Positions 1 to 64,000 of a stretch of 64,000 bases of DNA are shown one piece after another; the stretch's first letter is position 1; each line of letters starts with the position of its first letter. Source of the DNA: Chryseobacterium sp. G0201 (lineage in GTDB: Bacteria > Bacteroidota > Bacteroidia > Flavobacteriales > Weeksellaceae); the NCBI RefSeq assembly GCF_003815655.1, contig NZ_CP033917.1:3162001-3226000 (forward strand), read 5' to 3'. Both the position numbers and the translations under genes were made by a program. The notes beneath the pieces are model-generated. The model worked only from the letters and a program-made list of their open reading frames with translations. It had not been told where the DNA came from and ran no database searches.

Positions 1-719
1 GACTGAATGTTACCAGAAGAGCAGCCGGAATCAACAGAAAATTATTAGGAGAAGATAAGATCTATAAAAATAAAGATGAATGGTTTCAGATGGTTGTAGA
101 TGCCGAAGAAAACTTCACCAATATCAATAAATGGATTGCTTGTTTTGCATTGGCTGTAAACGAAGAAAATGCGGCTTTTGGAAGAATAATCACAGCTCCA
201 ACCAATGGAGCGAGTGGTGTAATTCCGGCTGTATTAATGTATTCTCAGGCCTTTACACCTTTCATCAGTGAAGATGATATTGCAAGATTTTTATTGGTTG
301 CGGGAGAAATCGGAACATTATTCAAAAAAAATGCGACAATTTCCGCAGCAATGGGCGGTTGCCAGGCTGAGGTCGGAGTTTCTTCGGCAATGGCAGCGGC
401 TGGTTTGACGGAAATTCTTGGCGGAAGTGTTGGTCAGGTTCTAATGGCTGCTGAAATTGCAATGGAACATCACTTAGGATTAACCTGTGATCCCATCAAA
501 GGCTTAGTTCAGATTCCTTGTATTGAAAGAAATACGATGGGCGCTATAAAAGCGATCACAGCAGCAAATATCGCTCTTGAAAGTGATCCTGCAAAAGCTA
601 AAGTAAGTTTAGACCAGGTTGTTCAAACCATGTGGGAAACTGCGTTGTCAATGAACGACAGGTTTAAAGAGACTTCGGAAGGTGGCTTGGCAATTGCGGT
701 CAACGTTCCGGAATGCTAA
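1..719 (+). CDS. sdaA: L-serine ammonia-lyase, iron-sulfur type (C-terminal part)
   Basis: This is the 3' part of a gene that starts before the window; the frame is open from base 3. The enzyme deaminates L-serine to pyruvate and ammonia in the cytoplasm with a [4Fe-4S] cluster. The visible 239 residues are the catalytic alpha domain: the [11 protein letters not shown] stretch, the cysteine in GGCQAEVG and the cysteine in QIPCIERN are positioned like the cluster ligands of the family. The chain ends in VPEC; in characterised relatives a C-terminal cysteine plugs the active site as a substrate-displaceable 'tail'. The start and the N-terminal beta domain cannot be judged. Family call is secure. 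Confidence 0.93.
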
Positions 720-797
720 CTATGAATAATAAGTAATTGGTAATGAGTAATATTTAATTACGGATACAAATTCTGATTATGTCTAAAAAACGACCTA

Positions 798-948
798 GGA
801 AACTTTGGCGTTAAAAAAATTAAAACTTAATCCGTTAAAAAATTCCCACTGTTTGAGCGCGAGATAAAATTTGATAATAAATCTATTTTTAATTCGCGTG
901 AGTTTTGGGGATTTTAGAATTAAATTTTAATTTTTAGCCAAAGTTTCC
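798..948. repeat. Long imperfect palindrome, dispersed-repeat type
   Basis: Twelve-base perfect arms GGAAACTTTGGC (798-809) and GCCAAAGTTTCC (937-948) enclose an AT-rich interior that is itself roughly self-complementary (an AAATTAAAA block on the left, TTTTAATTTTT on the right). It fills the gap between the converging sdaA and tyrA genes. It is followed by a T-rich then A-rich segment (960-995). I see no ORF in it. It resembles the small palindromic elements common between genes in Chryseobacterium, but copy number cannot be checked from one window. Confidence 0.6.
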
Positions 949-994
949 AGTCTTGACTTTTTGTTTCTTTTATGTTAAGACAAAAGAAAAATAC

Positions 995-1840
995 CTACTT
1001 ATCGAGTATTCCTCTTATTTTATTAGCATTAGAAATTAATTCTCCCAAATATTCATAATTCTCTTTTTCCAAAGCAGCTTTGAATTTTCTTAACTGAGAA
1101 ATATGTTCATTTAAAACATCCAAAACATTTTCTTTATTTTGTTTAAAGATAGGAACCCACATTTCCGGATGAGATTTTGCCAGACGAACCGTACTCGAAA
1201 AACCGGAACTTGCCAATTGAAAAATAGTATCTTCCTCGCGTTCTTTTTCCAAAACGGTATTCGCCAAAGCATAAGATGTGATATGTGAAATGTGCGAAAT
1301 ATAAGCCGTGTGTACATCATGAGCTTCTGCATTCATGTAGATCAAATGCATATCAAGACTTTCAATAATTTTTTCAACTAAATGTAAAGCGTCTTCAGCA
1401 GATTCTTCTTTATTGCAAATCACGCCCGCTTTTCCAGAAAAACTTTCTGAAATAGCCGATTTTGGACCATTGTTTTCTGTACCCCACATCGGGTGAAAAG
1501 CCACAAATCTTGAACGTTTCGGATGGTCTTTTACAGCATCTACAATTCCAGCTTTGGTAGAACCGGCATCCATTACAGTTTGGTTATCTGAAATTAGATC
1601 TAATACACTAGGCAAAATTTTCCTTGCAGCATCTACAGGAATAGCAACGATGATAAGATCAGAATTTTTTATTCCGTATTCCAGATCAACTTTAGCATCA
1701 ATAATTTTTAAATCTAATGCCTGATTAAGATGTTCATTATTATTGTCGATTCCGTAAATGAAATCTATGATGCCTTTTTGTCTTAATTTTAAAGCAATCG
1801 ACCCTCCAATAAGACCTACCCCTATAATACTTATTTTCAT
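995..1840 (-). CDS. tyrA: Prephenate dehydrogenase (TyrA-type)
   Basis: Converts prephenate to 4-hydroxyphenylpyruvate with NAD(P)+, the committed step to tyrosine, in the cytoplasm. The 281-residue protein opens with a Rossmann motif GVGLIGG at about residues 7-13; the prephenate-binding helical domain follows, with the FHPMWGTENNG segment near residue 115 typical of the family. There is no fused chorismate mutase or ACT domain, so feedback control would have to come from elsewhere. The gene stands alone, converging on sdaA. Directly upstream is a terminator preceded by a short ORF with three adjacent Tyr codons, which suggests transcription attenuation by charged tRNA-Tyr. Start ATG at 1840 follows an A-rich stretch. 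Confidence 0.9.
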   Translation of the reverse strand: MKISIIGVGLIGGSIALKLRQKGIIDFIYGIDNNNEHLNQALDLKIIDAKVDLEYGIKNSDLIIVAIPVDAARKILPSVLDLISDNQTVMDAGSTKAGIVDAVKDHPKRSRFVAFHPMWGTENNGPKSAISESFSGKAGVICNKEESAEDALHLVEKIIESLDMHLIYMNAEAHDVHTAYISHISHITSYALANTVLEKEREEDTIFQLASSGFSSTVRLAKSHPEMWVPIFKQNKENVLDVLNEHISQLRKFKAALEKENYEYLGELISNANKIRGILDK

Positions 1841-1860
1841 CTTTTTTAAATTTTAAAATA

Positions 1861-1886
1861 AAAAAACCCCGTCCGAGGACGAGGTT
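1861..1886 (-). terminator. Attenuator terminator of tyrA leader
   Basis: On the minus strand AACCTCGTCC and GGACGGGGTT form a stem with a two-base loop and one mismatch, followed by six T residues, 20 bases before the tyrA start codon. It sits between the candidate promoter and tyrA, so it must be read through for tyrA to be expressed. Its 5' arm CCTCGTCC (1884-1877) can alternatively pair with GGATAGGG (1914-1907), which overlaps the leader stop codon: seven of eight positions pair, two of them G-U type. Confidence 0.75.
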
Positions 1887-1908
1887 TATGTTATGTTTAC
1901 AAGAATCC

Positions 1909-1965
1909 CTATCCCAAATTTGAGGTTAAAATTCTATAATAATATGTTCTTTTGTTTATAATCAC
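1909..1965 (-). CDS. Candidate tyrosine leader peptide for tyrA
   Basis: An 18-codon ORF begins with GTG at 1965 and ends with TAG at 1909. It encodes VIINKRTYYY then RILTSNLG, with three consecutive TAT (Tyr) codons at positions 8-10. It lies just upstream of a terminator hairpin and the tyrosine gene tyrA. A ribosome stalled at the Tyr codons would leave the segment around the stop codon free to form an antiterminator with the terminator's 5' arm. The GTG is four bases after a TACCTTCG promoter element, so the transcript would start at or next to the start codon (leaderless). The ORF is very short and starts with GTG, so its translation is inferred, but the position and codon content fit well. 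Confidence 0.6.
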   Translation of the reverse strand: MIINKRTYYYRILTSNLG

Positions 1966-1969
1966 TAAG

Positions 1970-1998
1970 CGAAGGTATAAAATAATTCTTAAATGCAA
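1970..1998 (-). promoter_or_regulatory. Candidate tyrA promoter
   Basis: On the minus strand TTG (1998-1996) is followed after 18 bases by TACCTTCG (1977-1970), a 7/8 match to the flavobacterial -7 element TAnnTTTG with the -33 TTG at a normal distance. The predicted transcription start is about 1966-1965, at the leader GTG. It has the same layout as the ilv leader promoter at 23643-23672. Confidence 0.5.
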
Positions 1999-2045
1999 AT
2001 ATGATTTTTAGTTAATAATTACAGATTTGTTAAAAATATGCTTTA

Positions 2046-2075
2046 AAATAAAAATCCCTGGGGTTAACCAGGGAT
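2046..2075 (-). terminator. Strong hairpin, terminator-like (second one upstream of tyrA)
   Basis: ATCCCTGG and CCAGGGAT pair perfectly around a six-base loop; on the minus strand a T-rich run follows. It closes the short minus-strand unit at about 2116-2048 and lies upstream of the tyrA promoter. On the plus strand it is also followed by A/T-rich sequence, so it could work in both directions. Confidence 0.6.
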
Positions 2076-2116
2076 AAAAACTAATAACCATGAAAACTCA
2101 AATTAAACATGAGTTG
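2048..2116 (-). ncRNA. Candidate short transcript or extra leader upstream of tyrA
   Basis: On the minus strand a TTGGCACG element (about 2142-2135), which resembles the -24 half of sigma-54 promoters, is followed about 25 bases later by a short stretch that ends in the perfect terminator at 2046-2075. The -12 half (expected TTGC) is poor. Inside is a nine-codon ORF, 2110-2081, reading MFNLSFHGY (two Phe, one Tyr). It could be a small RNA or another aromatic-residue leader in series with the Tyr leader. The boundaries are inferred and the evidence is weak. Confidence 0.3.
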
Positions 2117-2248
2117 TATGCTTATATTAAAATATCGTGCCAAAGATTAATTTTATGTTATGATATTTTTACAAATATTAAAAAAATGAAATATAGCATT
2201 AAGACTAATAGCATGAAGATATTAAATAAAATTGTATAAATTTAGAAT

Positions 2249-2737
2249 ATGAAAATTGAATATCGCGAGCTTTTGCCCCATGAAAGCAGGCATTACAGAA
2301 TGATCCGCTTAGAAAGTTTAAAAGTATTTCCTGAGTCTTTCGGAGCAAATTACGAAGAATCTCTAAAAATTGAAAAATTCAGATTACAAAATGATATCGA
2401 AAATCCTGTTCAGGAAAGATTTGTATTCGGAGCTTTCGATAATGCAGAATTGGTTGGAATTTGTGTTTTTGTAAAAGAGGAAATTGCTAGAGGGAATATT
2501 TATCAAATGTATGTTAAACAAAGCTATCAGGGCAAAAATATAGGTTTTGGATTGATTCAGTCAGTTATCAATGAAGCAGAAAATCGATTTAATAATATTG
2601 AATTTTTTTTAGAAGTAAAAGCTAATAATGTAGTGGCTTATCATTTATATAAAAAAATAGGCTTTGAAGAAGTAGAAGCTGATATCGATGCGAAAGAAAA
2701 AAGTACTAATAAAGTCATGAAATATTTTAAAAAATAA
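2249..2737 (+). CDS. GNAT family N-acetyltransferase
   Basis: A 162-residue cytoplasmic acetyltransferase that moves acetyl from acetyl-CoA to an unknown amine. The GNAT core is visible: the acetyl-CoA loop QGKNIGFG near residue 95 matches the Q/R-x-x-G-x-G/A motif, and AYHLYKKIGFEEV near residue 130 is the usual motif B end. Length is normal for a single-domain GNAT. It is monocistronic and ends in a bidirectional terminator shared with the converging antiporter gene. The substrate cannot be predicted from sequence. Confidence 0.85.
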   Translation: MKIEYRELLPHESRHYRMIRLESLKVFPESFGANYEESLKIEKFRLQNDIENPVQERFVFGAFDNAELVGICVFVKEEIARGNIYQMYVKQSYQGKNIGFGLIQSVINEAENRFNNIEFFLEVKANNVVAYHLYKKIGFEEVEADIDAKEKSTNKVMKYFKK

Positions 2738-2763
2738 TTAAAAAAAAACCGAATCTATATCAA

Positions 2764-2790
2764 AAAAGCCAACTTTTTAAGTTGGCTTTT
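2764..2790. terminator. Bidirectional terminator
   Basis: A perfect 12-bp stem (AAAAGCCAACTT with AAGTTGGCTTTT) with a three-base loop lies between the converging acetyltransferase and antiporter genes. T-rich sequence on both sides allows it to serve both. Confidence 0.85.
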
Positions 2791-2812
2791 CTGATTAAAA
2801 TACAAATCAAAT

Positions 2813-5098
2813 TTAAGGATTAGAGATAATAAGTGTCGATGGAATATCTGATAACCAAAGACTTTTGGTGTCGATCAGATTTTTCCAGCTTTTGCTGCTG
2901 ATCAACATTAAATCTTGGGAATCCAGAAATTCTTTCTCAATCTTCTTCTCGTTATATAGTGTGATGTGATTGGGTGCAACTTGTTCGATACTTCTAATTA
3001 GTTCTTTAACTTCAATATTGCTTCTTATCTGCCCTCCGGCATCAAGAATGATGATCTGAGAATTGTTATTATTGATCAGTCTTTTCGCATATTCAAGCAA
3101 ATAAAAATCACTTAAATTAAAGATTGGGATAAATATTCTTTCAGCCGATTTAAAGTCTTTTTCAACCAAAACTCCAACGGGAATATTTGTTTTATCTAAG
3201 ATTTGCAAAGTGAAATCGTCAAAAGGAGAGTTATTGAAAATATAACCTTTGCCTTTTACTGTATTTAAAAGTTTTTCAGGATTAATAATTTTAGTTGTAA
3301 AGCCTAATAACCTTCCCAATAAACTTCCTTCGTACATTGATTTTCCAAGCATGATCAAAAGAAGATCGTAATTTCCTTTATTGGTAATGTTGGTAAGATC
3401 ATTTTCAATATCAGTTGAAGCTTTAAAAAGAGTAGTTACCTCAAGATTAAGTTCATTAGAAGTTTCTATAACATCTTTGAACTGCTCCTTTTCATAATTA
3501 TCGATATCAAAGGCGTGGAGCTCATCAATAGGAGCGATATTCATTGCTGTTACACTTTTATTCCCGTTCATTTTGTGGGTAAGGTTGTCTGCAAGTTTCA
3601 ACAAAGTGCTTCCAGATTCTGGAGTTTCAAAAGATAAAAGAACTCGGTATTTTGCGTCATTCTCTTTGTCCTCATCATCTTCGATCGATTTTTTACCTTT
3701 AAAAAGATAATTGATAAGATCAAGGCATGGACCAGTCATAAAAGTAGTAAATAGTGCCATGATGACGAGCATTGCAAACAATTCAGGACCTAAAACTCCC
3801 AGATCATAACCAATATTAAGAACGATAAGTTCGGTAAGCCCTCTGGTGTTCATTAATGCCCCGATGGTGAGACTGTCTTTCCAGCTTAGTTTCAAAAATT
3901 TTGCGGCAAGTGCACTTCCTACGAATTTTCCGGTAACAGCGGTTAAAATGATGAATCCTCCGATTTTCCACAAATGAGGATCATTTAATAATCCGATCTG
4001 AGTTCTTAATCCTGTAAACACAAAGAAAAGTGGAAGTAATAAAACTAATGCGACATCTTCTATTTTTTCTATGAAAAGATTTCTGAATTTTACATTTTCC
4101 GGCATGATTGCACCAGCCATAAATGCTCCAAAAAGCGCATGAATACCAATTACTTCAGTTGCATAAGATGAGATGATCAGTATAAGGAAAAATACAGCTA
4201 CCAGTGCTTTACTTATAAAGCCTTTTCCTTTCTGTGATTCCGCAATTCTGGTAAGGAATGGTCTTACCGCTTTTATCATGATGAAAACATATAGAATGGC
4301 CATCAAAATAACAAATACTGATCCCGAAAAAGATCCTGCTTTTACAACAGCAATAACAGCGGCCAAAATACACCAAGCGGTAATATCATCTGCAGCGGCA
4401 CAGGTAATAACAACAGTTCCTATTTTTGTTTTGTGAAGATTTCTCTCCTGAACAATTCTTGCCAAAACAGGAAATGCGGTAATACTCATCGCAATGGCTA
4501 TAAATAACGCAAAGGAACTGAATTGGATCCCGTCCGGAGCAAATTCTTTATAAATGAAATAAGAAAGTCCAACTCCCAATGCAAAAGGAATGATAATACT
4601 TGCGTGACTGATCACTACGGCATCGTGTGCTTTTTTTCTTAAGACACTCAAGTCAAGTTCCATGCCGACAATGTACATGAAAAGAATCAGACCTATCTGG
4701 CTTAAAAACTGTAAGTTCGGCAACGATTCTTTTGGAAAGATAAATGCAGAAAGTTCCGGAAAATATAGACCAAAAAGTGATGGTCCCAGAACAATACCTG
4801 CGATCATTTCGCCAATCACAGAAGGCTGTTTAAGCTTTACACAAACCCATCCAAAAAGTTTTGCAACCATGATGATCGTAACGATCTGTGCAAGAAGAAG
4901 CGCTAAAGGATGGTGAAGATTTGTTAAAAATGAATCAACAAAATTCTCCCACATTGTTGCTCCTGTAGCTTTACTCGGAGCAATATTTTCTCCGATCTCT
5001 AATGTTTTTCCTTCAACGAAGAACCAATACATCAGGCATGAAAAAAATGCAATAGTACTGATGTAAAAAATTATATTTTTATATTTCCCCAAGTTCAT
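2813..5098 (-). CDS. Cation/proton antiporter, CPA2 family
   Basis: An inner-membrane monovalent cation:proton exchanger of 761 residues. One isolated hydrophobic segment (residues 8-27) precedes a CPA2-type exchanger domain of about a dozen membrane helices (about 60-440). Family features include GEMIAGIVLGPSLFG and HALFGAFMAGAIMP. A charged linker follows, then about 270 soluble residues with alternating strands and helices resembling the universal-stress-type C-terminal region of plant CHX proteins. No TrkA-N (RCK) motif is visible, so this is not a classic KefB/C. It converges on the GNAT gene and is probably monocistronic. Whether it moves Na+ or K+ is not decidable here. Confidence 0.85.
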   Translation of the reverse strand: MNLGKYKNIIFYISTIAFFSCLMYWFFVEGKTLEIGENIAPSKATGATMWENFVDSFLTNLHHPLALLLAQIVTIIMVAKLFGWVCVKLKQPSVIGEMIAGIVLGPSLFGLYFPELSAFIFPKESLPNLQFLSQIGLILFMYIVGMELDLSVLRKKAHDAVVISHASIIIPFALGVGLSYFIYKEFAPDGIQFSSFALFIAIAMSITAFPVLARIVQERNLHKTKIGTVVITCAAADDITAWCILAAVIAVVKAGSFSGSVFVILMAILYVFIMIKAVRPFLTRIAESQKGKGFISKALVAVFFLILIISSYATEVIGIHALFGAFMAGAIMPENVKFRNLFIEKIEDVALVLLLPLFFVFTGLRTQIGLLNDPHLWKIGGFIILTAVTGKFVGSALAAKFLKLSWKDSLTIGALMNTRGLTELIVLNIGYDLGVLGPELFAMLVIMALFTTFMTGPCLDLINYLFKGKKSIEDDEDKENDAKYRVLLSFETPESGSTLLKLADNLTHKMNGNKSVTAMNIAPIDELHAFDIDNYEKEQFKDVIETSNELNLEVTTLFKASTDIENDLTNITNKGNYDLLLIMLGKSMYEGSLLGRLLGFTTKIINPEKLLNTVKGKGYIFNNSPFDDFTLQILDKTNIPVGVLVEKDFKSAERIFIPIFNLSDFYLLEYAKRLINNNNSQIIILDAGGQIRSNIEVKELIRSIEQVAPNHITLYNEKKIEKEFLDSQDLMLISSKSWKNLIDTKSLWLSDIPSTLIISNP

Positions 5099-5198
5099 AA
5101 CTCCGTTATTTAAGTGTGTAAATTTCTTAAGAATATATGGATGACGACTAATTTTCTTTCTTAAATGTAATCAATGTCCTTAATAATGTAATAAAAAT

Positions 5199-5588
5199 CT
5201 ATTTGAACGAATATCCAAGACCGATACCCATTTTCCAGACGCCATTTTCTGTCGCAGTTTTAGAATTATAATACATCGGAAGCTGTAGAGCGATCTTTTT
5301 GTAGACGACTGTAAGACCGGCTCCAAGATTTGGTGTGATCGCGCTGTTTTTGGTTCCCGGAGATTTATCGTTTTTAATTCTTAATGAAGGAAGCATTCCC
5401 AAAATGAATTTAATGTCTTTGTGAGTTAAACTGATATTCGGTCCCGTAAAATTGATGAAAGCTCCATGATCTACATATCCGGCCACTGGAATTCCGTCAA
5501 AAAAAGCTGCTTTTATTTTAGGAGCTGATTCCTGAGAAAAGCAAAGTCCGGATATGAGAATCCCACAAGCATAAAGAAGTTTTTTCAT
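5199..5588 (-). CDS. Small secreted or outer-membrane protein, unknown function
   Basis: A 129-residue protein with a clear signal peptide (MKKLLYACGILISG, cleavage near residue 20). The mature part has alternating hydrophobic residues (for example IALQLPMYYN) and ends in an aromatic residue followed by a basic one, which hints at a small outer-membrane beta-barrel or barrel fragment. I chose the ATG at 5588; an in-frame TTG two codons earlier is less likely. I do not recognise the family. It lies downstream of the LytTR regulator gene on the same strand, with about 110 bases between them. Confidence 0.7.
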   Translation of the reverse strand: MKKLLYACGILISGLCFSQESAPKIKAAFFDGIPVAGYVDHGAFINFTGPNISLTHKDIKFILGMLPSLRIKNDKSPGTKNSAITPNLGAGLTVVYKKIALQLPMYYNSKTATENGVWKMGIGLGYSFK

Positions 5589-5698
5589 TATCAAATTATT
5601 TATTCAAGGCGCAAAAATACGTTGACCAAATATTTTAATTAGTGATGATGTAATGAAACTGCAAAATTCTGGAATGAAACCAAAAATGTATGAAAAAT

Positions 5699-6409
5699 CT
5701 ACTTTCCAAACATCTCTAATAATGAATTTTTATACGTGTCTCCGATTTGAAGTTTAATAAAATTCTCTCCGTCTAAAGATATTGATGTAATAATTTCGTT
5801 GGTAGAAAAAACTTTGATGGAAGATAATGCAATGATCTCTTTTTTATTGACCTGAGCAAAATCTTTTGAAGGAAGCATTTCTAAAAGTGATTTAAAACTA
5901 AGATTTTTAAGAACGATCGTCGTTCCGTCGTTCAGAATAATTTCTTTGTCACGGCTGTCGATTTCCGAAGTTTTGATGTAAGCGATTTGTTCTGTGAAGA
6001 TGATGGTTTTCCCGATATTGGTATTCCATTCGATAAAATCTTTCTTTTGTGGAACTGAAACAAGTTCTTTTGCCTTTTCAAATGCCTGGATTAGCCTTTC
6101 TTTTTTGATAGGTTTTCTTACATAGTCTACAACATTTAAATCAAATGCTTCAGCAGCATATTCTTTATAAGCGGTCGTAAAAATGATTTTTTTTGAATCT
6201 GAAATAAGCTCAGCGACCTGAAGACCAGTCATTCCCGGCATTTCGATGTCTAAAATGCAGAGGTTGCAGTCGAGGTTGTCAATTTCATTAAAAAAAATTT
6301 TAGGATCATTGAATGCTTTTACAACTTCTACATTTTCAATTTGTTCGCATAAAAGTTTTAAATAACTGATTGCCAGTAGTTCATCATCAAGAATAACGCA
6401 TTTTATCAT
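5699..6409 (-). CDS. LytTR-family response regulator
   Basis: A 236-residue two-component regulator. The receiver domain (about 1-115) has the acidic pair in VILDDE, the phosphoacceptor Asp in CILDIEMPG and the conserved Lys in YVRKPIKKERL. The C-terminal LytTR DNA-binding domain (about 140-236) has the FAQVNKKEIIAL stretch. It overlaps the 3' end of the sensor kinase gene by 23 bases, so the two are translationally coupled. I use the ATG at 6409 rather than a GTG three codons upstream. Targets are unknown. It may control the nearby signal-peptide protein or genes elsewhere. Confidence 0.9.
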   Translation of the reverse strand: MIKCVILDDELLAISYLKLLCEQIENVEVVKAFNDPKIFFNEIDNLDCNLCILDIEMPGMTGLQVAELISDSKKIIFTTAYKEYAAEAFDLNVVDYVRKPIKKERLIQAFEKAKELVSVPQKKDFIEWNTNIGKTIIFTEQIAYIKTSEIDSRDKEIILNDGTTIVLKNLSFKSLLEMLPSKDFAQVNKKEIIALSSIKVFSTNEIITSISLDGENFIKLQIGDTYKNSLLEMFGK

Positions 6410-7157
6410 AGAATTCACCTAAATTAATTACTAATTCTGCCGTGAAGATACCGTTTTTTGAACTTTTAGTAAGCTGATAATAATTGTTGTAGATCATTTT
6501 TAATCTTTGATCCAGAGACTGACTTCCAAATCCGCTTTTCTCTTTCTCCAACACATTTTTTAAGGAAGCTTTATTGCTTACTTTCATCGTGAAATTACTG
6601 TCTTGCAGCTCTAATTGAATGGAAATAAATGAATCCTGCGCCAGGAAATCTGTATGTTTAAAAGCATTTTCAATAAGATCAACGGAAATTAAAGGGGCAA
6701 AAACTTTTTCTTCAAAAATTTCATCCGATTTATCAATTTTAGATTTAATTCTAAAATCAAAAAGTGGATTTATCTTTATTTTATTGATCTCAATTAGGCT
6801 TAAAGCGAAGGTTAATTCTTCTTTCGGACTTACAAATTTGTTGTTGCTTTCGTATAAAATATAATCCAGAACGTTTGCCAGTTTATCCAGTGACATATAC
6901 GTCTGATAAGCGTGGGATTGAACAGAATTAAGGATATTTTTAAACAAATGCGGGTTCAGTTTTGTACCGATATGTTCCAGCTGAACTTCGTTTAATCTTT
7001 GTTCGATCAGTTTATTCGTTTCTGTAAGTTTGCTGTTTCTTTGTTTAAGCCTTTGATTCTGACTGAATAAATAAATAGCAACCGTCAAAAAAAAGAAAAT
7101 AGCAAAAACTCCAATGAATATCAGATAATCATGAATCATGTAGTAATTGCCTTCCAT
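6387..7157 (-). CDS. LytS-like sensor histidine kinase
   Basis: A 256-residue membrane kinase with one N-terminal membrane segment (about residues 9-30), a short coiled coil, the phosphoacceptor His in NPHLFKNILN, an N box ENAFKHTDF and a C-terminal GFGSQSLDQRLK box of the HATPase fold. With a single helix and no periplasmic sensor domain, it must sense through the membrane, the coiled coil or a partner. Its cognate regulator overlaps it downstream. The preceding 123-residue membrane-anchored protein is eight bases away and could be the missing sensory partner (inference). Confidence 0.9.
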   Translation of the reverse strand: MEGNYYMIHDYLIFIGVFAIFFFLTVAIYLFSQNQRLKQRNSKLTETNKLIEQRLNEVQLEHIGTKLNPHLFKNILNSVQSHAYQTYMSLDKLANVLDYILYESNNKFVSPKEELTFALSLIEINKIKINPLFDFRIKSKIDKSDEIFEEKVFAPLISVDLIENAFKHTDFLAQDSFISIQLELQDSNFTMKVSNKASLKNVLEKEKSGFGSQSLDQRLKMIYNNYYQLTKSSKNGIFTAELVINLGEFYDKMRYS

Positions 7158-7165
7158 TGAAATAG

Positions 7166-7537
7166 TTATTTAATTTTTTTCAGACTGTTCAGTGTTACGA
7201 TTTCCTCACATTTCTCAAACGTAACTTCGTAAGTTGGATTGTCTTTTGGGTAAACTAATAAATAATCGGGACATGGCTTTTTCTGAGCGTGACTTTTGTC
7301 AAAATCTACCTTACCATTTGTAATAATCTCGTCTTTTAAGAATTTTTCATTGATTTTATAGGTATTCATTTCGTTTTTGAAACTATCGGAATACTTAAAA
7401 TCTTTAGAAAGAGTTTCTGCAATCACACGGCTGTTGGGTAAATAGCCGCTGCAGCTTGCTCCTTTTTTGTTTAATATAAAAAATACAATAATCAGTCCTG
7501 GAATAAGACCAACCATATAAAACTTAAGCTTCTTCAT
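7166..7537 (-). CDS. Membrane-anchored protein of unknown function
   Basis: A 123-residue protein with one N-terminal hydrophobic segment (about residues 7-23, FYMVGLIPGLIIVFF) and a roughly 100-residue extracytoplasmic part with four cysteines: in GASCSGY, KKPCPDY and EKCEE there are single ones, enough for disulfides. It starts within the stop codon of ald (TAATG overlap) and sits eight bases before the LytS-like kinase, so it belongs to one transcript with both. I do not recognise the family; a role as accessory sensor for the kinase is only a suggestion from position. Confidence 0.65.
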   Translation of the reverse strand: MKKLKFYMVGLIPGLIIVFFILNKKGASCSGYLPNSRVIAETLSKDFKYSDSFKNEMNTYKINEKFLKDEIITNGKVDFDKSHAQKKPCPDYLLVYPKDNPTYEVTFEKCEEIVTLNSLKKIK

Positions 7538-8730
7538 TAGAAAATTAAAAGATTGATATCGTGATAAGTAAGTCCGAAACGGTCGCAGATTACTTTTTTA
7601 GTATGCCTTCCTTTGTACATGTATAAACTCTGCTTCATTTCGTTTTTGCGGGTCAGCATGTTTTCGAAACCGCCTTCTTCGTCGTAATTTAAAATGTATG
7701 AAAGGAAAAAGTTTGAGATTGCTTTTGTAGTTGTTCTTGGCATTTTTGATGTCAGGTTCGGAAGTCCGCAATGGATTACACCGTGTTTAATGATGTAAGG
7801 ATTTTCCATTGTTGTAAGCTCCGAAGTTTCAATTACCTTTCCGTTATCGATGGTGATATCAATGATAACGCTGCCTTTTTTCATTTTCATGATCATGTCT
7901 TCGGTAACGATTGGCTGCATGTTTAACCTTGGAAGGGCACCAATTACAACATCTGCACGTCTTAATGCTTTGCTTAATTCCTTAGGATCAATGATTGACG
8001 TAGGAACGCGACTGTCAACGATGCTGTGAAGTCTTCTTAATTTAGATAAAGAATTGTCAAAAACTCTTACACTTGCACCAAGACCGATTGCGGCTTTGGT
8101 TGCAAATTCTCCAACGATTCCTGCTCCAAGAATAAGAACTTCAGAAGGTCGAACTCCTGTAATTCCGCCTAACATTAATCCGTTTGATAATGCTAATAAT
8201 TCCGAAGCGTATAAAATGGAAACGGTTCCGGCAATTTCGCCTATTAATCGTACTAACGCCAGTTGTTTATATTCATCAACGATAAATTCAAATGCAATGG
8301 CATTGATTTTTTTGTCTGCTAATTTTAAGAAATAATCTTTCTCTCTTAAATTAATTTGAAGTGCTGAAACCAAATACGTGTTAGGTTTCATATAATCAAT
8401 CTCATCTTCTGTAGGAGGGTTGATTTTCAGAATAAGATCCTGCGAAAAAGCTTCTTTGGGATCGTTCGTAATTCTTGCTCCAGATTCAGAATACTGTAGA
8501 TCTGTAAAAAATGAACCTTGTCCGGCTCCTGATTCAATAATGATCTCATGGCCGTGCTCTACCAATACCTGTACGGCATCTGGGGTGATGCATGTTCTCC
8601 TTTCGTGAAGACAGGTTTCTTTAGGAATTCCAATACTGAATTGTTTTCCTTTTTTAATAACCTCCAATTTTTCCTCTTGCGGCATTAATTCTTCCTCAGT
8701 AAATGGAGTAAAAATATTTGTAGTACTCAT
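7537..8730 (-). CDS. ald: Alanine dehydrogenase
   Basis: Catalyses the reversible NAD-dependent conversion of L-alanine to pyruvate and ammonia. The 397-residue protein has the N-terminal AlaDh/PNT domain (GIPKETCLHERR near residue 35, the substrate-binding Arg and Lys region) and the NAD-binding domain with GAGIVGEFA near residue 200. It carries about 30 extra residues at the N-terminus compared with the classical 370-residue enzymes, a form I know from Bacteroidetes. It is the first gene of a likely operon with the small membrane protein and the LytS/LytTR pair, and has its own TAnnTTTG promoter element downstream of tsaE. Confidence 0.88.
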   Translation of the reverse strand: MSTTNIFTPFTEEELMPQEEKLEVIKKGKQFSIGIPKETCLHERRTCITPDAVQVLVEHGHEIIIESGAGQGSFFTDLQYSESGARITNDPKEAFSQDLILKINPPTEDEIDYMKPNTYLVSALQINLREKDYFLKLADKKINAIAFEFIVDEYKQLALVRLIGEIAGTVSILYASELLALSNGLMLGGITGVRPSEVLILGAGIVGEFATKAAIGLGASVRVFDNSLSKLRRLHSIVDSRVPTSIIDPKELSKALRRADVVIGALPRLNMQPIVTEDMIMKMKKGSVIIDITIDNGKVIETSELTTMENPYIIKHGVIHCGLPNLTSKMPRTTTKAISNFFLSYILNYDEEGGFENMLTRKNEMKQSLYMYKGRHTKKVICDRFGLTYHDINLLIF

Positions 8731-8784
8731 TCTTTAAACTCAATTATGTCTTACAGATAATTATTTTACGGTTGATTGATGTAG

Positions 8785-8792
8785 CAAAGATA
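8785..8792 (-). promoter_or_regulatory. Candidate ald promoter (-7 element)
   Basis: On the minus strand TATCTTTG matches TAnnTTTG exactly and is followed by C. A TTA rather than TTG lies 19 bases upstream. Predicted start near 8781, giving a leader of about 50 bases. Confidence 0.45.
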
Positions 8793-8800
8793 CATAATAT

Positions 8801-9208
8801 TTAGTCGAATGTAACTTCTCGATGTTCGTCTGTATTATTAATGCTCATTGTGTGGTACTTGAGTCCGTAAAGTTCGTCTTCGTATACTTCAGGCCATTCT
8901 ATTATGCATAAAAAAGCGTTGTCCAGATATTCTTCGATACCAATATCGTAAACTTCTTCAATATTTTTCAGGCGATAAAGGTCAAAATGAAAAACTTTCC
9001 CTTTTGGTGTATTGTATTCATTTACAATAGAATAGGTAGGAGAGTTTACCTCGTCCTGACTTCCTAGATTTTTAAGCAAAAACTGGGTAAAAGTAGTTTT
9101 CCCTGCTCCCAAATTTCCTTTTAATAAGAAGATGTTATGTTGTAGCTGTGGAATTATTTGGTCTACAACTCCTTGCCAGTCTTCTAGTTTATTGATAATA
9201 ACTTCCAT
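8801..9208 (-). CDS. tsaE: tRNA threonylcarbamoyladenosine biosynthesis ATPase TsaE
   Basis: The small P-loop ATPase that, with TsaB and TsaD, makes the universal t6A37 modification of ANN-decoding tRNAs. At 135 residues it has the normal length. The Walker A GNLGAGKTT is near residue 32, the VNSPTYSIVNEY segment near 60, the HFDLYRL segment near 75 and the IEWPE motif near 104 are all family hallmarks. It precedes ald on the same strand with a separate promoter between them. Cytoplasmic, expected to be essential. Confidence 0.93.
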   Translation of the reverse strand: MEVIINKLEDWQGVVDQIIPQLQHNIFLLKGNLGAGKTTFTQFLLKNLGSQDEVNSPTYSIVNEYNTPKGKVFHFDLYRLKNIEEVYDIGIEEYLDNAFLCIIEWPEVYEDELYGLKYHTMSINNTDEHREVTFD

Positions 9209-9321
9209 TTTTAATGAATGATTTGCTATAATTAATCTTCAAAAATAAGTAAAATAAAACTTGAATATACATTGTGAAAGAGAGAAAAATTTAGATAGTA
9301 CCATTTATAATTAAAACTAAA

Positions 9322-9349
9322 AAAGCGGGAACTTTGAAATTCCCGCTTT
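9322..9349 (-). terminator. Terminator of the metalloprotease gene
   Basis: AAAGCGGGAA and TTCCCGCTTT form a 10-bp stem around an eight-base loop. T residues follow on the minus strand, 22 bases after the metalloprotease stop codon. Confidence 0.85.
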
Positions 9350-9371
9350 CATAAATTAACTGTAAAAAAAA

Positions 9372-11156
9372 TCATTGTTTTATTAAGCTAAAGGCTTTGA
9401 TTATAGTGTTCTGGCTATCTTTTATAATTAAACGGTAAAATCCTGGGGGTACGTCGTAAAAAGAAATACTTAAAACCTTTTCTGATGTACTGGTTTTGTG
9501 TATTGATTGCCCTAAAGCATTCACAATTTCTATATAATGATTTTTTTTAACCGATCCGAAATCAATATTTAACTTATCTTTAACGGGATTTGGATAAATA
9601 TTGATCATACCGTTATGATTATTTGCTATGCTTAAACTTAATGTTGAATTAATGACTGATCCCGAGATGTTGTAACCTCCCAGAGAAGCATAACTGGTGT
9701 AGCCTGTGTCAACGGTTCCATCTCCAATGCCTGTGATAGCTAAATAGTACTTTCCTGCATTGAGATTGGTATTGATGACAACCGGAGCACTCAGATTGGA
9801 AGGATTTCCTTTGTAAGTACCTATTAGGATATTTTTATTATCATATAAAGATACTTTTAAAAGCAAATTACTGTGTCTCTCTGCGGTTTGTATATTGAGT
9901 ATTGTATTTCCTCCACCAGTGTTGAACTGAAACATATCAATATCATCAGTACGATCAATGACTCCTTTATTTTCTATAGCAGAAATTATTCCGCTGGAAA
10001 TAATGAGGTTTGTAGCTGTGGTAATGCTGTTTCCGTGGTCGTCTGCTCTGTATCCTATATTATTTGTTGGTCCCGATATGATATTGAGATCATCTTCGTG
10101 ATTTGTAGCATTGGTATAATCTCCTTTACTCCATTGTGTTACGTTTTTGTAATAACTTGCTCCCATAATCGGAGCCCAATCTACGTGTCCGCTATAATAG
10201 CTGTATTGGCTTTGCCCGTCATGGTTTAATCCTAATGTGTGGCCTAGTTCATGAGAAGCAATTTCCCCTATAATCTTTCCGGAAGTTCCCGCTCCTGAAG
10301 TAAATGCCCAGCATGGTAAATCGCTGTAAGAAGAGAAACTATTGATGAGAGCGATCCCTGCGCCTCCGGGAGAAGCAATATCAGTTGGTGTAATAATGCA
10401 TCTCCTTTTCCTGTTTTGAGGGTAGGTGTTAAAAACTTCTTCATCGGTTGTTACATTTAAATTGAATGGACGAAAATCTTCTGCTGCAATTTCCCAAGCT
10501 TCTAAAATCTGATCATTTGTCATTCCTGAAGGTGCCGCATTAATAGGATTTCCGCCGTTCCAGCCGCTACCTGCAGATACAGTATGTCCGTTGAAATCTA
10601 ATAAAAGACATCCGGCTGCTCCCGGGAAGCTTTGTAGATTGTAGATGTTAATGTTTTTAGCTTCATTGCTTGGATAATTTGGATCTTTTTCTATTTTAGG
10701 AATCTGAATTTTAAGATAATCAATACAAATTGTCTTATTGATGTCAGTTTCTTTGATAAAAGCATCTCCTTTATAATCAGAATAATAGGCGTATGCTTTT
10801 TTGTTTTTTAAAAGGATTATTCTTCCATCCAGTTTCTCATTTTTTATTATAATACTGAAACTTCCTCCATTATTATCCAATATTTCTCCCTCTATGTGTA
10901 TTTCAGAGCTTGAATTTTTATTTTGATAATTTACTTTTGCATTAAGACTTTCAGAATTTGATGTTTTTAGTTTTATTTCATGATTTGTTTTAGATGTTGT
11001 AATTAATTGTAACTCGATTTGTTTAAAAAACTCGTTGGTCGTTCCTAATGAATAAGGATTTTGCTTTTCTGTACTGGTTTGGGCATAAATATTACTAGTT
11101 GTAATAAAATAAATAATTAAGAATACCCAAATTTTTAAGGCATGTTTTTTTTTCAT
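9372..11156 (-). CDS. Secreted zinc metalloprotease with T9SS sorting domain
   Basis: A 594-residue exported protease. It has a signal peptide (about 1-25, ending IYAQ), a propeptide-like region to about residue 170, and a reprolysin/pappalysin-like catalytic domain with HELGHTLGLNH near residues 302-312 (the three His are zinc ligands) and a later methionine in WAPIMGASY that fits the Met-turn. A pre-peptidase C-like beta domain follows (about 385-500) with the DIDMFQFN motif, then a C-terminal sorting domain (about 515-594, NIYPNPVKDKLNI) of the type that directs export by the type IX secretion system. The gene is monocistronic with its own terminator. Confidence 0.88.
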   Translation of the reverse strand: MKKKHALKIWVFLIIYFITTSNIYAQTSTEKQNPYSLGTTNEFFKQIELQLITTSKTNHEIKLKTSNSESLNAKVNYQNKNSSSEIHIEGEILDNNGGSFSIIIKNEKLDGRIILLKNKKAYAYYSDYKGDAFIKETDINKTICIDYLKIQIPKIEKDPNYPSNEAKNINIYNLQSFPGAAGCLLLDFNGHTVSAGSGWNGGNPINAAPSGMTNDQILEAWEIAAEDFRPFNLNVTTDEEVFNTYPQNRKRRCIITPTDIASPGGAGIALINSFSSYSDLPCWAFTSGAGTSGKIIGEIASHELGHTLGLNHDGQSQYSYYSGHVDWAPIMGASYYKNVTQWSKGDYTNATNHEDDLNIISGPTNNIGYRADDHGNSITTATNLIISSGIISAIENKGVIDRTDDIDMFQFNTGGGNTILNIQTAERHSNLLLKVSLYDNKNILIGTYKGNPSNLSAPVVINTNLNAGKYYLAITGIGDGTVDTGYTSYASLGGYNISGSVINSTLSLSIANNHNGMINIYPNPVKDKLNIDFGSVKKNHYIEIVNALGQSIHKTSTSEKVLSISFYDVPPGFYRLIIKDSQNTIIKAFSLIKQ

Positions 11157-11493
11157 CTTTTTTGATTTATAATTAATAATTAAGGCTTGAATAAATCAAT
11201 TAATTTGTGTTTTGTTTTTGTATTAATAATATTAATAAACGTATATGTTTGAAATATTATAATTAAAATTAGGTTAAATCATTATTTTATCTTCATTTAA
11301 TCGATTTATTATGGAAATGATTTATATTTACAATATTAATAAAGTCTATTGATTTTACCGATTGGGATTGGTTTTATCAATAATGATGAGCTTTTTGTAA
11401 GGATTTTTTTTAAGAGTAGAAATTTAGAATTATAGGAAAACTGTCTTTTGATTTTGTAATCAGAATAAAAAACTTATTGCTTATTTTTACAGC
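11157..11493. other. Divergent intergenic region, AT-rich
   Basis: A 337-base gap between the divergently transcribed metalloprotease and dnaG genes. It is very AT-rich, with no ORF, hairpin or RNA I can support. A TATTTTTA element at about 11481-11488 is a 7/8 match to the -7 promoter consensus for dnaG, but no TTG lies at the right distance. Confidence 0.4.
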
Positions 11494-13470
11494 ATGATTT
11501 CTAAACAGACCATAGATAAAATATTTTCCACGATCAGAGTAGAAGAGATCGTGGGCGAATATGTGCAGTTGAAGAGGGCAGGGTCTAATTATAAAGGGCT
11601 GAGCCCGTTTCATGAAGAAAAAACACCGAGTTTTGTAGTTTCGGCAAGTAAACAGATCTGGAAAGATTTTTCCAGCGGACAAGGAGGGACGGCGATCTCT
11701 TTTTTAATGGAAATCGAAAATTTCACTTATCCTGAAGCACTTCGCCACGCAGCAAAAAAATATGGGATTGAAATTGAGGAAGATCAGCGTGAATATTCAG
11801 AAGAAGCAAAAAATGCCCAGTCTGAAAGAGATTTACTCTATAAAATCCATGAAATTGCCAATGAATATTATCAGAATTTTCTTTGGGAAGTTGAAGAAGG
11901 AAGATCAATTGGTTTAGCGTATTTCAAAGAGCGTGAACTTAAGGACGATATCATCAAAAAATTCCAATTGGGATATTCTCCTGAAAAGAAAAATGCTTTC
12001 ACGGCCTTCGCTTTAGAGAAAGGATATTCGAAAGAAATTTTAGAGAAATCCGGACTTTCCATTTTTCCTGAAAATTCTCCTGCAGGAATCGACCGTTTCC
12101 GTGAAAGAGTAATTTTCCCGATTCACAGTTTCTCGGGAAGAGTTCTTGGTTTTGGAGCCAGAATTCTTAGAAATAATGTCAAAACAGCTAAATATCTCAA
12201 CTCGCCCGAAACGGAAATTTATCATAAATCAAATGTTCTTTATGGTTTAAATCAAGGGAAACAGGCAATTTCAAGAAAAAATATCTGTCTTTTGGTGGAA
12301 GGATATATGGATGTGATCTCACTTCATATGTCCGGAATTGAAAATGTTGTAGCAAGTTCCGGAACTTCTTTAACGACCGAGCAAATTAAGCTTATCAAAA
12401 GATTGACGGAAAACGTAACCATTCTTTTTGACGGAGATAATGCAGGAATTAAAGCGAGTTTCAGAAGTATCGATATGCTGCTGACAGAAGGCATGAACAT
12501 TCGTGTTCTTTTGTTTCCGGAAGGTGATGACCCAGATTCTTTTGCCAGAAAACATCCACAGGATTATGTTGAAAAATTCATCGAAAATGAAGCGATGGAT
12601 TTTATTGATTTTAAAGCTGAAATCCTTTTAAAAGATGCAGGAAGTGATCCGATTAAGAAAGCTGATGCCATCAGAAATATTGTAAAATCAGTTTCTTTTG
12701 TTCAGAATGCTCTTAAAAGAGAGGTTTATCTTAAGGAAGTTTCCAATAAATTCGGATTGTCTGAGCAGAGTTTGTTCAATGAACTGGATGTTCAGAGACA
12801 GGTTACACAAAATCAGACGCAACATGTTCAGCAACAGAAAGAACAGAAGCCTACAAAACTAGAAATTGTACCGAAACCCGAAAAGGAAATAGATTCCGTT
12901 CAGTTTAATATTCTTCATCAGGAAAATAAGCTGATCGATACAATGTTGATGTTCGGCGACGTAGTTCTTCACCGGGAAAATGACAAAAATGAAGAATATG
13001 AAGTAACCGTAATTGAAGAGATTCTTCATCATTTTGAGGAAGAACAATATGAATTTCAGGTAGAAACCAATCAGAAGATCATCAGTAGTATCAAAGAGGG
13101 GATCGAGAATGATGAATTGAGATCAGGAAGTTTTTTCATTACATTTATGGATGCTGATATTACCTTAAAAGTAGCAGACGCATTGATGCACCCTAATGAA
13201 TTGAGTGATTGGACGACCAGAAATATTTTCCCGCCAAATATGGGAGATCATATTGCAGAAGAGGTTGAAAATAACATCTTAATTCACAAATATTACTATA
13301 TTCACGTGATGATCAAAAGAGCTACAGCTGAACTTGAAGATTACCGTGACACGGATCAGGAAAAATATTTCGATTCTATCAAGAAAATTATGATGCTTAA
13401 TGACTTCTCTAAGCAGATTATTGATAAATTAGGCTGGTCGCCTGTGACAAAAAGTCCTATAAAATTTTAG
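11494..13470 (+). CDS. dnaG: DNA primase
   Basis: Makes the RNA primers for replication. The 658-residue chain has an N-terminal domain in the position of the CHC2 zinc finger (1-95), the RNA polymerase/Toprim core (about 130-370, with LVEGYMDVISLH and DGDNAGIKA) and a C-terminal helicase-interaction region. The zinc ligands are mostly gone: relative to E. coli C40-H43-C61-C64 the residues here are Ser37, His40, Asp58 and Ser61, while the surrounding fold sequence (PFHEEKTPSF, GGTAISFLM) is kept. From memory, other Bacteroidetes primases share this loss. A charged, Gln-rich linker lies near residues 440-470. The next gene, clpP, follows after 55 bases. Confidence 0.95.
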   Translation: MISKQTIDKIFSTIRVEEIVGEYVQLKRAGSNYKGLSPFHEEKTPSFVVSASKQIWKDFSSGQGGTAISFLMEIENFTYPEALRHAAKKYGIEIEEDQREYSEEAKNAQSERDLLYKIHEIANEYYQNFLWEVEEGRSIGLAYFKERELKDDIIKKFQLGYSPEKKNAFTAFALEKGYSKEILEKSGLSIFPENSPAGIDRFRERVIFPIHSFSGRVLGFGARILRNNVKTAKYLNSPETEIYHKSNVLYGLNQGKQAISRKNICLLVEGYMDVISLHMSGIENVVASSGTSLTTEQIKLIKRLTENVTILFDGDNAGIKASFRSIDMLLTEGMNIRVLLFPEGDDPDSFARKHPQDYVEKFIENEAMDFIDFKAEILLKDAGSDPIKKADAIRNIVKSVSFVQNALKREVYLKEVSNKFGLSEQSLFNELDVQRQVTQNQTQHVQQQKEQKPTKLEIVPKPEKEIDSVQFNILHQENKLIDTMLMFGDVVLHRENDKNEEYEVTVIEEILHHFEEEQYEFQVETNQKIISSIKEGIENDELRSGSFFITFMDADITLKVADALMHPNELSDWTTRNIFPPNMGDHIAEEVENNILIHKYYYIHVMIKRATAELEDYRDTDQEKYFDSIKKIMMLNDFSKQIIDKLGWSPVTKSPIKF

Positions 13471-13525
13471 GAACAAAAGTTGTAATTTAAATCTCAAATA
13501 AATTTAAAATAATACCAATAGAAAT

Positions 13526-14215
13526 ATGGACATTAAAAAAGAATTCAGAGATTTCTCTGTAAAGCATTTAGGAAACAGCGGTCTTGTTACCGATCAGTAT
13601 ATGGGAATGTATGGTCCAACCAATCTTACACCATACATCATGGAAGAAAGAAGGATGAACGTAGCTCAGATGGACGTTTTCTCTCGTTTGATGATGGACA
13701 GAATTATATTTCTGGGAACAGGAATTGACGATCAGGTTGCTAATATCGTAACAGCTCAGCTTTTGTTCTTGGAGAGTTCAGATCCTTCAAAAGACATTCA
13801 GATTTACATCAACTCTCCTGGAGGAAGTGTTTATGCTGGGTTAGGAATTTATGACACAATGCAGATCATTAAGCCTGATGTAGCAACGATCTGTACAGGT
13901 ATTGCTGCTTCAATGGGAGCTGTATTGTTGGTTGCAGGTGAAAAAGGCAAGCGTTCTGCGTTGAAGCATTCAAGAGTAATGATTCACCAGCCTTCAGGAG
14001 GTGCACAAGGTGTTGCTTCTGATATGGAGATCAACTTAAGAGAAATGTTGAAGCTGAAAAAAGAATTGTATGACATTATTTCTGAACATTCTGGTCAAAC
14101 TTACGAATGGGTAGAAAAAGCGTCAGACAGAGATTACTGGATGACTTCTACTGAAGCGAAAGAATTCGGAATGGTAGATGAGGTTTTACAGAGAGCCAAT
14201 AAAGAAAAGAAATAA
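13526..14215 (+). CDS. clpP: ATP-dependent Clp protease proteolytic subunit
   Basis: The serine protease subunit that forms two stacked heptamers and degrades proteins fed by ClpX or ClpC. At 229 residues, with about 30 extra N-terminal residues compared with E. coli ClpP, it shows the catalytic Ser in GIAASMGAV, the His in RVMIHQPSGG and the Asp in SDRDYWM. It lies 55 bases after dnaG on the same strand and ends at a strong terminator. No clpX follows, so the ATPase partner is encoded elsewhere. Confidence 0.96.
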   Translation: MDIKKEFRDFSVKHLGNSGLVTDQYMGMYGPTNLTPYIMEERRMNVAQMDVFSRLMMDRIIFLGTGIDDQVANIVTAQLLFLESSDPSKDIQIYINSPGGSVYAGLGIYDTMQIIKPDVATICTGIAASMGAVLLVAGEKGKRSALKHSRVMIHQPSGGAQGVASDMEINLREMLKLKKELYDIISEHSGQTYEWVEKASDRDYWMTSTEAKEFGMVDEVLQRANKEKK

Positions 14216-14238
14216 TTTTATTAAAAGAGAATAAATGG

Positions 14239-14266
14239 AAACGCGTCAATTTTGGCGCGTTTTTTT
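14239..14266 (+). terminator. Terminator of clpP
   Basis: AAACGCGTC pairs with GGCGCGTTT (one T-G pair) around a six-base loop, followed by a run of T residues, 24 bases after the clpP stop codon. Confidence 0.9.
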
Positions 14267-14388
14267 GTTGTTGAAAATTTGAAAAAAATTAACTCAATAA
14301 TTAATTTTAACAGATTTTTATTACTATTAATTCTAATAACGGCATTATTTTTCTATTTATAGAGGTATAACACTTAAATCATAGAATT

Positions 14389-14928
14389 ATGTCAAAGAAA
14401 ATTGCAATTTTAGCTACACACGGTTTTGAAGAAAGTGAATTAAAATCACCAAAAGAGTACATCGAGCAACAGGGCTGGACGGCACACATCATAAGCCCGG
14501 AAGCAGGAACGATAAAAGCTTGGGCCGAAAAAGACTGGGGTAAGGAATATAATGTTGATAAAACGTTGGATGAGGTTACAGCTTCAGAGTATGATGCTTT
14601 AGTTTTACCTGGTGGAGTTATCAATCCCGATCAATTGAGAACTAATGAGAATGCTTTACAGTTTGTAAAAGAATTTTTTCAACAAAAAAAGCCTGTGGCA
14701 GCAATTTGTCACGGTCCACAGATCTTAATTAATGCTGAGGTTGTAGAAGGGAGAAATATGACCTCCGTAAATTCTATTAGTAAAGATCTAAAAAATGCTG
14801 GTGCCGATTGGGAAGACAGCGAAGTTATAGTTGATAATGGATTGGTTACAAGCCGTACTCCAAAAGATCTTCCAGCTTTTAATGCTAAAATGGTTGAAGA
14901 AATTTTAGAAGGAAAACACGAAGATTAA
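14389..14928 (+). CDS. DJ-1/PfpI family protein (YhbO-like)
   Basis: A 179-residue cytoplasmic protein of the class I glutamine amidotransferase-like fold. The nucleophilic cysteine is in the elbow AAICHGPQIL (near residue 105) with the following His, and the acidic residue near the N-terminus (HGFEESEL) fits the conserved Glu of the PfpI/YhbO group. Members have been described as proteases, glyoxalase-like or protein-repair enzymes in stress; sequence alone does not choose between these. It is monocistronic, with its own terminator. Confidence 0.88.
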   Translation: MSKKIAILATHGFEESELKSPKEYIEQQGWTAHIISPEAGTIKAWAEKDWGKEYNVDKTLDEVTASEYDALVLPGGVINPDQLRTNENALQFVKEFFQQKKPVAAICHGPQILINAEVVEGRNMTSVNSISKDLKNAGADWEDSEVIVDNGLVTSRTPKDLPAFNAKMVEEILEGKHED

Positions 14929-14954
14929 AAATTTAATTTTAAATGAAATAAATC

Positions 14955-14988
14955 AAGACTTGGATATTTAATCTGAGTCTTTTTTTTT
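14955..14988 (+). terminator. Terminator of the PfpI-like gene
   Basis: AAGACT and AGTCTT pair, with an inner GAT/ATC, followed by nine T residues, shortly after the gene's stop codon. Confidence 0.75.
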
Positions 14989-15069
14989 GTAAAAAATTAA
15001 AACACAATTATCATTATATTCAAGATCAGTTTACATTCAACAACTACTTTCGCAGCCATAAAAGTAATT

Positions 15070-16332
15070 ATGAAAAAAATCTTATTGCCTGTTCTTGCTT
15101 TCATGGCCTTATCGGCTTGCAACAATGATGATAATGTAAATAATCAGGATATCAATTATTCTAAACTTCCACAGGAATTTTCGTTCACAACTTTAGCAAC
15201 GGTAAATGGAGTAGATGTTATCAACGGAGGTTTCGGTTCGGGAGCAACGGCACATCCAACAAGAAAAGGAGAGTTTTATGTCATTACAGACCGTGGTCCG
15301 AATACAGCCTATTCAAACGGAATAAAATTTTTAATTCCAAACTTCACGCCGACAATTATGCACTTTAAGATCAATGCAGATGGAAATATTGAAGTGATTA
15401 AATATATTAAACTTAAAAATCCTTCAGGACAACCCATCACAGGACTTCCAAATCCTGTTGGGATGGGAAGCACGGGTGAAATTGCTTATGGAGTTGACGG
15501 AAGTGTTTTACCAACCGATAATTACGGGTTGGATAGTGAAAGTATTGTTGCAGCGGCAGATGGCACATTCTGGGTTTCGGATGAATATGGTCCTCATATC
15601 GTTCATTATAGCGCAGAAGGAGTTGAAATGGAAAGAATAAGCCCTATCGGGGTAAATACAGGAACAAGAAAATTACCTGCAGTGTTAGCCAAAAGGAGAC
15701 CAAACCGAGGAATGGAAGGAATGTGCATGACTCCAGACGGGAAAATGCTAGTCGGCACAATGCAGTCTACAATGTATGTTCCTACAAAAGTGTTGGCAAC
15801 CAATACAACATTGACAAGAATTGTGACTTTTGATCTTGCCACGGGACAGACAAAACAATATTTATACAAGCAAGATGGAGGAGCTTCCGATTCTGTTTGT
15901 GATATTACAGCGATCAGTAACTCTGAGTTTCTGGTAATCGAAAGAGACGGAAACTTCGGTTCACAAGGTGGCCTTAAAAAAGTGTATAGAATAAATCTAA
16001 CAGGCGCTTCAGATGTAAGTGGAACTGATCTTACAGCCGTTGATGGTTTAAAAATCAATAATAAAACCCTTGAACAATCTACTTGGGATGAAATCAATAC
16101 TGCAGGATTAAAACCTGTTTCTAAAACGTTAGCTGTTGATCTTGTTTCAAAAATAGGATATGAACATGATAAATTTGAAGGAATTGTCTATTTAGGTGGA
16201 AATAAGCTGGCCATTTTTAATGATGATGATTTTGGCGTAGTCGATAATGGCAACGGAAATCCCAAAGCTAAAATTCTTCCTAAAACCGGGAAGGTTGATA
16301 AAGGAACGATGTATGTCGTAGATATTCAGTAA
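15070..16332 (+). CDS. Esterase-like/phytase-like lipoprotein
   Basis: A 420-residue exported lipoprotein: the signal MKKILLPVLAFMALSAC ends in a lipobox with Cys17, followed by an Asp-rich stretch (NNDDN). The mature part matches the 'esterase-like activity of phytase' family, with the signature segments FYVITDRGPN, FWVSDEYGPH, NRGMEGM and KFEGI spread over a beta-propeller-like chain. Members are thought to be phosphoesterases of the cell surface; the substrate is unknown. Monocistronic, ended by its own hairpin. Confidence 0.85.
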   Translation: MKKILLPVLAFMALSACNNDDNVNNQDINYSKLPQEFSFTTLATVNGVDVINGGFGSGATAHPTRKGEFYVITDRGPNTAYSNGIKFLIPNFTPTIMHFKINADGNIEVIKYIKLKNPSGQPITGLPNPVGMGSTGEIAYGVDGSVLPTDNYGLDSESIVAAADGTFWVSDEYGPHIVHYSAEGVEMERISPIGVNTGTRKLPAVLAKRRPNRGMEGMCMTPDGKMLVGTMQSTMYVPTKVLATNTTLTRIVTFDLATGQTKQYLYKQDGGASDSVCDITAISNSEFLVIERDGNFGSQGGLKKVYRINLTGASDVSGTDLTAVDGLKINNKTLEQSTWDEINTAGLKPVSKTLAVDLVSKIGYEHDKFEGIVYLGGNKLAIFNDDDFGVVDNGNGNPKAKILPKTGKVDKGTMYVVDIQ

Positions 16333-16352
16333 TTTTTAATTTACTTAAATAA

Positions 16353-16385
16353 AAAAGTCTCTCAATTTTTGGGAGGCTTTTTTTA
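16353..16385 (+). terminator. Terminator of the phytase-like gene
   Basis: AAAGTCTCTC pairs with GGGAGGCTTT (two G-T pairs), followed by T residues, about 20 bases after the stop codon. Confidence 0.8.
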
Positions 16386-16503
16386 TGTTAAAATAGTATA
16401 AAAAATTAGTTAATATATTTTCATACAAAATTTACAGTTTTCAAATCCGAAAATAAAAATTCTTCGTATATAATTTTTTTAACACTCAAATAATAGACTG
16501 GTT

Positions 16504-16725
16504 ATGTCACAATCCAAAAATAATTTCTTAGATCTTATTGCGACTGAGATTGAACAATTTTATGGAATTAGAATTCCGGAGCATACTGGAAAAGAAAAAA
16601 TTACTTATACTCTTTTTAAATTTTTCTCAGGGATTTACAAAAAAGAACTTGACGTTTATTTTCTGTCTGGAAAAGTTATCAGTTACCAAGTCCATTATTT
16701 TATTTTTAACTTCAAAATATTCTGA
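16504..16725 (+). CDS. Small hypothetical protein, possibly truncated
   Basis: A 73-residue ORF with a good ATG after an A-rich stretch and a terminator immediately after the stop codon, so it looks like an expressed unit. The first 55 residues are mixed and charged; the last 15 (YFIFNFKIF) turn abruptly hydrophobic and aromatic, unlike the rest, as if the frame had shifted near 16690. An overlapping ORF in another frame covers 16538-16768. I do not recognise it. It could be a decayed longer gene or a genuine small protein. Confidence 0.4.
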   Translation: MSQSKNNFLDLIATEIEQFYGIRIPEHTGKEKITYTLFKFFSGIYKKELDVYFLSGKVISYQVHYFIFNFKIF

Positions 16726-16732
16726 CAATAAA

Positions 16733-16756
16733 AAAACCACCAAATTTGGTGGTTTT
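16733..16756. terminator. Perfect palindromic bidirectional terminator
   Basis: A 24-base perfect palindrome (AAAACCACCAAA and its complement) lies between the small ORF and the converging tpiA gene and can serve both strands. Confidence 0.85.
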
Positions 16757-16776
16757 CGATATTTTTAATTGTATTA

Positions 16777-17538
16777 TTATGAATTAAATCCTTCAATAAT
16801 TTTAGAAAAATCCTCTAATTTCAAAGCCGCTCCACCAATCAGACCACCGTCGATATCAGGCTGAGAGAAGATCTCTTTAGCATTATCAGGCTTTACAGAA
16901 CCTCCGTACAGGATAGAAACTTCGTCAGCAACTTCCTGTCCATACTTTGCAGCGATGATGCTTCTGATGTGAGCATGTATTTCCTGAGCTTGTGCAGGAC
17001 TTGCAGTTTCACCAGTTCCGATTGCCCAAACCGGTTCGTAAGCGATCACTACTTTTTTAATTTCTTCCGCAGTAAGCGTGAAAAGAGCAACTTCAGTCTG
17101 ATTTTTTACCACTTCAAAATGTTGACCTGCTTTTCTTTGCTCAAGAGTTTCACCGTTACAGTAAACAGGAATTAATCCTTTATCAAGAGCTAATTTTACT
17201 TTTCTGTTACAGTGAGAATCTGTTTCTCCGTGATATTGTCTTCTTTCAGAGTGACCGATCAAAGTACCTGTAGCGTCGATAGATTCTAACATTTCTGCAG
17301 AAATTTCTCCTGTGTAAGCACCACTTTCGTGCTCGCTCATATCCTGAGAAAATACACCGATCTCGTCTTTTTCGAAGATATCTTTTGCCATCATTAAGTA
17401 TAAAGATGGAGGTGCGATCCAAACTTCGCAGTTTGTTGTATTGTTGTTTTTATAACTTAATAATTGAACCATCAATTGCTGAGCGTCAATTATATTTTTG
17501 TTCATTTTCCAGTTTCCTGCAACTATTTTTCTTCTCAT
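16777..17538 (-). CDS. tpiA: Triose-phosphate isomerase
   Basis: Interconverts dihydroxyacetone phosphate and glyceraldehyde 3-phosphate in glycolysis. The 253-residue TIM barrel carries Asn/Lys in GNWKMNK, the catalytic His in IGHSERR (near residue 97), the catalytic Glu in AYEPVWAIGTG (near 170) and the phosphate loop YGGSVKPDNA. It is complete and standard. It lies downstream of the oligopeptidase gene on the same strand with a 165-base gap containing a repeat-like segment, so it probably has its own promoter. Confidence 0.97.
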   Translation of the reverse strand: MRRKIVAGNWKMNKNIIDAQQLMVQLLSYKNNNTTNCEVWIAPPSLYLMMAKDIFEKDEIGVFSQDMSEHESGAYTGEISAEMLESIDATGTLIGHSERRQYHGETDSHCNRKVKLALDKGLIPVYCNGETLEQRKAGQHFEVVKNQTEVALFTLTAEEIKKVVIAYEPVWAIGTGETASPAQAQEIHAHIRSIIAAKYGQEVADEVSILYGGSVKPDNAKEIFSQPDIDGGLIGGAALKLEDFSKIIEGFNS

Positions 17539-17703
17539 AGTTCTATATTATCTTTTTGTTTCTATTATTTTATATTTTTTTCTCGCAGATTATTTTGATC
17601 TGGCAGATCTTGTAAACGTTAAAAATGCATTTTCGAACAATGTATGAAATTTAATTTTCTGTCATTGTTAATCTGCAAAATTTGCAAAATCTGTTTGATG
17701 TTT

Positions 17704-19830
17704 TTATTTGTTAATTCCTTCCAATTTAAACATAAAAGCATATACCAAAGCTGTATCCTTCAGATAATCAAATCTTCCAGAAGCGCCACCGTGGCCATAA
17801 GCCATGTCTGTTTTTAATAATAATACGTTGTTGTCGGTTTTCATGTCTCTTAATTTTGCCACCCATTTTGCTGGTTCAAAATATTGTACCTGAGAATCAT
17901 GTAAACCTGTTGTTACCAAAATATTAGGATAATTTTTCTTTTCTATATTTTCATACGGAGAGTAAGATTTCATATAGAAATAAGCTTCTTTATTGTTTGG
18001 ATTTCCCCATTCGTCATATTCATTTGTCGTCAACGGAATACTTTCATCCAGCATTGTATTGACAACGTCTACGAAAGGAACCTGTGAAATAACTCCATTC
18101 CATAAACTAGGACTCATATTCACGATAGCTCCCATCAATAGGCCTCCTGCGCTTCCTCCTTGTGCATAAAGATGTTTTGGAGAAGTGAATTTTTCTTTAA
18201 CTAAATATTCTCCGGCGTCAATGAAATCTGTAAACGTATTTTTCTTTTTCATCATTTTACCGTCTTCATACCATTGTCTTCCCATTTCCTGACCTCCACG
18301 GATATGAGCGATCGCAAACGCAAAACCTCTGTCCAAAAGACTTAATCTTGTGCTGCTGAATGATGCATTCATAGAGTTTCCGTACGAGCCGTAAGCATAG
18401 AGTAGAAGCGGACTGTTTCCATCTTTTTTGTATCCTTTTTTATAAACGATAGAAATAGGGATTTTAGTACCGTCTTTTGCCGTAGCAAAAAGTCTTTCAG
18501 TGATATAATTGTCTTTATTGTAACCTCCTAAAACTTCCTGTTGTTTCAATAAAGTCCGTTTTCCTGTTTTCAAATTCTGTTCAAACTGAGAACCCGGTGT
18601 GATCATTGAGGTGTATCCAAAACGGAAGTTATCTGTATTGTATTCAGGGTTTCCCGATGGGGAAACAGTATAAGTTGGTTCGTCGAATTTTAAGAATTCT
18701 TTTTTACCAGTTTTTCTGTCATAAATGACTAATTGTGAAAGCCCGTTTTGTCTTTCACTGAAAACAAGATAATTTTTAAATTCACTGATTCCTTCCATCA
18801 ATACGTCTTTTCTGTGCGCAACGAAATCTTTCCAGTTTTCAACGCCTGTTTTGTCTAAAGGTGTTTCCACAACTTTAAAGTTTAAAGCGTCTTTGTTGGT
18901 TGTAATTAAAAATTTATCTTCCAAAGCAGTTACTTCATACAAAACATCCTTTATTCTCGGTTGAAAAACTTTGAATGTTCCGTTTGGATCATTTGCGTCC
19001 AGATATCTTGTTTCAGAAGAAGTTGTAGCGCTGGAAAAGATCAGAATAAATTTTTCATTCTTGGTCTTGTCAGCACCGATGTAATTGGATTTGTCTTTTT
19101 CAAGATAAACAACAACGTCTTTAGCCGGATCAGTTCCCAAAGTATGTCTTTTGATCTTTTCGGATAAAAGGGTTACTTGGTTGTTTTCGGTGTAAAAAAT
19201 TGTTTTGTTATCGTTTGCCCAAACTGCGCTTCCGCCTGTATTTTTAATTCCTAAATCGGTTGTTTTTCCGGTCAAAAGATCTTTTAGAAATAATTTATAC
19301 TGCCTTCTTGAAACATCGTCTACACCATAGATTATTTTTGTATTATCAGGACTTATGCTGAAACCTGAAGCAGAATAATACGCATGCCCTTCTGCAAGCT
19401 GATCGACATCGAGAATGATCTCTTCGGCTGCATTAAGACTGCCTTTCTTTCTGCAATATTTGAAATATTGCTTTCCGGTTTCTGTTCGGGTGTAGTAATA
19501 ATATCCGTTTTTGAAGGTCGGTACAGATTCATCTTTTTCCTTGATTCTGGCTTTCATTTCCTTGAAAAGATCATCTCTGAAAGGTTCCGTATCTTTCATC
19601 ATGCCTTCCCAATAGGAATTTTCAGCCTTTAAATAATCTACAACTTTTGTCGAATCTTTTCCTTTTTTAAAATAATCGATCATCCAATAATAGGGATCGT
19701 TCACTTTATCACCGTGTTTTTCTCTGATGTGTTCCTGCTTTTGGGCTATCGGAGCTTTCATGTCAGGGAATTTTTGAGCCTGAAACATAGAAGTGCTTAT
19801 TATTAATATTCCTAAATAAAATTTTTTCAT
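17704..19830 (-). CDS. ptrB: S9 family peptidase (oligopeptidase B-like)
   Basis: A 708-residue serine oligopeptidase with an N-terminal signal-like segment (MKKFYLGILIISTSMFQAQ), suggesting export to the periplasm, unlike the cytoplasmic E. coli enzyme. A seven-bladed propeller (about 75-420) gates the C-terminal alpha/beta-hydrolase with the catalytic Ser in GGSAGG, the Asp in TTGLHDSQV and the His in AYGHGGASGR. Oligopeptidase B enzymes cut short peptides after Arg or Lys; that specificity is inferred from the family. It ends with AFMFKLEGINK. The TerB-like gene lies 83 bases upstream on the same strand. Confidence 0.88.
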   Translation of the reverse strand: MKKFYLGILIISTSMFQAQKFPDMKAPIAQKQEHIREKHGDKVNDPYYWMIDYFKKGKDSTKVVDYLKAENSYWEGMMKDTEPFRDDLFKEMKARIKEKDESVPTFKNGYYYYTRTETGKQYFKYCRKKGSLNAAEEIILDVDQLAEGHAYYSASGFSISPDNTKIIYGVDDVSRRQYKLFLKDLLTGKTTDLGIKNTGGSAVWANDNKTIFYTENNQVTLLSEKIKRHTLGTDPAKDVVVYLEKDKSNYIGADKTKNEKFILIFSSATTSSETRYLDANDPNGTFKVFQPRIKDVLYEVTALEDKFLITTNKDALNFKVVETPLDKTGVENWKDFVAHRKDVLMEGISEFKNYLVFSERQNGLSQLVIYDRKTGKKEFLKFDEPTYTVSPSGNPEYNTDNFRFGYTSMITPGSQFEQNLKTGKRTLLKQQEVLGGYNKDNYITERLFATAKDGTKIPISIVYKKGYKKDGNSPLLLYAYGSYGNSMNASFSSTRLSLLDRGFAFAIAHIRGGQEMGRQWYEDGKMMKKKNTFTDFIDAGEYLVKEKFTSPKHLYAQGGSAGGLLMGAIVNMSPSLWNGVISQVPFVDVVNTMLDESIPLTTNEYDEWGNPNNKEAYFYMKSYSPYENIEKKNYPNILVTTGLHDSQVQYFEPAKWVAKLRDMKTDNNVLLLKTDMAYGHGGASGRFDYLKDTALVYAFMFKLEGINK

Positions 19831-19913
19831 GGCTATGTTTTTTTATTGAGATATTAGAGCTTAGAAGTTAGAGCTTAGTTTAAAATCAAACATAATTTTG
19901 TCTAACTTCTTTA

Positions 19914-20261
19914 TTAAATATTCCAAAGATTTTTCAAAAGAATATAGAAAGTATGTTCTTCGTCAGTAACTTTATTATCAGCCTTAATCAACGTTTTAGC
20001 AAATTGTACAAAACTTAAACGCTCTTCTTCCGTAGAATCATCTAAGAAACATTGAGCGTGAAATTCGAAGTGACTTTTCCATTCTTCAGGCTTTAATAAA
20101 GCGATTACTTCCAATTCATTATCCAGATCCATTTTAAAAGGAAATTCGTCTGCCAAATACTGCTGAACAAGCATTCCTTCTTCAGGTGCAAACTCTCCGT
20201 CTACAGATGAAAGGATCATTAATAAGTGGTATCCGGCGATTGATTTATTTGATTTTTGCAT
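19914..20261 (-). CDS. Small TerB-like helical protein
   Basis: A 115-residue soluble protein, mostly helical. The LLMILSSVDGEFAPEEG and TLIKADNKVTDEEHTF segments repeat the '[hydrophobic]-xxx-DGxxxxxE' pattern of TerB-type metal-binding helices. Function of such stand-alone proteins is unknown. It lies between the DoxX-like gene and the oligopeptidase on the same strand, with gaps of 94 and 83 bases. I am fairly sure it is a real gene and less sure of the family. Confidence 0.65.
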   Translation of the reverse strand: MQKSNKSIAGYHLLMILSSVDGEFAPEEGMLVQQYLADEFPFKMDLDNELEVIALLKPEEWKSHFEFHAQCFLDDSTEEERLSFVQFAKTLIKADNKVTDEEHTFYILLKNLWNI

Positions 20262-20355
20262 TATATAAATGTATAGTTTAAAGTTTAGTGTCTAAATTTT
20301 ATTGAGAAGTTCCTATTTTGAGTTTTAAAATTCAAAATTAACCATTCACAATTGA

Positions 20356-21468
20356 CTAATCAACATAGTCCTTTGCAGGCTGTTTGTCTACAATTTTTCC
20401 GTTTTGTAAAATTAATACAAAAGGATTGCTTCTGGCAATGGTTTTAATGGCAGTGCCGTCCATCATTGCATTTTTAATGGTTTTAAATGTATTCGGATCG
20501 GTTGAAACTCCGTAAATTACAGCTCCTTTTTGAGCATTAACTTTAGCTTCAACTTTTTGTAATAACTCTGCTGAAACTTCTTTTGGATGATAAGAGAAAA
20601 CTAGAATTGCTTTCGGTGCATTGATCACTTCATCTGTCACTTCAAGGCCTGTAGGATCTTCAATTTTGAACTTTACGATCTCAGATTTGTAACCTTCTTT
20701 CACCAAAACAGATTCATTTTTTCCTTCCTCAATCTTCCATGGAGAGCCTTCTGCCCAATATTTTGTTTCTTTAATGTAATCGTCCTGATTTACCTTTAAA
20801 ACTTCTCCTGTTTTTTGGTTTTTAAGAGAGTAAAAAGTTTTGTATTCAGATGGGTTTTTATTAATATTTTGCTTTTCAGTTTTAATATCAGTTCCAATTT
20901 TATAATCACGGAAATCAATTAAAGGTTCGTGCATAATTCCCTGAGCCATAATGTAGATCATTCCCAAAGAAAATACAGCTAAAAGAACATATTTAAATGT
21001 ATTTGAAGATTCTTTTTTAGAACTGAAACTATAATCATCTTTTTTCTTAAACTCTTTTCTGTAAAGGATAAAAACAATGATCAATCCAACCAAAAGCACA
21101 ACATCTTTAATGAAACTCTGCCAAGGAGTGAATTTGATAGCATCTCCAAAACATCCGCAATCCGTTACTACATTGAAGTATGCAGAGTAAAATGTAAGGA
21201 AACCAAAGAATATACAAAGTGCGATCAAGGCTGATAAAGTGAATTTAAGTTTTAATTTTAATAAAAGCATAAATCCAAGAAAAAGCTCCAATACAACGAC
21301 AATTATTGAGAAAAACAGGGCGAATTTTTCCAAAAACGGCATATTGAAAACCGAAGGAGAAAAATATTCTTCCATTTTAAAGGAAAAACCTACCAGATCT
21401 ACCGCCTTTACAAAACCGGAAAGGATGAATATAACAGCAATAATGAAACGTAATAAACCTTTGATCAT
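20356..21468 (-). CDS. DoxX-like membrane protein with C-terminal thioredoxin-like domain (BT_3928 type)
   Basis: A 370-residue inner-membrane protein. Four hydrophobic helices in about 1-150 (starting RFIIAVIFILSGFVK) match the DoxX/MauE group, with the cysteine pair CGCFG near residue 105; a fifth helix sits near 160-178. The remaining part is periplasmic; its last 100 residues (AILVFSYHPKEVSAEL, IYGVSTDP, NPFVLILQNGKIVDKQ) look thioredoxin-like but lack a CxxC. It follows the DUF1599 gene after two bases, so the two are co-transcribed. A role in envelope redox or quinone chemistry is a family-level guess. Confidence 0.8.
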   Translation of the reverse strand: MIKGLLRFIIAVIFILSGFVKAVDLVGFSFKMEEYFSPSVFNMPFLEKFALFFSIIVVVLELFLGFMLLLKLKLKFTLSALIALCIFFGFLTFYSAYFNVVTDCGCFGDAIKFTPWQSFIKDVVLLVGLIIVFILYRKEFKKKDDYSFSSKKESSNTFKYVLLAVFSLGMIYIMAQGIMHEPLIDFRDYKIGTDIKTEKQNINKNPSEYKTFYSLKNQKTGEVLKVNQDDYIKETKYWAEGSPWKIEEGKNESVLVKEGYKSEIVKFKIEDPTGLEVTDEVINAPKAILVFSYHPKEVSAELLQKVEAKVNAQKGAVIYGVSTDPNTFKTIKNAMMDGTAIKTIARSNPFVLILQNGKIVDKQPAKDYVD

Positions 21469-21470
21469 AA

Positions 21471-22037
21471 TTAAATAGTTTTGGGTTGGAAGTTATCTTG
21501 CTTTTCAGAGAATTTTATTAAACAGAAAACAGCGTAATTCAGCATGTCAAAATAATTGGCATCTAAACCTTCGGAAACGATGGTAACACCTTGATTATCT
21601 TCAATTTGTTTTGTTCTTAAAACTTTTTGATAAATAAGATCCGTGATCGAAGAAATTCTCATATCTCTCCATGCCTCACCATAATCATGGTTTTTTCTTT
21701 CCATTAAAGCTTTAGATTCGTTGGAATATTTATCGTAAAGACCTAAAATTTCTTCTTTATTTTCGTTAAAATCATTAGAAAGACCTTTTTCAAGCTGTAT
21801 CAATCCGATAATTGAGTAGTTGACGATCGCGATGAATTCACTTTCTTCACTTTCATCCACCATTTTCACGTCAGTCATTTGTAACGTACGGATTCTGTTG
21901 ACTTTAATGTAAATTTGATCCGTAATGGAACTCGGTCTTAAAACCCTCCAGGCTGCACCGTAATCCTGTAGTTTTTTTGAAAATAAATCACGGCACTGAC
22001 TGATAACTTTCTCGAACTGTATTGAAGTTGTTGACAT
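21471..22037 (-). CDS. DUF1599 domain protein (thymidylate synthase-like, unknown role)
   Basis: A 188-residue cytoplasmic protein made of two related halves: DYGAAWRVLRPSSITDQIYIKVNRIRTLQ (near residue 22) is echoed by DYGEAWRDMRISSITDLIYQKVLRTKQIE (near residue 115), so it is an internal duplication. This matches DUF1599, described as nucleotide-modification associated, but no activity is established here. First gene of the DoxX pair; a TATATTTG promoter element lies just upstream. Confidence 0.85.
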   Translation of the reverse strand: MSTTSIQFEKVISQCRDLFSKKLQDYGAAWRVLRPSSITDQIYIKVNRIRTLQMTDVKMVDESEESEFIAIVNYSIIGLIQLEKGLSNDFNENKEEILGLYDKYSNESKALMERKNHDYGEAWRDMRISSITDLIYQKVLRTKQIEDNQGVTIVSEGLDANYFDMLNYAVFCLIKFSEKQDNFQPKTI

Positions 22038-22054
22038 AAATTCTCTTAATAGCC

Positions 22055-22062
22055 CAAATATA
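22055..22062 (-). promoter_or_regulatory. Candidate promoter (-7 element) for the DUF1599-DoxX pair
   Basis: TATATTTG on the minus strand matches TAnnTTTG exactly, 17 bases before the ATG at 22037, which implies a leader of about 13 bases. No clear -33 TTG. Confidence 0.4.
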
Positions 22063-22164
22063 CGAATTAGGTTTTAGGTAGCAGGAATCAGGGATGGGTT
22101 TTTTGAGTAGGAGAGTAGGAGAATTTTAGGGTTGGGAAGTTTAATAAGAACTTGTTTTATATTA

Positions 22165-22194
22165 TTGAATGGATAATTTATAGTTTTATCTTTG
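22165..22194 (+). promoter_or_regulatory. Candidate folP promoter
   Basis: TTG (22165-22167), 19 bases, then TATCTTTG (22187-22194): exact matches to both flavobacterial elements at normal spacing. Predicted start near 22198, about 65 bases before the folP ATG. Confidence 0.6.
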
Positions 22195-22262
22195 TAAAGC
22201 TTAAAGACTTATTATTGTAAGTATTTTAATTAATAAATTTACAAATTACAACTCAAACTTTC

Positions 22263-23144
22263 ATGCTCCCAAACTCTCAAACCCTTCGACACTCCAACTC
22301 TCCGATACCAAAACCCTCAAACTCTATAAATTGTAATGGAAGGCTTATCGATTTGAGTTTTCCGAAGATCATGGGGATTTTAAATCTTACTCCGGACTCT
22401 TTTTCTGACGGAGGAAAATTTAATAATGAAAAATCAGCTTTGCATCATGCCGAAAAATTATTGAAAGATGGTGCTGAAATTATTGATATTGGTCCGCAAT
22501 CTACCCGCCCAAACGCTGATTTTTTAAGCAGTGACGATGAAATCCTAAGAATCGGAACTTTAATCTCTCAAATTAAAAAAGAATTTCCTGAAGCATTGAT
22601 TTCGTTAGATACTTTTTATTCTGAAACGGTAAAGTTTGGTTTTAATGAAGGAATTGATATTATTAATGATATTTCAGGAGGGCAATACGATAATAAAATG
22701 TTTGATGCAGCGGCAGAAACTAAACTTCCTTACATTTTAATGCATGTAAATCCGTCGTATGAGACGATGCATGATAAAATAAAATTTGAGGATATTATTC
22801 TGGCCGAGAACAGATACTTTTCTGAAAAGACAAGTGAACTTCTAGAAAAGGGAGTAAAAGACATTATTCTTGATCCCGGTTTTGGTTTCGGAAAAACGGT
22901 GGAAGATCAGATGAAAATGATCGATGAAGTAAGATATCTTGGTTTTGAAAAATTTCCTTTATTAATAGGGATTTCAAGAAAATCATTTATTTATAAACCT
23001 CTTGGGAAATCTGCTCTGGATATTATTGAGGAAACACAGAAATTACATTTAAAAGTTTTACAGCAGGGTGCTAAAATATTAAGAGTTCATGATGTGGTAG
23101 AAACAGCTCAAACAATCAGGGACTTTTTACAACACAAACGATGA
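22263..23144 (+). CDS. folP: Dihydropteroate synthase
   Basis: Joins p-aminobenzoate to the pterin pyrophosphate in folate synthesis; the target of sulfonamides. The TIM-barrel core is complete: MGILNLTPDSFSDGGKF, IDIGPQSTRP, DTFYSE, INDISGG, ILDPGFGFGKT and IGISRKSF. The 293-residue ORF starts with about 25 odd residues (MLPNSQTLRHSNSPIPKPSN) encoded by a low-complexity CTC/CAAAC-rich stretch that looks like a repeat; no other in-frame ATG precedes the core, so either this extension is translated or a non-ATG start near residue 23 is used. Followed after nine bases by the ACT-domain gene. Confidence 0.92.
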   Translation: MLPNSQTLRHSNSPIPKPSNSINCNGRLIDLSFPKIMGILNLTPDSFSDGGKFNNEKSALHHAEKLLKDGAEIIDIGPQSTRPNADFLSSDDEILRIGTLISQIKKEFPEALISLDTFYSETVKFGFNEGIDIINDISGGQYDNKMFDAAAETKLPYILMHVNPSYETMHDKIKFEDIILAENRYFSEKTSELLEKGVKDIILDPGFGFGKTVEDQMKMIDEVRYLGFEKFPLLIGISRKSFIYKPLGKSALDIIEETQKLHLKVLQQGAKILRVHDVVETAQTIRDFLQHKR

Positions 23145-23153
23145 AAAAATATT

Positions 23154-23555
23154 ATGACAGGAGAAAAAGATCTTAAAACACTATTACGTTCAATGGAGCC
23201 TCAATTGAATGAAGGCGAATATGTATTTTGCACGGTAGAAAAATTTCCGGCGATTGATCTCAATGAGATCGTCTGTTATTTTAAAGAAGAGGAAGGTATT
23301 ACTTTGATTATTAGAAGAGAACTGGCAGATCAGCTACATTTTAAATATGAATTTATTGCTTCGTGGATCACTTTAAAGGTTCATTCTTCACTTGAAGCGG
23401 TAGGTTTAACGGCTGCATTTTCCAGAATTCTTTCTTCAAAAAATATCAGCTGCAATGTGGTTGCGGGATATTATCATGACCATATTTTTGTTTCAGCAAA
23501 TGATGCAGATAGGGCAATGGAAGAACTTAAAAGATTTTCTAAGGTTGAAATTTAA
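23154..23555 (+). CDS. ACT domain-containing protein
   Basis: A 133-residue cytoplasmic protein with two short alpha/beta modules: EYVFCTVEKFPAIDLNEIVC then ITLIIRRELAD, and WITLKVHSSLEAVGLTAAFSRILSSKNISCNVVAGYYHDHIFV, the latter typical of the ACT_7 group that pairs with DUF2241. ACT modules bind amino acids, so a sensing or regulatory role is likely, but no ligand is known. It is nine bases after folP and precedes the ilv attenuators, from which it is separated by a promoter. Confidence 0.8.
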   Translation: MTGEKDLKTLLRSMEPQLNEGEYVFCTVEKFPAIDLNEIVCYFKEEEGITLIIRRELADQLHFKYEFIASWITLKVHSSLEAVGLTAAFSRILSSKNISCNVVAGYYHDHIFVSANDADRAMEELKRFSKVEI

Positions 23556-23642
23556 AAATAGATTATTTTTATTTGAAGAAGCTTAAAAAACAGTATTAGA
23601 ATATTGCCTAAAAAATAAAAAGTTAAAAAAAAGCTAAAAAAA

Positions 23643-23672
23643 TTGTGTAATATTAAAAAATTAATACCTTTA
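23643..23672 (+). promoter_or_regulatory. Candidate promoter of the ilv operon
   Basis: TTG (23643-23645), 19 bases, then TACCTTTA (23665-23672), a 7/8 match to TAnnTTTG. The ATG of leader peptide 1 comes four bases later, so transcription should begin at or one base before it. Same geometry as the tyrA leader promoter. Confidence 0.6.
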
Positions 23673-23676
23673 CACC

Positions 23677-23742
23677 ATGAATTTTACGAATCAGAAAAAT
23701 ATTATTGTTATTTCTATTATTAATACTATTGTCATTCAATAG
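23677..23742 (+). CDS. ilvL: ilv leader peptide 1 (Ile/Val-rich)
   Basis: A 21-residue ORF from ATG 23677 to TAG 23742. After MNFTNQKN it reads IIVISIINTIVIQ: seven Ile and two Val in the last 13 codons. It is followed by a 12-bp terminator hairpin. Ribosome stalling for lack of Ile-tRNA or Val-tRNA would leave AACGGT (23748-23753), just after the stop codon, free to pair with GCCGTT in the terminator's 5' arm (23787-23792). This is the classical design of a branched-chain amino acid attenuator. The ATG lies four bases after the -7 promoter element, so translation appears leaderless. Confidence 0.85.
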   Translation: MNFTNQKNIIVISIINTIVIQ

Positions 23743-23783
23743 TAAACAACGGTAGTATAACAATAAAATTATTTAAATTATAT

Positions 23784-23815
23784 AAAGCCGTTTCATTGTG
23801 AAGCGGCTTTTTTTA
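23784..23815 (+). terminator. ilv attenuator terminator 1
   Basis: AAAGCCGTTTCA pairs with TGAAGCGGCTTT (one T-G pair) around a three-base loop, followed by a T run. It lies between leader peptides 1 and 2, so it gates everything downstream. Confidence 0.9.
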
Positions 23816-23826
23816 TTTCAGAAATT

Positions 23827-23880
23827 ATGTATCAATTAACAACAATTATTATCGTCATTATTATTCCCTTGCGACTGTGA
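23827..23880 (+). CDS. ilv leader peptide 2 (Ile/Val/Leu-rich)
   Basis: A 17-residue ORF from ATG 23827 to TGA 23880, reading MYQLTT then IIIVIIIPLRL: six Ile, one Val and three Leu. It begins 12 bases after terminator 1 and no promoter element lies between, so it is only reached by read-through of the first attenuator. The segment TGTGAGAAGG (23876-23885), which includes the stop codon, pairs at nine of ten positions with CCCTCTCACA in terminator 2, giving a clear antiterminator that a ribosome finishing the leader would mask. Confidence 0.82.
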   Translation: MYQLTTIIIVIIIPLRL

Positions 23881-23910
23881 GAAGGAAAGATATTGTCTAT
23901 ATATAATCTT

Positions 23911-23944
23911 AGCCCTCTCACATTGTGAGAGGGCTTTTTTATTT
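23911..23944 (+). terminator. ilv attenuator terminator 2
   Basis: A perfect 11-bp stem, AGCCCTCTCAC with GTGAGAGGGCT, three-base loop, followed by TTTTTATTT, about 27 bases before ilvE. Second gate in series. Confidence 0.92.
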
Positions 23945-23970
23945 CAACAAACCCTAAACTGAATAAAAAA

Positions 23971-24873
23971 ATGTATTACAACAACGAAACCTTCATTTAT
24001 TTTAACGGAAAATTTGTAAAAGCAAAAGATGCACAGACTGATCTTTATGGGCAGTCACTTCACTATGGTTACTCTGTATTTGAAGGAATTAAGTCCTATA
24101 AAACAGATAATGGGACAAAGATTTTTAAAGCTGAAGAACATTATGACCGTTTGCGTCGTTCCGCAGAGCTGATGCATATTCCATTTTCTTATACAACTCA
24201 GGAACTTACTGATCTCACGTATAAATTGCTATCCCTGAATGGTCTTTCTGATGCTTATATCCGACCATTGGTGATTTGCTCACCCAATATGTCTCTTTCT
24301 AAAGGGAAAGAATCTTACCTGACCTTATTAGCCTGGGAATGGAGCAACGGATATCTGGGAGATAAAATGCGCATTATGACTTCAAGCTTTCAAAGACCCA
24401 ATCCGAAGGCATTTTTAGTAGAGGCTAAAGTTGGAGGGCATTATGTAAACTCAATTTTGGCCTGTCAGGAAGCCAAAGATAAAGGTTATGATGAAGCTTT
24501 GGTACTGGACGAAAAAGGAAACGTTGCAGAAAGTTCAGGAGCCAATGTTTTTTATGAAAAAGATGGCGTTTTATTTACTCCGTCAAAAGGAAATATATTA
24601 CCGGGAATCACCCGAGAAACGGTTTTTGAAATATGTAAAGAATTGCATATTCCTGTTAAAGAAACCTTCTTTAAACCTGAAGAAATGAGAGGAGCCGATG
24701 CCGCATTTTTTTGTGGTACTGCAGCTGAAATTGTTGGTTTAGACTCTCTGGATGATATTCCATTTAATAAAAACTGGGATGATACCTACAGTTGTCTGAT
24801 ACAAGAAGCCTATAGAAATTTAGTTAGAGGAAAAAGTCTTAAAGAATTAAAAAACGAATTAAAAGTAAGCTAA
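23971..24873 (+). CDS. ilvE: Branched-chain amino acid aminotransferase
   Basis: Last step of Ile, Val and Leu synthesis: a PLP-dependent class IV aminotransferase of 300 residues. Visible are SLHYGYSVFEGIKSY, the catalytic Lys in EAKVGGHYVNSILACQEAK, the EALVLDEKGNVAESSGANVF segment and the phosphate-binding GTAAEIVGL near the end. First structural gene of the ilv operon; its TAA directly abuts the ATG of ilvD, so the two are translationally coupled. Expression is expected to depend on passing two attenuators. Confidence 0.94.
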   Translation: MYYNNETFIYFNGKFVKAKDAQTDLYGQSLHYGYSVFEGIKSYKTDNGTKIFKAEEHYDRLRRSAELMHIPFSYTTQELTDLTYKLLSLNGLSDAYIRPLVICSPNMSLSKGKESYLTLLAWEWSNGYLGDKMRIMTSSFQRPNPKAFLVEAKVGGHYVNSILACQEAKDKGYDEALVLDEKGNVAESSGANVFYEKDGVLFTPSKGNILPGITRETVFEICKELHIPVKETFFKPEEMRGADAAFFCGTAAEIVGLDSLDDIPFNKNWDDTYSCLIQEAYRNLVRGKSLKELKNELKVS

Positions 24874-26550
24874 ATGATTAATAAATATTCAAAAACCTTT
24901 ACGCAAAATACTGAACAACCCGCTGCAAAAGCCATGTTGTATGGAATAGGATTTACAGATGATGATATGCAGAAAGCCCAGATAGGAATAGCCAGTATGG
25001 GTTACGACGGGAATACCTGCAATATGCACCTCAATGATCTGGCGCAGATCGTTAAAAAAGGAACGTGGGAGCAAGGGCTGGCAGGCTTGATATTTAATAC
25101 CATTGGAGTAAGTGACGGTATGAGCAACGGAACGGACGGAATGCGATATTCTCTGGTAAGCCGTGACGTTATTGCAGACAGTATTGAAGCAATTTGTGGG
25201 GCACAATATTATGATGGAATCATTGCGTTGCCCGGCTGTGATAAAAATATGCCGGGAACAATCATCGCAATGGGAAGATTAAACAGACCGTCAATCATGG
25301 TATATGGCGGAACCATTGCTCCGGGATGTTTTAAAGGAGAACAACTGAATATTGTTTCGGCTTTTGAAGCGCTGGGGCAAAAAATAGCAGGTGAAATATC
25401 AGAAGAAGATTTTAATGGAGTGATCAAAAATTCCTGTCCGGGAGCGGGAGCTTGCGGAGGGATGTATACTGCCAATACCATGGCTTCAGCGATTGAAGCG
25501 TTAGGAATGAGTCTTCCGTATTCTTCTTCAAACCCGGCCTTAAGTATAGAAAAGAAAAATGAATGTCTTGATGCCGGAAAATTTATAAGGATTTTATTAG
25601 AAAAGGACATCAAGCCTTCGGATATCATGACGCGTAAAGCATTTGAAAATGCGCTTCGTATCATCATTGTTCTGGGTGGAAGCACCAATGCCGTATTACA
25701 TTTTATTGCAATGGCAAAAAGCGTCGGAGTTTCCGTAACGCAGGATGATTTTCAGAAAATGAGCGATGTAACGCCTGTTTTGGCAGATTTAAAACCAAGC
25801 GGTAAATATTTGATGCAGGATCTTCATGAGCATGGAGGAATACCTGCGGTTATGAAATATTTATTAAATGAAGGTCTACTACACGGTGATTGTCTTACAG
25901 TTACAGGGAAAACATTGGAAGAAAATTTAGCACAAATACCTTCTCTTGATTTTTCAAAGCAAAAAATTATCAAACCTATTTCTGAACCTGTAAAATCAAC
26001 AGGTCACATCAGAATTCTATACGGTAATCTCGCAGAAAAGGGAAGTGTGGCAAAAATTACAGGAAAGGAAGGTGAAAAATTTGTGGGTAAAGCGAGAGTT
26101 TTTGATGGAGAAAAAAATCTCATCAGAGGAATACAAGACGGAAACGTGAAACATGGCGATGTCATTGTTATTAGACATGAAGGGCCAAAAGGCGCACCAG
26201 GAATGCCTGAAATGCTAAAACCTACAAGCGCTTTGATCGGTGCAGGGTTCGGAAACAGTGTTGCTTTAATTACAGACGGTCGTTTTAGTGGCGGAACTCA
26301 CGGTTTTGTGGTAGGACACATTACTCCGGAAGCGTATGAAGGAGGTTTAATAGCATTTGTAAATGATGAGGATATCATTGAAATCGACGCAGTAAACAAT
26401 ACGATTCAGCTTAAAGTTTCTGAAGAAGAAATTAAGAGGAGAAAAAAAGATTGGGTAAAACCGGAATTAAATGTAAAAAAAGGGTTGTTATTCAAATATG
26501 CAATGACGGTTTCTTCAGCAGCAGAGGGCTGCGTTACAGATGAATTTTAA
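24874..26550 (+). CDS. ilvD: Dihydroxy-acid dehydratase
   Basis: Dehydrates 2,3-dihydroxy-isovalerate and -methylvalerate to the keto acids. The 558-residue iron-sulfur enzyme has the cluster cysteines in PGCDKNMPG and CPGAGACGG, with MYTANTMAS and [14 protein letters not shown] as further family blocks. Normal length for the shorter bacterial form. Starts at the base after the ilvE stop codon; ilvB follows after 12 bases. Confidence 0.96.
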
Positions 26551-26562
26551 AAAACACAGAAA

Positions 26563-28311
26563 ATGAAAAATGAAGGTTTAAACAATGATAAAGAGAGTCT
26601 GTTGATGGGGATGGAACTTAGCGGGAGCCAAATTATTCTCGAAGCATTTTTGCGGGAAGGAGTAAAAACAATGTTTGGTTATCCTGGAGGTGCTATCATT
26701 CCTATTTATGATGCTTTGTTTGATTATAAAGAACGTTTAGAGCATATTTTGGTACGTCATGAGCAGGGTGCGGTTCACGCTGCTCAGGGGTTTGCAAGAG
26801 TTTCAGATGAGGTTGGAGTTGCTTTGGCGACAAGCGGTCCTGGTGCAACCAATCTTGTGACAGGTTTGGCAGATGCATTGTTAGACAGTACGCCTGTTGT
26901 CTGCATTACGGGTCAGGTTTTTGATCATCTTTTAGGAACAGATGCTTTTCAGGAAATTGATGTCATCGGTATCACAACTCCCGTTACCAAATGGAATTAT
27001 CAGGTTACCAATGCAGAAGAGCTTTCCGAAGTTTTAGCGAAAGCTTTTTACATTGCAAAATCCGGGAGACCGGGGCCTGTTGTTATTGATGTTACTAAAA
27101 ATGCTCAGTTACAGAAGGTTGTCTATAAAGGATATACATCATGTTATTCCGTGAGAAGTTATCAGCCCGAATCTGAACCGAATGATGAAAATATTAAAAA
27201 AGCAGCTAAATTAATTAACAATTCAAATCGCCCTTTCATTATTGTAGGTCAGGGAGTTATTTTAGGAAAAGCAGAAACGGAATTTCTACAGTTTGCAGAA
27301 AAATCAGGAATTCCTGTTGCTTGGACGCTTCTAGGAATAGGCGTAATTCCTACAAATCATCATCTCGCTGTGGGAATGGTTGGAATGCATGGAAATTACG
27401 GACCAAATTTACTGACAAATGAATGTGATGTTTTGATTGCTGTCGGAATGCGCTTTGACGACCGCGTGACGGGAAAACTTGATGAATACGCAAAACAGGC
27501 GAAAATAATTCATTTTGATATTGATAAAGCAGAAATTAATAAGAATGTAAAAACCGATGTTCCCATTTTAGGAAACTGTAAGGAAACACTGCCTTTAGTG
27601 ACGGATTTAATTACGTCTAAAGATCATTCAGATTGGCAGGGAAAATTCAGAAACTGTCATGAGATAGAACAAATTAATTTGATCAGTAATGAATTAAATC
27701 CTTCCGAGGGCGATATCACGATGGGAGAAGTGATCAGAAATATCAATGAATTAACGAAGGGAGAAGCCGTAATTGTTACAGATGTCGGTCAGCATCAGAT
27801 GGTTGCCTGCCGGTATTCCAAATTCAATCATTCTAAAAGTAATATTACAAGCGGAGGGTTAGGTACAATGGGATTTTGCCTTCCTGCTGCGATTGGAGCT
27901 GCTTACGGAAAACCTGATCGACAGATTATTGCAATCATGGGAGATGGCGGAGCTCAGATGAATATTCAGGAGTTGGGCACCATAATGCAATATAAACCAG
28001 ATGTGAAAATCATCATTCTCAACAATAGTTTTCTTGGGATGGTAAGACAGTGGCAGGAATTGTTTCATGAAGAAAGATATTCTTTTGTAGATATTCAAAG
28101 TCCTGATTTTGTACAGGTTGCAAAAGGGTATGGAATTAATGGTAAAAAAGTAACAGAAAGAAAAGATTTAAAAACAAGTGTTGAAGAAATGCTTGCTCAT
28201 AAAGGAGCTTATCTTTTGGAAGTAATGGTTGATAAAAAATACAATGTTTTTCCGATGGTTCCGCAAGGGAAAAGTGTGTCTAAAGTTGTTTTAAACAATA
28301 ATGAAATTTAA
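26563..28311 (+). CDS. ilvB: Acetolactate synthase, large (catalytic) subunit
   Basis: Condenses two pyruvates, or pyruvate and 2-oxobutyrate, using thiamine diphosphate and FAD. The 582 residues include the activating Glu in LVRHEQGAVHAAQG, the GVGMRFDDRVTGK-type central domain, and the ThDP/Mg motif beginning GDGGAQMNIQE and ending NNSFLGMVRQWQ. The first 18 residues before MELSGSQII are variable, and a second in-frame start there is possible. Pairs with the short small subunit ten bases downstream. Confidence 0.95.
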   Translation: MKNEGLNNDKESLLMGMELSGSQIILEAFLREGVKTMFGYPGGAIIPIYDALFDYKERLEHILVRHEQGAVHAAQGFARVSDEVGVALATSGPGATNLVTGLADALLDSTPVVCITGQVFDHLLGTDAFQEIDVIGITTPVTKWNYQVTNAEELSEVLAKAFYIAKSGRPGPVVIDVTKNAQLQKVVYKGYTSCYSVRSYQPESEPNDENIKKAAKLINNSNRPFIIVGQGVILGKAETEFLQFAEKSGIPVAWTLLGIGVIPTNHHLAVGMVGMHGNYGPNLLTNECDVLIAVGMRFDDRVTGKLDEYAKQAKIIHFDIDKAEINKNVKTDVPILGNCKETLPLVTDLITSKDHSDWQGKFRNCHEIEQINLISNELNPSEGDITMGEVIRNINELTKGEAVIVTDVGQHQMVACRYSKFNHSKSNITSGGLGTMGFCLPAAIGAAYGKPDRQIIAIMGDGGAQMNIQELGTIMQYKPDVKIIILNNSFLGMVRQWQELFHEERYSFVDIQSPDFVQVAKGYGINGKKVTERKDLKTSVEEMLAHKGAYLLEVMVDKKYNVFPMVPQGKSVSKVVLNNNEI

Positions 28312-28320
28312 AATAAAAAT

Positions 28321-28608
28321 ATGGAAACAGATAAAAAAGAATTTACCATCACCACCTATACAGAGAATTATTTGGGAGTAATAAGCCGGATCAATAATAT
28401 ATTTTCCAGAAGGAGAATTGTTGTTGAAAACCTTAATGTAGGTCCTTGTGAAGTACAGGGCATTAAAAAATTTATCATTGTGATTAATGAAAATGAAGAA
28501 GCCATAAAAAAACTGGTAAACCAAATCGAAAAACAAGTCGATGTCTTGGAAGTTCATTATCACAGAAATCCTTGTATGACGGTATTAAGAAATGCAGGGA
28601 ATTATTAA
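28321..28608 (+). CDS. ilvN: Acetolactate synthase, small (regulatory) subunit, short form
   Basis: A 95-residue single ACT domain: FTITTYTENYLGVISRI, then RRRIVVENLNVGP and KFIIVINENEEAIKKLVNQIEKQVDVLEV. Small subunits commonly have about 160 residues with a second domain; this one ends after the ACT core, close to the size of E. coli IlvN. It should bind valine and tune IlvB. Position between ilvB and ilvC fixes the assignment. Confidence 0.92.
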   Translation: METDKKEFTITTYTENYLGVISRINNIFSRRRIVVENLNVGPCEVQGIKKFIIVINENEEAIKKLVNQIEKQVDVLEVHYHRNPCMTVLRNAGNY

Positions 28609-28642
28609 AATCAAAGTAATAACGTAAATAAAATAGTAAATA

Positions 28643-29689
28643 ATGGCAAAATTAAATTTTGGAGGAATAGAAGAAAATGTAGTAACAAGACAGGAGTTTC
28701 CATTAGAAAAAGCTCAGGAAGTATTAAAAAACGAAGTAGTAGCAGTTATCGGATATGGAGTGCAAGGTCCTGGACAAGCGCTTAATCAAAGAGATAATGG
28801 TATCAATGTAATTGTAGGCCAAAGAAAAAATTCAAAATCATGGGATAAAGCCATTGCAGACGGATTTGTTCCCGGAGAAACGTTATTTGAAATTGAAGAA
28901 GCGCTTAAAAAAGGAACCATTATCTGTTATCTTTTAAGTGATGCCGCTCAGATAGAATATTGGCCAAAAGTAAAAGAACATTTAACACCTGGTAAAGCAT
29001 TATATTTCTCACACGGTTTTGGAATTACCTTCAGCGAACGTACAGGAATTGTTCCACCAGACGATGTAGATGTTTTTTTGGTAGCCCCAAAAGGTTCCGG
29101 GACATCATTAAGAAGGATGTTCCTTCAAAATAGAGGATTGAACAGTAGTTTTGCCGTTTATCAGGATGTTACAGGTAAAGCTAGAGATCGAGTAATCGCC
29201 TTGGGAATAGCAGTTGGAAGCGGTTATTTGTTTGAGACGGATTTCAAAAAAGAAGTATATAGCGATCTTACAGGAGAAAGAGGAACATTAATGGGTGCTG
29301 TGCAGGGAATTTTTGCCGCACAATATGAAGTACTGAGAAAGAATGGCCACAGTCCTTCCGAAGCTTTTAATGAAACGGTAGAGGAGCTTACACAATCATT
29401 AATGCCATTGGTTGCAGAAAACGGAATGGACTGGATGTATGCCAATTGCAGTACAACCGCCCAAAGAGGAGCATTAGATTGGTGGAAACGTTTTAAGGAT
29501 GCTACTTCTCCCATTTTTGAAGAATTATACAACAATGTAGCTTCCGGAAATGAAGCGCAATTATCTATTGACAGTAACAGCAAACCTGATTACAGGGAAA
29601 AACTGGATGCCGAATTAGCAGAACTTCGAGAAAGCGAAATATGGCAGGCCGGAAAAACAGTCCGTAGTTTAAGACCGGAAAATAATTGA
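28643..29689 (+). CDS. ilvC: Ketol-acid reductoisomerase, fungal-like type
   Basis: Isomerises and reduces acetolactate or acetohydroxybutyrate with NADPH. The 348 residues have the Rossmann motif GYGVQGPGQ near residue 38, LSDAAQ, the metal-binding ETDFKKEVYSDLTGERG segment and CSTTAQRGALDWW. The overall pattern (LNQRDNGINVIVG, FSHGFGITF, NGHSPSEAFNETVEE) is much closer to the mitochondrial yeast enzyme than to E. coli IlvC as I remember them. It follows ilvN by 34 bases and its stop codon is close to the ilvA start. Confidence 0.95.
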   Translation: MAKLNFGGIEENVVTRQEFPLEKAQEVLKNEVVAVIGYGVQGPGQALNQRDNGINVIVGQRKNSKSWDKAIADGFVPGETLFEIEEALKKGTIICYLLSDAAQIEYWPKVKEHLTPGKALYFSHGFGITFSERTGIVPPDDVDVFLVAPKGSGTSLRRMFLQNRGLNSSFAVYQDVTGKARDRVIALGIAVGSGYLFETDFKKEVYSDLTGERGTLMGAVQGIFAAQYEVLRKNGHSPSEAFNETVEELTQSLMPLVAENGMDWMYANCSTTAQRGALDWWKRFKDATSPIFEELYNNVASGNEAQLSIDSNSKPDYREKLDAELAELRESEIWQAGKTVRSLRPENN

Positions 29690-29694
29690 TTGTG

Positions 29695-30957
29695 ATGAAA
29701 GAGAAAAATCGGCAGACCGTTACTTTGGATAATGTCCAAAAGGCGGCTGAGAGACTCAAAGATGTCAGTGTTCGAACTCCGTTGTTAGTAAATAATAATT
29801 TATCAACTATTTATGAGGCTCAGATCAATTTTAAAAGAGAAGACTTACAACGAGTACGATCTTATAAAATACGAGGAGCTTATAATAAAATGGCAACGCT
29901 GTCTAAAGAAAGTCTTTCGAAAGGGGTAGTATGTGCCAGTGCAGGAAATCATGCGCAAGGGGTTGCTTTTGCATGCAGTGCAATGAAAACAAAAGGAACA
30001 ATATTTATGCCTTTGCCGACGCCTGGTCAAAAACTGGAGCAGGTGAAAATGTTCGGGGGCAATTATGTAGATATAGTTCTCTATGGAGATACTTTTGATG
30101 AAGCTAAAGATGCTGCATTAGAATTTTGTGAAAAGAATGAAGGAGTATTTATCCATCCATTTGACGATCCTGCTATTATTGAAGGACAAGCTACGGTGGC
30201 ATTAGAAATCTTGGAGCAGGCAGATGGACTTATCGATTATCTTTTTCTACCCATTGGCGGTGGCGGATTAGCTGCTGGAGTTTGCAGTGTCTTTCAATCC
30301 CTCTCTCCGAAAACAAAAATTATAGGAACAGAACCTTCCGGCGCAGCCAGCATGACCAAAGCAATGGAACAAGGGAAGCCTTTCTATTTAGAAAAAATCA
30401 GCCGTTTTGTAGATGGAGCGGCAGTACAGAAAGTAGGAGACCTTAACTTTAATATCTGTCAGAATGCACTGCATGATGTTGTTACGATTGAGGAAGGGAT
30501 GATCTGTGAAACCATACTTTCGCTCTATAACAAAGATGCGGTGGTGGTAGAGCCTGCCGGAGCTTTATCGGTGGCTGCTTTAGAGAAATACAAAGAAGAA
30601 ATTAAAGGTAAAAATGTAGTATGTATTATCAGTGGAAGCAATAATGACATTACCCGAATGGAAGAGATAAAAGAAAAGGCATTGTTATACGCTGGGCTAA
30701 AACACTATTTTTTGGTGAGGTTTCCTCAGCGGCCGGGGGCTTTAAAATCTTTTGTAATGGATGTTTTGGGGACAAATGATGATATTACAACTTTTGAATA
30801 CACCAAGAAAAATTCAAAAGAGAAAGGAATAGCGGTTGTTGGGATCGTTTTAAAGAATAATGAAGATTTTGAACCTTTATTATTTAACATGAAAAAATAT
30901 GATTTTTTCGTCAACTATCTTAACAATGATCCTTCCTTAATGAATATTCTTATTTAG
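29695..30957 (+). CDS. ilvA: Threonine dehydratase (biosynthetic)
   Basis: Deaminates threonine to 2-oxobutyrate, the entry into isoleucine synthesis. The PLP lysine is in VRSYKIRGAYNKM and the phosphate loop in PIGGGGLAAG; a C-terminal ACT-like domain (about 325-420, with YFLVRFPQRPGALKSF) would give isoleucine feedback. I use the ATG at 29695 (420 residues) rather than an in-frame TTG at 29686. It is the last gene of ilvEDBNCA and ends in a strong terminator. The leu genes are not in this window. Confidence 0.94.
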   Translation: MKEKNRQTVTLDNVQKAAERLKDVSVRTPLLVNNNLSTIYEAQINFKREDLQRVRSYKIRGAYNKMATLSKESLSKGVVCASAGNHAQGVAFACSAMKTKGTIFMPLPTPGQKLEQVKMFGGNYVDIVLYGDTFDEAKDAALEFCEKNEGVFIHPFDDPAIIEGQATVALEILEQADGLIDYLFLPIGGGGLAAGVCSVFQSLSPKTKIIGTEPSGAASMTKAMEQGKPFYLEKISRFVDGAAVQKVGDLNFNICQNALHDVVTIEEGMICETILSLYNKDAVVVEPAGALSVAALEKYKEEIKGKNVVCIISGSNNDITRMEEIKEKALLYAGLKHYFLVRFPQRPGALKSFVMDVLGTNDDITTFEYTKKNSKEKGIAVVGIVLKNNEDFEPLLFNMKKYDFFVNYLNNDPSLMNILI

Positions 30958-30989
30958 CTATACTATTCTAAAAATCAATGATGGAAAAG

Positions 30990-31015
30990 AAAGCTTCACA
31001 ATTTGTGAAGCTTTT
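30990..31015 (+). terminator. Terminator of the ilv operon
   Basis: AAAGCTTCACAA and TTGTGAAGCTTT form a stem with almost no loop, followed by T residues, about 30 bases after the ilvA stop codon. Confidence 0.85.
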
Positions 31016-31080
31016 CTGTATTATGTATAATGGTGATTAAGTATGTCTGATCTTCAATTTCAAAGAAAAAGGACAGATTT

Positions 31081-32553
31081 TTATCTTTCCAGTGTAAAAT
31101 TAGAAATCACTTTCGGACGGTCAACTTCATTGGCTACTTTCCATGAAGTTCTGTACATCCATTCCGTCATTTTATAGAGTTTTTTATAATTAATATTTTC
31201 AGATTCATCTTGCGGAGTGTGATATTGATCATGCAAAACACTCGTGAAAAATATCGCAGGAATTCCCACTTTAGCATACGGAAGATGATCGCTTCTGAAA
31301 TAAAAATATTCCGCATGATTCGGAGAATCCCAGTCTTTCAGATATTTGAATTTTGTACTTTCATTATTGGCATCCTCAGCCATTTTTACCAATTCTTCTG
31401 AGTTTTTATGAGGTGCATTACCTCCTAATAAAGCGGCTTCATTATTGTCGTTTCTTCCGATCATATCACCATTTAGGACGGCAACAATTTTTTCTTTGGG
31501 AACTACAGGATGAGCGGCGTGCCATCTTGAACCCAATAATCCTCTTTCTTCAGCACCATGAAAAACAAATAAAATACTTCTCTTTCCAGGTTGTTTTTTA
31601 TAAGCTCTTGCCATGGCTAACATTGCAACACAAGTACTTGCATTATCATCGGCTCCGTTGTAGATCGTATCGTTTTTTACGGGATGTCTTACTCCATCGT
31701 GATCTTGGTGACCGCTTAGTAAGACGTATTCATCTTTTAATGTTGGATCGGTTCCTTCAATCTTTCCAATAATGTTCACAGAAGGATATTTGTACGTTTC
31801 TGTGATGAGGTTTAAAGAAATTTTAGGATTATTTTTCACCCAATTGGCATTTTCTCTTTTGATCCAGAGAACAGGAATATTATTCGTTACTTTTTCTCTT
31901 AATCCTTCCACACCGTAAACGCCTCTTGTCATTTGTGGCAGAACTTCAACCCAACTTTTTTCAGAAGTATCATCGGTGATGAAAATGATCGCTTTTGCGC
32001 CTAATTCAAAGGCTTTGTTGTAATATTTAGTTCTTACAAATCCGGGATATCTTCTCACGAAAAGGGTCATTTCTTTGTCGATATTTTTATCGGACGCATT
32101 GATGGCAAGAATTTTTCCTTTAATATTTAATTTTGAAAGATCTTCAGGTTCGGTAGTTCCGGCATAAACGATTTCAGCATCAATATTAGCATTTACAGGT
32201 TCTGCTACAAGGAAATCTTTCCACAATTTTAGAGAGTTTTCTCCAATCTTCAAGCTGCTTTGCGGGATGACCTGATGTCTGTACATATCAAAGAACTGGA
32301 AAAAAGTTCCGTTGTCTCCGGCGGGCTTCATTCCTGCTTCCTTGGCTTTGTCGGCCAGCCACATGGAAACTTTTAATTCATCTAAAGTTCCGGCTTCACG
32401 ACCCCAGAATTGATCGGCAGCCAATTCGTACATATCTTTTCTAAGATCTGTTTCTTTGATGGCAGAAACCAAAGGTTTCTTATAGTTTTGAGCATTTCCA
32501 AGACTGAAAATAAATAGCGTGAAAACGGATAACAAATACTGTTTTTTAATCAT
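31081..32553 (-). CDS. M28 family zinc peptidase, exported
   Basis: A 490-residue aminopeptidase-type metalloenzyme. I place the start at the ATG at 32553 because it opens a proper signal peptide (IKKQYLLSVFTLFIFSLGNAQ region), rather than at the first in-frame ATG 75 bases upstream. A PA insert (about 130-240) precedes the M28 core with the metal ligands His and Asp of LSGHQDHDG, Asp of YNGADDNAS, Glu pair of HGAEERGLLGS, Asp of LNGDMIGRN and His of DQYHTPQDE. Likely periplasmic or outer-membrane, cleaving N-terminal residues from peptides. Preceded by a small ORF on the same strand. Confidence 0.9.
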   Translation of the reverse strand: MIKKQYLLSVFTLFIFSLGNAQNYKKPLVSAIKETDLRKDMYELAADQFWGREAGTLDELKVSMWLADKAKEAGMKPAGDNGTFFQFFDMYRHQVIPQSSLKIGENSLKLWKDFLVAEPVNANIDAEIVYAGTTEPEDLSKLNIKGKILAINASDKNIDKEMTLFVRRYPGFVRTKYYNKAFELGAKAIIFITDDTSEKSWVEVLPQMTRGVYGVEGLREKVTNNIPVLWIKRENANWVKNNPKISLNLITETYKYPSVNIIGKIEGTDPTLKDEYVLLSGHQDHDGVRHPVKNDTIYNGADDNASTCVAMLAMARAYKKQPGKRSILFVFHGAEERGLLGSRWHAAHPVVPKEKIVAVLNGDMIGRNDNNEAALLGGNAPHKNSEELVKMAEDANNESTKFKYLKDWDSPNHAEYFYFRSDHLPYAKVGIPAIFFTSVLHDQYHTPQDESENINYKKLYKMTEWMYRTSWKVANEVDRPKVISNFTLER

Positions 32554-32566
32554 GCTTTTTAAAATT

Positions 32567-32809
32567 TTAATTAAAGTTAGCCAATTTTTCAGAAAACTGT
32601 TTTGAAAACTCTTTTCTGTCTTCTTCAAGTTTTTCCTTATTTGAAGGTAAAATATAATTGAAAAGTAACTTGTCTTCGTTATCTAAAAAAACGATTTCCT
32701 TTTCTTCACCATCAATCATTTGAGCAAAAATCTCCCACATTGGCGTGTCTTTTAATCTTAATAATTCAAAAAACTGCTCCGCTTTTATTTGTATTGTCTT
32801 CATTTTCAT
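32567..32809 (-). CDS. Small hypothetical protein
   Basis: An 80-residue charged, soluble ORF: KTIQIKAEQFFELLRLKDTPMWEIF, then an acidic turn (DGEEKEIVFLDNEDKLLF) and a Lys/Glu-rich helical tail. Its start follows an A-rich stretch and it lies 13 bases upstream of the peptidase ATG on the same strand, so it is probably co-transcribed with it. I do not recognise a family. Confidence 0.6.
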   Translation of the reverse strand: MKMKTIQIKAEQFFELLRLKDTPMWEIFAQMIDGEEKEIVFLDNEDKLLFNYILPSNKEKLEEDRKEFSKQFSEKLANFN

Positions 32810-32849
32810 TTTTTATTTAATTATTCATTCATCATTCCATTACCCATAT

Positions 32850-35264
32850 TTAAAACTCTAATAATTTAAGTTTAAACTGTATGGCAAAGTTCTGCTTAAA
32901 ATTAGGAGTTGTGTAATAACCAACTCTGTAGAATATTCCTAAATTGAAATAACTGGAAAGGAAATTCGTCCATTCCAACCCAACTTCCTGGTACAGATGA
33001 TCCAGTTTTCTGAAATTGAATTGATGATATTCAGGATGTTTCATATCTCCGATCGTTCCTCTTAACACAAAATCAAAACTCGAAACATTCTGCCCGAAAC
33101 TTTTGAAATACCAAGGGATTTTATGAGTGAAATAGTAGGCTATGAATTTATCATTATAAAATTTTCCTCCTTCCAATGTTGCAAAACCTAAATAAGAGGT
33201 AAGGTTAAAATTAATGTCTCTGCTGGGAGAAGCCAAACCGTTCATTGTGAAATTTTTCCAGATGGGAGCCTCACCGAGAACCATTCCTCCATAAAATCTT
33301 ACGCCCGTAGTTCCGAGCATTGTTTTAAAATTATGAACAAAAAGAGCATCAAAACGGGTGTAGTTAAAGTCTCCGCCTAATATTTTAAAACTCTGTTCGT
33401 AATTAAAATAAAGCTCCGGATATTTTTGATCAATAATAGACTTTCCCTGCGGAGTCATAATATTGGTAGAATTCGGAGAATATTTTAGGGTGAATAAGGT
33501 GTTGAAATTCTCAAACGCGGGACCGCTGTCTCTAAATTGATAATCGAATTTAGCTTCTTCAAAATTTCTTTTTGCAGCGAAAACCAATGTCAGACCATTG
33601 GTAACATCGTTCAGATAAGAAATGGAAGCGCCTCTGTAATGATAATATTTATCGTTATTAAGGTTGTTTCCATAATTCATCATCCTCATTTTGAAGTTCC
33701 ATAATCTTCTGTAAAATTCTCCCGAAGCGGTAACATCATTATAATAATCTACCCTGAAAAATGAATTTTTATCTAAATTGGTTTTAATATCAAGCCCGAT
33801 TCCGTACTTCCATTTATCATCCTTGAAACCGTATGCAAAATAGTAATCCGGTGAAAAATAAGGATTAAAATTTTCATTCAATTTAGCCTTTAAACCAACT
33901 CTGAAACCTTCATAAGAGTTGAAATTAACAATTTCATCCACCGCAAAATCTACGATTCCTGCTCGGATCTGCCCATTGATCAAACCTGTTAATATTCTGG
34001 CTTTGTTATCAATATTGTATTTTTTTCCGAGGCTGTCGATGGTAGTGTAGGTATTTTTTTCTCTGTCTGTCAGAGGTTCAGTTCGATATAGATCGAGCGA
34101 CTTTCCGTCTGCATTTTTTACAGCGAAAGTGTATCCTTTGAAATCTTTGGGATCTTCTTCAACAGGCGATTTGAAGTCGAAATATTTTGAAGTGAGAAAA
34201 GCATAAGTTCCAAAATTTCTTTTATCCTTGTTCTCCGTTTCATCTTTATTCTGGCTTCTTTTGTCTTCCTGCATCGCCATTTTATTCATTCTGAGCTTTA
34301 CCGTTTCGTGGGCTAAAAACCATTTATTGTTATAGAAAATCCAGGTGCTGGTAATGATTCCGTCGTTTTTATTTTTACTGAAATTCTCTATTTTTTTAAT
34401 TCCATAAGTTTCAGTATCAATATAGATTGCGCCGTTGTATTTTCTTTTTTTATCAGGCTTTTTGTAATTCACTTCACGAAAACGGATGACGAAATTTTTT
34501 CTGCCATCCATCTCAATAGTATCTGTTAAAAAGAATCGATATAACCCTCGATTTTCCTGTTTCAACTGATTAGGAACTTTATCCCTGTTACTTTGCTGGA
34601 GAGCGATCATCTCATAAATGGGTTGTTTAAGACCCGAAATTCTGTTGTCCAGAATGTTGATCTTTTCACCATATTTTTTTGAAAATAAAAATTCCTGAGC
34701 CCTTTCCCAAAGAAATAATTTACTTTTTGAAAATATTTGTCTTGCGGAAATATTATTTAATGAATCTTTTTCTCTTTTTTTCTTGAATAAATTATTGTCC
34801 TCAAAGAATTGATTAAACTGAGAAATACTGTCTTCATCAATATCTAATGAAATTTTTTCGTAAGATTTGTAAGTATAAGATTCTAAACTTTTCGGGGAAT
34901 TTTTTGTGAAGTATTGATTTACTTTTTTAAGTATTTCTAACGCTTTCGGATCACTTTTATCTTCAATAATAATTTCTTCAATGGCTGTTGTTTTTGAAGA
35001 TTTTTTGATAAGTGAAACGGTCATGTCGCTTTCTACAACTGATGTTTCTTTCTGATATTGACTCGCCTGAACGGTGATGCTTTTACATTTTGACTTAAAT
35101 TCCAAAATACCCTGAGCATCTGTTTCGCCCAATAATTTGTCATTACAAAACACTTTAGCATTGGGAACAGGAATTTTACTAGCATCGTCTACTACTTTGA
35201 TTTTTGATTGTGAAAAACCAAAAATAGAGATCAAGAAAAATATAAACAGTAAAACCCTTTTCAT
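32850..35264 (-). CDS. DUF5686 outer-membrane protein with carboxypeptidase-like regulatory domain
   Basis: An 804-residue exported protein. After the signal peptide (MKRVLLFIFFLISIFGFSQ) comes a beta-sandwich of the carboxypeptidase D regulatory-like type (about 20-95, IPVPNAKVFCNDKLLGETDAQG), as in many Bacteroidetes surface proteins. The DUF5686 region follows, ending in a long run of amphipathic strands with an aromatic pattern and a C-terminal FKLKLLEF, consistent with an outer-membrane beta-barrel of the Omp85-like shape. No partner genes are adjacent that would give a function. Confidence 0.85.
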   Translation of the reverse strand: MKRVLLFIFFLISIFGFSQSKIKVVDDASKIPVPNAKVFCNDKLLGETDAQGILEFKSKCKSITVQASQYQKETSVVESDMTVSLIKKSSKTTAIEEIIIEDKSDPKALEILKKVNQYFTKNSPKSLESYTYKSYEKISLDIDEDSISQFNQFFEDNNLFKKKREKDSLNNISARQIFSKSKLFLWERAQEFLFSKKYGEKINILDNRISGLKQPIYEMIALQQSNRDKVPNQLKQENRGLYRFFLTDTIEMDGRKNFVIRFREVNYKKPDKKRKYNGAIYIDTETYGIKKIENFSKNKNDGIITSTWIFYNNKWFLAHETVKLRMNKMAMQEDKRSQNKDETENKDKRNFGTYAFLTSKYFDFKSPVEEDPKDFKGYTFAVKNADGKSLDLYRTEPLTDREKNTYTTIDSLGKKYNIDNKARILTGLINGQIRAGIVDFAVDEIVNFNSYEGFRVGLKAKLNENFNPYFSPDYYFAYGFKDDKWKYGIGLDIKTNLDKNSFFRVDYYNDVTASGEFYRRLWNFKMRMMNYGNNLNNDKYYHYRGASISYLNDVTNGLTLVFAAKRNFEEAKFDYQFRDSGPAFENFNTLFTLKYSPNSTNIMTPQGKSIIDQKYPELYFNYEQSFKILGGDFNYTRFDALFVHNFKTMLGTTGVRFYGGMVLGEAPIWKNFTMNGLASPSRDINFNLTSYLGFATLEGGKFYNDKFIAYYFTHKIPWYFKSFGQNVSSFDFVLRGTIGDMKHPEYHQFNFRKLDHLYQEVGLEWTNFLSSYFNLGIFYRVGYYTTPNFKQNFAIQFKLKLLEF

Positions 35265-35359
35265 GTAAAAAAAACTATGTCAAAAGTAATAATATTTATT
35301 GTGTTGGAAAAGTTTTAATCATTGATATTCAAATGATTTTTGATAGAGAAAATCTTGGA

Positions 35360-35393
35360 TGAAAAAGAAAAACGCCCGAAAATTTCGGACGTT
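35360..35393 (-). terminator. Terminator of alaS
   Basis: On the minus strand AACGTCCGAAA pairs with TTTCGGGCGTT (one T-G pair), followed by a T-rich run, about 28 bases after the alaS stop codon. Confidence 0.82.
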
Positions 35394-35420
35394 CTTTATT
35401 TTATATTTAAATGAATTTAA

Positions 35421-38024
35421 TTAAATATTTAAAGCTTTCTGATAAGCATTTTCCAAACCATCAAGATTTTTTCCTCCAGCAGTTGCGAAACCTGGGTTTC
35501 CACCGCCTCCGCCTTGGATTTCTTTAGCTAACTCTTTAATAAGTGCGCCAGCCTGATAAATTCCGGCTAAATCATCTGAAACTCCAACGGTAATCATTGG
35601 TTTTCCGTCTGCGTCGGACAGGATAACCGTTATAGAAGTTGGAATTTCTTTCTTCAACTGGAAGACGATGTCTTTCACTGAACCAGCATCTAAAGAAGTT
35701 CTTTTCACTAAAAGTAATTTATCGCCTTTTTGCTCATAAGCACCTTTCCAGTCATCGATTTCGCCTTTTGCTTTTTCTTTTTTGAAAGCTTCTACTTCTG
35801 ATTTCAATGATGCATTTTCTTCGATTAATTTTTCGATCGAACGTACAACATCTTTAGATTTCAACAATTGAGAAAGCTCTGTAATTTGCTTTTCTAAACC
35901 TTTGAAATATTCATCAGATTTATCTCCTGAAATCGCTTCAATTCTTCTGATTCCTGCTGCTGCAGAACTTTCTGAAGTTAATTTGAAATGACCGATTTCG
36001 CTTGTATTTTTAACATGAGTTCCACCGCAAAGTTCTTTTGAACTTCCAAACTGGATCATTCTAACGCTGTCACCATATTTTTCACCAAACAAAGCCATTG
36101 CACCTTTGTCAATCGCTTCCTGAATCGGAATATTTCTAAATTCCTGTAAAGCAATACTTTCTTTAATCTTTGCATTAACCTTTTCTTCAACCAAAGCCAA
36201 TTCTTCCTCTGTCATTTTATTGAAATGAGAAAAGTCAAAACGAAGATACTCAGGACCAACGTAAGAACCTTTTTGTTCAACGTGAGTTCCTAAAACATCT
36301 CTTAAAGCTTCATGCAAAAGGTGAGTCACCGAGTGATTTGCTTGGGAGTTTTTTCTGTCGGTTGCATCTACTTTAGCATAGAAAACAGCACCTGCATCTT
36401 TCGGAAGACCATTGATTAAAGAAATAATCAATCCGTTTTCCTTTTTGGTTTCTAATACTTCGAAACTTTCTGTAGCGTTTTCAAGAACGCCTTTATCACC
36501 AACTTGTCCACCACCTTCAGGGTAGAAAGGAGAGTTGCTCAACACAACCTGATAAAATTCACCGTCTTTATTTTCTACTTTTCTGTATCTTGTAATGTAT
36601 GTTTCTGCTTCGATTTGGTCATAACCAACGAAGTTTTCCGGTTTTTCTTCTAAAGTTACCCAGTCGTACACTTTCTGAGCAGAATCAGCTTTTGAACGAA
36701 GTTTTTGCTTCTCCATTTCCGCTTTGAAACCTTCTTCATCGATGGTCAATCCTTTTTCCTCTGCAATAATTCTCGTTAAATCATCCGGGAAACCATAAGT
36801 ATCATATAATTCAAAAACTTCTTCGCTTGGTAAAACCTTCGACTTGCTTTCAATCGTTTGTTGAATTAATCTTTCAACTCTGATCAATCCGTTTTCAATT
36901 GTTTTTAAGAAAGATTCTTCTTCGCTTTTGATAACTTCTGTTACCAATTTTCCTTGTTTTACTAGTTCAGGGAAGAATTGTCCCATCTGATCTTTAAGAA
37001 CAGCAACTAATTCGAAAAGAAAAGGTTCTTTCATATCCAGGAATCTGTAAGAATAAGAAATAGCTCTTCTTAAAATTCTTCTGATCACGTAACCTGCCCC
37101 TCCGTTTGAAGGCAATTGTCCGTCTGCAATCGCAAAAGAAACCGCTCTGATGTGGTCTACCACAACACGGATGGCAATATCTTTTTCGTCTTCTAAAATT
37201 CCTGTATATTTTTTACCAGAAAGTTCTTCAACTTTAGAAATCAACGGAGTGAAAACATCGGTGTCATAATTGGAAGATTTCCCCTGAAGCGCCATACAAA
37301 GACGTTCGAAGCCCATTCCTGTATCAACGTGTTGTTGAGGAAGTTTTTCCAGTGATTTGTCAGCTTTTCTGTTGAATTCCATGAAAACCAAGTTCCAGAC
37401 TTCAACAACTTGTGGGTGGTCGTTATTTACCAATTCTAGCCCTGAAACTTTAGCTTTTTCTTCTTCTGATCTGATGTCAATATGAATTTCTGAACAAGGT
37501 CCGCAAGGTCCGCTTTCACCCATTTCCCAGAAATTATCTTTCTTATTTCCGTTGATAATTCTGTCTTCAGAAATATGAGATTTCCAGAAATCATAAGCAT
37601 CCTGATCTCTTTCAAGATTCTCAGAAGCGTCTCCTTCAAAAATGGTTACATATAAGTTCTCTTTTGGAATTCCGTAAACTTCCGTCAGCAATTCCCAGGC
37701 AAAAGCAATAGCATCTTTTTTAAAATAATCACCAAAAGACCAGTTTCCCAACATCTCAAACATGGTGTGGTGATAAGTATCTCTACCTACATCATCCAAG
37801 TCATTATGCTTCCCGGAAACTCTCAAACACTTCTGTGTATCGGCAATTCTTGGGGCGGTAGGCGTTTTGTAGCCTAAGAAAAAATCCTTGAACTGCGTCA
37901 TTCCGGAGTTGGAAAACATTAAAGTAGGGTCGTCTTTCAGCACAATTGGAGCCGAAGGAACGATAAGGTGGCCTTTACTTTTAAAATAATCTAAAAATTT
38001 TTGACGTATCTCTTGTGATGTCAT
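35421..38024 (-). CDS. alaS: Alanine-tRNA ligase
   Basis: Charges tRNA-Ala. The 867-residue protein has the class II catalytic core (about 1-240, with LMFSNSGMTQFKDFFLG and HHTMFEMLGNWSFGDYFK), the tRNA-recognition middle, the editing domain with the zinc motifs HSVTHLLH and CGGTHVKNT, and the C-terminal DHHA1 domain ending GGGGNPGFATAGGK. All domains are present, at the usual length. Monocistronic, with a TAAATTTG promoter element upstream and a terminator downstream. Confidence 0.97.
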   Translation of the reverse strand: MTSQEIRQKFLDYFKSKGHLIVPSAPIVLKDDPTLMFSNSGMTQFKDFFLGYKTPTAPRIADTQKCLRVSGKHNDLDDVGRDTYHHTMFEMLGNWSFGDYFKKDAIAFAWELLTEVYGIPKENLYVTIFEGDASENLERDQDAYDFWKSHISEDRIINGNKKDNFWEMGESGPCGPCSEIHIDIRSEEEKAKVSGLELVNNDHPQVVEVWNLVFMEFNRKADKSLEKLPQQHVDTGMGFERLCMALQGKSSNYDTDVFTPLISKVEELSGKKYTGILEDEKDIAIRVVVDHIRAVSFAIADGQLPSNGGAGYVIRRILRRAISYSYRFLDMKEPFLFELVAVLKDQMGQFFPELVKQGKLVTEVIKSEEESFLKTIENGLIRVERLIQQTIESKSKVLPSEEVFELYDTYGFPDDLTRIIAEEKGLTIDEEGFKAEMEKQKLRSKADSAQKVYDWVTLEEKPENFVGYDQIEAETYITRYRKVENKDGEFYQVVLSNSPFYPEGGGQVGDKGVLENATESFEVLETKKENGLIISLINGLPKDAGAVFYAKVDATDRKNSQANHSVTHLLHEALRDVLGTHVEQKGSYVGPEYLRFDFSHFNKMTEEELALVEEKVNAKIKESIALQEFRNIPIQEAIDKGAMALFGEKYGDSVRMIQFGSSKELCGGTHVKNTSEIGHFKLTSESSAAAGIRRIEAISGDKSDEYFKGLEKQITELSQLLKSKDVVRSIEKLIEENASLKSEVEAFKKEKAKGEIDDWKGAYEQKGDKLLLVKRTSLDAGSVKDIVFQLKKEIPTSITVILSDADGKPMITVGVSDDLAGIYQAGALIKELAKEIQGGGGGNPGFATAGGKNLDGLENAYQKALNI

Positions 38025-38068
38025 AATTATATATGTTGCTTTGCTTTTTACAAATTTTCGATAAGATG

Positions 38069-38076
38069 CAAATTTA
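38069..38076 (-). promoter_or_regulatory. Candidate alaS promoter (-7 element)
   Basis: TAAATTTG followed by C on the minus strand is an exact TAnnTTTG match, 45 bases before the ATG. No -33 TTG at the expected distance. Confidence 0.4.
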
Positions 38077-38139
38077 CTATTTTTAGGTGATTTAGTTTTA
38101 AATATTTAATACTTTTGGAAAGATTGTTTCAATAGTTTG

Positions 38140-38510
38140 AAACATTTTAAGGAGCTATTTCCCGCTTTCCGTTGCAATCTTTTTTTTCAAAAAAGGATTT
38201 TCTCTTCAATCGGGGCTAGGTTTGCAGTCATTCTTCTCAATATTAGAAGTAATAATTATCCGCAAACTTTGTCATCCTGGAAGGATCTCGACGGTCGGAA
38301 AACAAAGATTTCAATTTTGTTTTTTTTGAGATTGCTTTACTTCGACAGACTCAGTACAGGCTCGCTTCGCTCCTCGCAATGACCAAATGATTTAATGAAA
38401 ATTTTGCACTTTAAGATTTAACTTTCTATATTCGTTTTAATATTAAATAAAAACTCTCGCAGATTTTTAAAACTCAAACATCTGTGCCAATTTGTGCAAT
38501 CTGTGGGCAA
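38140..38510. repeat. Cluster of dispersed repeat fragments in a 503-base gap
   Basis: The gap between alaS and the sigma factor gene (38025-38527) holds no gene. It strings together several repeat-like pieces: an AAGGAGCTATTTCCCGC stretch, TTTGTCATCCTGGAAGGATC (38270-38290, shared with the palindrome at 55202-55319), a GC-rich CTCGCTTCGCTCCTCGCAAT segment, and a CTGTGCCAATTTGTGCAATC segment (38481-38510) that echoes 17660-17695. Such pieces are, from memory, frequent in Chryseobacterium intergenic DNA. Confidence 0.55.
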
Positions 38511-38527
38511 ATAATATTAAACAGTAA

Positions 38528-39082
38528 ATGACGAAAAACGAAACATTAAAAAGTTGGATTGAACAATACTCCGAATCTTTGTTGAAAAGAGCGGTTTATG
38601 TGCTTTCAGATAAAATAGAGGCGGAAGATATTGTTCAGGAGGTTTTTATTGCTGCTTTTTCGTCGTATGATTCTTTTGAAGGAAAAAGTAAACCTTTAAC
38701 TTGGCTGAATACGATTCTTAATAATAAAGTAGCTGATTTTTACAGAAAAAAATATAAATCTGAACCCGAAATCAGGCTTGACCATTTTTTTGATGAAACA
38801 GGCTCATGGAAAAATAATGATGTACTGAACGATTGGGATGCTACCAATAAAGAAACAGAGCTTTTGGATAATAATGATTTTAATAAAACATTGGAAGACT
38901 GTATCGAAGATTTGCCCTCCAGATGGAAGATTCCGATGAAGATGTATTATCTTCAAGAAAAGAAAGCACCGGAAGTAAGTCAGGAATTGAATATTTCTAC
39001 GACTAATCTATGGAAGATTCTGCAAAGAAGTAGAATGCAGCTCAGAGAATGTCTGGATTTTAACTGGTTTGCACAATCATAA
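38528..39082 (+). CDS. ECF-type RNA polymerase sigma factor
   Basis: A 184-residue sigma-70 family factor. Region 2 (about 12-80) shows SDKIEAEDIVQEVFIAAFSS and TWLNTILNNKVADFYR; region 4 (about 125-180) shows LPSRWKIPMKMYYLQEKKAPEVSQELNIS, interrupted here only by normal ECF variation, then TNLWKILQRSRMQLRECL. The gene just downstream encodes a small protein with a His-x3-Cys-x2-Cys motif, as in zinc-dependent anti-sigma factors, and then come DUF417 and MsrA-MsrB. This context suggests oxidant-triggered control (inference). Confidence 0.92.
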   Translation: MTKNETLKSWIEQYSESLLKRAVYVLSDKIEAEDIVQEVFIAAFSSYDSFEGKSKPLTWLNTILNNKVADFYRKKYKSEPEIRLDHFFDETGSWKNNDVLNDWDATNKETELLDNNDFNKTLEDCIEDLPSRWKIPMKMYYLQEKKAPEVSQELNISTTNLWKILQRSRMQLRECLDFNWFAQS

Positions 39083-39093
39083 AGAATAAGAAA

Positions 39094-39366
39094 ATGTTAA
39101 AAAAATTTATTCATATATTATTTTTACCATGTAGTGAAGCCACATTGCTCATGGAAAAAAGAAATGCCAATTCCATTTCTCCAAAAGAGAATTGGAAACT
39201 TTCCATGCATTTAATGATTTGTAAATGGTGCAAAGCGTATGAAAAGAAATTGAAAATTTTAGATGATATTTTAAAAATAAAACTTTTTCATAAAGAAGAA
39301 AATAAAATTAATGAATCTGATATTCAGTTGTTTAAAGATAAGATGTTTAAGAATTTAGATATTTAG
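39094..39366 (+). CDS. Probable zinc-binding anti-sigma factor
   Basis: A 90-residue soluble protein starting 11 bases after the sigma factor. It holds HLMICKWCK (near residue 48), the H-x3-C-x2-C arrangement of zinc-binding anti-sigma (ZAS) proteins, plus an earlier Cys in FLPCSEAT; oxidation of such a site typically releases the sigma factor. No membrane helix is visible. Family assignment rests on the motif and position; there is no similarity I can check. Confidence 0.72.
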   Translation: MLKKFIHILFLPCSEATLLMEKRNANSISPKENWKLSMHLMICKWCKAYEKKLKILDDILKIKLFHKEENKINESDIQLFKDKMFKNLDI

Positions 39367-39385
39367 AAAAAATAATGTCAGGATT

Positions 39386-39411
39386 TTGAAATTGTTCCGA
39401 CTATACTTTTG
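39386..39411 (+). promoter_or_regulatory. Candidate promoter for DUF417-msrAB
   Basis: TACTTTTG (39404-39411) is an exact TAnnTTTG match; a TTG lies 15 bases upstream (39386-39388), slightly close. This separate promoter splits the DUF417-msrAB pair from the sigma/anti-sigma pair; it could alternatively be read by the ECF sigma. Confidence 0.4.
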
Positions 39412-39446
39412 AAAATAACAAAGTATTAATTCAAAATCTTAAAAAA

Positions 39447-39896
39447 ATGGACGGAACATCATCAATCAACAAAGAATTACCAACGTACAAAACAGGTTAT
39501 TATATTTCGCTTTTCGGGACAGCTCTTATTTTGCTTTGGATCGGAATTTTCAAATTTACCCCCACCGAAGCTGCGGGAATAAAAAACCTTGTAGAAAACC
39601 ACTTCCTTACTTTTTACGTATATGATATCATGAGCGTTCAGGCAGTGTCAAATGCTATCGGAGCGATAGAAATTATCATTGCATTGCTACTCATATTTAG
39701 TGCGAAATTTGCATACTTACGAAGGTATGCAGCGATAGGAATGATCGTGACTTTCCTTACCACTTTGAGTTACTTATTTACAACTCCCGGAATTTGGAAA
39801 GTAGTGGACGGAATTCCTGTAACGGACTTTTTTATCCTAAAAGACCTGATGTTTTTAGGATTTGGATTAATGATACTTCAAAATGACAAAAAATGA
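39447..39896 (+). CDS. DUF417 membrane protein (RclC/YkgB-like)
   Basis: A 149-residue inner-membrane protein with four predicted helices (about 18-38, 70-88, 92-112, 128-146) and the family core [21 protein letters not shown] and PLVxNS-like region replaced by [10 protein letters not shown]. coli YkgB (RclC) belongs to this family and is part of a reactive-chlorine resistance operon. The downstream msrA-msrB gene overlaps by four bases (ATGA), so the two proteins are made together, which supports a role in oxidant defence. Confidence 0.85.
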
Positions 39897-41020
39897 ATAA
39901 TAATAAAAAGATAAAAATGAGAAACATATTAGTATTGCTCGGGATGGTGCTGGGCATCGCAGTATTTGCGACAAGTTGCGGAGATTCTTTAAAAAAGAAA
40001 CCGATAGAAACTAAAAAAGATAATGAGACAGTTATGAACGACAAAAATTTAAAAGAAGTTTATTTTGCAGGCGGATGTTTTTGGGGAACAGAACATTTTT
40101 TTCAACAGGTTCGCGGAGTTGTAGGAACGGAAGTTGGTTATGCCAACGGAAAAACTCAAAATCCTACTTATGAAGAAGTGGTAAGTCATACAACAGGTTT
40201 TGCAGAAACTGTAAAAGTGAAATATGACCCTGAACAAGTTGATTTAAAACTATTAATTGATCTTTATTTCAAAACGATCGATCCTACAAGTCTGAACAAA
40301 CAGGGAAATGACAGAGGAGATCAGTACAGAACAGGGATTTATTCAACAGATAAAGATACTGAGGCTATTGTGAAAGAAGAAGTTCAAAAATTAGCTAAAA
40401 ATTATAGTAAGCCTCTAGTTGTAGAAACGATTCCGTTGAAAAATTTCTATAAAGCAGAAGATTATCACCAAGATTATTTGGATAAAAATCCGGGAGGATA
40501 TTGCCATATCGAGCCGGGACTTTTTGAAATGGCGAAAAATGCAAACCCTCTTCCAAAGAAAGATGCAAAACCAAAATATCAAAAAGAGGATAAAAAAGTT
40601 TTAAAAGAAAAACTAACGGCTGAACAATATAAAGTGACTCAGGAAAATGGTACTGAAATGCCTTTCAAAAACGAATATTGGGACGAAACCCGTGAAGGTA
40701 TTTATGTAGATATTACAACTGGCGAACCGTTATTTATTTCAACCGATAAGTTTGAATCAGGTTGTGGATGGCCAAGTTTTTCAAAACCGATCACTAAAAA
40801 ACTGATTGACGAAAAATTAGACACATCAGCCGGAATGGATAGAACAGAAGTGCGAAGCAAAACCGGAGATGCCCATTTAGGACACGTTTTCAATGACGGT
40901 CCGGCAGATAAAGGCGGACTTCGTTACTGTATCAACAGTGCTTCTCTAAAGTTTGTTCCTAAAGCGGAAATGGAGAAAAAAGGGTACGGAGAATATCTTT
41001 CTCTGTTAGATAAAAAATAA
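39893..41020 (+). CDS. msrAB: Bifunctional methionine sulfoxide reductase MsrA-MsrB, exported lipoprotein
   Basis: A 375-residue fusion that repairs both stereoisomers of oxidised methionine. The N-terminus has a lipoprotein signal ([16 protein letters not shown]), so the enzyme acts in the envelope. MsrA covers about 50-210 with the catalytic Cys in [12 protein letters not shown] and a later Cys in GGYCHIEPG. MsrB covers about 240-365 with SGCGWPSF and the catalytic Cys in [11 protein letters not shown]. The zinc CxxC pairs of many MsrB are not seen. It overlaps DUF417 by four bases and ends in a terminator. Electron donor is not encoded here. Confidence 0.94.
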
Positions 41021-41030
41021 TGCAAAAGGA

Positions 41031-41056
41031 AGGTTGTCGAAAGGCAACCTTTTTTA
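41031..41056 (+). terminator. Terminator of msrAB
   Basis: AAGGTTG pairs with CAACCTT around an eight-base loop, followed by TTTTTATTTT, about ten bases after the stop codon; it reaches the 3' end of the converging gene. Confidence 0.82.
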
Positions 41057-41725
41057 TTTTAAACTTAATTGAAATCTTTCTTTAATGCTTAACATGGAGA
41101 TGTTTAGAAATAATAAGAATCCGAAGATGATTATAAAAGCCCCTTTTGGAAGTTTAGAGATATTTTGAAAAAACGTTTTATAATATTCTCCGTTGATAAA
41201 ATCAGAAATTTTATCCATAACAGTTGGATCCCTATAATCAGTAAGATTATCATTACAGAGAAGACATTCATATTTAAATACCTTAGCATTTGGATCCTTA
41301 TAAATTACAGGTACAAAGAAATGTCCGGTTTTTTCTATATCTAAACCATAAGTTTCATGTCTAGCAATAGCCATATCATTTATTAAAGATGCAAAATCTC
41401 CGTAGGTACTGTTTTTATCTAAAATAAATTCAATTCCGGTATTTTTTTCATTTCTTTTTTGAAGTTTTTTAACTTCTGATACATAAAAAGCTGAATTTTC
41501 TTTAGCTTTATTGGATATAACTTTTATCTTTTTATATTTCCAATTTCTTATTGATTCAAATGAATTTTTTGAATTTATATCTCTTTCTGAGCTTAATTTT
41601 GTTGGAATTCCAAAATCCATAATATTGTAAACGGTTTTATCAATATGCGGACTTATATAATACCAAAACAAAATCGGAATAATAATAGCACTTATCAATC
41701 CCGGAAAATAATATATCTTTTTCAT
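41054..41725 (-). CDS. Membrane protein of unknown function, paralogue 1
   Basis: A 223-residue protein with an N-terminal helix (YYFPGLISAIIIPILFWYY) and a C-terminal helix (GAFIIIFGFLLFLNISML). The roughly 150 residues between are predicted outside the cytoplasm, with FILDKNSTYGDFASLINDM and a CLLCND cysteine pair. The 'hydrophobic strand, YxDF, helix' order recalls the periplasmic domain of ExbD/TolR, but this is only a weak resemblance. It is a tandem duplicate of the next gene, overlapping it by four bases (ATGA), and shares an exactly identical 59-base segment near the start. Confidence 0.7.
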   Translation of the reverse strand: MKKIYYFPGLISAIIIPILFWYYISPHIDKTVYNIMDFGIPTKLSSERDINSKNSFESIRNWKYKKIKVISNKAKENSAFYVSEVKKLQKRNEKNTGIEFILDKNSTYGDFASLINDMAIARHETYGLDIEKTGHFFVPVIYKDPNAKVFKYECLLCNDNLTDYRDPTVMDKISDFINGEYYKTFFQNISKLPKGAFIIIFGFLLFLNISMLSIKERFQLSLK

Positions 41726-42375
41726 ATGAATATTTTTCTGTTTATTTGAAATCTCTCTTTAATACTTAGCATTGATATGTTCATAAACAGTAAAAATCCG
41801 AAGATGATATAATAAGCTTGTTTAGGAAGGTCAAGCAGATATTTAATTCTTTCAAAACCTGTATAACTTTCTTTATATTTGAAATATTGCCAAACGACAC
41901 ACCCTGTAATTCCATCATATTTTTTTTCAATGGCATTTGGGGCGTTATACTCATGAATCGCAAAAAAATGATTAGTTTTTTCTACATCAACCCCATAGTT
42001 TTCTTGATCAGCCAGTTTCATAGCATCCATTAAAGCTATGAAGTCCTGATAATTATTTTTATCATCAATTACAAATTCAATTCCGGTTTCCTTCTCATTT
42101 TTTGCCTGTAGTTTTTTTAATTCTGAAACATAATATTGTTGATTTTGTAATGCAGTGTTAGGTTTTACGATAATCTTTTTATAGTTCCAATTTCTAAAAG
42201 ATTCAAAGGAGGAATTTGAATCTTTTATTCCTTTCTTTATTTTTGCAGGAAGCCCTAAATCCATGACAGTATAGGGTGGATGAACTCTCTGGCTTGCGTA
42301 ATACCAAAACAAAATCGGAATAATAATAGCACTTATCAATCCCGGAAAATAATATATTTTATTACTTTTTCTCAT
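41722..42375 (-). CDS. Membrane protein of unknown function, paralogue 2
   Basis: A 217-residue paralogue of the downstream gene, with the same plan: N-terminal helix YYFPGLISAIIIPILFWYY, a soluble middle (FVIDDKNNYQDFIALMDAMK, VDVEKTNHFFAI) and a C-terminal helix IIFGFLLFMNISMLSIKERF. The middle has diverged and only one of the later Cys positions is kept. The L,D-transpeptidase-like gene starts upstream (five bases separate them), so the three form one minus-strand unit, suggesting an envelope role. No family name is known to me. Confidence 0.7.
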   Translation of the reverse strand: MRKSNKIYYFPGLISAIIIPILFWYYASQRVHPPYTVMDLGLPAKIKKGIKDSNSSFESFRNWNYKKIIVKPNTALQNQQYYVSELKKLQAKNEKETGIEFVIDDKNNYQDFIALMDAMKLADQENYGVDVEKTNHFFAIHEYNAPNAIEKKYDGITGCVVWQYFKYKESYTGFERIKYLLDLPKQAYYIIFGFLLFMNISMLSIKERFQINRKIFI

Positions 42376-42379
42376 ATTT

Positions 42380-43054
42380 TTAATTATAAATCCACATCAA
42401 AACCGGCTTGGCAGAATTCTGCAATACAGGATCAATCTTTTTCAATGCATCATTAGAAACCGTCGGACAGCCCCAACCTTCAGGCGATCCTTTTGGAAAA
42501 ACTTCATCATTGCTCATTTTATCCCAAGAATGAAAAACAATCGTTCTTTTTAATGCATTATTATTCGTTTTTTCCAAGCCGTGCATCAAATATTTTACGT
42601 TAATTCCCCATTCACTTCTACCTCTTTCTCCAATTTTATATTTTCCTAAAGCTGAAAGGTGGCTTCCGTCTTCATTGCTGAAATCGGGCTTATCTTTTGA
42701 TTGATCCCAACTCCAGATATTGTTTCCGCATCCGTGGCCAACCAAATATTTCTGTGTAATTTTCTTTTGTTTAAAATCATAAATAAAGAATCGGTTAATT
42801 CCCGAATGTAAACTCATATCAATTAAGATACAAAACTCTGTATTAAACTTATTTTTCTTACAAAATTCAAGAGCTTCTTCTCCTTTTTTATCGGTTTTAT
42901 TGAGGTCAATTGCAGGTTTTGCAACAGGTTTTGGTTTTATAATTGAAGCTGTTTTTTTAACAAAATTTTCCGCTTTTTGATTACATGAGGTAATTACAAT
43001 TGATGATAATATTGAAAGTGTTGTTATTAAAAATAGAGGTAAGTTTTTCATCAT
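42380..43054 (-). CDS. Murein L,D-transpeptidase-like lipoprotein
   Basis: A 224-residue exported lipoprotein (signal LPLFLITTLSILSSIVITSC). The catalytic domain matches the YkuD-related 'L,D-transpeptidase catalytic domain family': LVGHGCGNNIW, HLSALGKYKIGERGRSEWG, TIVFHSWDKMSNDE and GSPEGWGCPTVSNDAL, where the His of FHSW and the Cys of WGCPTVS are the expected catalytic pair. It would act on peptidoglycan or attached lipoproteins in the periplasm. I place the start at ATG 43054; an upstream TTG is less likely. First gene of the unit with the two paralogues. Confidence 0.87.
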   Translation of the reverse strand: MMKNLPLFLITTLSILSSIVITSCNQKAENFVKKTASIIKPKPVAKPAIDLNKTDKKGEEALEFCKKNKFNTEFCILIDMSLHSGINRFFIYDFKQKKITQKYLVGHGCGNNIWSWDQSKDKPDFSNEDGSHLSALGKYKIGERGRSEWGINVKYLMHGLEKTNNNALKRTIVFHSWDKMSNDEVFPKGSPEGWGCPTVSNDALKKIDPVLQNSAKPVLMWIYN

Positions 43055-43081
43055 TAGCTTCAAAGAAAATTAAAATTAAAC

Positions 43082-43113
43082 AAAAAAAGTGATTCAAAAC
43101 ATGAACCACTTTA
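43082..43113 (-). terminator. Terminator of the ABC transporter operon
   Basis: On the minus strand AAAGTGGTTCA pairs with TTGAATCACTTT, followed by a T run, about 30 bases after the permease stop codon. Confidence 0.78.
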
Positions 43114-43143
43114 ATTTTATATAATGTAAAAGCTGGAATTGAC

Positions 43144-43989
43144 TTACCAATCTCTCTTTTTCAAGATCCAATAAGAACCGAATATGAAAATCACACACCA
43201 AACGATACAGGCAATTAAGCTTTCTGTAGGATAGGTGAATTCGTATTTTAATCCAATCATTTTGACCATATTCAATCTCATCATTGGATTAGGAATAAGG
43301 CTCGACATACTTTCTAAAGGAAGAAGATGAGTAAAGAAAAAATCATCTTTCATGATTTTCATTCTTTCTAATTCCTGAGTGCCACGAACTTTTTGAAAAA
43401 CTTCTACAGCCGTTAATATTCCTTCTACAATCCAATAAACGAAGAATCCAAGGAACACAAACATCGATTTTCTTAACAATATAGAAAGAAACATCAGGAA
43501 ACAAAAAAATGTAAAAAGCTTTACAAAATAGTTCCCAATAAAGAATATTTCCTTGAAAACCATCTCAGAATCTGTATTCTTAGAATAGGTATGACCTAAA
43601 AATAAGGTGATGATAAACACAAGAAGGGTAGAAACAATCGTAAAAACTGTAATTGTCAAAAGTTTTGAAGCAATAAATTCTTTTCTGCTAAGTCCATCAA
43701 TTGTGTTTTGCTTAAACATTCTGTTGCTGAATTCCTGTGAAATAGAAAATACAATGATTAGTCCCAAAAATATTTTCAATAAAGCAACAATATAAGTCGT
43801 AAAATTCCAGATTTCCGGAAAATTATATATTCCCTCTTGCTTTAAATTAATCGTAGCTCCAAAAACATCCAAATCTACAAGTCCGATAAAAAGCAATGCA
43901 ATCAAAATTGCAAAATACATGATGGTGAAAACCTTGAATGGTCTATAATTCAGATTTTTATAATATTCGAGTTTTAATAGTTTAAGCAT
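43144..43989 (-). CDS. ABC transporter permease (ABC-2 type)
   Basis: A 281-residue inner-membrane protein with six predicted helices (starting FKVFTIMYFAILIALLFIG) and the ABC-2 hallmark FSNRMFKQNTIDGLSRKEFIASK between helices 2 and 3. It overlaps the ATPase gene by eight bases and together they form an export-type transporter. The substrate is unknown; such pairs in Gram-negatives often export peptides, lipids or drugs. Confidence 0.88.
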   Translation of the reverse strand: MLKLLKLEYYKNLNYRPFKVFTIMYFAILIALLFIGLVDLDVFGATINLKQEGIYNFPEIWNFTTYIVALLKIFLGLIIVFSISQEFSNRMFKQNTIDGLSRKEFIASKLLTITVFTIVSTLLVFIITLFLGHTYSKNTDSEMVFKEIFFIGNYFVKLFTFFCFLMFLSILLRKSMFVFLGFFVYWIVEGILTAVEVFQKVRGTQELERMKIMKDDFFFTHLLPLESMSSLIPNPMMRLNMVKMIGLKYEFTYPTESLIACIVWCVIFIFGSYWILKKRDW

Positions 43990-44890
43990 GATTCGTGTTT
44001 TTTACAAGTTCAAGGAATTGAGTTTCAAGAGATAATTTTTTCTTATTCAGATGTGATAAGAAAATACCTTTTTCTGCCAGTTTTTGATTTAGAGCTGAAG
44101 CCGAAATTGAAGCATCATCGCGAATCTGAGCTTTAATAATTTCTCCGTCTATTTTTACGGAAGTGAACCATTGAAGTTCTTCCAATGCGCTTAAAAGTTG
44201 AGTGTTGTTGTCTGCTTTTAATTCAAAATATCCTTTGTTGCTGGTCATTTCATCCACTCTTCCGGAATAGATTGCGTTTCCTTCTTTTAATACAATAACA
44301 TGGCTACAGATTTTTTCAATTTCATCTAAAAGGTGACTTGCTATAATAATCGTAATTCCCTGTTTAGCAATACTGTTGATGATATCTCTGATCTGGATAA
44401 TTCCCTCAGGATCAAGTCCGTTTGTTGGTTCATCTAAAATAAGAACTTCAGGATTGTTCAAAATCGCGGAAGCTATGGCCAGACGTTGTTTCATTCCTAA
44501 TGAGAACGTTTTGAAAGTATCCTTTTTTCGTTCATAAAGATTGACGGTTTTCAAGACTTCATCAATTCTTTCATAAGGCGTTCCCTTTATTTCAGCTACG
44601 ATTTTCAGATTGGTTTCTGCGCTTAGATAAGGATAGAAATTAGGCTGTTCGATAATCGCTCCAATTTTTTTCAAAGTGTCGGAATCTGTTCCTTTTTTTC
44701 CAAACCAAAACCAATCGCCGCTTGTAGGATTTATGGTTGATAGCAACATCCCGAAAGTAGTGGATTTTCCGCTTCCGTTTGGACCCAAAAGGCCATAAAC
44801 ATTGCCTTTCTCAACATCAAAAGAAATATTGTTTACCACAACTCTTTTGAATTTTTTGGTGAGATTTTTTACTGATAAGATTTTTTCCAT
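43982..44890 (-). CDS. ABC transporter ATP-binding protein
   Basis: A 302-residue nucleotide-binding subunit: Walker A GPNGSGKST (near residue 36), Q-loop, signature LSLGMKQR-type (FSLGMKQRLAIA near 130), Walker B VLILDEP and the switch His in IIASHLLDEIEKI. A C-terminal extension of about 80 residues follows the core, as in bacitracin/lantibiotic-type exporters (BcrA/CcmA group). First gene of the pair with the ABC-2 permease. Confidence 0.93.
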   Translation of the reverse strand: MEKILSVKNLTKKFKRVVVNNISFDVEKGNVYGLLGPNGSGKSTTFGMLLSTINPTSGDWFWFGKKGTDSDTLKKIGAIIEQPNFYPYLSAETNLKIVAEIKGTPYERIDEVLKTVNLYERKKDTFKTFSLGMKQRLAIASAILNNPEVLILDEPTNGLDPEGIIQIRDIINSIAKQGITIIIASHLLDEIEKICSHVIVLKEGNAIYSGRVDEMTSNKGYFELKADNNTQLLSALEELQWFTSVKIDGEIIKAQIRDDASISASALNQKLAEKGIFLSHLNKKKLSLETQFLELVKNTNHA

Positions 44891-45089
44891 GTAATTTGTT
44901 TTACATAGTAGTAGTCTTTATAAATTAGAAATTGTTACAAAAATTTAAAATTATAAGTTATTAAGTATGAGTTATGAGTTATGAATTGTGAATTTTTCTG
45001 TTTACTGCCTAAAGCTTACAGCATACCACCTACAAGGTATTGCTCATTCATATATTAAATACTAAATTTGATAGAATTAATGATTAATT

Positions 45090-46451
45090 ATGAAGTTAAT
45101 TGAGTTGGCAAAAGAACTGCATGTTTCTGCAGAAGCTATAAAAAGATTTATACAGGATTTTGATCTTGAATTGGGAGTGTGTATCAGCACCAATTTTGAA
45201 GTGAAGAAAGATTTTGAAAAGTTCGCCCGCGAAAATTTAGATTTTTTAAAAAAATATGAAAAAGATCTTGATGAAAACAAAACGCCCGAGCAAATTGCGG
45301 AAACCATTAATAAATCAAAGCAAAAGGTAGAACAAGCCATAAAAGAATCCAATCCCAATATTTTTGATAACGGTTTCTTTAAATCTTCTATTTCAAGTTA
45401 TGGAATTGATAATAAATTAGGCGGAAACTATCAGTTTGTTTATAATTATTTTGGTCATAAAACAAGCCTTGAACACAGAGATTTTATAGGTTACAGAGAT
45501 TTATTCTTTTATATTTCGAGTGTTTTGGAACCATTTTTAAATCCACAACAAATTAAAGACTGGGGAATTAATAAACCTGCCGGAATGATTCTTTACGGAC
45601 CTCCAGGAAGCGGAAAAATTTTCTGGGCTAATAAAATTGCCGAAATCATTAATTATAAATTCAAAGAAGTTAAAAAACATTATCTGGGAACCTCTTTGTT
45701 AGACGGAAACAAGACCAATTTCAACGATTTTCTTCTAGAAATGATGAAAGAAGATAAAGTTTTACTTTTCCTTGAAGATTTTGACGAAATTATGATGGAG
45801 CGAAAAGCCGAAAAAGATATCGCTTCCTGCAATCTTGAGACTCAGGAAATCATTCTTCATCATATCGGAAAGTTCGAAAAAGAAGATGTATTGATGGTTG
45901 GTTCCGCGAATACGGTATCGGAAATTGATGAAGAAATTCTGGCTCCGGGAAGGTTTGATGTAATGGTTCCTATTTTTCCGCCCAATGCTTCTGAGCGTTC
46001 GGAAATCATTCTGTATGCCATGACAAGAGGTCTTGAACAGGATTCTTTACTATATAAAATTCTTAAAAATAACAAAGCCGATAAAATCCCTTTCTGGCAG
46101 GATATTTCATCCAAAATGAAGGTTTTCAGCAACACCATGTTGATCGATTTTACACAAAGCTTAAAAAAACGAATCAAAAATCTTTATCAGAGAACAAGAA
46201 ACGAAAATCTAAAGATCGATGAAACGCTTCTTACTGGCGCATTAAGAGATGCTACCGGAAAACTTACAGAAGAATATCTTGAACAGATCGCTCGATTTTT
46301 AAGTGATGTTATTATCAATAATTCCGATGATTTTCAATATAGAATTCAATCTTTAAAAGTTGAGCTGGAATCTTATAGAATCGTTGAAGAACCGCAAAGG
46401 ATCATTGGTTTTCATCATAACGGCGAGGAAAAAGGTGAAAGTAAAGGGTAA
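45090..46451 (+). CDS. AAA family ATPase with IF2N-like N-terminal domain
   Basis: A 453-residue protein. The first 50 residues (MKLIELAKELHVSAEAIKRF) resemble the small helical IF2_N domain of translation factor IF-2, and a charged coiled-coil region runs to about 90. The AAA core (about 140-345) has GMILYGPPGSGKI, the Walker B VLLFLEDFDEIM and APGRFDVMVPIFPP. The Walker A ends in Lys176-Ile177 where nearly all active members have Thr or Ser, so magnesium binding may be impaired. A helical C-terminus follows. Single gene, own promoter region. Partner and role are not known to me. Confidence 0.82.
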   Translation: MKLIELAKELHVSAEAIKRFIQDFDLELGVCISTNFEVKKDFEKFARENLDFLKKYEKDLDENKTPEQIAETINKSKQKVEQAIKESNPNIFDNGFFKSSISSYGIDNKLGGNYQFVYNYFGHKTSLEHRDFIGYRDLFFYISSVLEPFLNPQQIKDWGINKPAGMILYGPPGSGKIFWANKIAEIINYKFKEVKKHYLGTSLLDGNKTNFNDFLLEMMKEDKVLLFLEDFDEIMMERKAEKDIASCNLETQEIILHHIGKFEKEDVLMVGSANTVSEIDEEILAPGRFDVMVPIFPPNASERSEIILYAMTRGLEQDSLLYKILKNNKADKIPFWQDISSKMKVFSNTMLIDFTQSLKKRIKNLYQRTRNENLKIDETLLTGALRDATGKLTEEYLEQIARFLSDVIINNSDDFQYRIQSLKVELESYRIVEEPQRIIGFHHNGEEKGESKG

Positions 46452-46623
46452 AAAAAATGATGAGTTACAACTTTTTTTTAATCCCAAATAATAACTTTAT
46501 ATGATTAAATTTTATAATTCAATCAACTTAATTAATAATTTTTAACGTAAAGTATTTGTTATGTGATTATATACTTAAAAGTCAATTAGTTACTATAAAT
46601 ATCTAACTTTGGCTTTTAAAATT

Positions 46624-47277
46624 ATGGAACATGTAAGTTTGAACGGAAGTTATTTGCTTCCTGTTTTTTTTGATCTTTTTGCTGTATTTTTATTTGCCTT
46701 TTCGGGCTCTATTAAAGCCATTGAAAAGGGGTATGATTTTATAGGCGTTTTTATTGTAGCCATGGTAACAAGTACTGGTGGTAGCTTGATAAGAGATGTT
46801 TTGCTGCAACATGGGGCGCCGGCTCCTTTGCTGGATTACAGATATCTTTTGAGCATTTTTCTTGCAGGCATAATCGCCATGTTTTTATATAAATACAGCA
46901 GACATTTTACGATTTTGATTAATATTATTGATGCAATTTCACTGGGAATGTATGCTGTTTTTGGTACGCAGAAAGCAATAGTTTTGGGATTAAGTATTTT
47001 TTCTGCTTTTATCATAGGGTTTATCAATGCAATCGGCGGAGGATTGCTGCGGGATATTTTGATGAAGGAAGAGTCGCATTTTTTTAAACCGGGACAATAT
47101 TATGCAGTCAATTCTATTCTTGCCATTACTGTTTTCTTAATTTTGGGAACGCTACTGAATTTACATGCAGAAACTGCTGCCATAATTGCTATTATTCTTG
47201 CTTCTGTATTAAGATATTTGGCGGTTAAATATAATTTTCAGACTAAAGCTGTTAATCAGTGGCGATTTAACAGATAA
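46624..47277 (+). CDS. TRIC-like channel family protein (YicG/UPF0126)
   Basis: A 217-residue inner-membrane protein with seven predicted helices and two repeated UPF0126/TRIC units: AFSGSIKAIEKGYDFIGVF ... TSTGGSLIRDVLL in the first, AVFGTQKAIVLGLSIF ... AIGGGLLRDILM in the second. The GGxxRD repeats are the family hallmark; bacterial homologues include monovalent cation channels and, in some, amino acid transporters. I use ATG 46624; an in-frame TTG 15 bases upstream lies inside a TAACTTTG promoter-like element (46604-46611). Confidence 0.87.
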   Translation: MEHVSLNGSYLLPVFFDLFAVFLFAFSGSIKAIEKGYDFIGVFIVAMVTSTGGSLIRDVLLQHGAPAPLLDYRYLLSIFLAGIIAMFLYKYSRHFTILINIIDAISLGMYAVFGTQKAIVLGLSIFSAFIIGFINAIGGGLLRDILMKEESHFFKPGQYYAVNSILAITVFLILGTLLNLHAETAAIIAIILASVLRYLAVKYNFQTKAVNQWRFNR

Positions 47278-47356
47278 TATATTAAAATCAGTTATTTAAA
47301 ATCTGAAGAGTTTTCTATTTAAAAATCACGAACAGTAAAAAACCATAAAATATCAT

Positions 47357-47364
47357 TATTTTTG
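47357..47364 (+). promoter_or_regulatory. Candidate prfB promoter (-7 element)
   Basis: TATTTTTG followed by C matches TAnnTTTG exactly, 17 bases before the GTG start, implying a leader of about 14 bases. No TTG at the -33 distance. Confidence 0.4.
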
Positions 47365-47381
47365 CAAAAAAGAATAATTTC

Positions 47382-48494
47382 GTGATCAACAACGACCAGA
47401 TAAAAGAAGTTCAATCCAGAATTGAAGACCTATATAAATATCTTCATATAGAAAAAAAGAAGATAGAAATTTCTAATGACGATGAAAAAACGGCTGCACC
47501 TGAATTTTGGGATAATCCTAAAGCAGCAGAAACTTTCCTGAAACAACTTCGTTCCAAGAGGAAATGGGTGGAAGGTTATGACGAGATTAATACTCAGTTT
47601 GAAGATTTACAGGTTTTGGTTGAATTTGCCAAAGAAGATCCCGATTCTGAAAAAGAATTAGATGAAGCGTTCCCTAAATTGGTAGAAAAAATCGAAGATC
47701 TTGAGTTTAAAAATATGCTTTCCAACGAAGGTGATGAACTTTCTGCTGTTTTACAAATCACGGCAGGAGCCGGAGGTACAGAAAGTTGTGACTGGGCGGC
47801 CATGTTGATGAGAATGTACACAATGTGGGCAGAAAAGCAAGGCTACAAGATCAAAGAACTGAATTACCAAGAAGGTGATGTTGCCGGAGTAAAAACGGTA
47901 ACCTTAGAAATCGAAGGTGAGTATGCTTTCGGATATCTGAAAGGTGAAAACGGAGTTCACAGATTGGTAAGAATTTCGCCATTCGACAGTAATGCAAAAC
48001 GTCATACAAGTTTCGTTTCCGTATACGTTTATCCTTTGGTTGATGATACGATCGAGATTAATATTAATCCTGCAGATATTTCATTTGAAACCATGCGAAG
48101 TTCGGGAGCGGGTGGACAAAACGTTAACAAGGTTGAAACCGCTGTTCGTCTTCGTCACGCACCGACAGGAATTATCATTGAAAACTCAGAATCCCGTTCA
48201 CAGCTTCAAAATAAAGAAAAAGCAATGCAGTTGCTTCGTTCAAGATTATACGAAAAGGAACTGGAAGAACGTTTGAAAGCCCGTAACGAAATTGAAGCCA
48301 ACAAAATGAAGATCGAGTGGGGAAGTCAGATCCGAAACTACGTCATGCATCCTTATAAATTGATAAAAGATGTACGCTCAGCTCATGAAACCTCAGACGT
48401 AGATTCTGTGATGAACGGAAATCTTACTCCATTCCTGAAAGCATATCTGATGGCAGACGGAACGGGAGGCTCGGCTGATGATATGGACTTATAA
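47382..48494 (+). CDS. prfB: Peptide chain release factor 2
   Basis: Releases proteins at UGA and UAA. The 370 residues include the stop-recognition tripeptide in [11 protein letters not shown] (SPF) and the GGQ motif in [16 protein letters not shown]. It starts with GTG at 47382, and the reading frame is continuous over the region where E. coli and many others need a programmed +1 frameshift near codon 26 (here LHIEKKKIE, with no in-frame UGA), so that autoregulation is absent. Monocistronic. Confidence 0.95.
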
Positions 48495-48579
48495 ATATCA
48501 TGTCATCTTTTAGTTAAATTCTTATAATTAATTTCCTTTTGAAGTTTATTAGACTTATTTTTGTTACTTATCAATATAT

Positions 48580-49281
48580 ATGGAAGATTTCAATAGCTGG
48601 CGAGATTTATTAAACCCTGAATTTTATATAAAAATGGGAGGGTTTTGGCTTATTTTATTTATTGTTTTTGCTGAAACCGGTCTTTTTGTAGGATTTTTTC
48701 TACCTGGGGATTCTTTACTGTTTGTTTCAGGGATTTATGCTGTTGATATCATCAAAGAGACTTTTGGCTCCACGGGGAGTGATTTCTTAGATACTACGAT
48801 TTTGGCTTCGGCGGTTGCCCTTGCTGCAATTATTGGTAACGAAGTTGGATATTACGTTGGAGTAAAAGCCGGACCTGCTCTGTATAAAAAGCAGGATACA
48901 ATGCTGTTTAAGAAAAAATATCTTTATCAGGCGCATGATTTTTTCGAAAAACATGGAGCTTTAGCTGTTATTATGGCTAGATTTTTACCTGTTGTAAGAA
49001 CTTTTACACCAATGGTTGCGGGGATTGTAAAAATGGATAAAAAAGAGTTTTTAAGAGATAATGTGATCGGAGCTGTGCTTTGGTCGTTCTTATTGATTTT
49101 TGCAGGACACTATCTTGACAAATTATTTATGGATCAGTTTGGAATTAATTTAAAGGAAAAACTAGAATACATTATCATTATTATTGTTTTAGTAACAACA
49201 CTTCCTGTAATTGTTAAATTCTTATTCGGTAAGAAAGAAGATCATTCTAAATATGAAAATCAAGATCAAGATCCTGAATAA
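48580..49281 (+). CDS. DedA family membrane protein
   Basis: A 233-residue inner-membrane protein of the DedA/VTT superfamily, members of which flip undecaprenyl phosphate or phospholipids. Features: the re-entrant helices with FVGFFLPGDSLLFVSG, and the FFEKHGALAVIMARFLPVVRTFTPMVAGI block with its conserved Arg. Four to six membrane segments. A C-terminal charged tail ends in DQDPE. Single gene with a terminator. Confidence 0.92.
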   Translation: MEDFNSWRDLLNPEFYIKMGGFWLILFIVFAETGLFVGFFLPGDSLLFVSGIYAVDIIKETFGSTGSDFLDTTILASAVALAAIIGNEVGYYVGVKAGPALYKKQDTMLFKKKYLYQAHDFFEKHGALAVIMARFLPVVRTFTPMVAGIVKMDKKEFLRDNVIGAVLWSFLLIFAGHYLDKLFMDQFGINLKEKLEYIIIIIVLVTTLPVIVKFLFGKKEDHSKYENQDQDPE

Positions 49282-49304
49282 ATAAAAGACATCATAAAAT
49301 ATCA

Positions 49305-49335
49305 ATAACCCGCTTTTGAAGTGGGTTATTTTTTT
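49305..49335. terminator. Bidirectional terminator overlapping a stop codon
   Basis: AATAACCCGCTT pairs with AAGTGGGTTATT (one G-T pair) around a three-base loop, with T runs on both strands. The right arm contains the stop codon of the converging hydrolase gene (49326). Confidence 0.88.
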
Positions 49336-50195
49336 ATCCATTCCAGAATGTTGGGATAGATAATGCTGTCTCTTTTCTTTTTATTGAATAATCTTGGAAC
49401 GTGACCTGTTTTTTTCATGAAAATCAGTTTATGAGGAATATTTTTCTCAGTAAGTACAGAATCAAGTAATAAACCCTGATGTTGATTAACTAGGAAATCA
49501 GTATTCCCTTGAAATAAAAGAGTAGGAACATTAGAAATATTAGCAATTGGACTTGCTTTTTGGAATTCCTCAGACAAGTTTTTGCGGTCAAATTTTATCC
49601 CCACCACCTTTTGAAAAGTAGGTGAAGTATATTTTGAATAAAATGAATTTAAATATTCTTTAGAGTAAAAATCCGTAGGCCCGCTCAGAGAAATAATTTT
49701 TTTTACCTGATCAGGATGTTGATAGCCGTAAAGTAAAGACAAATGCCCGCCGGCACTTTCTCCCAAAATGATATAATTGTTTGGTTGAAGTTCTGCTTTT
49801 TCTGCCAGAGAATTAAATGTATTGATGGCTAAACCTATATCTTCCAACTGCTCTCTGTAAGTGATTTTTTTTGATTTTGAAACCAGTCTGTAATTCATAT
49901 TAATGCTTGGAATGTTATTTTCAAAAAGCATTTTCTGAATCTGGATCATATGCTCTTTTTTACCTAATGTCCAGGCGCCACCGTGTACGATAAGAACGAC
50001 AGGAGAATCAACAGGATACTCTCTCGGGAGGAAAATATCCATTTTTTGTCTCTCATGTTCTCCGTATTTTAAGTTATAGATTTTCTGCTGATTGTTAGCT
50101 CCCATCCAGACTCTGAATTTTGTATTACAAGAATTTAATAAAAAGCTGAGACACCCTAAAACAAAAAAATGATATCTGAGAATGAGCTTTTTCAT
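49326..50195 (-). CDS. Alpha/beta-hydrolase, exported lipoprotein
   Basis: A 289-residue esterase/lipase of the BD-FAE-like group. A lipoprotein-type signal (FFVLGCLSFLLNSC, Cys at about residue 23) places it in the envelope. The oxyanion-hole HGGAWTLGKK is near residue 70, the nucleophile is Ser in ILGESAGGHLSLL, and the acid and His are in TPTLLFQGNTDFLV and KKTGHVPRLF. Substrate not predictable. Single gene. Confidence 0.87.
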   Translation of the reverse strand: MKKLILRYHFFVLGCLSFLLNSCNTKFRVWMGANNQQKIYNLKYGEHERQKMDIFLPREYPVDSPVVLIVHGGAWTLGKKEHMIQIQKMLFENNIPSINMNYRLVSKSKKITYREQLEDIGLAINTFNSLAEKAELQPNNYIILGESAGGHLSLLYGYQHPDQVKKIISLSGPTDFYSKEYLNSFYSKYTSPTFQKVVGIKFDRKNLSEEFQKASPIANISNVPTLLFQGNTDFLVNQHQGLLLDSVLTEKNIPHKLIFMKKTGHVPRLFNKKKRDSIIYPNILEWIKK

Positions 50196-50674
50196 GAAAT
50201 AAATTTACGCAAAAAAAGTTTTAAACAATTAAGTAGTCAAATGATTTTTACCATTGTTCAATGATATGCAAAAAATTCTGGTGGTAGTGTTTTGGTACAT
50301 ATAATTTAAATGTTTTTAGATAATTACATTGAATTAATGAATCGTTTCTAGGTTAATAGCTTCACTGATGAGTTTTTTTTCTTCTTTTTTTACGTTAAAA
50401 AGTTATTCGAAGAAGCCTTTAAGTTAAAATAGTAGGCTTTTAACTTCAATTATCCATGTTCAAAACATAAAATATCAGGCTCGGAACCTAATCGAAGAAG
50501 TTATAAGCCTAAAATTTTGTGGTAAGAATTTATATTACATTGTAAATATTTTTTTGAAAGTAATTAATAAATAAAATGTTTTTAATTTCTCTTAAAACCT
50601 TTTTGAATCATACAATAAAGTCGAATTAAATAATTATTTTTGCTCCTTAACAATTATTAAAAAAACATTAAAAT
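50196..50674. other. 479-base intergenic region
   Basis: The gap between the divergent hydrolase and DUF808 genes holds no credible ORF. It has a nine-bp perfect hairpin AAGTTAAAA ... TTTTAACTT (about 50419-50444) and two copies of TCGAAGAAG (about 50406 and 50491). A TATTTTTG promoter element at 50635-50642 precedes DUF808. Otherwise plain AT-rich DNA. Confidence 0.4.
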
Positions 50675-51556
50675 ATGGCTTCTGGTTTTTTTGCAATTTT
50701 GGATGATATCGCAGCTTTGATGGATGATGTGGCGGTTACAAGTAAAATAGCGACTCAAAAAACAGCGGGGATCTTGGGAGATGATCTTGCTGTAAATGCA
50801 GAAAAAGCTACGGGCTTCCTTTCTTCACGTGAAATCCCTGTTTTATGGGCGATCACAAAAGGATCTTTTATCAACAAACTCATCATTCTGCCTATCGTAT
50901 TTTTACTCAATTGGCTGTATTCACCGGCGATTAATTATGTATTGATCCTTGGAGGATTATATTTAGCTTTCGAAGGGGTTGAAAAAGTGATAGAATTTCT
51001 TTTTCACCGTGACAAAAAGGGTCATGAAGTGGTAGAGGAAATTGTACAAGACGAAAAAAGTTCTGAAGAAATAGAAAAAGCTAAGGTAAAATCTGCAATT
51101 ACAACAGATTTTATTTTATCGATCGAGATCGTAATTATTGCATTGGGAACCGTATTGGAAGAAAATCATCCCTTCATTACGCAGATTTTAGTAACGAGTT
51201 TGGTTGCATTTATTGCCACTGTAGGAGTTTACGGAATTGTAGCGTTGATCGTAAGAATGGATGATGCCGGATTTAAATTGATCAAAAAAAGTAACGATAA
51301 AGGTTTCTTCGGGACACTTGGCCATTTTTTGGTGAAGGCTTTACCTATCGTTATTAAAATTTTAGGTGTAGTAGGTACGATCGCTTTGATCATGGTAGCT
51401 GGCGGAATTTTTCTACATAGAGTAGAATTCCTTCATGGGGTACTTCCAACTTGGCCGGATGTTTTGAAAGAACTTACGCTTGGAATCGTTGGTGGATTGG
51501 GAGCTGTTGCAATTTTCACTTTAGGTAAAAAAGTGGTTTCAGCGGTTAGGAAATAA
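50675..51556 (+). CDS. DUF808 membrane protein (YedI-like)
   Basis: A 293-residue inner-membrane protein. The opening MASGFFAILDDIAALMDDVA and GILGDDLAVNAEKATGF are the DUF808 signature; about seven helices follow, including IIALGTVLEENHPFITQILV. Function is unknown for the whole family. The next gene, an acyltransferase, starts five bases downstream and is probably co-transcribed. Confidence 0.92.
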   Translation: MASGFFAILDDIAALMDDVAVTSKIATQKTAGILGDDLAVNAEKATGFLSSREIPVLWAITKGSFINKLIILPIVFLLNWLYSPAINYVLILGGLYLAFEGVEKVIEFLFHRDKKGHEVVEEIVQDEKSSEEIEKAKVKSAITTDFILSIEIVIIALGTVLEENHPFITQILVTSLVAFIATVGVYGIVALIVRMDDAGFKLIKKSNDKGFFGTLGHFLVKALPIVIKILGVVGTIALIMVAGGIFLHRVEFLHGVLPTWPDVLKELTLGIVGGLGAVAIFTLGKKVVSAVRK

Positions 51557-51560
51557 TTGT

Positions 51561-52478
51561 ATGAGAAGCTTATCAATTGATGTATTAAAAATAATTCTGG
51601 CATTTTTTGTCGTTTTTTTACACATGCATCTTTTGAGAGATGAGTATCCTTCCTTAAGTTATGTTCTAGTAAACGGACTTTTTAGAATTGGAGTGCCTGT
51701 TTTCCTGATTATTACGGGATATTATTTTTATTATGTTGATACTTTTGATAAGTTGAAAAAATGGTCATTAAGAACATTTTTACTCTATTCAATTTGGTCG
51801 ATAATCTATATTCCGTTGTGGAAAGAGGGGATGGTTTTTACTAATATTGTTTTTGGTTATCACCATTTATGGTACCTGATCGGGACTTTATTTGCAGGGA
51901 TTCTGTTGTTTGTTCTAAGGAAAAAATCAACTTCTGTATTGGGTGCAACCATTCTTATTTTATTCGGAATTGGTTATACCATTCAGCTTTTGGGAAATCT
52001 TCATTATTTTACGGGTGAATTGGATTCAACATTGAATCTATATCCATTTTACAGGAACTTTTTATTTGTCTGTTTTCCATTTTTGGGAATAGGTTTTTTA
52101 ATTAAAAAATTAAATATTGATGTTAAACAAAATCCTTCATTACCACTTGTTTTAGGATCAATTGCATTAGTTGTTTTTGAGGCTTTTCTAAATTATAAAC
52201 TCATTCATTTAAACCAAAAGGAGAGTATAGATCTTTTAATTTCCCTATTAATAGCGTGTCCGTTGGTATTTTTATACTGTAAAAATTTACCTTTTAAAAC
52301 GGATTCTAAAATACTTGCAAGTTTATCGACCGCAATTTACTTAGTCCATCCATTAATTATGAACTGGATCTTTGATATGAATCTGCCTTCATTTGAATTT
52401 GTAATTTTCATTACAGTTTTATTAATAGTAAGCCTGATCTTGGTTTTTGTGAATAGGAAAGTGAAATATTTATTATAA
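51561..52478 (+). CDS. Acyltransferase 3 family membrane protein
   Basis: A 305-residue integral membrane protein with about ten helices. The N-terminal RSLSIDVLKIILAFFVVFLHMH carries the catalytic-site His after the first helix, and GLFRIGVPVFLIITGYYF is the second family block (RxxVPxFFxxSG variant). Such proteins O-acylate surface sugars, including polysaccharide and LPS. It follows DUF808 by five bases; no glycan cluster is nearby. Confidence 0.85.
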   Translation: MRSLSIDVLKIILAFFVVFLHMHLLRDEYPSLSYVLVNGLFRIGVPVFLIITGYYFYYVDTFDKLKKWSLRTFLLYSIWSIIYIPLWKEGMVFTNIVFGYHHLWYLIGTLFAGILLFVLRKKSTSVLGATILILFGIGYTIQLLGNLHYFTGELDSTLNLYPFYRNFLFVCFPFLGIGFLIKKLNIDVKQNPSLPLVLGSIALVVFEAFLNYKLIHLNQKESIDLLISLLIACPLVFLYCKNLPFKTDSKILASLSTAIYLVHPLIMNWIFDMNLPSFEFVIFITVLLIVSLILVFVNRKVKYLL

Positions 52479-52484
52479 GTAACT

Positions 52485-53165
52485 CTATTTTATTTTCAAT
52501 CCTTTTACATATGCTAATTTAATTGTATCAGCTCCATGAAATTCAGAGTGATTGAGGTCGATTTCATTCATCGTTTTTAGTTTTTCATAAAGGTTGAAGA
52601 TATTTCCTTTGTAAGGACAATGACTTATAAAATTGTTAAAAAATATTTCGGCAGTTTCTTTTTCCGAAAAGCAAAGTAGAAAGTTTAAAGGAGAAATAGA
52701 ATCTTCTGCCCATTGATTAAATTTTGTTCCATTGTTCTTTAAAAAATCGATGGCAATTTCTTTAGAATTGAAAAATTCAAATATGGGAAGTATGTGTTGT
52801 TTTATACTTTCTGTAATTTCAGTAATCGAATTGTCATAGGATAAACCTGCCAAATTCCATTCTTTCCAATTATTATAGGGAGTGAAATAGCCGATCTGAT
52901 TTCCAAAAATTAATCCCTGAGAATACTCATTTTTTGTTTGTTCAATCTGCCATTTCTTTAATATTTTAGAATAGATATTAATATGGGGAAGTATTTGAAT
53001 GAATGAAGAATCATTCCTAAAACTTGATTGAAAATAAATCTCAAAATAGATATCCTTATCAATCGAAATTTTCTTAAGTCTTTGCCCTTTTTCAAGGGTT
53101 TTGAACCCATCAAGCTGATTGGCGATTTCGTGGCAGGCGTTTAAAAATATTGTTCTTGTCTCCAT
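52485..53165 (-). CDS. DUF4304-like hypothetical protein
   Basis: A 226-residue soluble protein. The first half (ISIDKDIYFEIYFQSSF, then HINIYSKILKKW) looks like the DUF4304 fold of small proteins found near toxin immunity genes and elsewhere; the second half, with SFKIK-less but regular helices and DSISPLNFLLCFSEKETAEI, is helical. Not recognised with confidence. It converges on the acyltransferase gene (six bases apart) and is upstream of no partner. Confidence 0.55.
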   Translation of the reverse strand: METRTIFLNACHEIANQLDGFKTLEKGQRLKKISIDKDIYFEIYFQSSFRNDSSFIQILPHINIYSKILKKWQIEQTKNEYSQGLIFGNQIGYFTPYNNWKEWNLAGLSYDNSITEITESIKQHILPIFEFFNSKEIAIDFLKNNGTKFNQWAEDSISPLNFLLCFSEKETAEIFFNNFISHCPYKGNIFNLYEKLKTMNEIDLNHSEFHGADTIKLAYVKGLKIK

Positions 53166-53221
53166 TACTATTGAATAAATTCAGTATAGAAACAAATATA
53201 GAAGAAAAAATTAATGGAATA

Positions 53222-53250
53222 AAAAAAGAGACTTGCAATAAGTCTCTTTT
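53222..53250 (-). terminator. Terminator of dnaJ
   Basis: AAAAGAGACTT and AAGTCTCTTTT pair around a five-base loop, followed on the minus strand by T residues, about ten bases after the dnaJ stop codon. Confidence 0.85.
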
Positions 53251-53258
53251 AAATATTT

Positions 53259-54380
53259 TTAGTTGAATAAATCTTTCACTTTATCAAAGAAAGTTTTTTC
53301 TTTTCCGGAAGGTTCTGCAACCATTTCTCCGCTAGACATCTGCTTTTCGAAGAAGTCTTTCTGCTCTTTCGTAAGTTTTTGTGGTGTCCATACATTGATG
53401 TGGATAAACATATCGCCTTTTCCGTAGCTGTCGATGCTTGGTAGGCCTTTTCCTGCCAGTCTTAGGATCTTTCCTGATTGTGTACCAGGTTCGATCGTGA
53501 TCTTAACTTTTCCGCCAACGGTAGGAATTTCTCTTTTAGTTCCCAGTGAAGCTTCAGCAAATGAAATATATAATTCCTGGTGAAGATTATCACCTTCTCT
53601 TTTAATTACCTGATCTACTTCTTCTTCTACGATCACCAATAGATCTCCTGGAATACCTCCAAAAGGAGCGTCATTACCTTTTCCTCTTACATTAAGCTGA
53701 ATTCCGTCTCTAGCTCCCGCAGGAATGTTGATCGTGATTTCGTCTTCATCTTTTATTAGACCTTGTGCATTGGCACCAGCTGGAATTTTATCGGCAACTT
53801 TCCCGATTCCCTGACAAGTTCCACACGTAGTCTGAGTCTGCATTTGTCCGAACATCGTGTTCATTACTTTCAACTGAACACCAGAACCGTTACATGTAGG
53901 ACACGTTTTTGAAGTAGCACCGGGTGCCATCTTCATTTTTTTAACTTTAAGAGTTTTTTGAGTTCCGTTTACCATCTCTTCAAGGTTCAGCTTGATTCTG
54001 ATTCTTAAATTAGAACCTTTCACTTGCTGTTGTCCTCCGCCAAAGCCACCGCCGCCACCGAAATGACCACCGAAAATATCTCCAAACTGGCTGAAAATAT
54101 CTTCCATATTCATTCCGCCGCCGAAACCGCCTCCGCCTCCAAAGCCTCCGTTTCCGCCAACTCCTGCATGACCATATTGGTCATATCTTGCACGTTTATT
54201 GTCGTCGCTTAATATTTCATAAGCTTCTGCTGCTTCTTTGAATTTTTCTTCGGCATCTTTATCACCAGGATTTTTATCCGGGTGAAATTTGATCGCCATT
54301 TTACGGTATGCTTTCTTTATTTCTTCGGCTGATGCAGATTTGCTGATCTCAAGAACCTCGTAATAATCTCTTTTTGACAT
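53259..54380 (-). CDS. dnaJ: Molecular chaperone DnaJ
   Basis: Hsp40 co-chaperone that delivers substrates to DnaK. The 373 residues include the J domain with HPD ([10 protein letters not shown], near residue 33), a Gly/Phe-rich region (about 75-120), the cysteine-rich region and two substrate-binding beta domains. Only two CxxCxGxG motifs exist (CPTCNGSG and CGTCQGIG) instead of four; the positions of motifs 1 and 4 are KVKKMKMA-type and GANAQGLI sequence without cysteines, so zinc site I is missing and site II remains. It follows grpE on the same strand with an 83-base gap. Confidence 0.96.
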
Positions 54381-54405
54381 GTCTTTCTATAATTGATTAT
54401 CGATA

Positions 54406-54456
54406 AATGATAAATGATGCTTATAGCCTATCAATTATCTCTCATCATTTATCATT
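54406..54456. repeat. Inverted repeat between grpE and dnaJ
   Basis: Perfect 14-base arms AATGATAAATGATG (54406-54419) and CATCATTTATCATT (54443-54456). A second pair, ATAATTGAT (54389-54397) and ATCAATTAT (54430-54438), interleaves with it, an order that could form a pseudoknot or reflects broken duplication. It lies in the untranslated gap of the grpE-dnaJ transcript. Confidence 0.6.
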
Positions 54457-54463
54457 GATGAAT

Positions 54464-55000
54464 TTAGTTTCCTGTTACTACTTTTGCAAAACGAATTACT
54501 TTTTCGCCTAACATATATCCTGTTTCGATAACGTCTACAATTTTACCTTTCAAATCTTCTGAAGGTGAAGGAATTTGAGTAATAGCCTCGTGAAGATCTA
54601 CATTGAAAGTATCTCCGGCTCTTACTTCCATTACTTTCAAGCCTTTTTCAGTAAGTTTATTTTTAAGTTTTTGATAGATAAGCTCAACGCCTTGAAGGTC
54701 TGCTTCGTTTCCGTTTTTAGCGATCTCTTTTAGAGCTCTTTCAAAATCATCCAACACACCAAGCATAGATACCATCATGTCTTGATTTGCATATTGGAAA
54801 AATTCCATTTTCTCTTTAGAAGTTCTTTTTTTATAATTTTCGAACTCAGCGTAAAGACGAATGTAACGGTTTTTCTCTTCTGCCAAAAGTTCTTCCGGAG
54901 TAGGAGTATTTGTCACATTTTCTTCAGCAACTGTTTCGTTCTGAGTATTCGTATCTTGTTGTGTATTGATGTTTTCTTCGTTGATATCCTGATTTTCCAT
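54464..55000 (-). CDS. grpE: Nucleotide exchange factor GrpE
   Basis: Releases ADP from DnaK. The 178-residue protein has an acidic, Asn/Thr/Gln-rich start, a long coiled-coil helix (about 45-100, LAEEKNRYIRLYAEFENYKKR) and the beta-domain GDTFNVDLHEAITQIPS with VIETGYMLGEKVIRFAKV at the end. I use ATG 55000; a TTG two codons earlier is less likely. Upstream of dnaJ on the same strand; the pair is probably co-regulated. Confidence 0.95.
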   Translation of the reverse strand: MENQDINEENINTQQDTNTQNETVAEENVTNTPTPEELLAEEKNRYIRLYAEFENYKKRTSKEKMEFFQYANQDMMVSMLGVLDDFERALKEIAKNGNEADLQGVELIYQKLKNKLTEKGLKVMEVRAGDTFNVDLHEAITQIPSPSEDLKGKIVDVIETGYMLGEKVIRFAKVVTGN

Positions 55001-55030
55001 TTTCAATAACTATTTTAAAGAATTGTTTGG

Positions 55031-55038
55031 CAAAGATA
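55031..55038 (-). promoter_or_regulatory. Candidate grpE promoter (-7 element)
   Basis: TATCTTTG followed by C on the minus strand matches TAnnTTTG exactly, 30 bases before the ATG. The usual -33 TTG is absent; no heat-shock CIRCE palindrome is visible. Confidence 0.45.
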
Positions 55039-55201
55039 CTGCCAAAGAAAAAATTAGGACATTAAGGCAGGATTAGGAATCAATGATCAATAGAAAATGG
55101 TCAATTTTTCCAGCTTGTGTGTGAATTTACAATTGATTATTAACAAAGATTTATTTGGTAGAAAGACTACTTTTTTAAATTTAATTATAAAAGATAAGCA
55201 C

Positions 55202-55319
55202 ACAGTTTGTCATGCTGGAAGGATTTAAACAGTAAAATAAATTTTGTTTTTTAGTTTGACTTATTTTAAGACTTATATTTTTAAATAATTGTTTAGATCC
55301 TTCCAGGATGACAAACTGT
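55202..55319. repeat. Palindromic element with 30-base arms
   Basis: Arms at 55202-55231 and 55290-55319 match at 28 of 30 positions when one is reverse-complemented; each carries TTTGTCAT(G/C)CTGGAAGG. The 58-base centre is AT-rich with no ORF. The arm core is also present at 38270-38290, so this is a mobile or dispersed repeat family. It lies in the 378-base gap between mntH and grpE. Confidence 0.7.
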
Positions 55320-55378
55320 ATGGCTATTATTGATGCTAAATAATTTAGTATTCACAATTTCATCATTCACATTTAAAT

Positions 55379-56713
55379 CTATTCTCCGAAAAATGTTTGA
55401 TATAATAAATAAAGATTTAAAATAATAATAACAAATGAGATGATCCAGATGCAGACTTTCATTAAAGGCTTATTTACAAATTCGCCCATTTTTGCTTTAT
55501 CATTGGTAAACATTACAAGCGGAACAACAGCGAAACTCAGTTGCATCGAAAGGATAACCTGACTTAAAACTAATAATTCCGTAGTTCCTTTTTCACCATA
55601 TATTATTGCTACAATCAAGGCAGGAATTACAGCAATCAATCTTGTGATCAATCTTCTTAGCCAAGGTTTTAATTTAATATTTAAAAAGCCTTCCATTACA
55701 ATTTGTCCGGCAAGAGTTCCTGTTAATGTCGAGTTTTGCCCAGAAGCTAATAAAGCAATCGCAAAAGCAATACTTGCCATTGAAGCTCCTAAGATCGGTG
55801 TCAACATTTTATAAGCATCATGAATATCTGCAACATCATGATTTCCTGTCGTATGGAAAGTAGCCGCCGCCAGAATAAGAATAGCAGCATTAATGAAAAA
55901 AGCGAGCATTAAAGAAACCGTACTGTCAATTGTTGCAAATTTTATCGCTTCTTTTTTTCCTTCTGTATCACGAGTGTAATCTCTTGTCTGAACAATACTG
56001 CTGTGTAAATAGAGGTTGTGGGGCATAACGGTAGCTCCTAAAATTCCTATGGCAATATAGAGCATTGCCGGATTTTGAAGAATTTCTTTTTGAGGAACCA
56101 ATCCACCTAAAATTTCGTTAAAAGCAGGTTGAGAAATCACGATCTCATAAATAAAACAGGCTAGAATGATGAAAATAAGTCCACCAACAATACTTTCGAT
56201 CCATCTGAAACCTTTTGCCTGAAGTAAAAGTATAATCAAAACATCAACGGTTGTAATCACAATTCCCCAAGTTAATGGAATATGGAAAAGTAAATTCAGG
56301 GCAATGGCTGAACCGATGACCTCTGCGAGATCACAGGCGGCGATGGCTATTTCACAAAATACCCAAAGCATAAAATTGGTTTTCGGTCCAAAATGATCTC
56401 TGCAAGCCTGAGCAAGATCTCTTTCTGCAACAACGCCCAACTTTACAGATAAATGCTGTAAAACCATCGCGAAAATATTAGAAATAAGAATTACCGATAG
56501 GAGAGTATACCCAAACTGCGCGCCACCAGCAATATCTGTGGCCCAGTTTCCGGGGTCCATATATCCAACGGCAATCATCAATCCGGGGCCTGCAAAAGCA
56601 AGATATTTTCTCCAAAAACTTCCATTTTTAGGTACTTTTATCGAAGAGTAAACTTCTGATAGAGAGTGGGATGTTTTATCTTTACGCCAAGCGTTTTTTA
56701 AATTCAGATTCAT
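55379..56713 (-). CDS. mntH: Nramp-family divalent metal transporter (MntH-like)
   Basis: An inner-membrane H+-coupled importer of Mn2+ (and possibly Fe2+). The 444 residues have about 11 helices. Helix 1 shows the metal-site MDPGNWATD (Asp and Asn ligands), and the helix-6 segment shows ATVMPHNLYLHSSIVQTR with the expected Met and the following His residues. Transport of Mn is inferred from the family. A perfect TGTTAG-N6-CTAACA palindrome lies immediately before its start codon, a plausible metal-regulator operator. Single gene. Confidence 0.92.
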   Translation of the reverse strand: MNLNLKNAWRKDKTSHSLSEVYSSIKVPKNGSFWRKYLAFAGPGLMIAVGYMDPGNWATDIAGGAQFGYTLLSVILISNIFAMVLQHLSVKLGVVAERDLAQACRDHFGPKTNFMLWVFCEIAIAACDLAEVIGSAIALNLLFHIPLTWGIVITTVDVLIILLLQAKGFRWIESIVGGLIFIILACFIYEIVISQPAFNEILGGLVPQKEILQNPAMLYIAIGILGATVMPHNLYLHSSIVQTRDYTRDTEGKKEAIKFATIDSTVSLMLAFFINAAILILAAATFHTTGNHDVADIHDAYKMLTPILGASMASIAFAIALLASGQNSTLTGTLAGQIVMEGFLNIKLKPWLRRLITRLIAVIPALIVAIIYGEKGTTELLVLSQVILSMQLSFAVVPLVMFTNDKAKMGEFVNKPLMKVCIWIISFVIIILNLYLLYQTFFGE

Positions 56714-56716
56714 AAA

Positions 56717-56734
56717 TGTTAGAAATGACTAACA
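56717..56734. promoter_or_regulatory. Putative DtxR/MntR-type operator before mntH
   Basis: TGTTAG (56717-56722), six bases AAATGA, then CTAACA (56729-56734): a perfect inverted repeat three bases upstream of the mntH start codon. The TTAG/CTAA half-sites are those of DtxR-family sites, and a regulator bound here would block the mntH start region when metal is plentiful. Confidence 0.55.
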
Positions 56735-56771
56735 AATTTAATTAAATAAATGAAAATACAAAGTATATAAC

Positions 56772-56802
56772 AAAAAAATCCCGAAAAATTATTTTTCGGG
56801 AT
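56772..56802 (-). terminator. Terminator of the DUF937-OmpA gene
   Basis: ATCCCGAAAAAT and TTTTTCGGGAT pair around a short loop; on the minus strand TTTTTTTG follows. It lies 22 bases after the gene's stop codon. Confidence 0.85.
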
Positions 56803-56823
56803 CTTGATATGTATTGTTGAAGA

Positions 56824-58125
56824 TTATTTTGCAAATCTTACAGCCATTTTTCTGTCAACTGCTCTTTCAGCATCAGAAGCTTTAGCGTCTACTGTTGCAA
56901 ATTGGCTTCCGTATCCTTCAGCTCCTAAAACTTGTCCACCAAGATTTTGTTTTGCCAACCAATCTTTAATGTAAGCTGCTCTTGCAGTTGAAAGTTTTAC
57001 ATTACTCGCTTCGTTACCTGTTTTGTCAGTATAACCACCGATTTTTACTTTAGCATCCGGGAAAGCTTTTAAAATAGCTGCCAAATTCTCTAATTGTCCT
57101 TGTGAACCTGCTTCCAATTCTGTAGAACTTCCTAATTTGAAGTTTACATGGTCAAAATCATACCATTTATCCTTCAAAGCACTGTCATCTGCAGCATTTT
57201 TATAACCGTCAGATTTCAGGAAAGCGATCATTTGATCTTCCATTCCGCCTTTATAACCTTTAAGAGCTGTACCGTTAAGATCGATATTTTCATCAACTTT
57301 AGTTGTTGTAGCTCCTGTTGCTGTATCTGTTGAAGAAACCGTTGCTGCAGTATCTACAGGCGCCGCAGTTGAATCTGTTGCTACCGTTGTTGTTGTAGTT
57401 TCTTTTTTCTCACACTGTTTCCATAGGAAATAACCTGCTGCAAGCAATAATAATAGGGGTAGAAGCCATTTCCAGATAGATCCGCCACCGTCAGAATTGT
57501 TTCTGTCTGGGTCTGTTCCTACCGGAGTAGTACTTCTTGTAACCTCTATTTTGGGCTCTTCACGTACAGTTTGTTTTATCGTGTCACCGTCATTGTCAAA
57601 CTTATATCCTTTAGCCCAGTCTCCAATATTTAAAGAAGCTAAAGAAAGTCCCGCAGGCAACAATGTTGAAACAATACCTTTTTGTTCACTCAGTAAACTA
57701 GAGATCCCTGATTTGTCTAAATTGTTATCTGCTGCATATTTTCCAACAGATCCCAGCGTTGCTCCAGTTACTAAATTCAATAGTGAACTTGAAGAATTAT
57801 TACTAATTCCGGCATACGTTGCAATAGCGTTTACTATTCCGCTTACTTTGTCTCCAAAGATGGAAGATAGTAAAGTACTTATCCAAGAGCTGTTTGCAGA
57901 GTTACCCAATAAGTTCCCCAATATTCCACTGGAAGAAGCATTCGAAATGGCATCCAAAACCGCAGCATTGTCCGAATTATTAGCTAATCCGCCTACGATC
58001 GCAGGTAATAAGCCTCCAATTGCTTTTGAAATACCAGATTCACTTTCTCCAAGCTGAGATGCAGCCTGAGAGACCAAAGCAGGACCTAATTGTCCTTTAA
58101 TTAAATCAATGACATTTAAAGACAT
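56824..58125 (-). CDS. DUF937-OmpA fusion protein
   Basis: A 433-residue protein. The N-terminal half (about 1-180) is YidB-like DUF937 sequence, rich in Gly/Ser/Asn, with ESGISKAIGGLLPAIVGGLAN and a repeated SGILGNLL pattern. A central membrane helix (WKWLLPLLLLLAAGYFLW, near 215) is followed by a Thr/Ala-rich linker and a C-terminal OmpA peptidoglycan-binding domain (about 310-433: FKLGSSTELEAGSQGQLENL, IGGYTDKTGNEASNVKLSTARA). It would anchor the cell wall from the inner membrane; DUF937 has no known function. Confidence 0.9.
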   Translation of the reverse strand: MSLNVIDLIKGQLGPALVSQAASQLGESESGISKAIGGLLPAIVGGLANNSDNAAVLDAISNASSSGILGNLLGNSANSSWISTLLSSIFGDKVSGIVNAIATYAGISNNSSSSLLNLVTGATLGSVGKYAADNNLDKSGISSLLSEQKGIVSTLLPAGLSLASLNIGDWAKGYKFDNDGDTIKQTVREEPKIEVTRSTTPVGTDPDRNNSDGGGSIWKWLLPLLLLLAAGYFLWKQCEKKETTTTTVATDSTAAPVDTAATVSSTDTATGATTTKVDENIDLNGTALKGYKGGMEDQMIAFLKSDGYKNAADDSALKDKWYDFDHVNFKLGSSTELEAGSQGQLENLAAILKAFPDAKVKIGGYTDKTGNEASNVKLSTARAAYIKDWLAKQNLGGQVLGAEGYGSQFATVDAKASDAERAVDRKMAVRFAK

Positions 58126-58196
58126 AATAAATTATTTTGAGATTAATGTGATATAAAATTAAACAAAAATCTGTCCAAATATAGATTTAAATAAAA

Positions 58197-58232
58197 AAAT
58201 CTTTAAAAATCACGAAAATTTTTAAAGATTTG
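58197..58232 (-). terminator. Terminator of proS
   Basis: On the minus strand AAATCTTTAAAAAT pairs with ATTTTTAAAGATTT around a short loop and a T run follows, about 20 bases after the proS stop codon. Confidence 0.8.
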
Positions 58233-58252
58233 TTAATTTATTATGTTAAATG

Positions 58253-59728
58253 TTAATAAGCTTTTGCGAACAAAACTCGACGTTTAGATGGTTTTCCTGA
58301 AATCAGAGAAATACCCTCTTCATTGTCATCGTTTGAAGGAATACATCTGATCGTAGCCTTCGTTTCGTCCTTTATTTGCTCTTCTTCTTCTGCCGTCCCA
58401 TCCCAATGTGCATAGATGAAACCTCCTTTTTCTTCTAAAACCTTTTTAAACTCTTCGTATGTATCAACTTTAGTGATGTGATCTTCTCTGTGGCTTAATG
58501 CTTTAGCGTAGATGTCTTTTTGAATAGTTTTTAATAATTCTTCAATGTAAGAATCTAAACCTTCAATACTGTGAGTTTCTTTTGTAAGGTTATCTCTTCT
58601 TGCGATCTCAACAGATCTGTTTTCTAGATCTCTTGGTCCCATTGCGATTCTTACAGGAACACCTTTTAGTTCGTATTCTGCAAATTTCCAGCCTGGTTTG
58701 TTATGAGTGTCATTATCAAACTTCACAGAAATTCCTTTAGCTCTTAATTTAGCCTGAATATCTAAAGCAACTTCACTGATTTGCTCTAATTGCTCTTCTC
58801 CTTTAAAGATAGGAACGATCACAACCTGAATCGGTGCCAACGTTGGAGGCAATACCAATCCTAAATCATCAGAGTGCGTCATAATTAAAGCTCCCATTAA
58901 ACGGGTTGAAGTTCCCCAAGATGTTGCCCAAGCATGCTCAATTTTACCTTCTTTGTTAGTGAATTTTACATCAAAAGCTTTCGCGAAGTTCTGACCTAAA
59001 AAGTGAGAAGTTCCCGCCTGTAATGCTTTTCCGTCCTGCATTAATGCTTCGATACAATAGGTTTCATCAGCTCCTGCAAATCTTTCAGATGGTGTTTTTA
59101 CCCCCTGGATTACCGGCATTGCCATGAAGTTTTCTGCAAAATCTGCATATACTTTATTCATTTTTTCAGCTTCTTCAACCGCTTCGTCTTTTGTAGCATG
59201 AGCCGTGTGACCTTCCTGCCATAAAAATTCTGCCGTTCTTAAAAATAAACGGGTTCTCATTTCCCAACGTACAACATTGGCCCATTGGTTGATTAATATA
59301 GGTAAATCTCTGTAAGATTGAATCCAGTTTTTATAAGTACTCCAGATAATTGCTTCTGATGTTGGACGAACGATTAATTCTTCTTCCAATTTAGCATCCG
59401 GATCTACAATCAGTTTCGCAGGATTGTTTGGGTCTGTTTTTAATCTGTAATGGGTAACAACAGCGCATTCTTTTGCAAAACCTGCAGCATTTTTTTCTTC
59501 AGCCTCGAATAAGCTTTTGGGCACAAAAAGCGGGAAATAAGCATTAACGTGACCTGTTTCTTTGAATTTTTTATCCATTTCATCACGCATTTTTTCCCAG
59601 ATCGCATATCCGTATGGTTTTATAACCATGCATCCTCGCACCCCTGAGTTTTCAGCTAGGTCTGCTTTAACAACTAACTCGTTATACCATTTGCTGTAAT
59701 CTTCGCTTCTTGAGGTTAATTTTGCCAT
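58253..59728 (-). CDS. proS: Proline-tRNA ligase, archaeal/eukaryote-like type
   Basis: Charges tRNA-Pro. The 491-residue form (start ATG 59728) lacks the editing insertion of the E. coli type and matches the archaeal/eukaryote-like class: [53 protein letters not shown] and the C-terminal zinc-binding-like tail region. The 54 extra residues upstream in the open frame (starting MYISFHDN) are Asn/Lys-rich and unlike a synthetase; a TATATTTG promoter element lies within them, which supports the downstream start. Confidence 0.94.
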
Positions 59729-59789
59729 TATTCTTAAAATTTTTTTTAACTTTTCCCTATTATTGTTATCTAAAAAATAAAATCTATTT

Positions 59790-59817
59790 TTGATAGATTT
59801 TATTGACGATATTTTGG
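59790..59817 (+). promoter_or_regulatory. Candidate promoter for the Gly-rich lipoprotein
   Basis: TTG (59790-59792), 17 bases, TATTTTGG (59810-59817, 7/8 match to TAnnTTTG). Predicted start near 59821, about 52 bases before the ATG. Divergent from the proS element. Confidence 0.5.
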
Positions 59818-59837
59818 TACATTTTTGGTACCGATTG

Positions 59838-59845
59838 CAAATATA
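59838..59845 (-). promoter_or_regulatory. Candidate proS promoter (-7 element)
   Basis: TATATTTG followed by C on the minus strand, an exact TAnnTTTG match. Predicted start near 59834, giving a leader of about 105 bases before the ATG at 59728. No TTG at -33. Confidence 0.4.
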
Positions 59846-59872
59846 ATTTAAATTAAAAATCTTTACGTTATC

Positions 59873-60952
59873 ATGAAAAGAAATATACATAAAAATTTGC
59901 TTGGTATGTTGAAATCTAAAGGGATTTTGGCGGTGTCAGGTGGATTATTGCTTATGTCTTGTGGAGCTCAGATGGGTGGATACACGGAGACAGATGGGGT
60001 TTACTATGACCCGAATAAAGACACACTACCGGAAGGCGTTATTATTAATAATGATAATGGTAACAGAGTAGGAGAATACTATGATTATTACCAGGATTCA
60101 AATATTGTTGAAAATGCACAGATGAATTCTCAGGAGCAAAATAACAGATACGACTCTTGGAGTGATAATAACTGGAATACTAATGCTACGGATTCTGACT
60201 GGGGTAACTTTGCAGGATCTCAAACCAATTATTATGACAATTCTTGGGGTTCACCTTGGGGATGGTATGGTGGTTACAGCCCATATTGGGGATGGAACAG
60301 AGGTTGGGGCATGGGCATGTCTTTCGGATGGGGTAGCTCATTCGGATGGGGATGGGGAGGCTCTTGGGGATATAGCCCTTGGGGTTATGGATACGGTGGT
60401 TTCTACGATCCTTTCTGGGGTGGCGGATATTACGGATACCCTTACGGAGGTGGATACTGGGGTAATGGCTATTACAACAGAGGTATTTACAGAAGAAGCG
60501 GTACTAATGGAACAAGCTTTAACAGAATGAGCAACGGTTTCAATACTAATAATAGAGCTGCAAGTGGTTTCAGAAATAGTAACGGAGGCTTCAGAAACAG
60601 CAATGGAAATAATGGAGGCTTCAGAAATGGAACTAACGGAGGTTTTAGACAGCAGGGAAGTAATGGTGGCTTTAGAAACAACGGACAAGCCGGAGGATTT
60701 AGAAATAATGGTCAAGCCGGAGGATTCCGTAATTCTCAACCAAGACAAAATTATAATTACAATCAACAACAGTCACAGCCAAGATATAGAAATGACAGTG
60801 GATTTAGATCCAACGATAATGGTGGTTTCAGATCTAGTGGTGGTTTCAACTCTGGCGGCGGCGGATTCAGATCTGGTGGTTCTTCCGGTGGTGGAGGCGG
60901 TTTTAGATCTTCCGGTGGCGGAGGAGGCGGTGGCTTCAGAGGTGGCAGATAA
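59873..60952 (+). CDS. Gly-rich repeat lipoprotein
   Basis: A 359-residue exported protein with a lipobox ([11 protein letters not shown], Cys near residue 30). The mature part begins with an acidic Asp/Asn-rich section, then a Trp/Gly/Tyr-rich stretch (about 120-200, [17 protein letters not shown]), then many copies of GGFRN/GGFRS (about 225-359) ending in GGGGFRGGR. It is a low-complexity surface protein without a recognisable domain. The next gene starts 32 bases downstream, so an operon is likely. Confidence 0.8.
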
Positions 60953-60984
60953 TATGTGAAATTTAATAACTATTCAAAAAAATA

Positions 60985-62388
60985 ATGTTAAAAAAATCTT
61001 TAGTAATAATGAGTATTTCTGCTGCATTTTTTGCGCAGGCTCAGGATATTTCTGTACTAAGAAATTCTGTTGATGTTTACTCTAATTCTCAAATGGTAGG
61101 TTCTTCCAAGTTTAATGCGATGGGAGGAGCTAACGGAGCTTTGGGTGGAGATGCAAGTTCTTTATTAACCAACCCCGCAGGTTTAGGAGTTGCCATCTCT
61201 GGTGAGGTTTCCGGGACGTTGTCAATTATGGGTAATAAAAATACTTCAACATTGGCAGGCGCATCAACGAGTTATAGTAATACGAAAGGTGATCTTGGAA
61301 ATGTTGGCGGTATTATGACTTTCCAACTGATGACAGAAAGTGCTTGGAAGTTCATTAATGTTGGGGTTAATTTCTCAAATCAGTCACTTGATAATTACGT
61401 TGAAACTGCAGGAAACAGCAATATACTTTTTACTGATGTGGATACAGGTAATTCATCATCGTATGGTAAACATGCTTACAATAGATATGGCAATCTATCT
61501 AAAACAAGTTTTGGTGTAGGTGCAAATTACAATCATAATCTTTATATCGGTGCAGGATTAAATTTTTTCAACGCATCGCTTGATCAGTCGGATACGGCTT
61601 CTTTAAATTCTAACACGAATAATTCTACGGAATTTTTCAGCAAAAACGGAACGCCATATTACGAAAGGTCTAATGGTTTTTCAGCTTCATTAGGGGTGAT
61701 TGGGAAATTGAGTCCGAACTTTAGATTAGGAGCTTCTATTGAAACACCTACTTTCTGGACTATTGATAAAAGCTATAATTTCTACAATGATCCAGTTTAC
61801 GGAGATGATATTGGCCTTGAAAGCAATAAATTTACTTCGCCTCTTAAAGCAACGGTAAGTGCTGCGTTCGTAGCGAGTAAAAATTTCTCTTTGGACGTAG
61901 ATTATACATTAGGGCTTACAAAACCTAAATATAAAGTATATACTCAAACAGAAACCGACATAAATAATTTCTTTAAAGATAATTATAAAAACTTATCTGA
62001 ATTAAGAGTTGGTGCGGAATACCGAGTAAAACAAGTACGATTGAGAGGTGGATATTCTTACACTTCAACACCGTTTGATGCCTTGACTATCGGAAGATAT
62101 ACAGATGGAGGAGATCAGGTTGACCAGTCTTATGGTAACCTTATTCTTAATAACAGAAATGCATTGTCATTCGGTATCGGATATGATTTCAAATCATTCT
62201 ACATCGATGCTGCTTATCAGAATATAACTTCAAAATATACCAACCCTTTTATGTTTGGTGTATTGGATGATAATAATAATTCTGCTTATTATTCTGCAAC
62301 GAATAGTGTAGCGAGTGATTCGTTCATTGTTTCGGATGTGAAAAATATCAGAAATAACTTCTTTCTTACATTGGGATGGAAATTTTAA
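60985..62388 (+). CDS. Outer-membrane beta-barrel protein (OmpP1/FadL-like)
   Basis: A 467-residue outer-membrane protein. A signal peptide ends at about residue 20 (FFAQAQ); then comes GSSKFNAMGGANGALGGDASSLLTNPAGLG, the hatch-like signature of the FadL/OmpP1 transport family, cut here into its parts. The remaining chain is a run of amphipathic strands (for example YGNLILNNRNALSFGIG) ending in the aromatic terminal residue of a barrel (LGWKF). Probably a pore for hydrophobic compounds; substrate unknown. Second gene after the Gly-rich lipoprotein. Confidence 0.85.
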   Translation: MLKKSLVIMSISAAFFAQAQDISVLRNSVDVYSNSQMVGSSKFNAMGGANGALGGDASSLLTNPAGLGVAISGEVSGTLSIMGNKNTSTLAGASTSYSNTKGDLGNVGGIMTFQLMTESAWKFINVGVNFSNQSLDNYVETAGNSNILFTDVDTGNSSSYGKHAYNRYGNLSKTSFGVGANYNHNLYIGAGLNFFNASLDQSDTASLNSNTNNSTEFFSKNGTPYYERSNGFSASLGVIGKLSPNFRLGASIETPTFWTIDKSYNFYNDPVYGDDIGLESNKFTSPLKATVSAAFVASKNFSLDVDYTLGLTKPKYKVYTQTETDINNFFKDNYKNLSELRVGAEYRVKQVRLRGGYSYTSTPFDALTIGRYTDGGDQVDQSYGNLILNNRNALSFGIGYDFKSFYIDAAYQNITSKYTNPFMFGVLDDNNNSAYYSATNSVASDSFIVSDVKNIRNNFFLTLGWKF

Positions 62389-62424
62389 TTTCTACCCATA
62401 TATGTAATGAGTGATTAAATTGAG

Positions 62425-62454
62425 GCTCCGAATCTTCGATTCGGAGCTTTTTTA
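62425..62454. terminator. Terminator, bidirectional
   Basis: GCTCCGAATC pairs with GATTCGGAGC around a three-base loop, followed by TTTTTT on the plus strand, between the barrel gene and the converging susD-like gene. Confidence 0.87.
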
Positions 62455-62467
62455 TGTTTAATTGTTA

Positions 62468-64000
62468 TTAATCAGGATTTTGAATCAGGTTTGGTTGAAT
62501 TTGTATCTGTTGTTCCGGAATATATTCTATGATTCTATTATTGGTATAAGGTATTGTATAAAATGGATTGTTTCCGCTTAAATGTGTACCCGGATATTGT
62601 CTGTTCATTTCCAGTTTATTTCTGAATACATCATATTTTCTTTGTGCTTCAAAAGCAAGCTCAAGTCTTCTTTCTTGAAGAACAATATCTAAAATTGTTT
62701 GTCCTGCCGGAACTGTTGCGTATGTTGGAATTCCTGCTCTTGTTCTGATGATATTAACATCAGCTAATGCAGAAGTTGTCATTCCTTTTTTGGCATAGGC
62801 TTCAGCTCTATTTAAATATATTTCTGCTAATCTAACCACAACCGGTGACCATAATTGTGCTACACCTTCCTGTAGTGAACATTTTAAGATGTAAAATTTA
62901 GGATATCCGTTTCTTTTATCCATGTCATTATCTAAAGTAACATATGTTTTGGCACCTCCTGAATTCATAAAATAATAATTTGTTTTATTAGGTAAAACTT
63001 CAGGATATATTTGATAATTGACGTTGTTCATTGTGAAGTAAGTGTTCCCTCCTTGTTGAAATGTCTTTTGAAAAACATAATTGTAAGTTACTCCTCCCGA
63101 AGCATTGGTTCCCTGCTGTACCCAATAGGCAACCGGAATTAGCGGATCGCTGTATTTAGGAGAAATAAATTTCAATCTTGCATCCTGAGGATTTTGTCTA
63201 ATGAGGTTTAAATAAGAAGAAGATGCATACATCTCGCCCCAACCCACACTTTGAATATTCGCGTACATGGATCCGATCGTGTACCAGCCATCGCTGTAAT
63301 CACCATCTTTATTATATTTAAATGCAAAAATGGTCTCGTTGTTGTTTTCCGGAGTTTTGGTTGCGTAAGAAGGGAGTTCGGAATTCGACAACAGGGTGTA
63401 TTTTCCGGAATTGATCACTTTATCAGCGTATTCAATGGTTTTATCATTGTTTTCCATATAAAGATAAACTCTGGAAAGTAATGCTTGGGCAGCTTCTTTA
63501 GAAGCGTAAATATTTTTTTTATCAAGAGTCATGAGTTGTTCTGCTTTTTTCAGATCATTAGTAATCTGATCGTAAATAGCTCCAACAGTTGCTCTGGGTG
63601 GCAATTCATTAACATCATCAGAAGTTTTCAATGGTACTCCTAGGTTTCCTGTTCCTTGATTGTACGGTCTTCCAAATACGTTTACTAAAGAGAAATAAAC
63701 ATAAGCTCTTAGGAAATAATTTTCACCAATAAGTTGGTCTGTCTCGGCATCTTTTCCTTCGGAAAATTTAGATATAACCCTGTTGCAGCCAATAATAGCT
63801 TTGTATCCGGCATTCCAGATGGTATTGGATCGTCCGTTATTTTTAATACTTCTGTAGTTGTAATAATAGAAAAACTGATCAGATGTGGTTCCGCTAATAT
63901 CAATGTTGTCTCCGCCATATTCACCAACTCGATATAGGTTATTAAAAAAGCCGCCGCCGTTGGCATCGCCTTTCAATAGAGCATAATTTCCTAATGTTAT
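62468..64000 (-). CDS. RagB/SusD family nutrient-uptake lipoprotein (partial)
   Basis: The 3' part of a gene that starts beyond the right edge; the frame is open to base 64000. The visible 510 residues are the helical SusD fold: TPR-like SGKxAxQALLSRVYLYMENN, then the C-terminal RLAEIYLNRAEAYAKKG and LDIVLQERRLELAFEAQRKYDVFRNKLEMN block. SusD partners a SusC TonB-dependent transporter and binds glycans or peptides at the cell surface; the SusC gene should lie just to the right. No glycosidase is visible on this side, so the substrate is unknown. Confidence 0.92.
   Translation of the reverse strand: MTLGNYALLKGDANGGGFFNNLYRVGEYGGDNIDISGTTSDQFFYYYNYRSIKNNGRSNTIWNAGYKAIIGCNRVISKFSEGKDAETDQLIGENYFLRAYVYFSLVNVFGRPYNQGTGNLGVPLKTSDDVNELPPRATVGAIYDQITNDLKKAEQLMTLDKKNIYASKEAAQALLSRVYLYMENNDKTIEYADKVINSGKYTLLSNSELPSYATKTPENNNETIFAFKYNKDGDYSDGWYTIGSMYANIQSVGWGEMYASSSYLNLIRQNPQDARLKFISPKYSDPLIPVAYWVQQGTNASGGVTYNYVFQKTFQQGGNTYFTMNNVNYQIYPEVLPNKTNYYFMNSGGAKTYVTLDNDMDKRNGYPKFYILKCSLQEGVAQLWSPVVVRLAEIYLNRAEAYAKKGMTTSALADVNIIRTRAGIPTYATVPAGQTILDIVLQERRLELAFEAQRKYDVFRNKLEMNRQYPGTHLSGNNPFYTIPYTNNRIIEYIPEQQIQIQPNLIQNPD

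Follow-up and report, generated by a model that had tools for sequence, protein, structure and literature searches.

Ribosome-mediated attenuators are known from the amino-acid operons of enterobacteria, among them ilv, leu, his and trp. A survey from 2010 knew leader-peptide systems solely in Proteobacteria and Actinobacteria, and mentioned some rimP leaders with a second terminator in tandem (PMC2965389). Leader-peptide attenuation has been proposed for amino-acid operons of Flavobacterium psychrophilum (PMC9723704), and tandem attenuators with different signals were described for Salmonella mgtCBR, in 2012 termed a singular example (PMC3641672). In the window studied here (the whole 64-kb stretch of DNA that was analysed), positions 23643-23970 read in order as a promoter, an Ile/Val-rich leader 1, terminator 1, an Ile/Val-rich leader 2 and terminator 2, with ilvE next. 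The layout given in a preliminary description, two leader/terminator units in a row before ilvE, is thus borne out by direct reading and by scans. We consider it likely that these units are two leader-peptide transcription attenuators in series, placed between one promoter and ilvE and responding to the same Ile/Val signal. What carries this reading is sequence evidence, namely the anatomy, its conservation, matched pairing and the placement of the switch behind the Ile/Val codons.

All features of the locus lie on the plus strand. The promoter (23643-23672) is of the Bacteroidetes type TAnnTTTG and consists of TTG at 23643-23645, 19 nt and a -7 box, TACCTTTA, at 23665-23672 with a 5/6 match. 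Leader peptide 1, MNFTNQKNIIVISIINTIVIQ, extends from its ATG at 23677 to its TAG at 23742 and holds 7 Ile and 2 Val codons; leader peptide 2, MYQLTTIIIVIIIPLRL, extends from its ATG at 23827 to its TGA at 23880 and holds 6 Ile, 1 Val and 3 Leu codons, exactly as counted before. Both leaders are thus short ORFs with a run of codons for the product amino acids, and a predicted intrinsic terminator lies between leader and first gene. Terminator 1 (23784-23810) and terminator 2 (23911-23935), each followed by a T run, were identified by terminator scans and are seen in the alignments of relatives. Between 23200 and 24200 there are 3 terminator-like sites against a mean of 0.3 in shuffles, the third of them, at 23255, lying within the preceding ORF. 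The first gene of the operon, ilvE (23971-24873), opens the order ilvE-D-B-(N)-C-A; the final ORF of this operon extends to 30957. Of the genes named earlier as ilvEDBNCA, ilvE, ilvD, ilvB, ilvC and ilvA pass NCBIfam cut-offs, while the putative ilvN, a 95-aa ORF at 28321-28608, is named from its position only.

The preliminary description had made its case depend on conservation of the leaders among relatives. From an IlvE search of genome contigs, the best 80 of 86 named loci were taken, which together with the copy in the window gave 81. A unit was scored where a terminator of score at least 18 was preceded, at a distance of at most 100 nt, by the end of an ORF that has 5 or more Ile/Val within 10 residues. 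By this rule, 49 loci have two units, 29 have one and 3 have none. The latter (L033, L058 and L079, with 113, 156 and 0 nt upstream) were left out, and three loci scored with two units (L061, L063 and L067) were recounted as single, their far unit lying beyond -440 with an ORF that resembles the end of the preceding gene. The final tally is 46 tandem and 32 single among the 78 loci whose upstream sequence is long enough, of which 77 are named relatives and one is the window. The tandem set comprises 41 named Chryseobacterium loci, the window, 3 Flavobacterium and 1 Winogradskyella. Both units, the spacing of leader and terminator included, are therefore kept in 46/78 loci, and the leaders retain Ile/Val across some synonymous changes. 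The same rule found 0 units in 400 dinucleotide-shuffled upstream regions. As a background for the leader rule, an Ile/Val-rich ORF lies upstream of 8 of the 37 strong terminators on both strands of the window; two of these are the ilv units, one is terminator 1 on the opposite strand and five were judged to be chance.

The start of the transcript can be predicted from the promoter. With the TAnnTTTG box located at -12 to -5 (PMC9723704), transcription in the window would begin at 23677. In 41/46 tandem loci, a -7 box (at least 5/6) and the AUG of leader 1 that follows it are spaced by exactly 4 nt, and a box in this position means that the transcript would start with that AUG. Leader 1 is therefore probably leaderless in Chryseobacterium. 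Leaderless mRNAs have been put at 5.5% in F. psychrophilum (PMC9723704), and 5′ UTRs below 10 nt at about 3.7% in B. thetaiotaomicron (PMC7366714). Single-unit loci that have a box (31/32) place it 12 to 30 nt before the AUG, with most distances between 16 and 21 nt, and the 14 distant tandem loci introduced below place it at 9 to 21 nt, so that the 4-nt spacing is no general mark of tandem loci. Among units before ilvD, the box lies at most 8 nt from the leader AUG in 11/34.

Each attenuator has a strand at or behind the end of its leader that can pair with the 5′ arm of its terminator. For attenuator 2, the strand TGTGAGAAGG at 23876-23885 was said to match at 9 of 10 positions, which held up (-12.9 kcal/mol, a value that 15 of 2000 dinucleotide shuffles also reach). 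For attenuator 1, the 6 bp proposed for AACGGT at 23748-23753 do form, with one G-U pair and -7.8 kcal/mol, but 244 of 2000 shuffles equal them, so that the pairing is not beyond chance in this genome alone. Across relatives, pairing reaches p ≤ 0.05 against dinucleotide shuffles in 41/46 first and 30/46 second units of tandem loci, in 26/32 single units and in 23/33 units of distant ilvE loci, but in only 7/34 ilvD units. The median pairing energy of strand 2 is -13.2 kcal/mol with the terminator arm of the same unit and -7.1 kcal/mol with dissimilar arms from other loci; among 171 non-redundant units, the cognate pair is the better one in 12850 of 14760 comparisons. When strand 2 is simply shuffled, an equally good pairing arises in 740 of 8550 trials, all units taken together.

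Columns were counted, unshifted, on MAFFT alignments of 45 tandem loci, with L080 left out. Terminator 1 is paired in 503/510 cells of 44 distinct rows and the antiterminator of attenuator 2 in 340/351 cells of 39 distinct rows. The latter shows a two-sided change at none of its 9 pairs, unit 2 hardly varying at all; the antiterminator of unit 1 shows one at 1 of 6 pairs with 151/264 cells paired, strand 2 being mis-registered there between two versions of the leader. A hand-anchored count distinguished 13 combinations among 42 loci and included one two-sided exchange, G-C for A-T. The alignment across relatives suggested at the outset has thus yielded conserved leader codons but scant compensatory change.

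Two further structures lie beside the antiterminator strands. The end of leader 1 can form a putative pause hairpin, ACTATTG-TCATT-CAATAGT (23725-23743), whose pattern is present in 45/46 tandem loci and whose variants swap outer pairs on both sides (ACTATTG/CAATAGT, GCTGTTG/CAACAGT and ATTATTG/CAATAAT); the search pattern demanded TTG...CA(A/G), so that the outer stem bases alone count as evidence. This hairpin adjoins strand 2 of attenuator 1 without overlapping it; a classical protector is a 1:2 structure that forms when no ribosome is present. In unit 2, a TTCCCTT/AAGGAAA complementarity with conserved bases (23864-23888) overlaps strand 2 and could, as a putative protector, hide part of it.

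To place the switch relative to the ribosome, the RNA left free ahead of the ribosome was folded to the end of the terminator 5′ arm and loop, with the A site on each codon in turn. The antiterminator of attenuator 2 has -13.7 kcal/mol while the ribosome stands on any of the Ile/Val codons from 7 to 12 and is hardly weaker at Ile13 (-13.5); from there it falls to -8.7 on Pro14, -3.6 on Leu15, -1.5 on Arg16, -0.2 on Leu17 and 0 on the stop codon. That of attenuator 1 stays at about -8 kcal/mol on the later Ile/Val codons and is near 0 on the stop codon. An antiterminator that excludes the terminator and depends on ribosome position is what folding gives, the pairing of unit 1 being at chance level here. 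The same holds widely: in 181 of 191 units, ΔG is ≤ -5 kcal/mol with the ribosome on the last core Ile/Val codon but ≥ -4 once it has reached the stop codon, and in the second leaders of the 46 loci ΔG is ≤ -8 for all 277 Ile codons. With the ribosome on the stop codon, the 46 tandem loci have a median of 0.0 kcal/mol in unit 1 and of -3.0 kcal/mol in unit 2, the latter residue probably being a small hairpin between strands 2 and 3. No other single observation speaks as strongly for function as this predicted switch placed directly after the Ile/Val codons.

Taken as a mechanism, RNA polymerase would start at or beside the AUG of leader 1. With charged Ile-tRNA and Val-tRNA plentiful, a ribosome at the stop codon would cover strand 2, and terminator 1 would end the transcript; with a ribosome waiting on Ile/Val codons, strand 2 would pair with the 5′ arm of terminator 1, and polymerase would pass. 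It would then meet a second leader and terminator posing the same Ile/Val question. We infer that termination and read-through take place in the cell, that leader 2 is initiated separately and that the gates multiply; two such gates would leak less and give a larger and steeper response than one, and may behave as a two-step response.

Three other explanations deserve consideration, beginning with the possibility that the two leaders read different signals. The preliminary description had credited leader 2 with adding Leu sensing, attenuator 1 reading Ile/Val. Leader 2 does have at least one Leu codon in 46/46 tandem loci, while leader 1 has none in 27/46, and a ribosome at the early Leu codons (present in 38 and 29 of the 46 loci) leaves the antiterminator free, with medians of -18.3 and -17.3 kcal/mol. 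At Leu4 of the window the value is -14.8, and since Leu4 and Leu5 precede the switch, they could provide Leu sensing; Leu4 also occurs in L080 (Winogradskyella) and in L029 (Flavobacterium). Early Leu is, however, missing from two of the three tandem Flavobacterium loci (L035 and L044), and within Chryseobacterium it is about as conserved as a neighbouring codon (37/42 against 34/42 for Gln). The only Leu found in 42/42 Chryseobacterium second leaders is that of the 'IPL' motif, which lies past the switch (-3.6 kcal/mol in the window, median -6.9 in 45 loci) and whose bases fall in the TTCCCTT/AAGGAA complementarity. Indeed, a ribosome at Leu15 or Leu17 covers most of strand 2, in contrast to one on the Ile/Val codons, and in the folding model any slow codon before the last Ile would behave like an early Leu. 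With the invariant Leu past the switch point and the early Leu unconserved, the earlier claim is not supported, and we regard a gate with Leu as an additional signal as unlikely.

An arrangement in series further presupposes that unit 2 has no promoter of its own, from which a second, parallel transcript would start. A TTG with a 5/6 -7 box does occur within 70 nt before leader 2 in 14/46 loci. On the other hand, a 6/6 box with TTG precedes leader 1 in 38/46 tandem loci and leader 2 in none, the gap between terminator 1 and leader 2 measures 14-34 nt and is T-rich, the best such site in the window scores 2/6, and a sigma-70-type scan of 23200-24200 gave 4 sites against 5.1 expected. The box scan of the 46 tandem loci thus found no conserved promoter before leader 2, in agreement with the preliminary description, and parallel transcripts appear very improbable. 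It might also be that only one unit regulates, the other being a relic or a plain leaky terminator. One unit suffices in 32/78 loci, which we count against the serial reading; unit number differs between lineages, a single-unit Flavobacterium locus (L043) sits inside an otherwise two-unit group, and the attenuator 1 pairing of the window is weak. Yet leader, terminator and spacing persist for both units in the 46 tandem loci, where pairing beyond shuffles is seen in 41 first and 30 second units, and regulation by one unit alone therefore seems decidedly unlikely. Two attenuators in series reading Ile/Val thus remain our preferred explanation.

Codon choice in the leaders differs from that of other genes. 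In 43 long ORFs of the window, GTC accounts for 6% of the Val codons; its share is 56% in first and 48% in second leaders of Chryseobacterium, 70% in the leaders of single-unit loci and 37% in those of the outgroup, and ATA falls from 16% in the long ORFs to 0-4% in leaders; as the leaders are related, these counts are not independent. In the leaders of the 191 units, the codon after GTC is ATT in 193 of 236 cases. The genome has 69 tRNA matches, 67 of them named by ARAGORN, and both named Val genes carry UAC with no GAC among those named; with two matches (L293 and L295) unnamed, a GAC tRNA-Val gene is probably, though not certainly, absent. GTC may be decoded by wobble only, which may render the leaders more sensitive.

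Units of this kind extend beyond the close relatives. We examined 19 distant upstream regions before ilvE and 61 before ilvD (the latter first in its operon or not), hand-picked from longer lists. Before ilvE, 13 have two units, one has three, four have one and one has none; before ilvD, 34 have one unit, 27 none and none has two. Among these, L170 is cut at a contig start, and L176 has a second terminator whose leader failed the rule. The case of three attenuators in series before ilvE (L168, a 960-base stretch in genome G475) has a TTG-started first leader, and its second and third units are 92% identical, which points to recent duplication. On an IlvE tree of 78 rows, the labels of unit number require 3 changes; the Chryseobacterium and Flavobacterium tandem loci, with L043 inside, form one group of modest branch support (89/62) to which Winogradskyella does not belong. 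Within the order of the window, this type of IlvE has a patchy distribution and is present in 46/395 genomes (E ≤ 1e-60) compared with 167/395 for IlvD (E ≤ 1e-100).

Comparison of 16 units relates the first units of L168, L080 and L166 to two single units upstream of ilvD (identity 0.68-0.71) and their second units to unit 2 of the window (0.65-0.67), against a shuffled background with a mean of 0.50 and a maximum of 0.58. For these distant tandem loci, unit 1 could thus be an old ilvD-type attenuator and unit 2 could have arrived with ilvE. For the window, neither this history nor another is favoured, its unit 1 having 0.54-0.62 identity with all others, the best being the Flavobacterium unit 1 (0.62), and no tie to the ilvD units.

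For other operons of this genome, leaders were sought within 600 nt upstream of leuA, of hisG and of two aspartokinase matches. Upstream of hisG (L296) lies a candidate single His attenuator: its leader is MKPNFLTLHHYYHHLC, and a strong terminator occupies the stretch from 109 to 83 nt upstream of the gene. Upstream of an aspartokinase gene (L297) lies a Thr-rich leader, MKCTRNISDISTPKFSTSEVSSVSTATTTTP, with no terminator passing the scan. The best leuA match of this genome, which is below the family cut-off, has no strong terminator in the 600 nt upstream. The sole Rfam match at the gathering threshold in the 64-kb window is a Flavo-1 RNA (RF01705) on the minus strand at 38154-38221 (67.8 bits), and no T-box or riboswitch was found at the ilv units by this search.

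If the anatomy functions as we read it, natural leader-peptide attenuators for the same signal are stacked, with copy number varying from one to three among related species. Carrying copies in series may be nature's means of multiplying the strength of a metabolic gate, and it would become testable in nature whether stacking multiplies dynamic range, whether it sharpens the response to starvation and why some lineages need it. To our knowledge, this phylum does without Shine-Dalgarno sequences, and on a leader peptide that is conserved and probably leaderless, the test ribosome must be loaded in a way unlike that of textbook cases. More tentatively, the series could be an amplifier in which one to three copies asking the same question tune the gain of the ilv gate in different lineages, and in which, in Chryseobacterium, a leaderless copy 1 and an internally initiated copy 2 would let the gate compare modes of initiation as well.

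Among the matches listed in our literature search, whose scope did not take in the survey by Lopatovskaya and colleagues (2010), there was no paper on serial amino-acid leader-peptide attenuators for the same signal. The proposal for F. psychrophilum concerns the same bacterial order and infers the same kind of mechanism, but its passages on amino-acid operons contain no serial pair (PMC9723704). Like the mgtM and mgtP ORFs of mgtCBR, two leader ORFs lie in one leader RNA and would act in turn, a likeness of anatomy only; mgtCBR responds to ATP and proline through structures unlike intrinsic terminators, whereas here two intrinsic terminators follow leaders for the same amino acids (PMC3641672). 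Two different signals, as in mgtCBR, are not what we find, both leaders being Ile/Val-rich with the invariant Leu past the switch, although Leu4 and Leu5 could contribute. Serial RNA sensors before one gene are also seen in the tandem riboswitches of B. clausii metE, which have two terminators (PMC3641672), and in double T-boxes (PMC9413887), both of which differ from the ilv units in having no leader peptide, while synthetic attenuators in series are engineered and take antisense RNA as their signal (PMC3753616). With the classical attenuators of enterobacteria, the locus shares a short ORF rich in regulatory codons, an antiterminator strand at the end of that ORF, an intrinsic terminator and a biosynthetic operon; it differs from them in its two, and elsewhere three, full units in series and, in Chryseobacterium, in a first leader that is probably leaderless.
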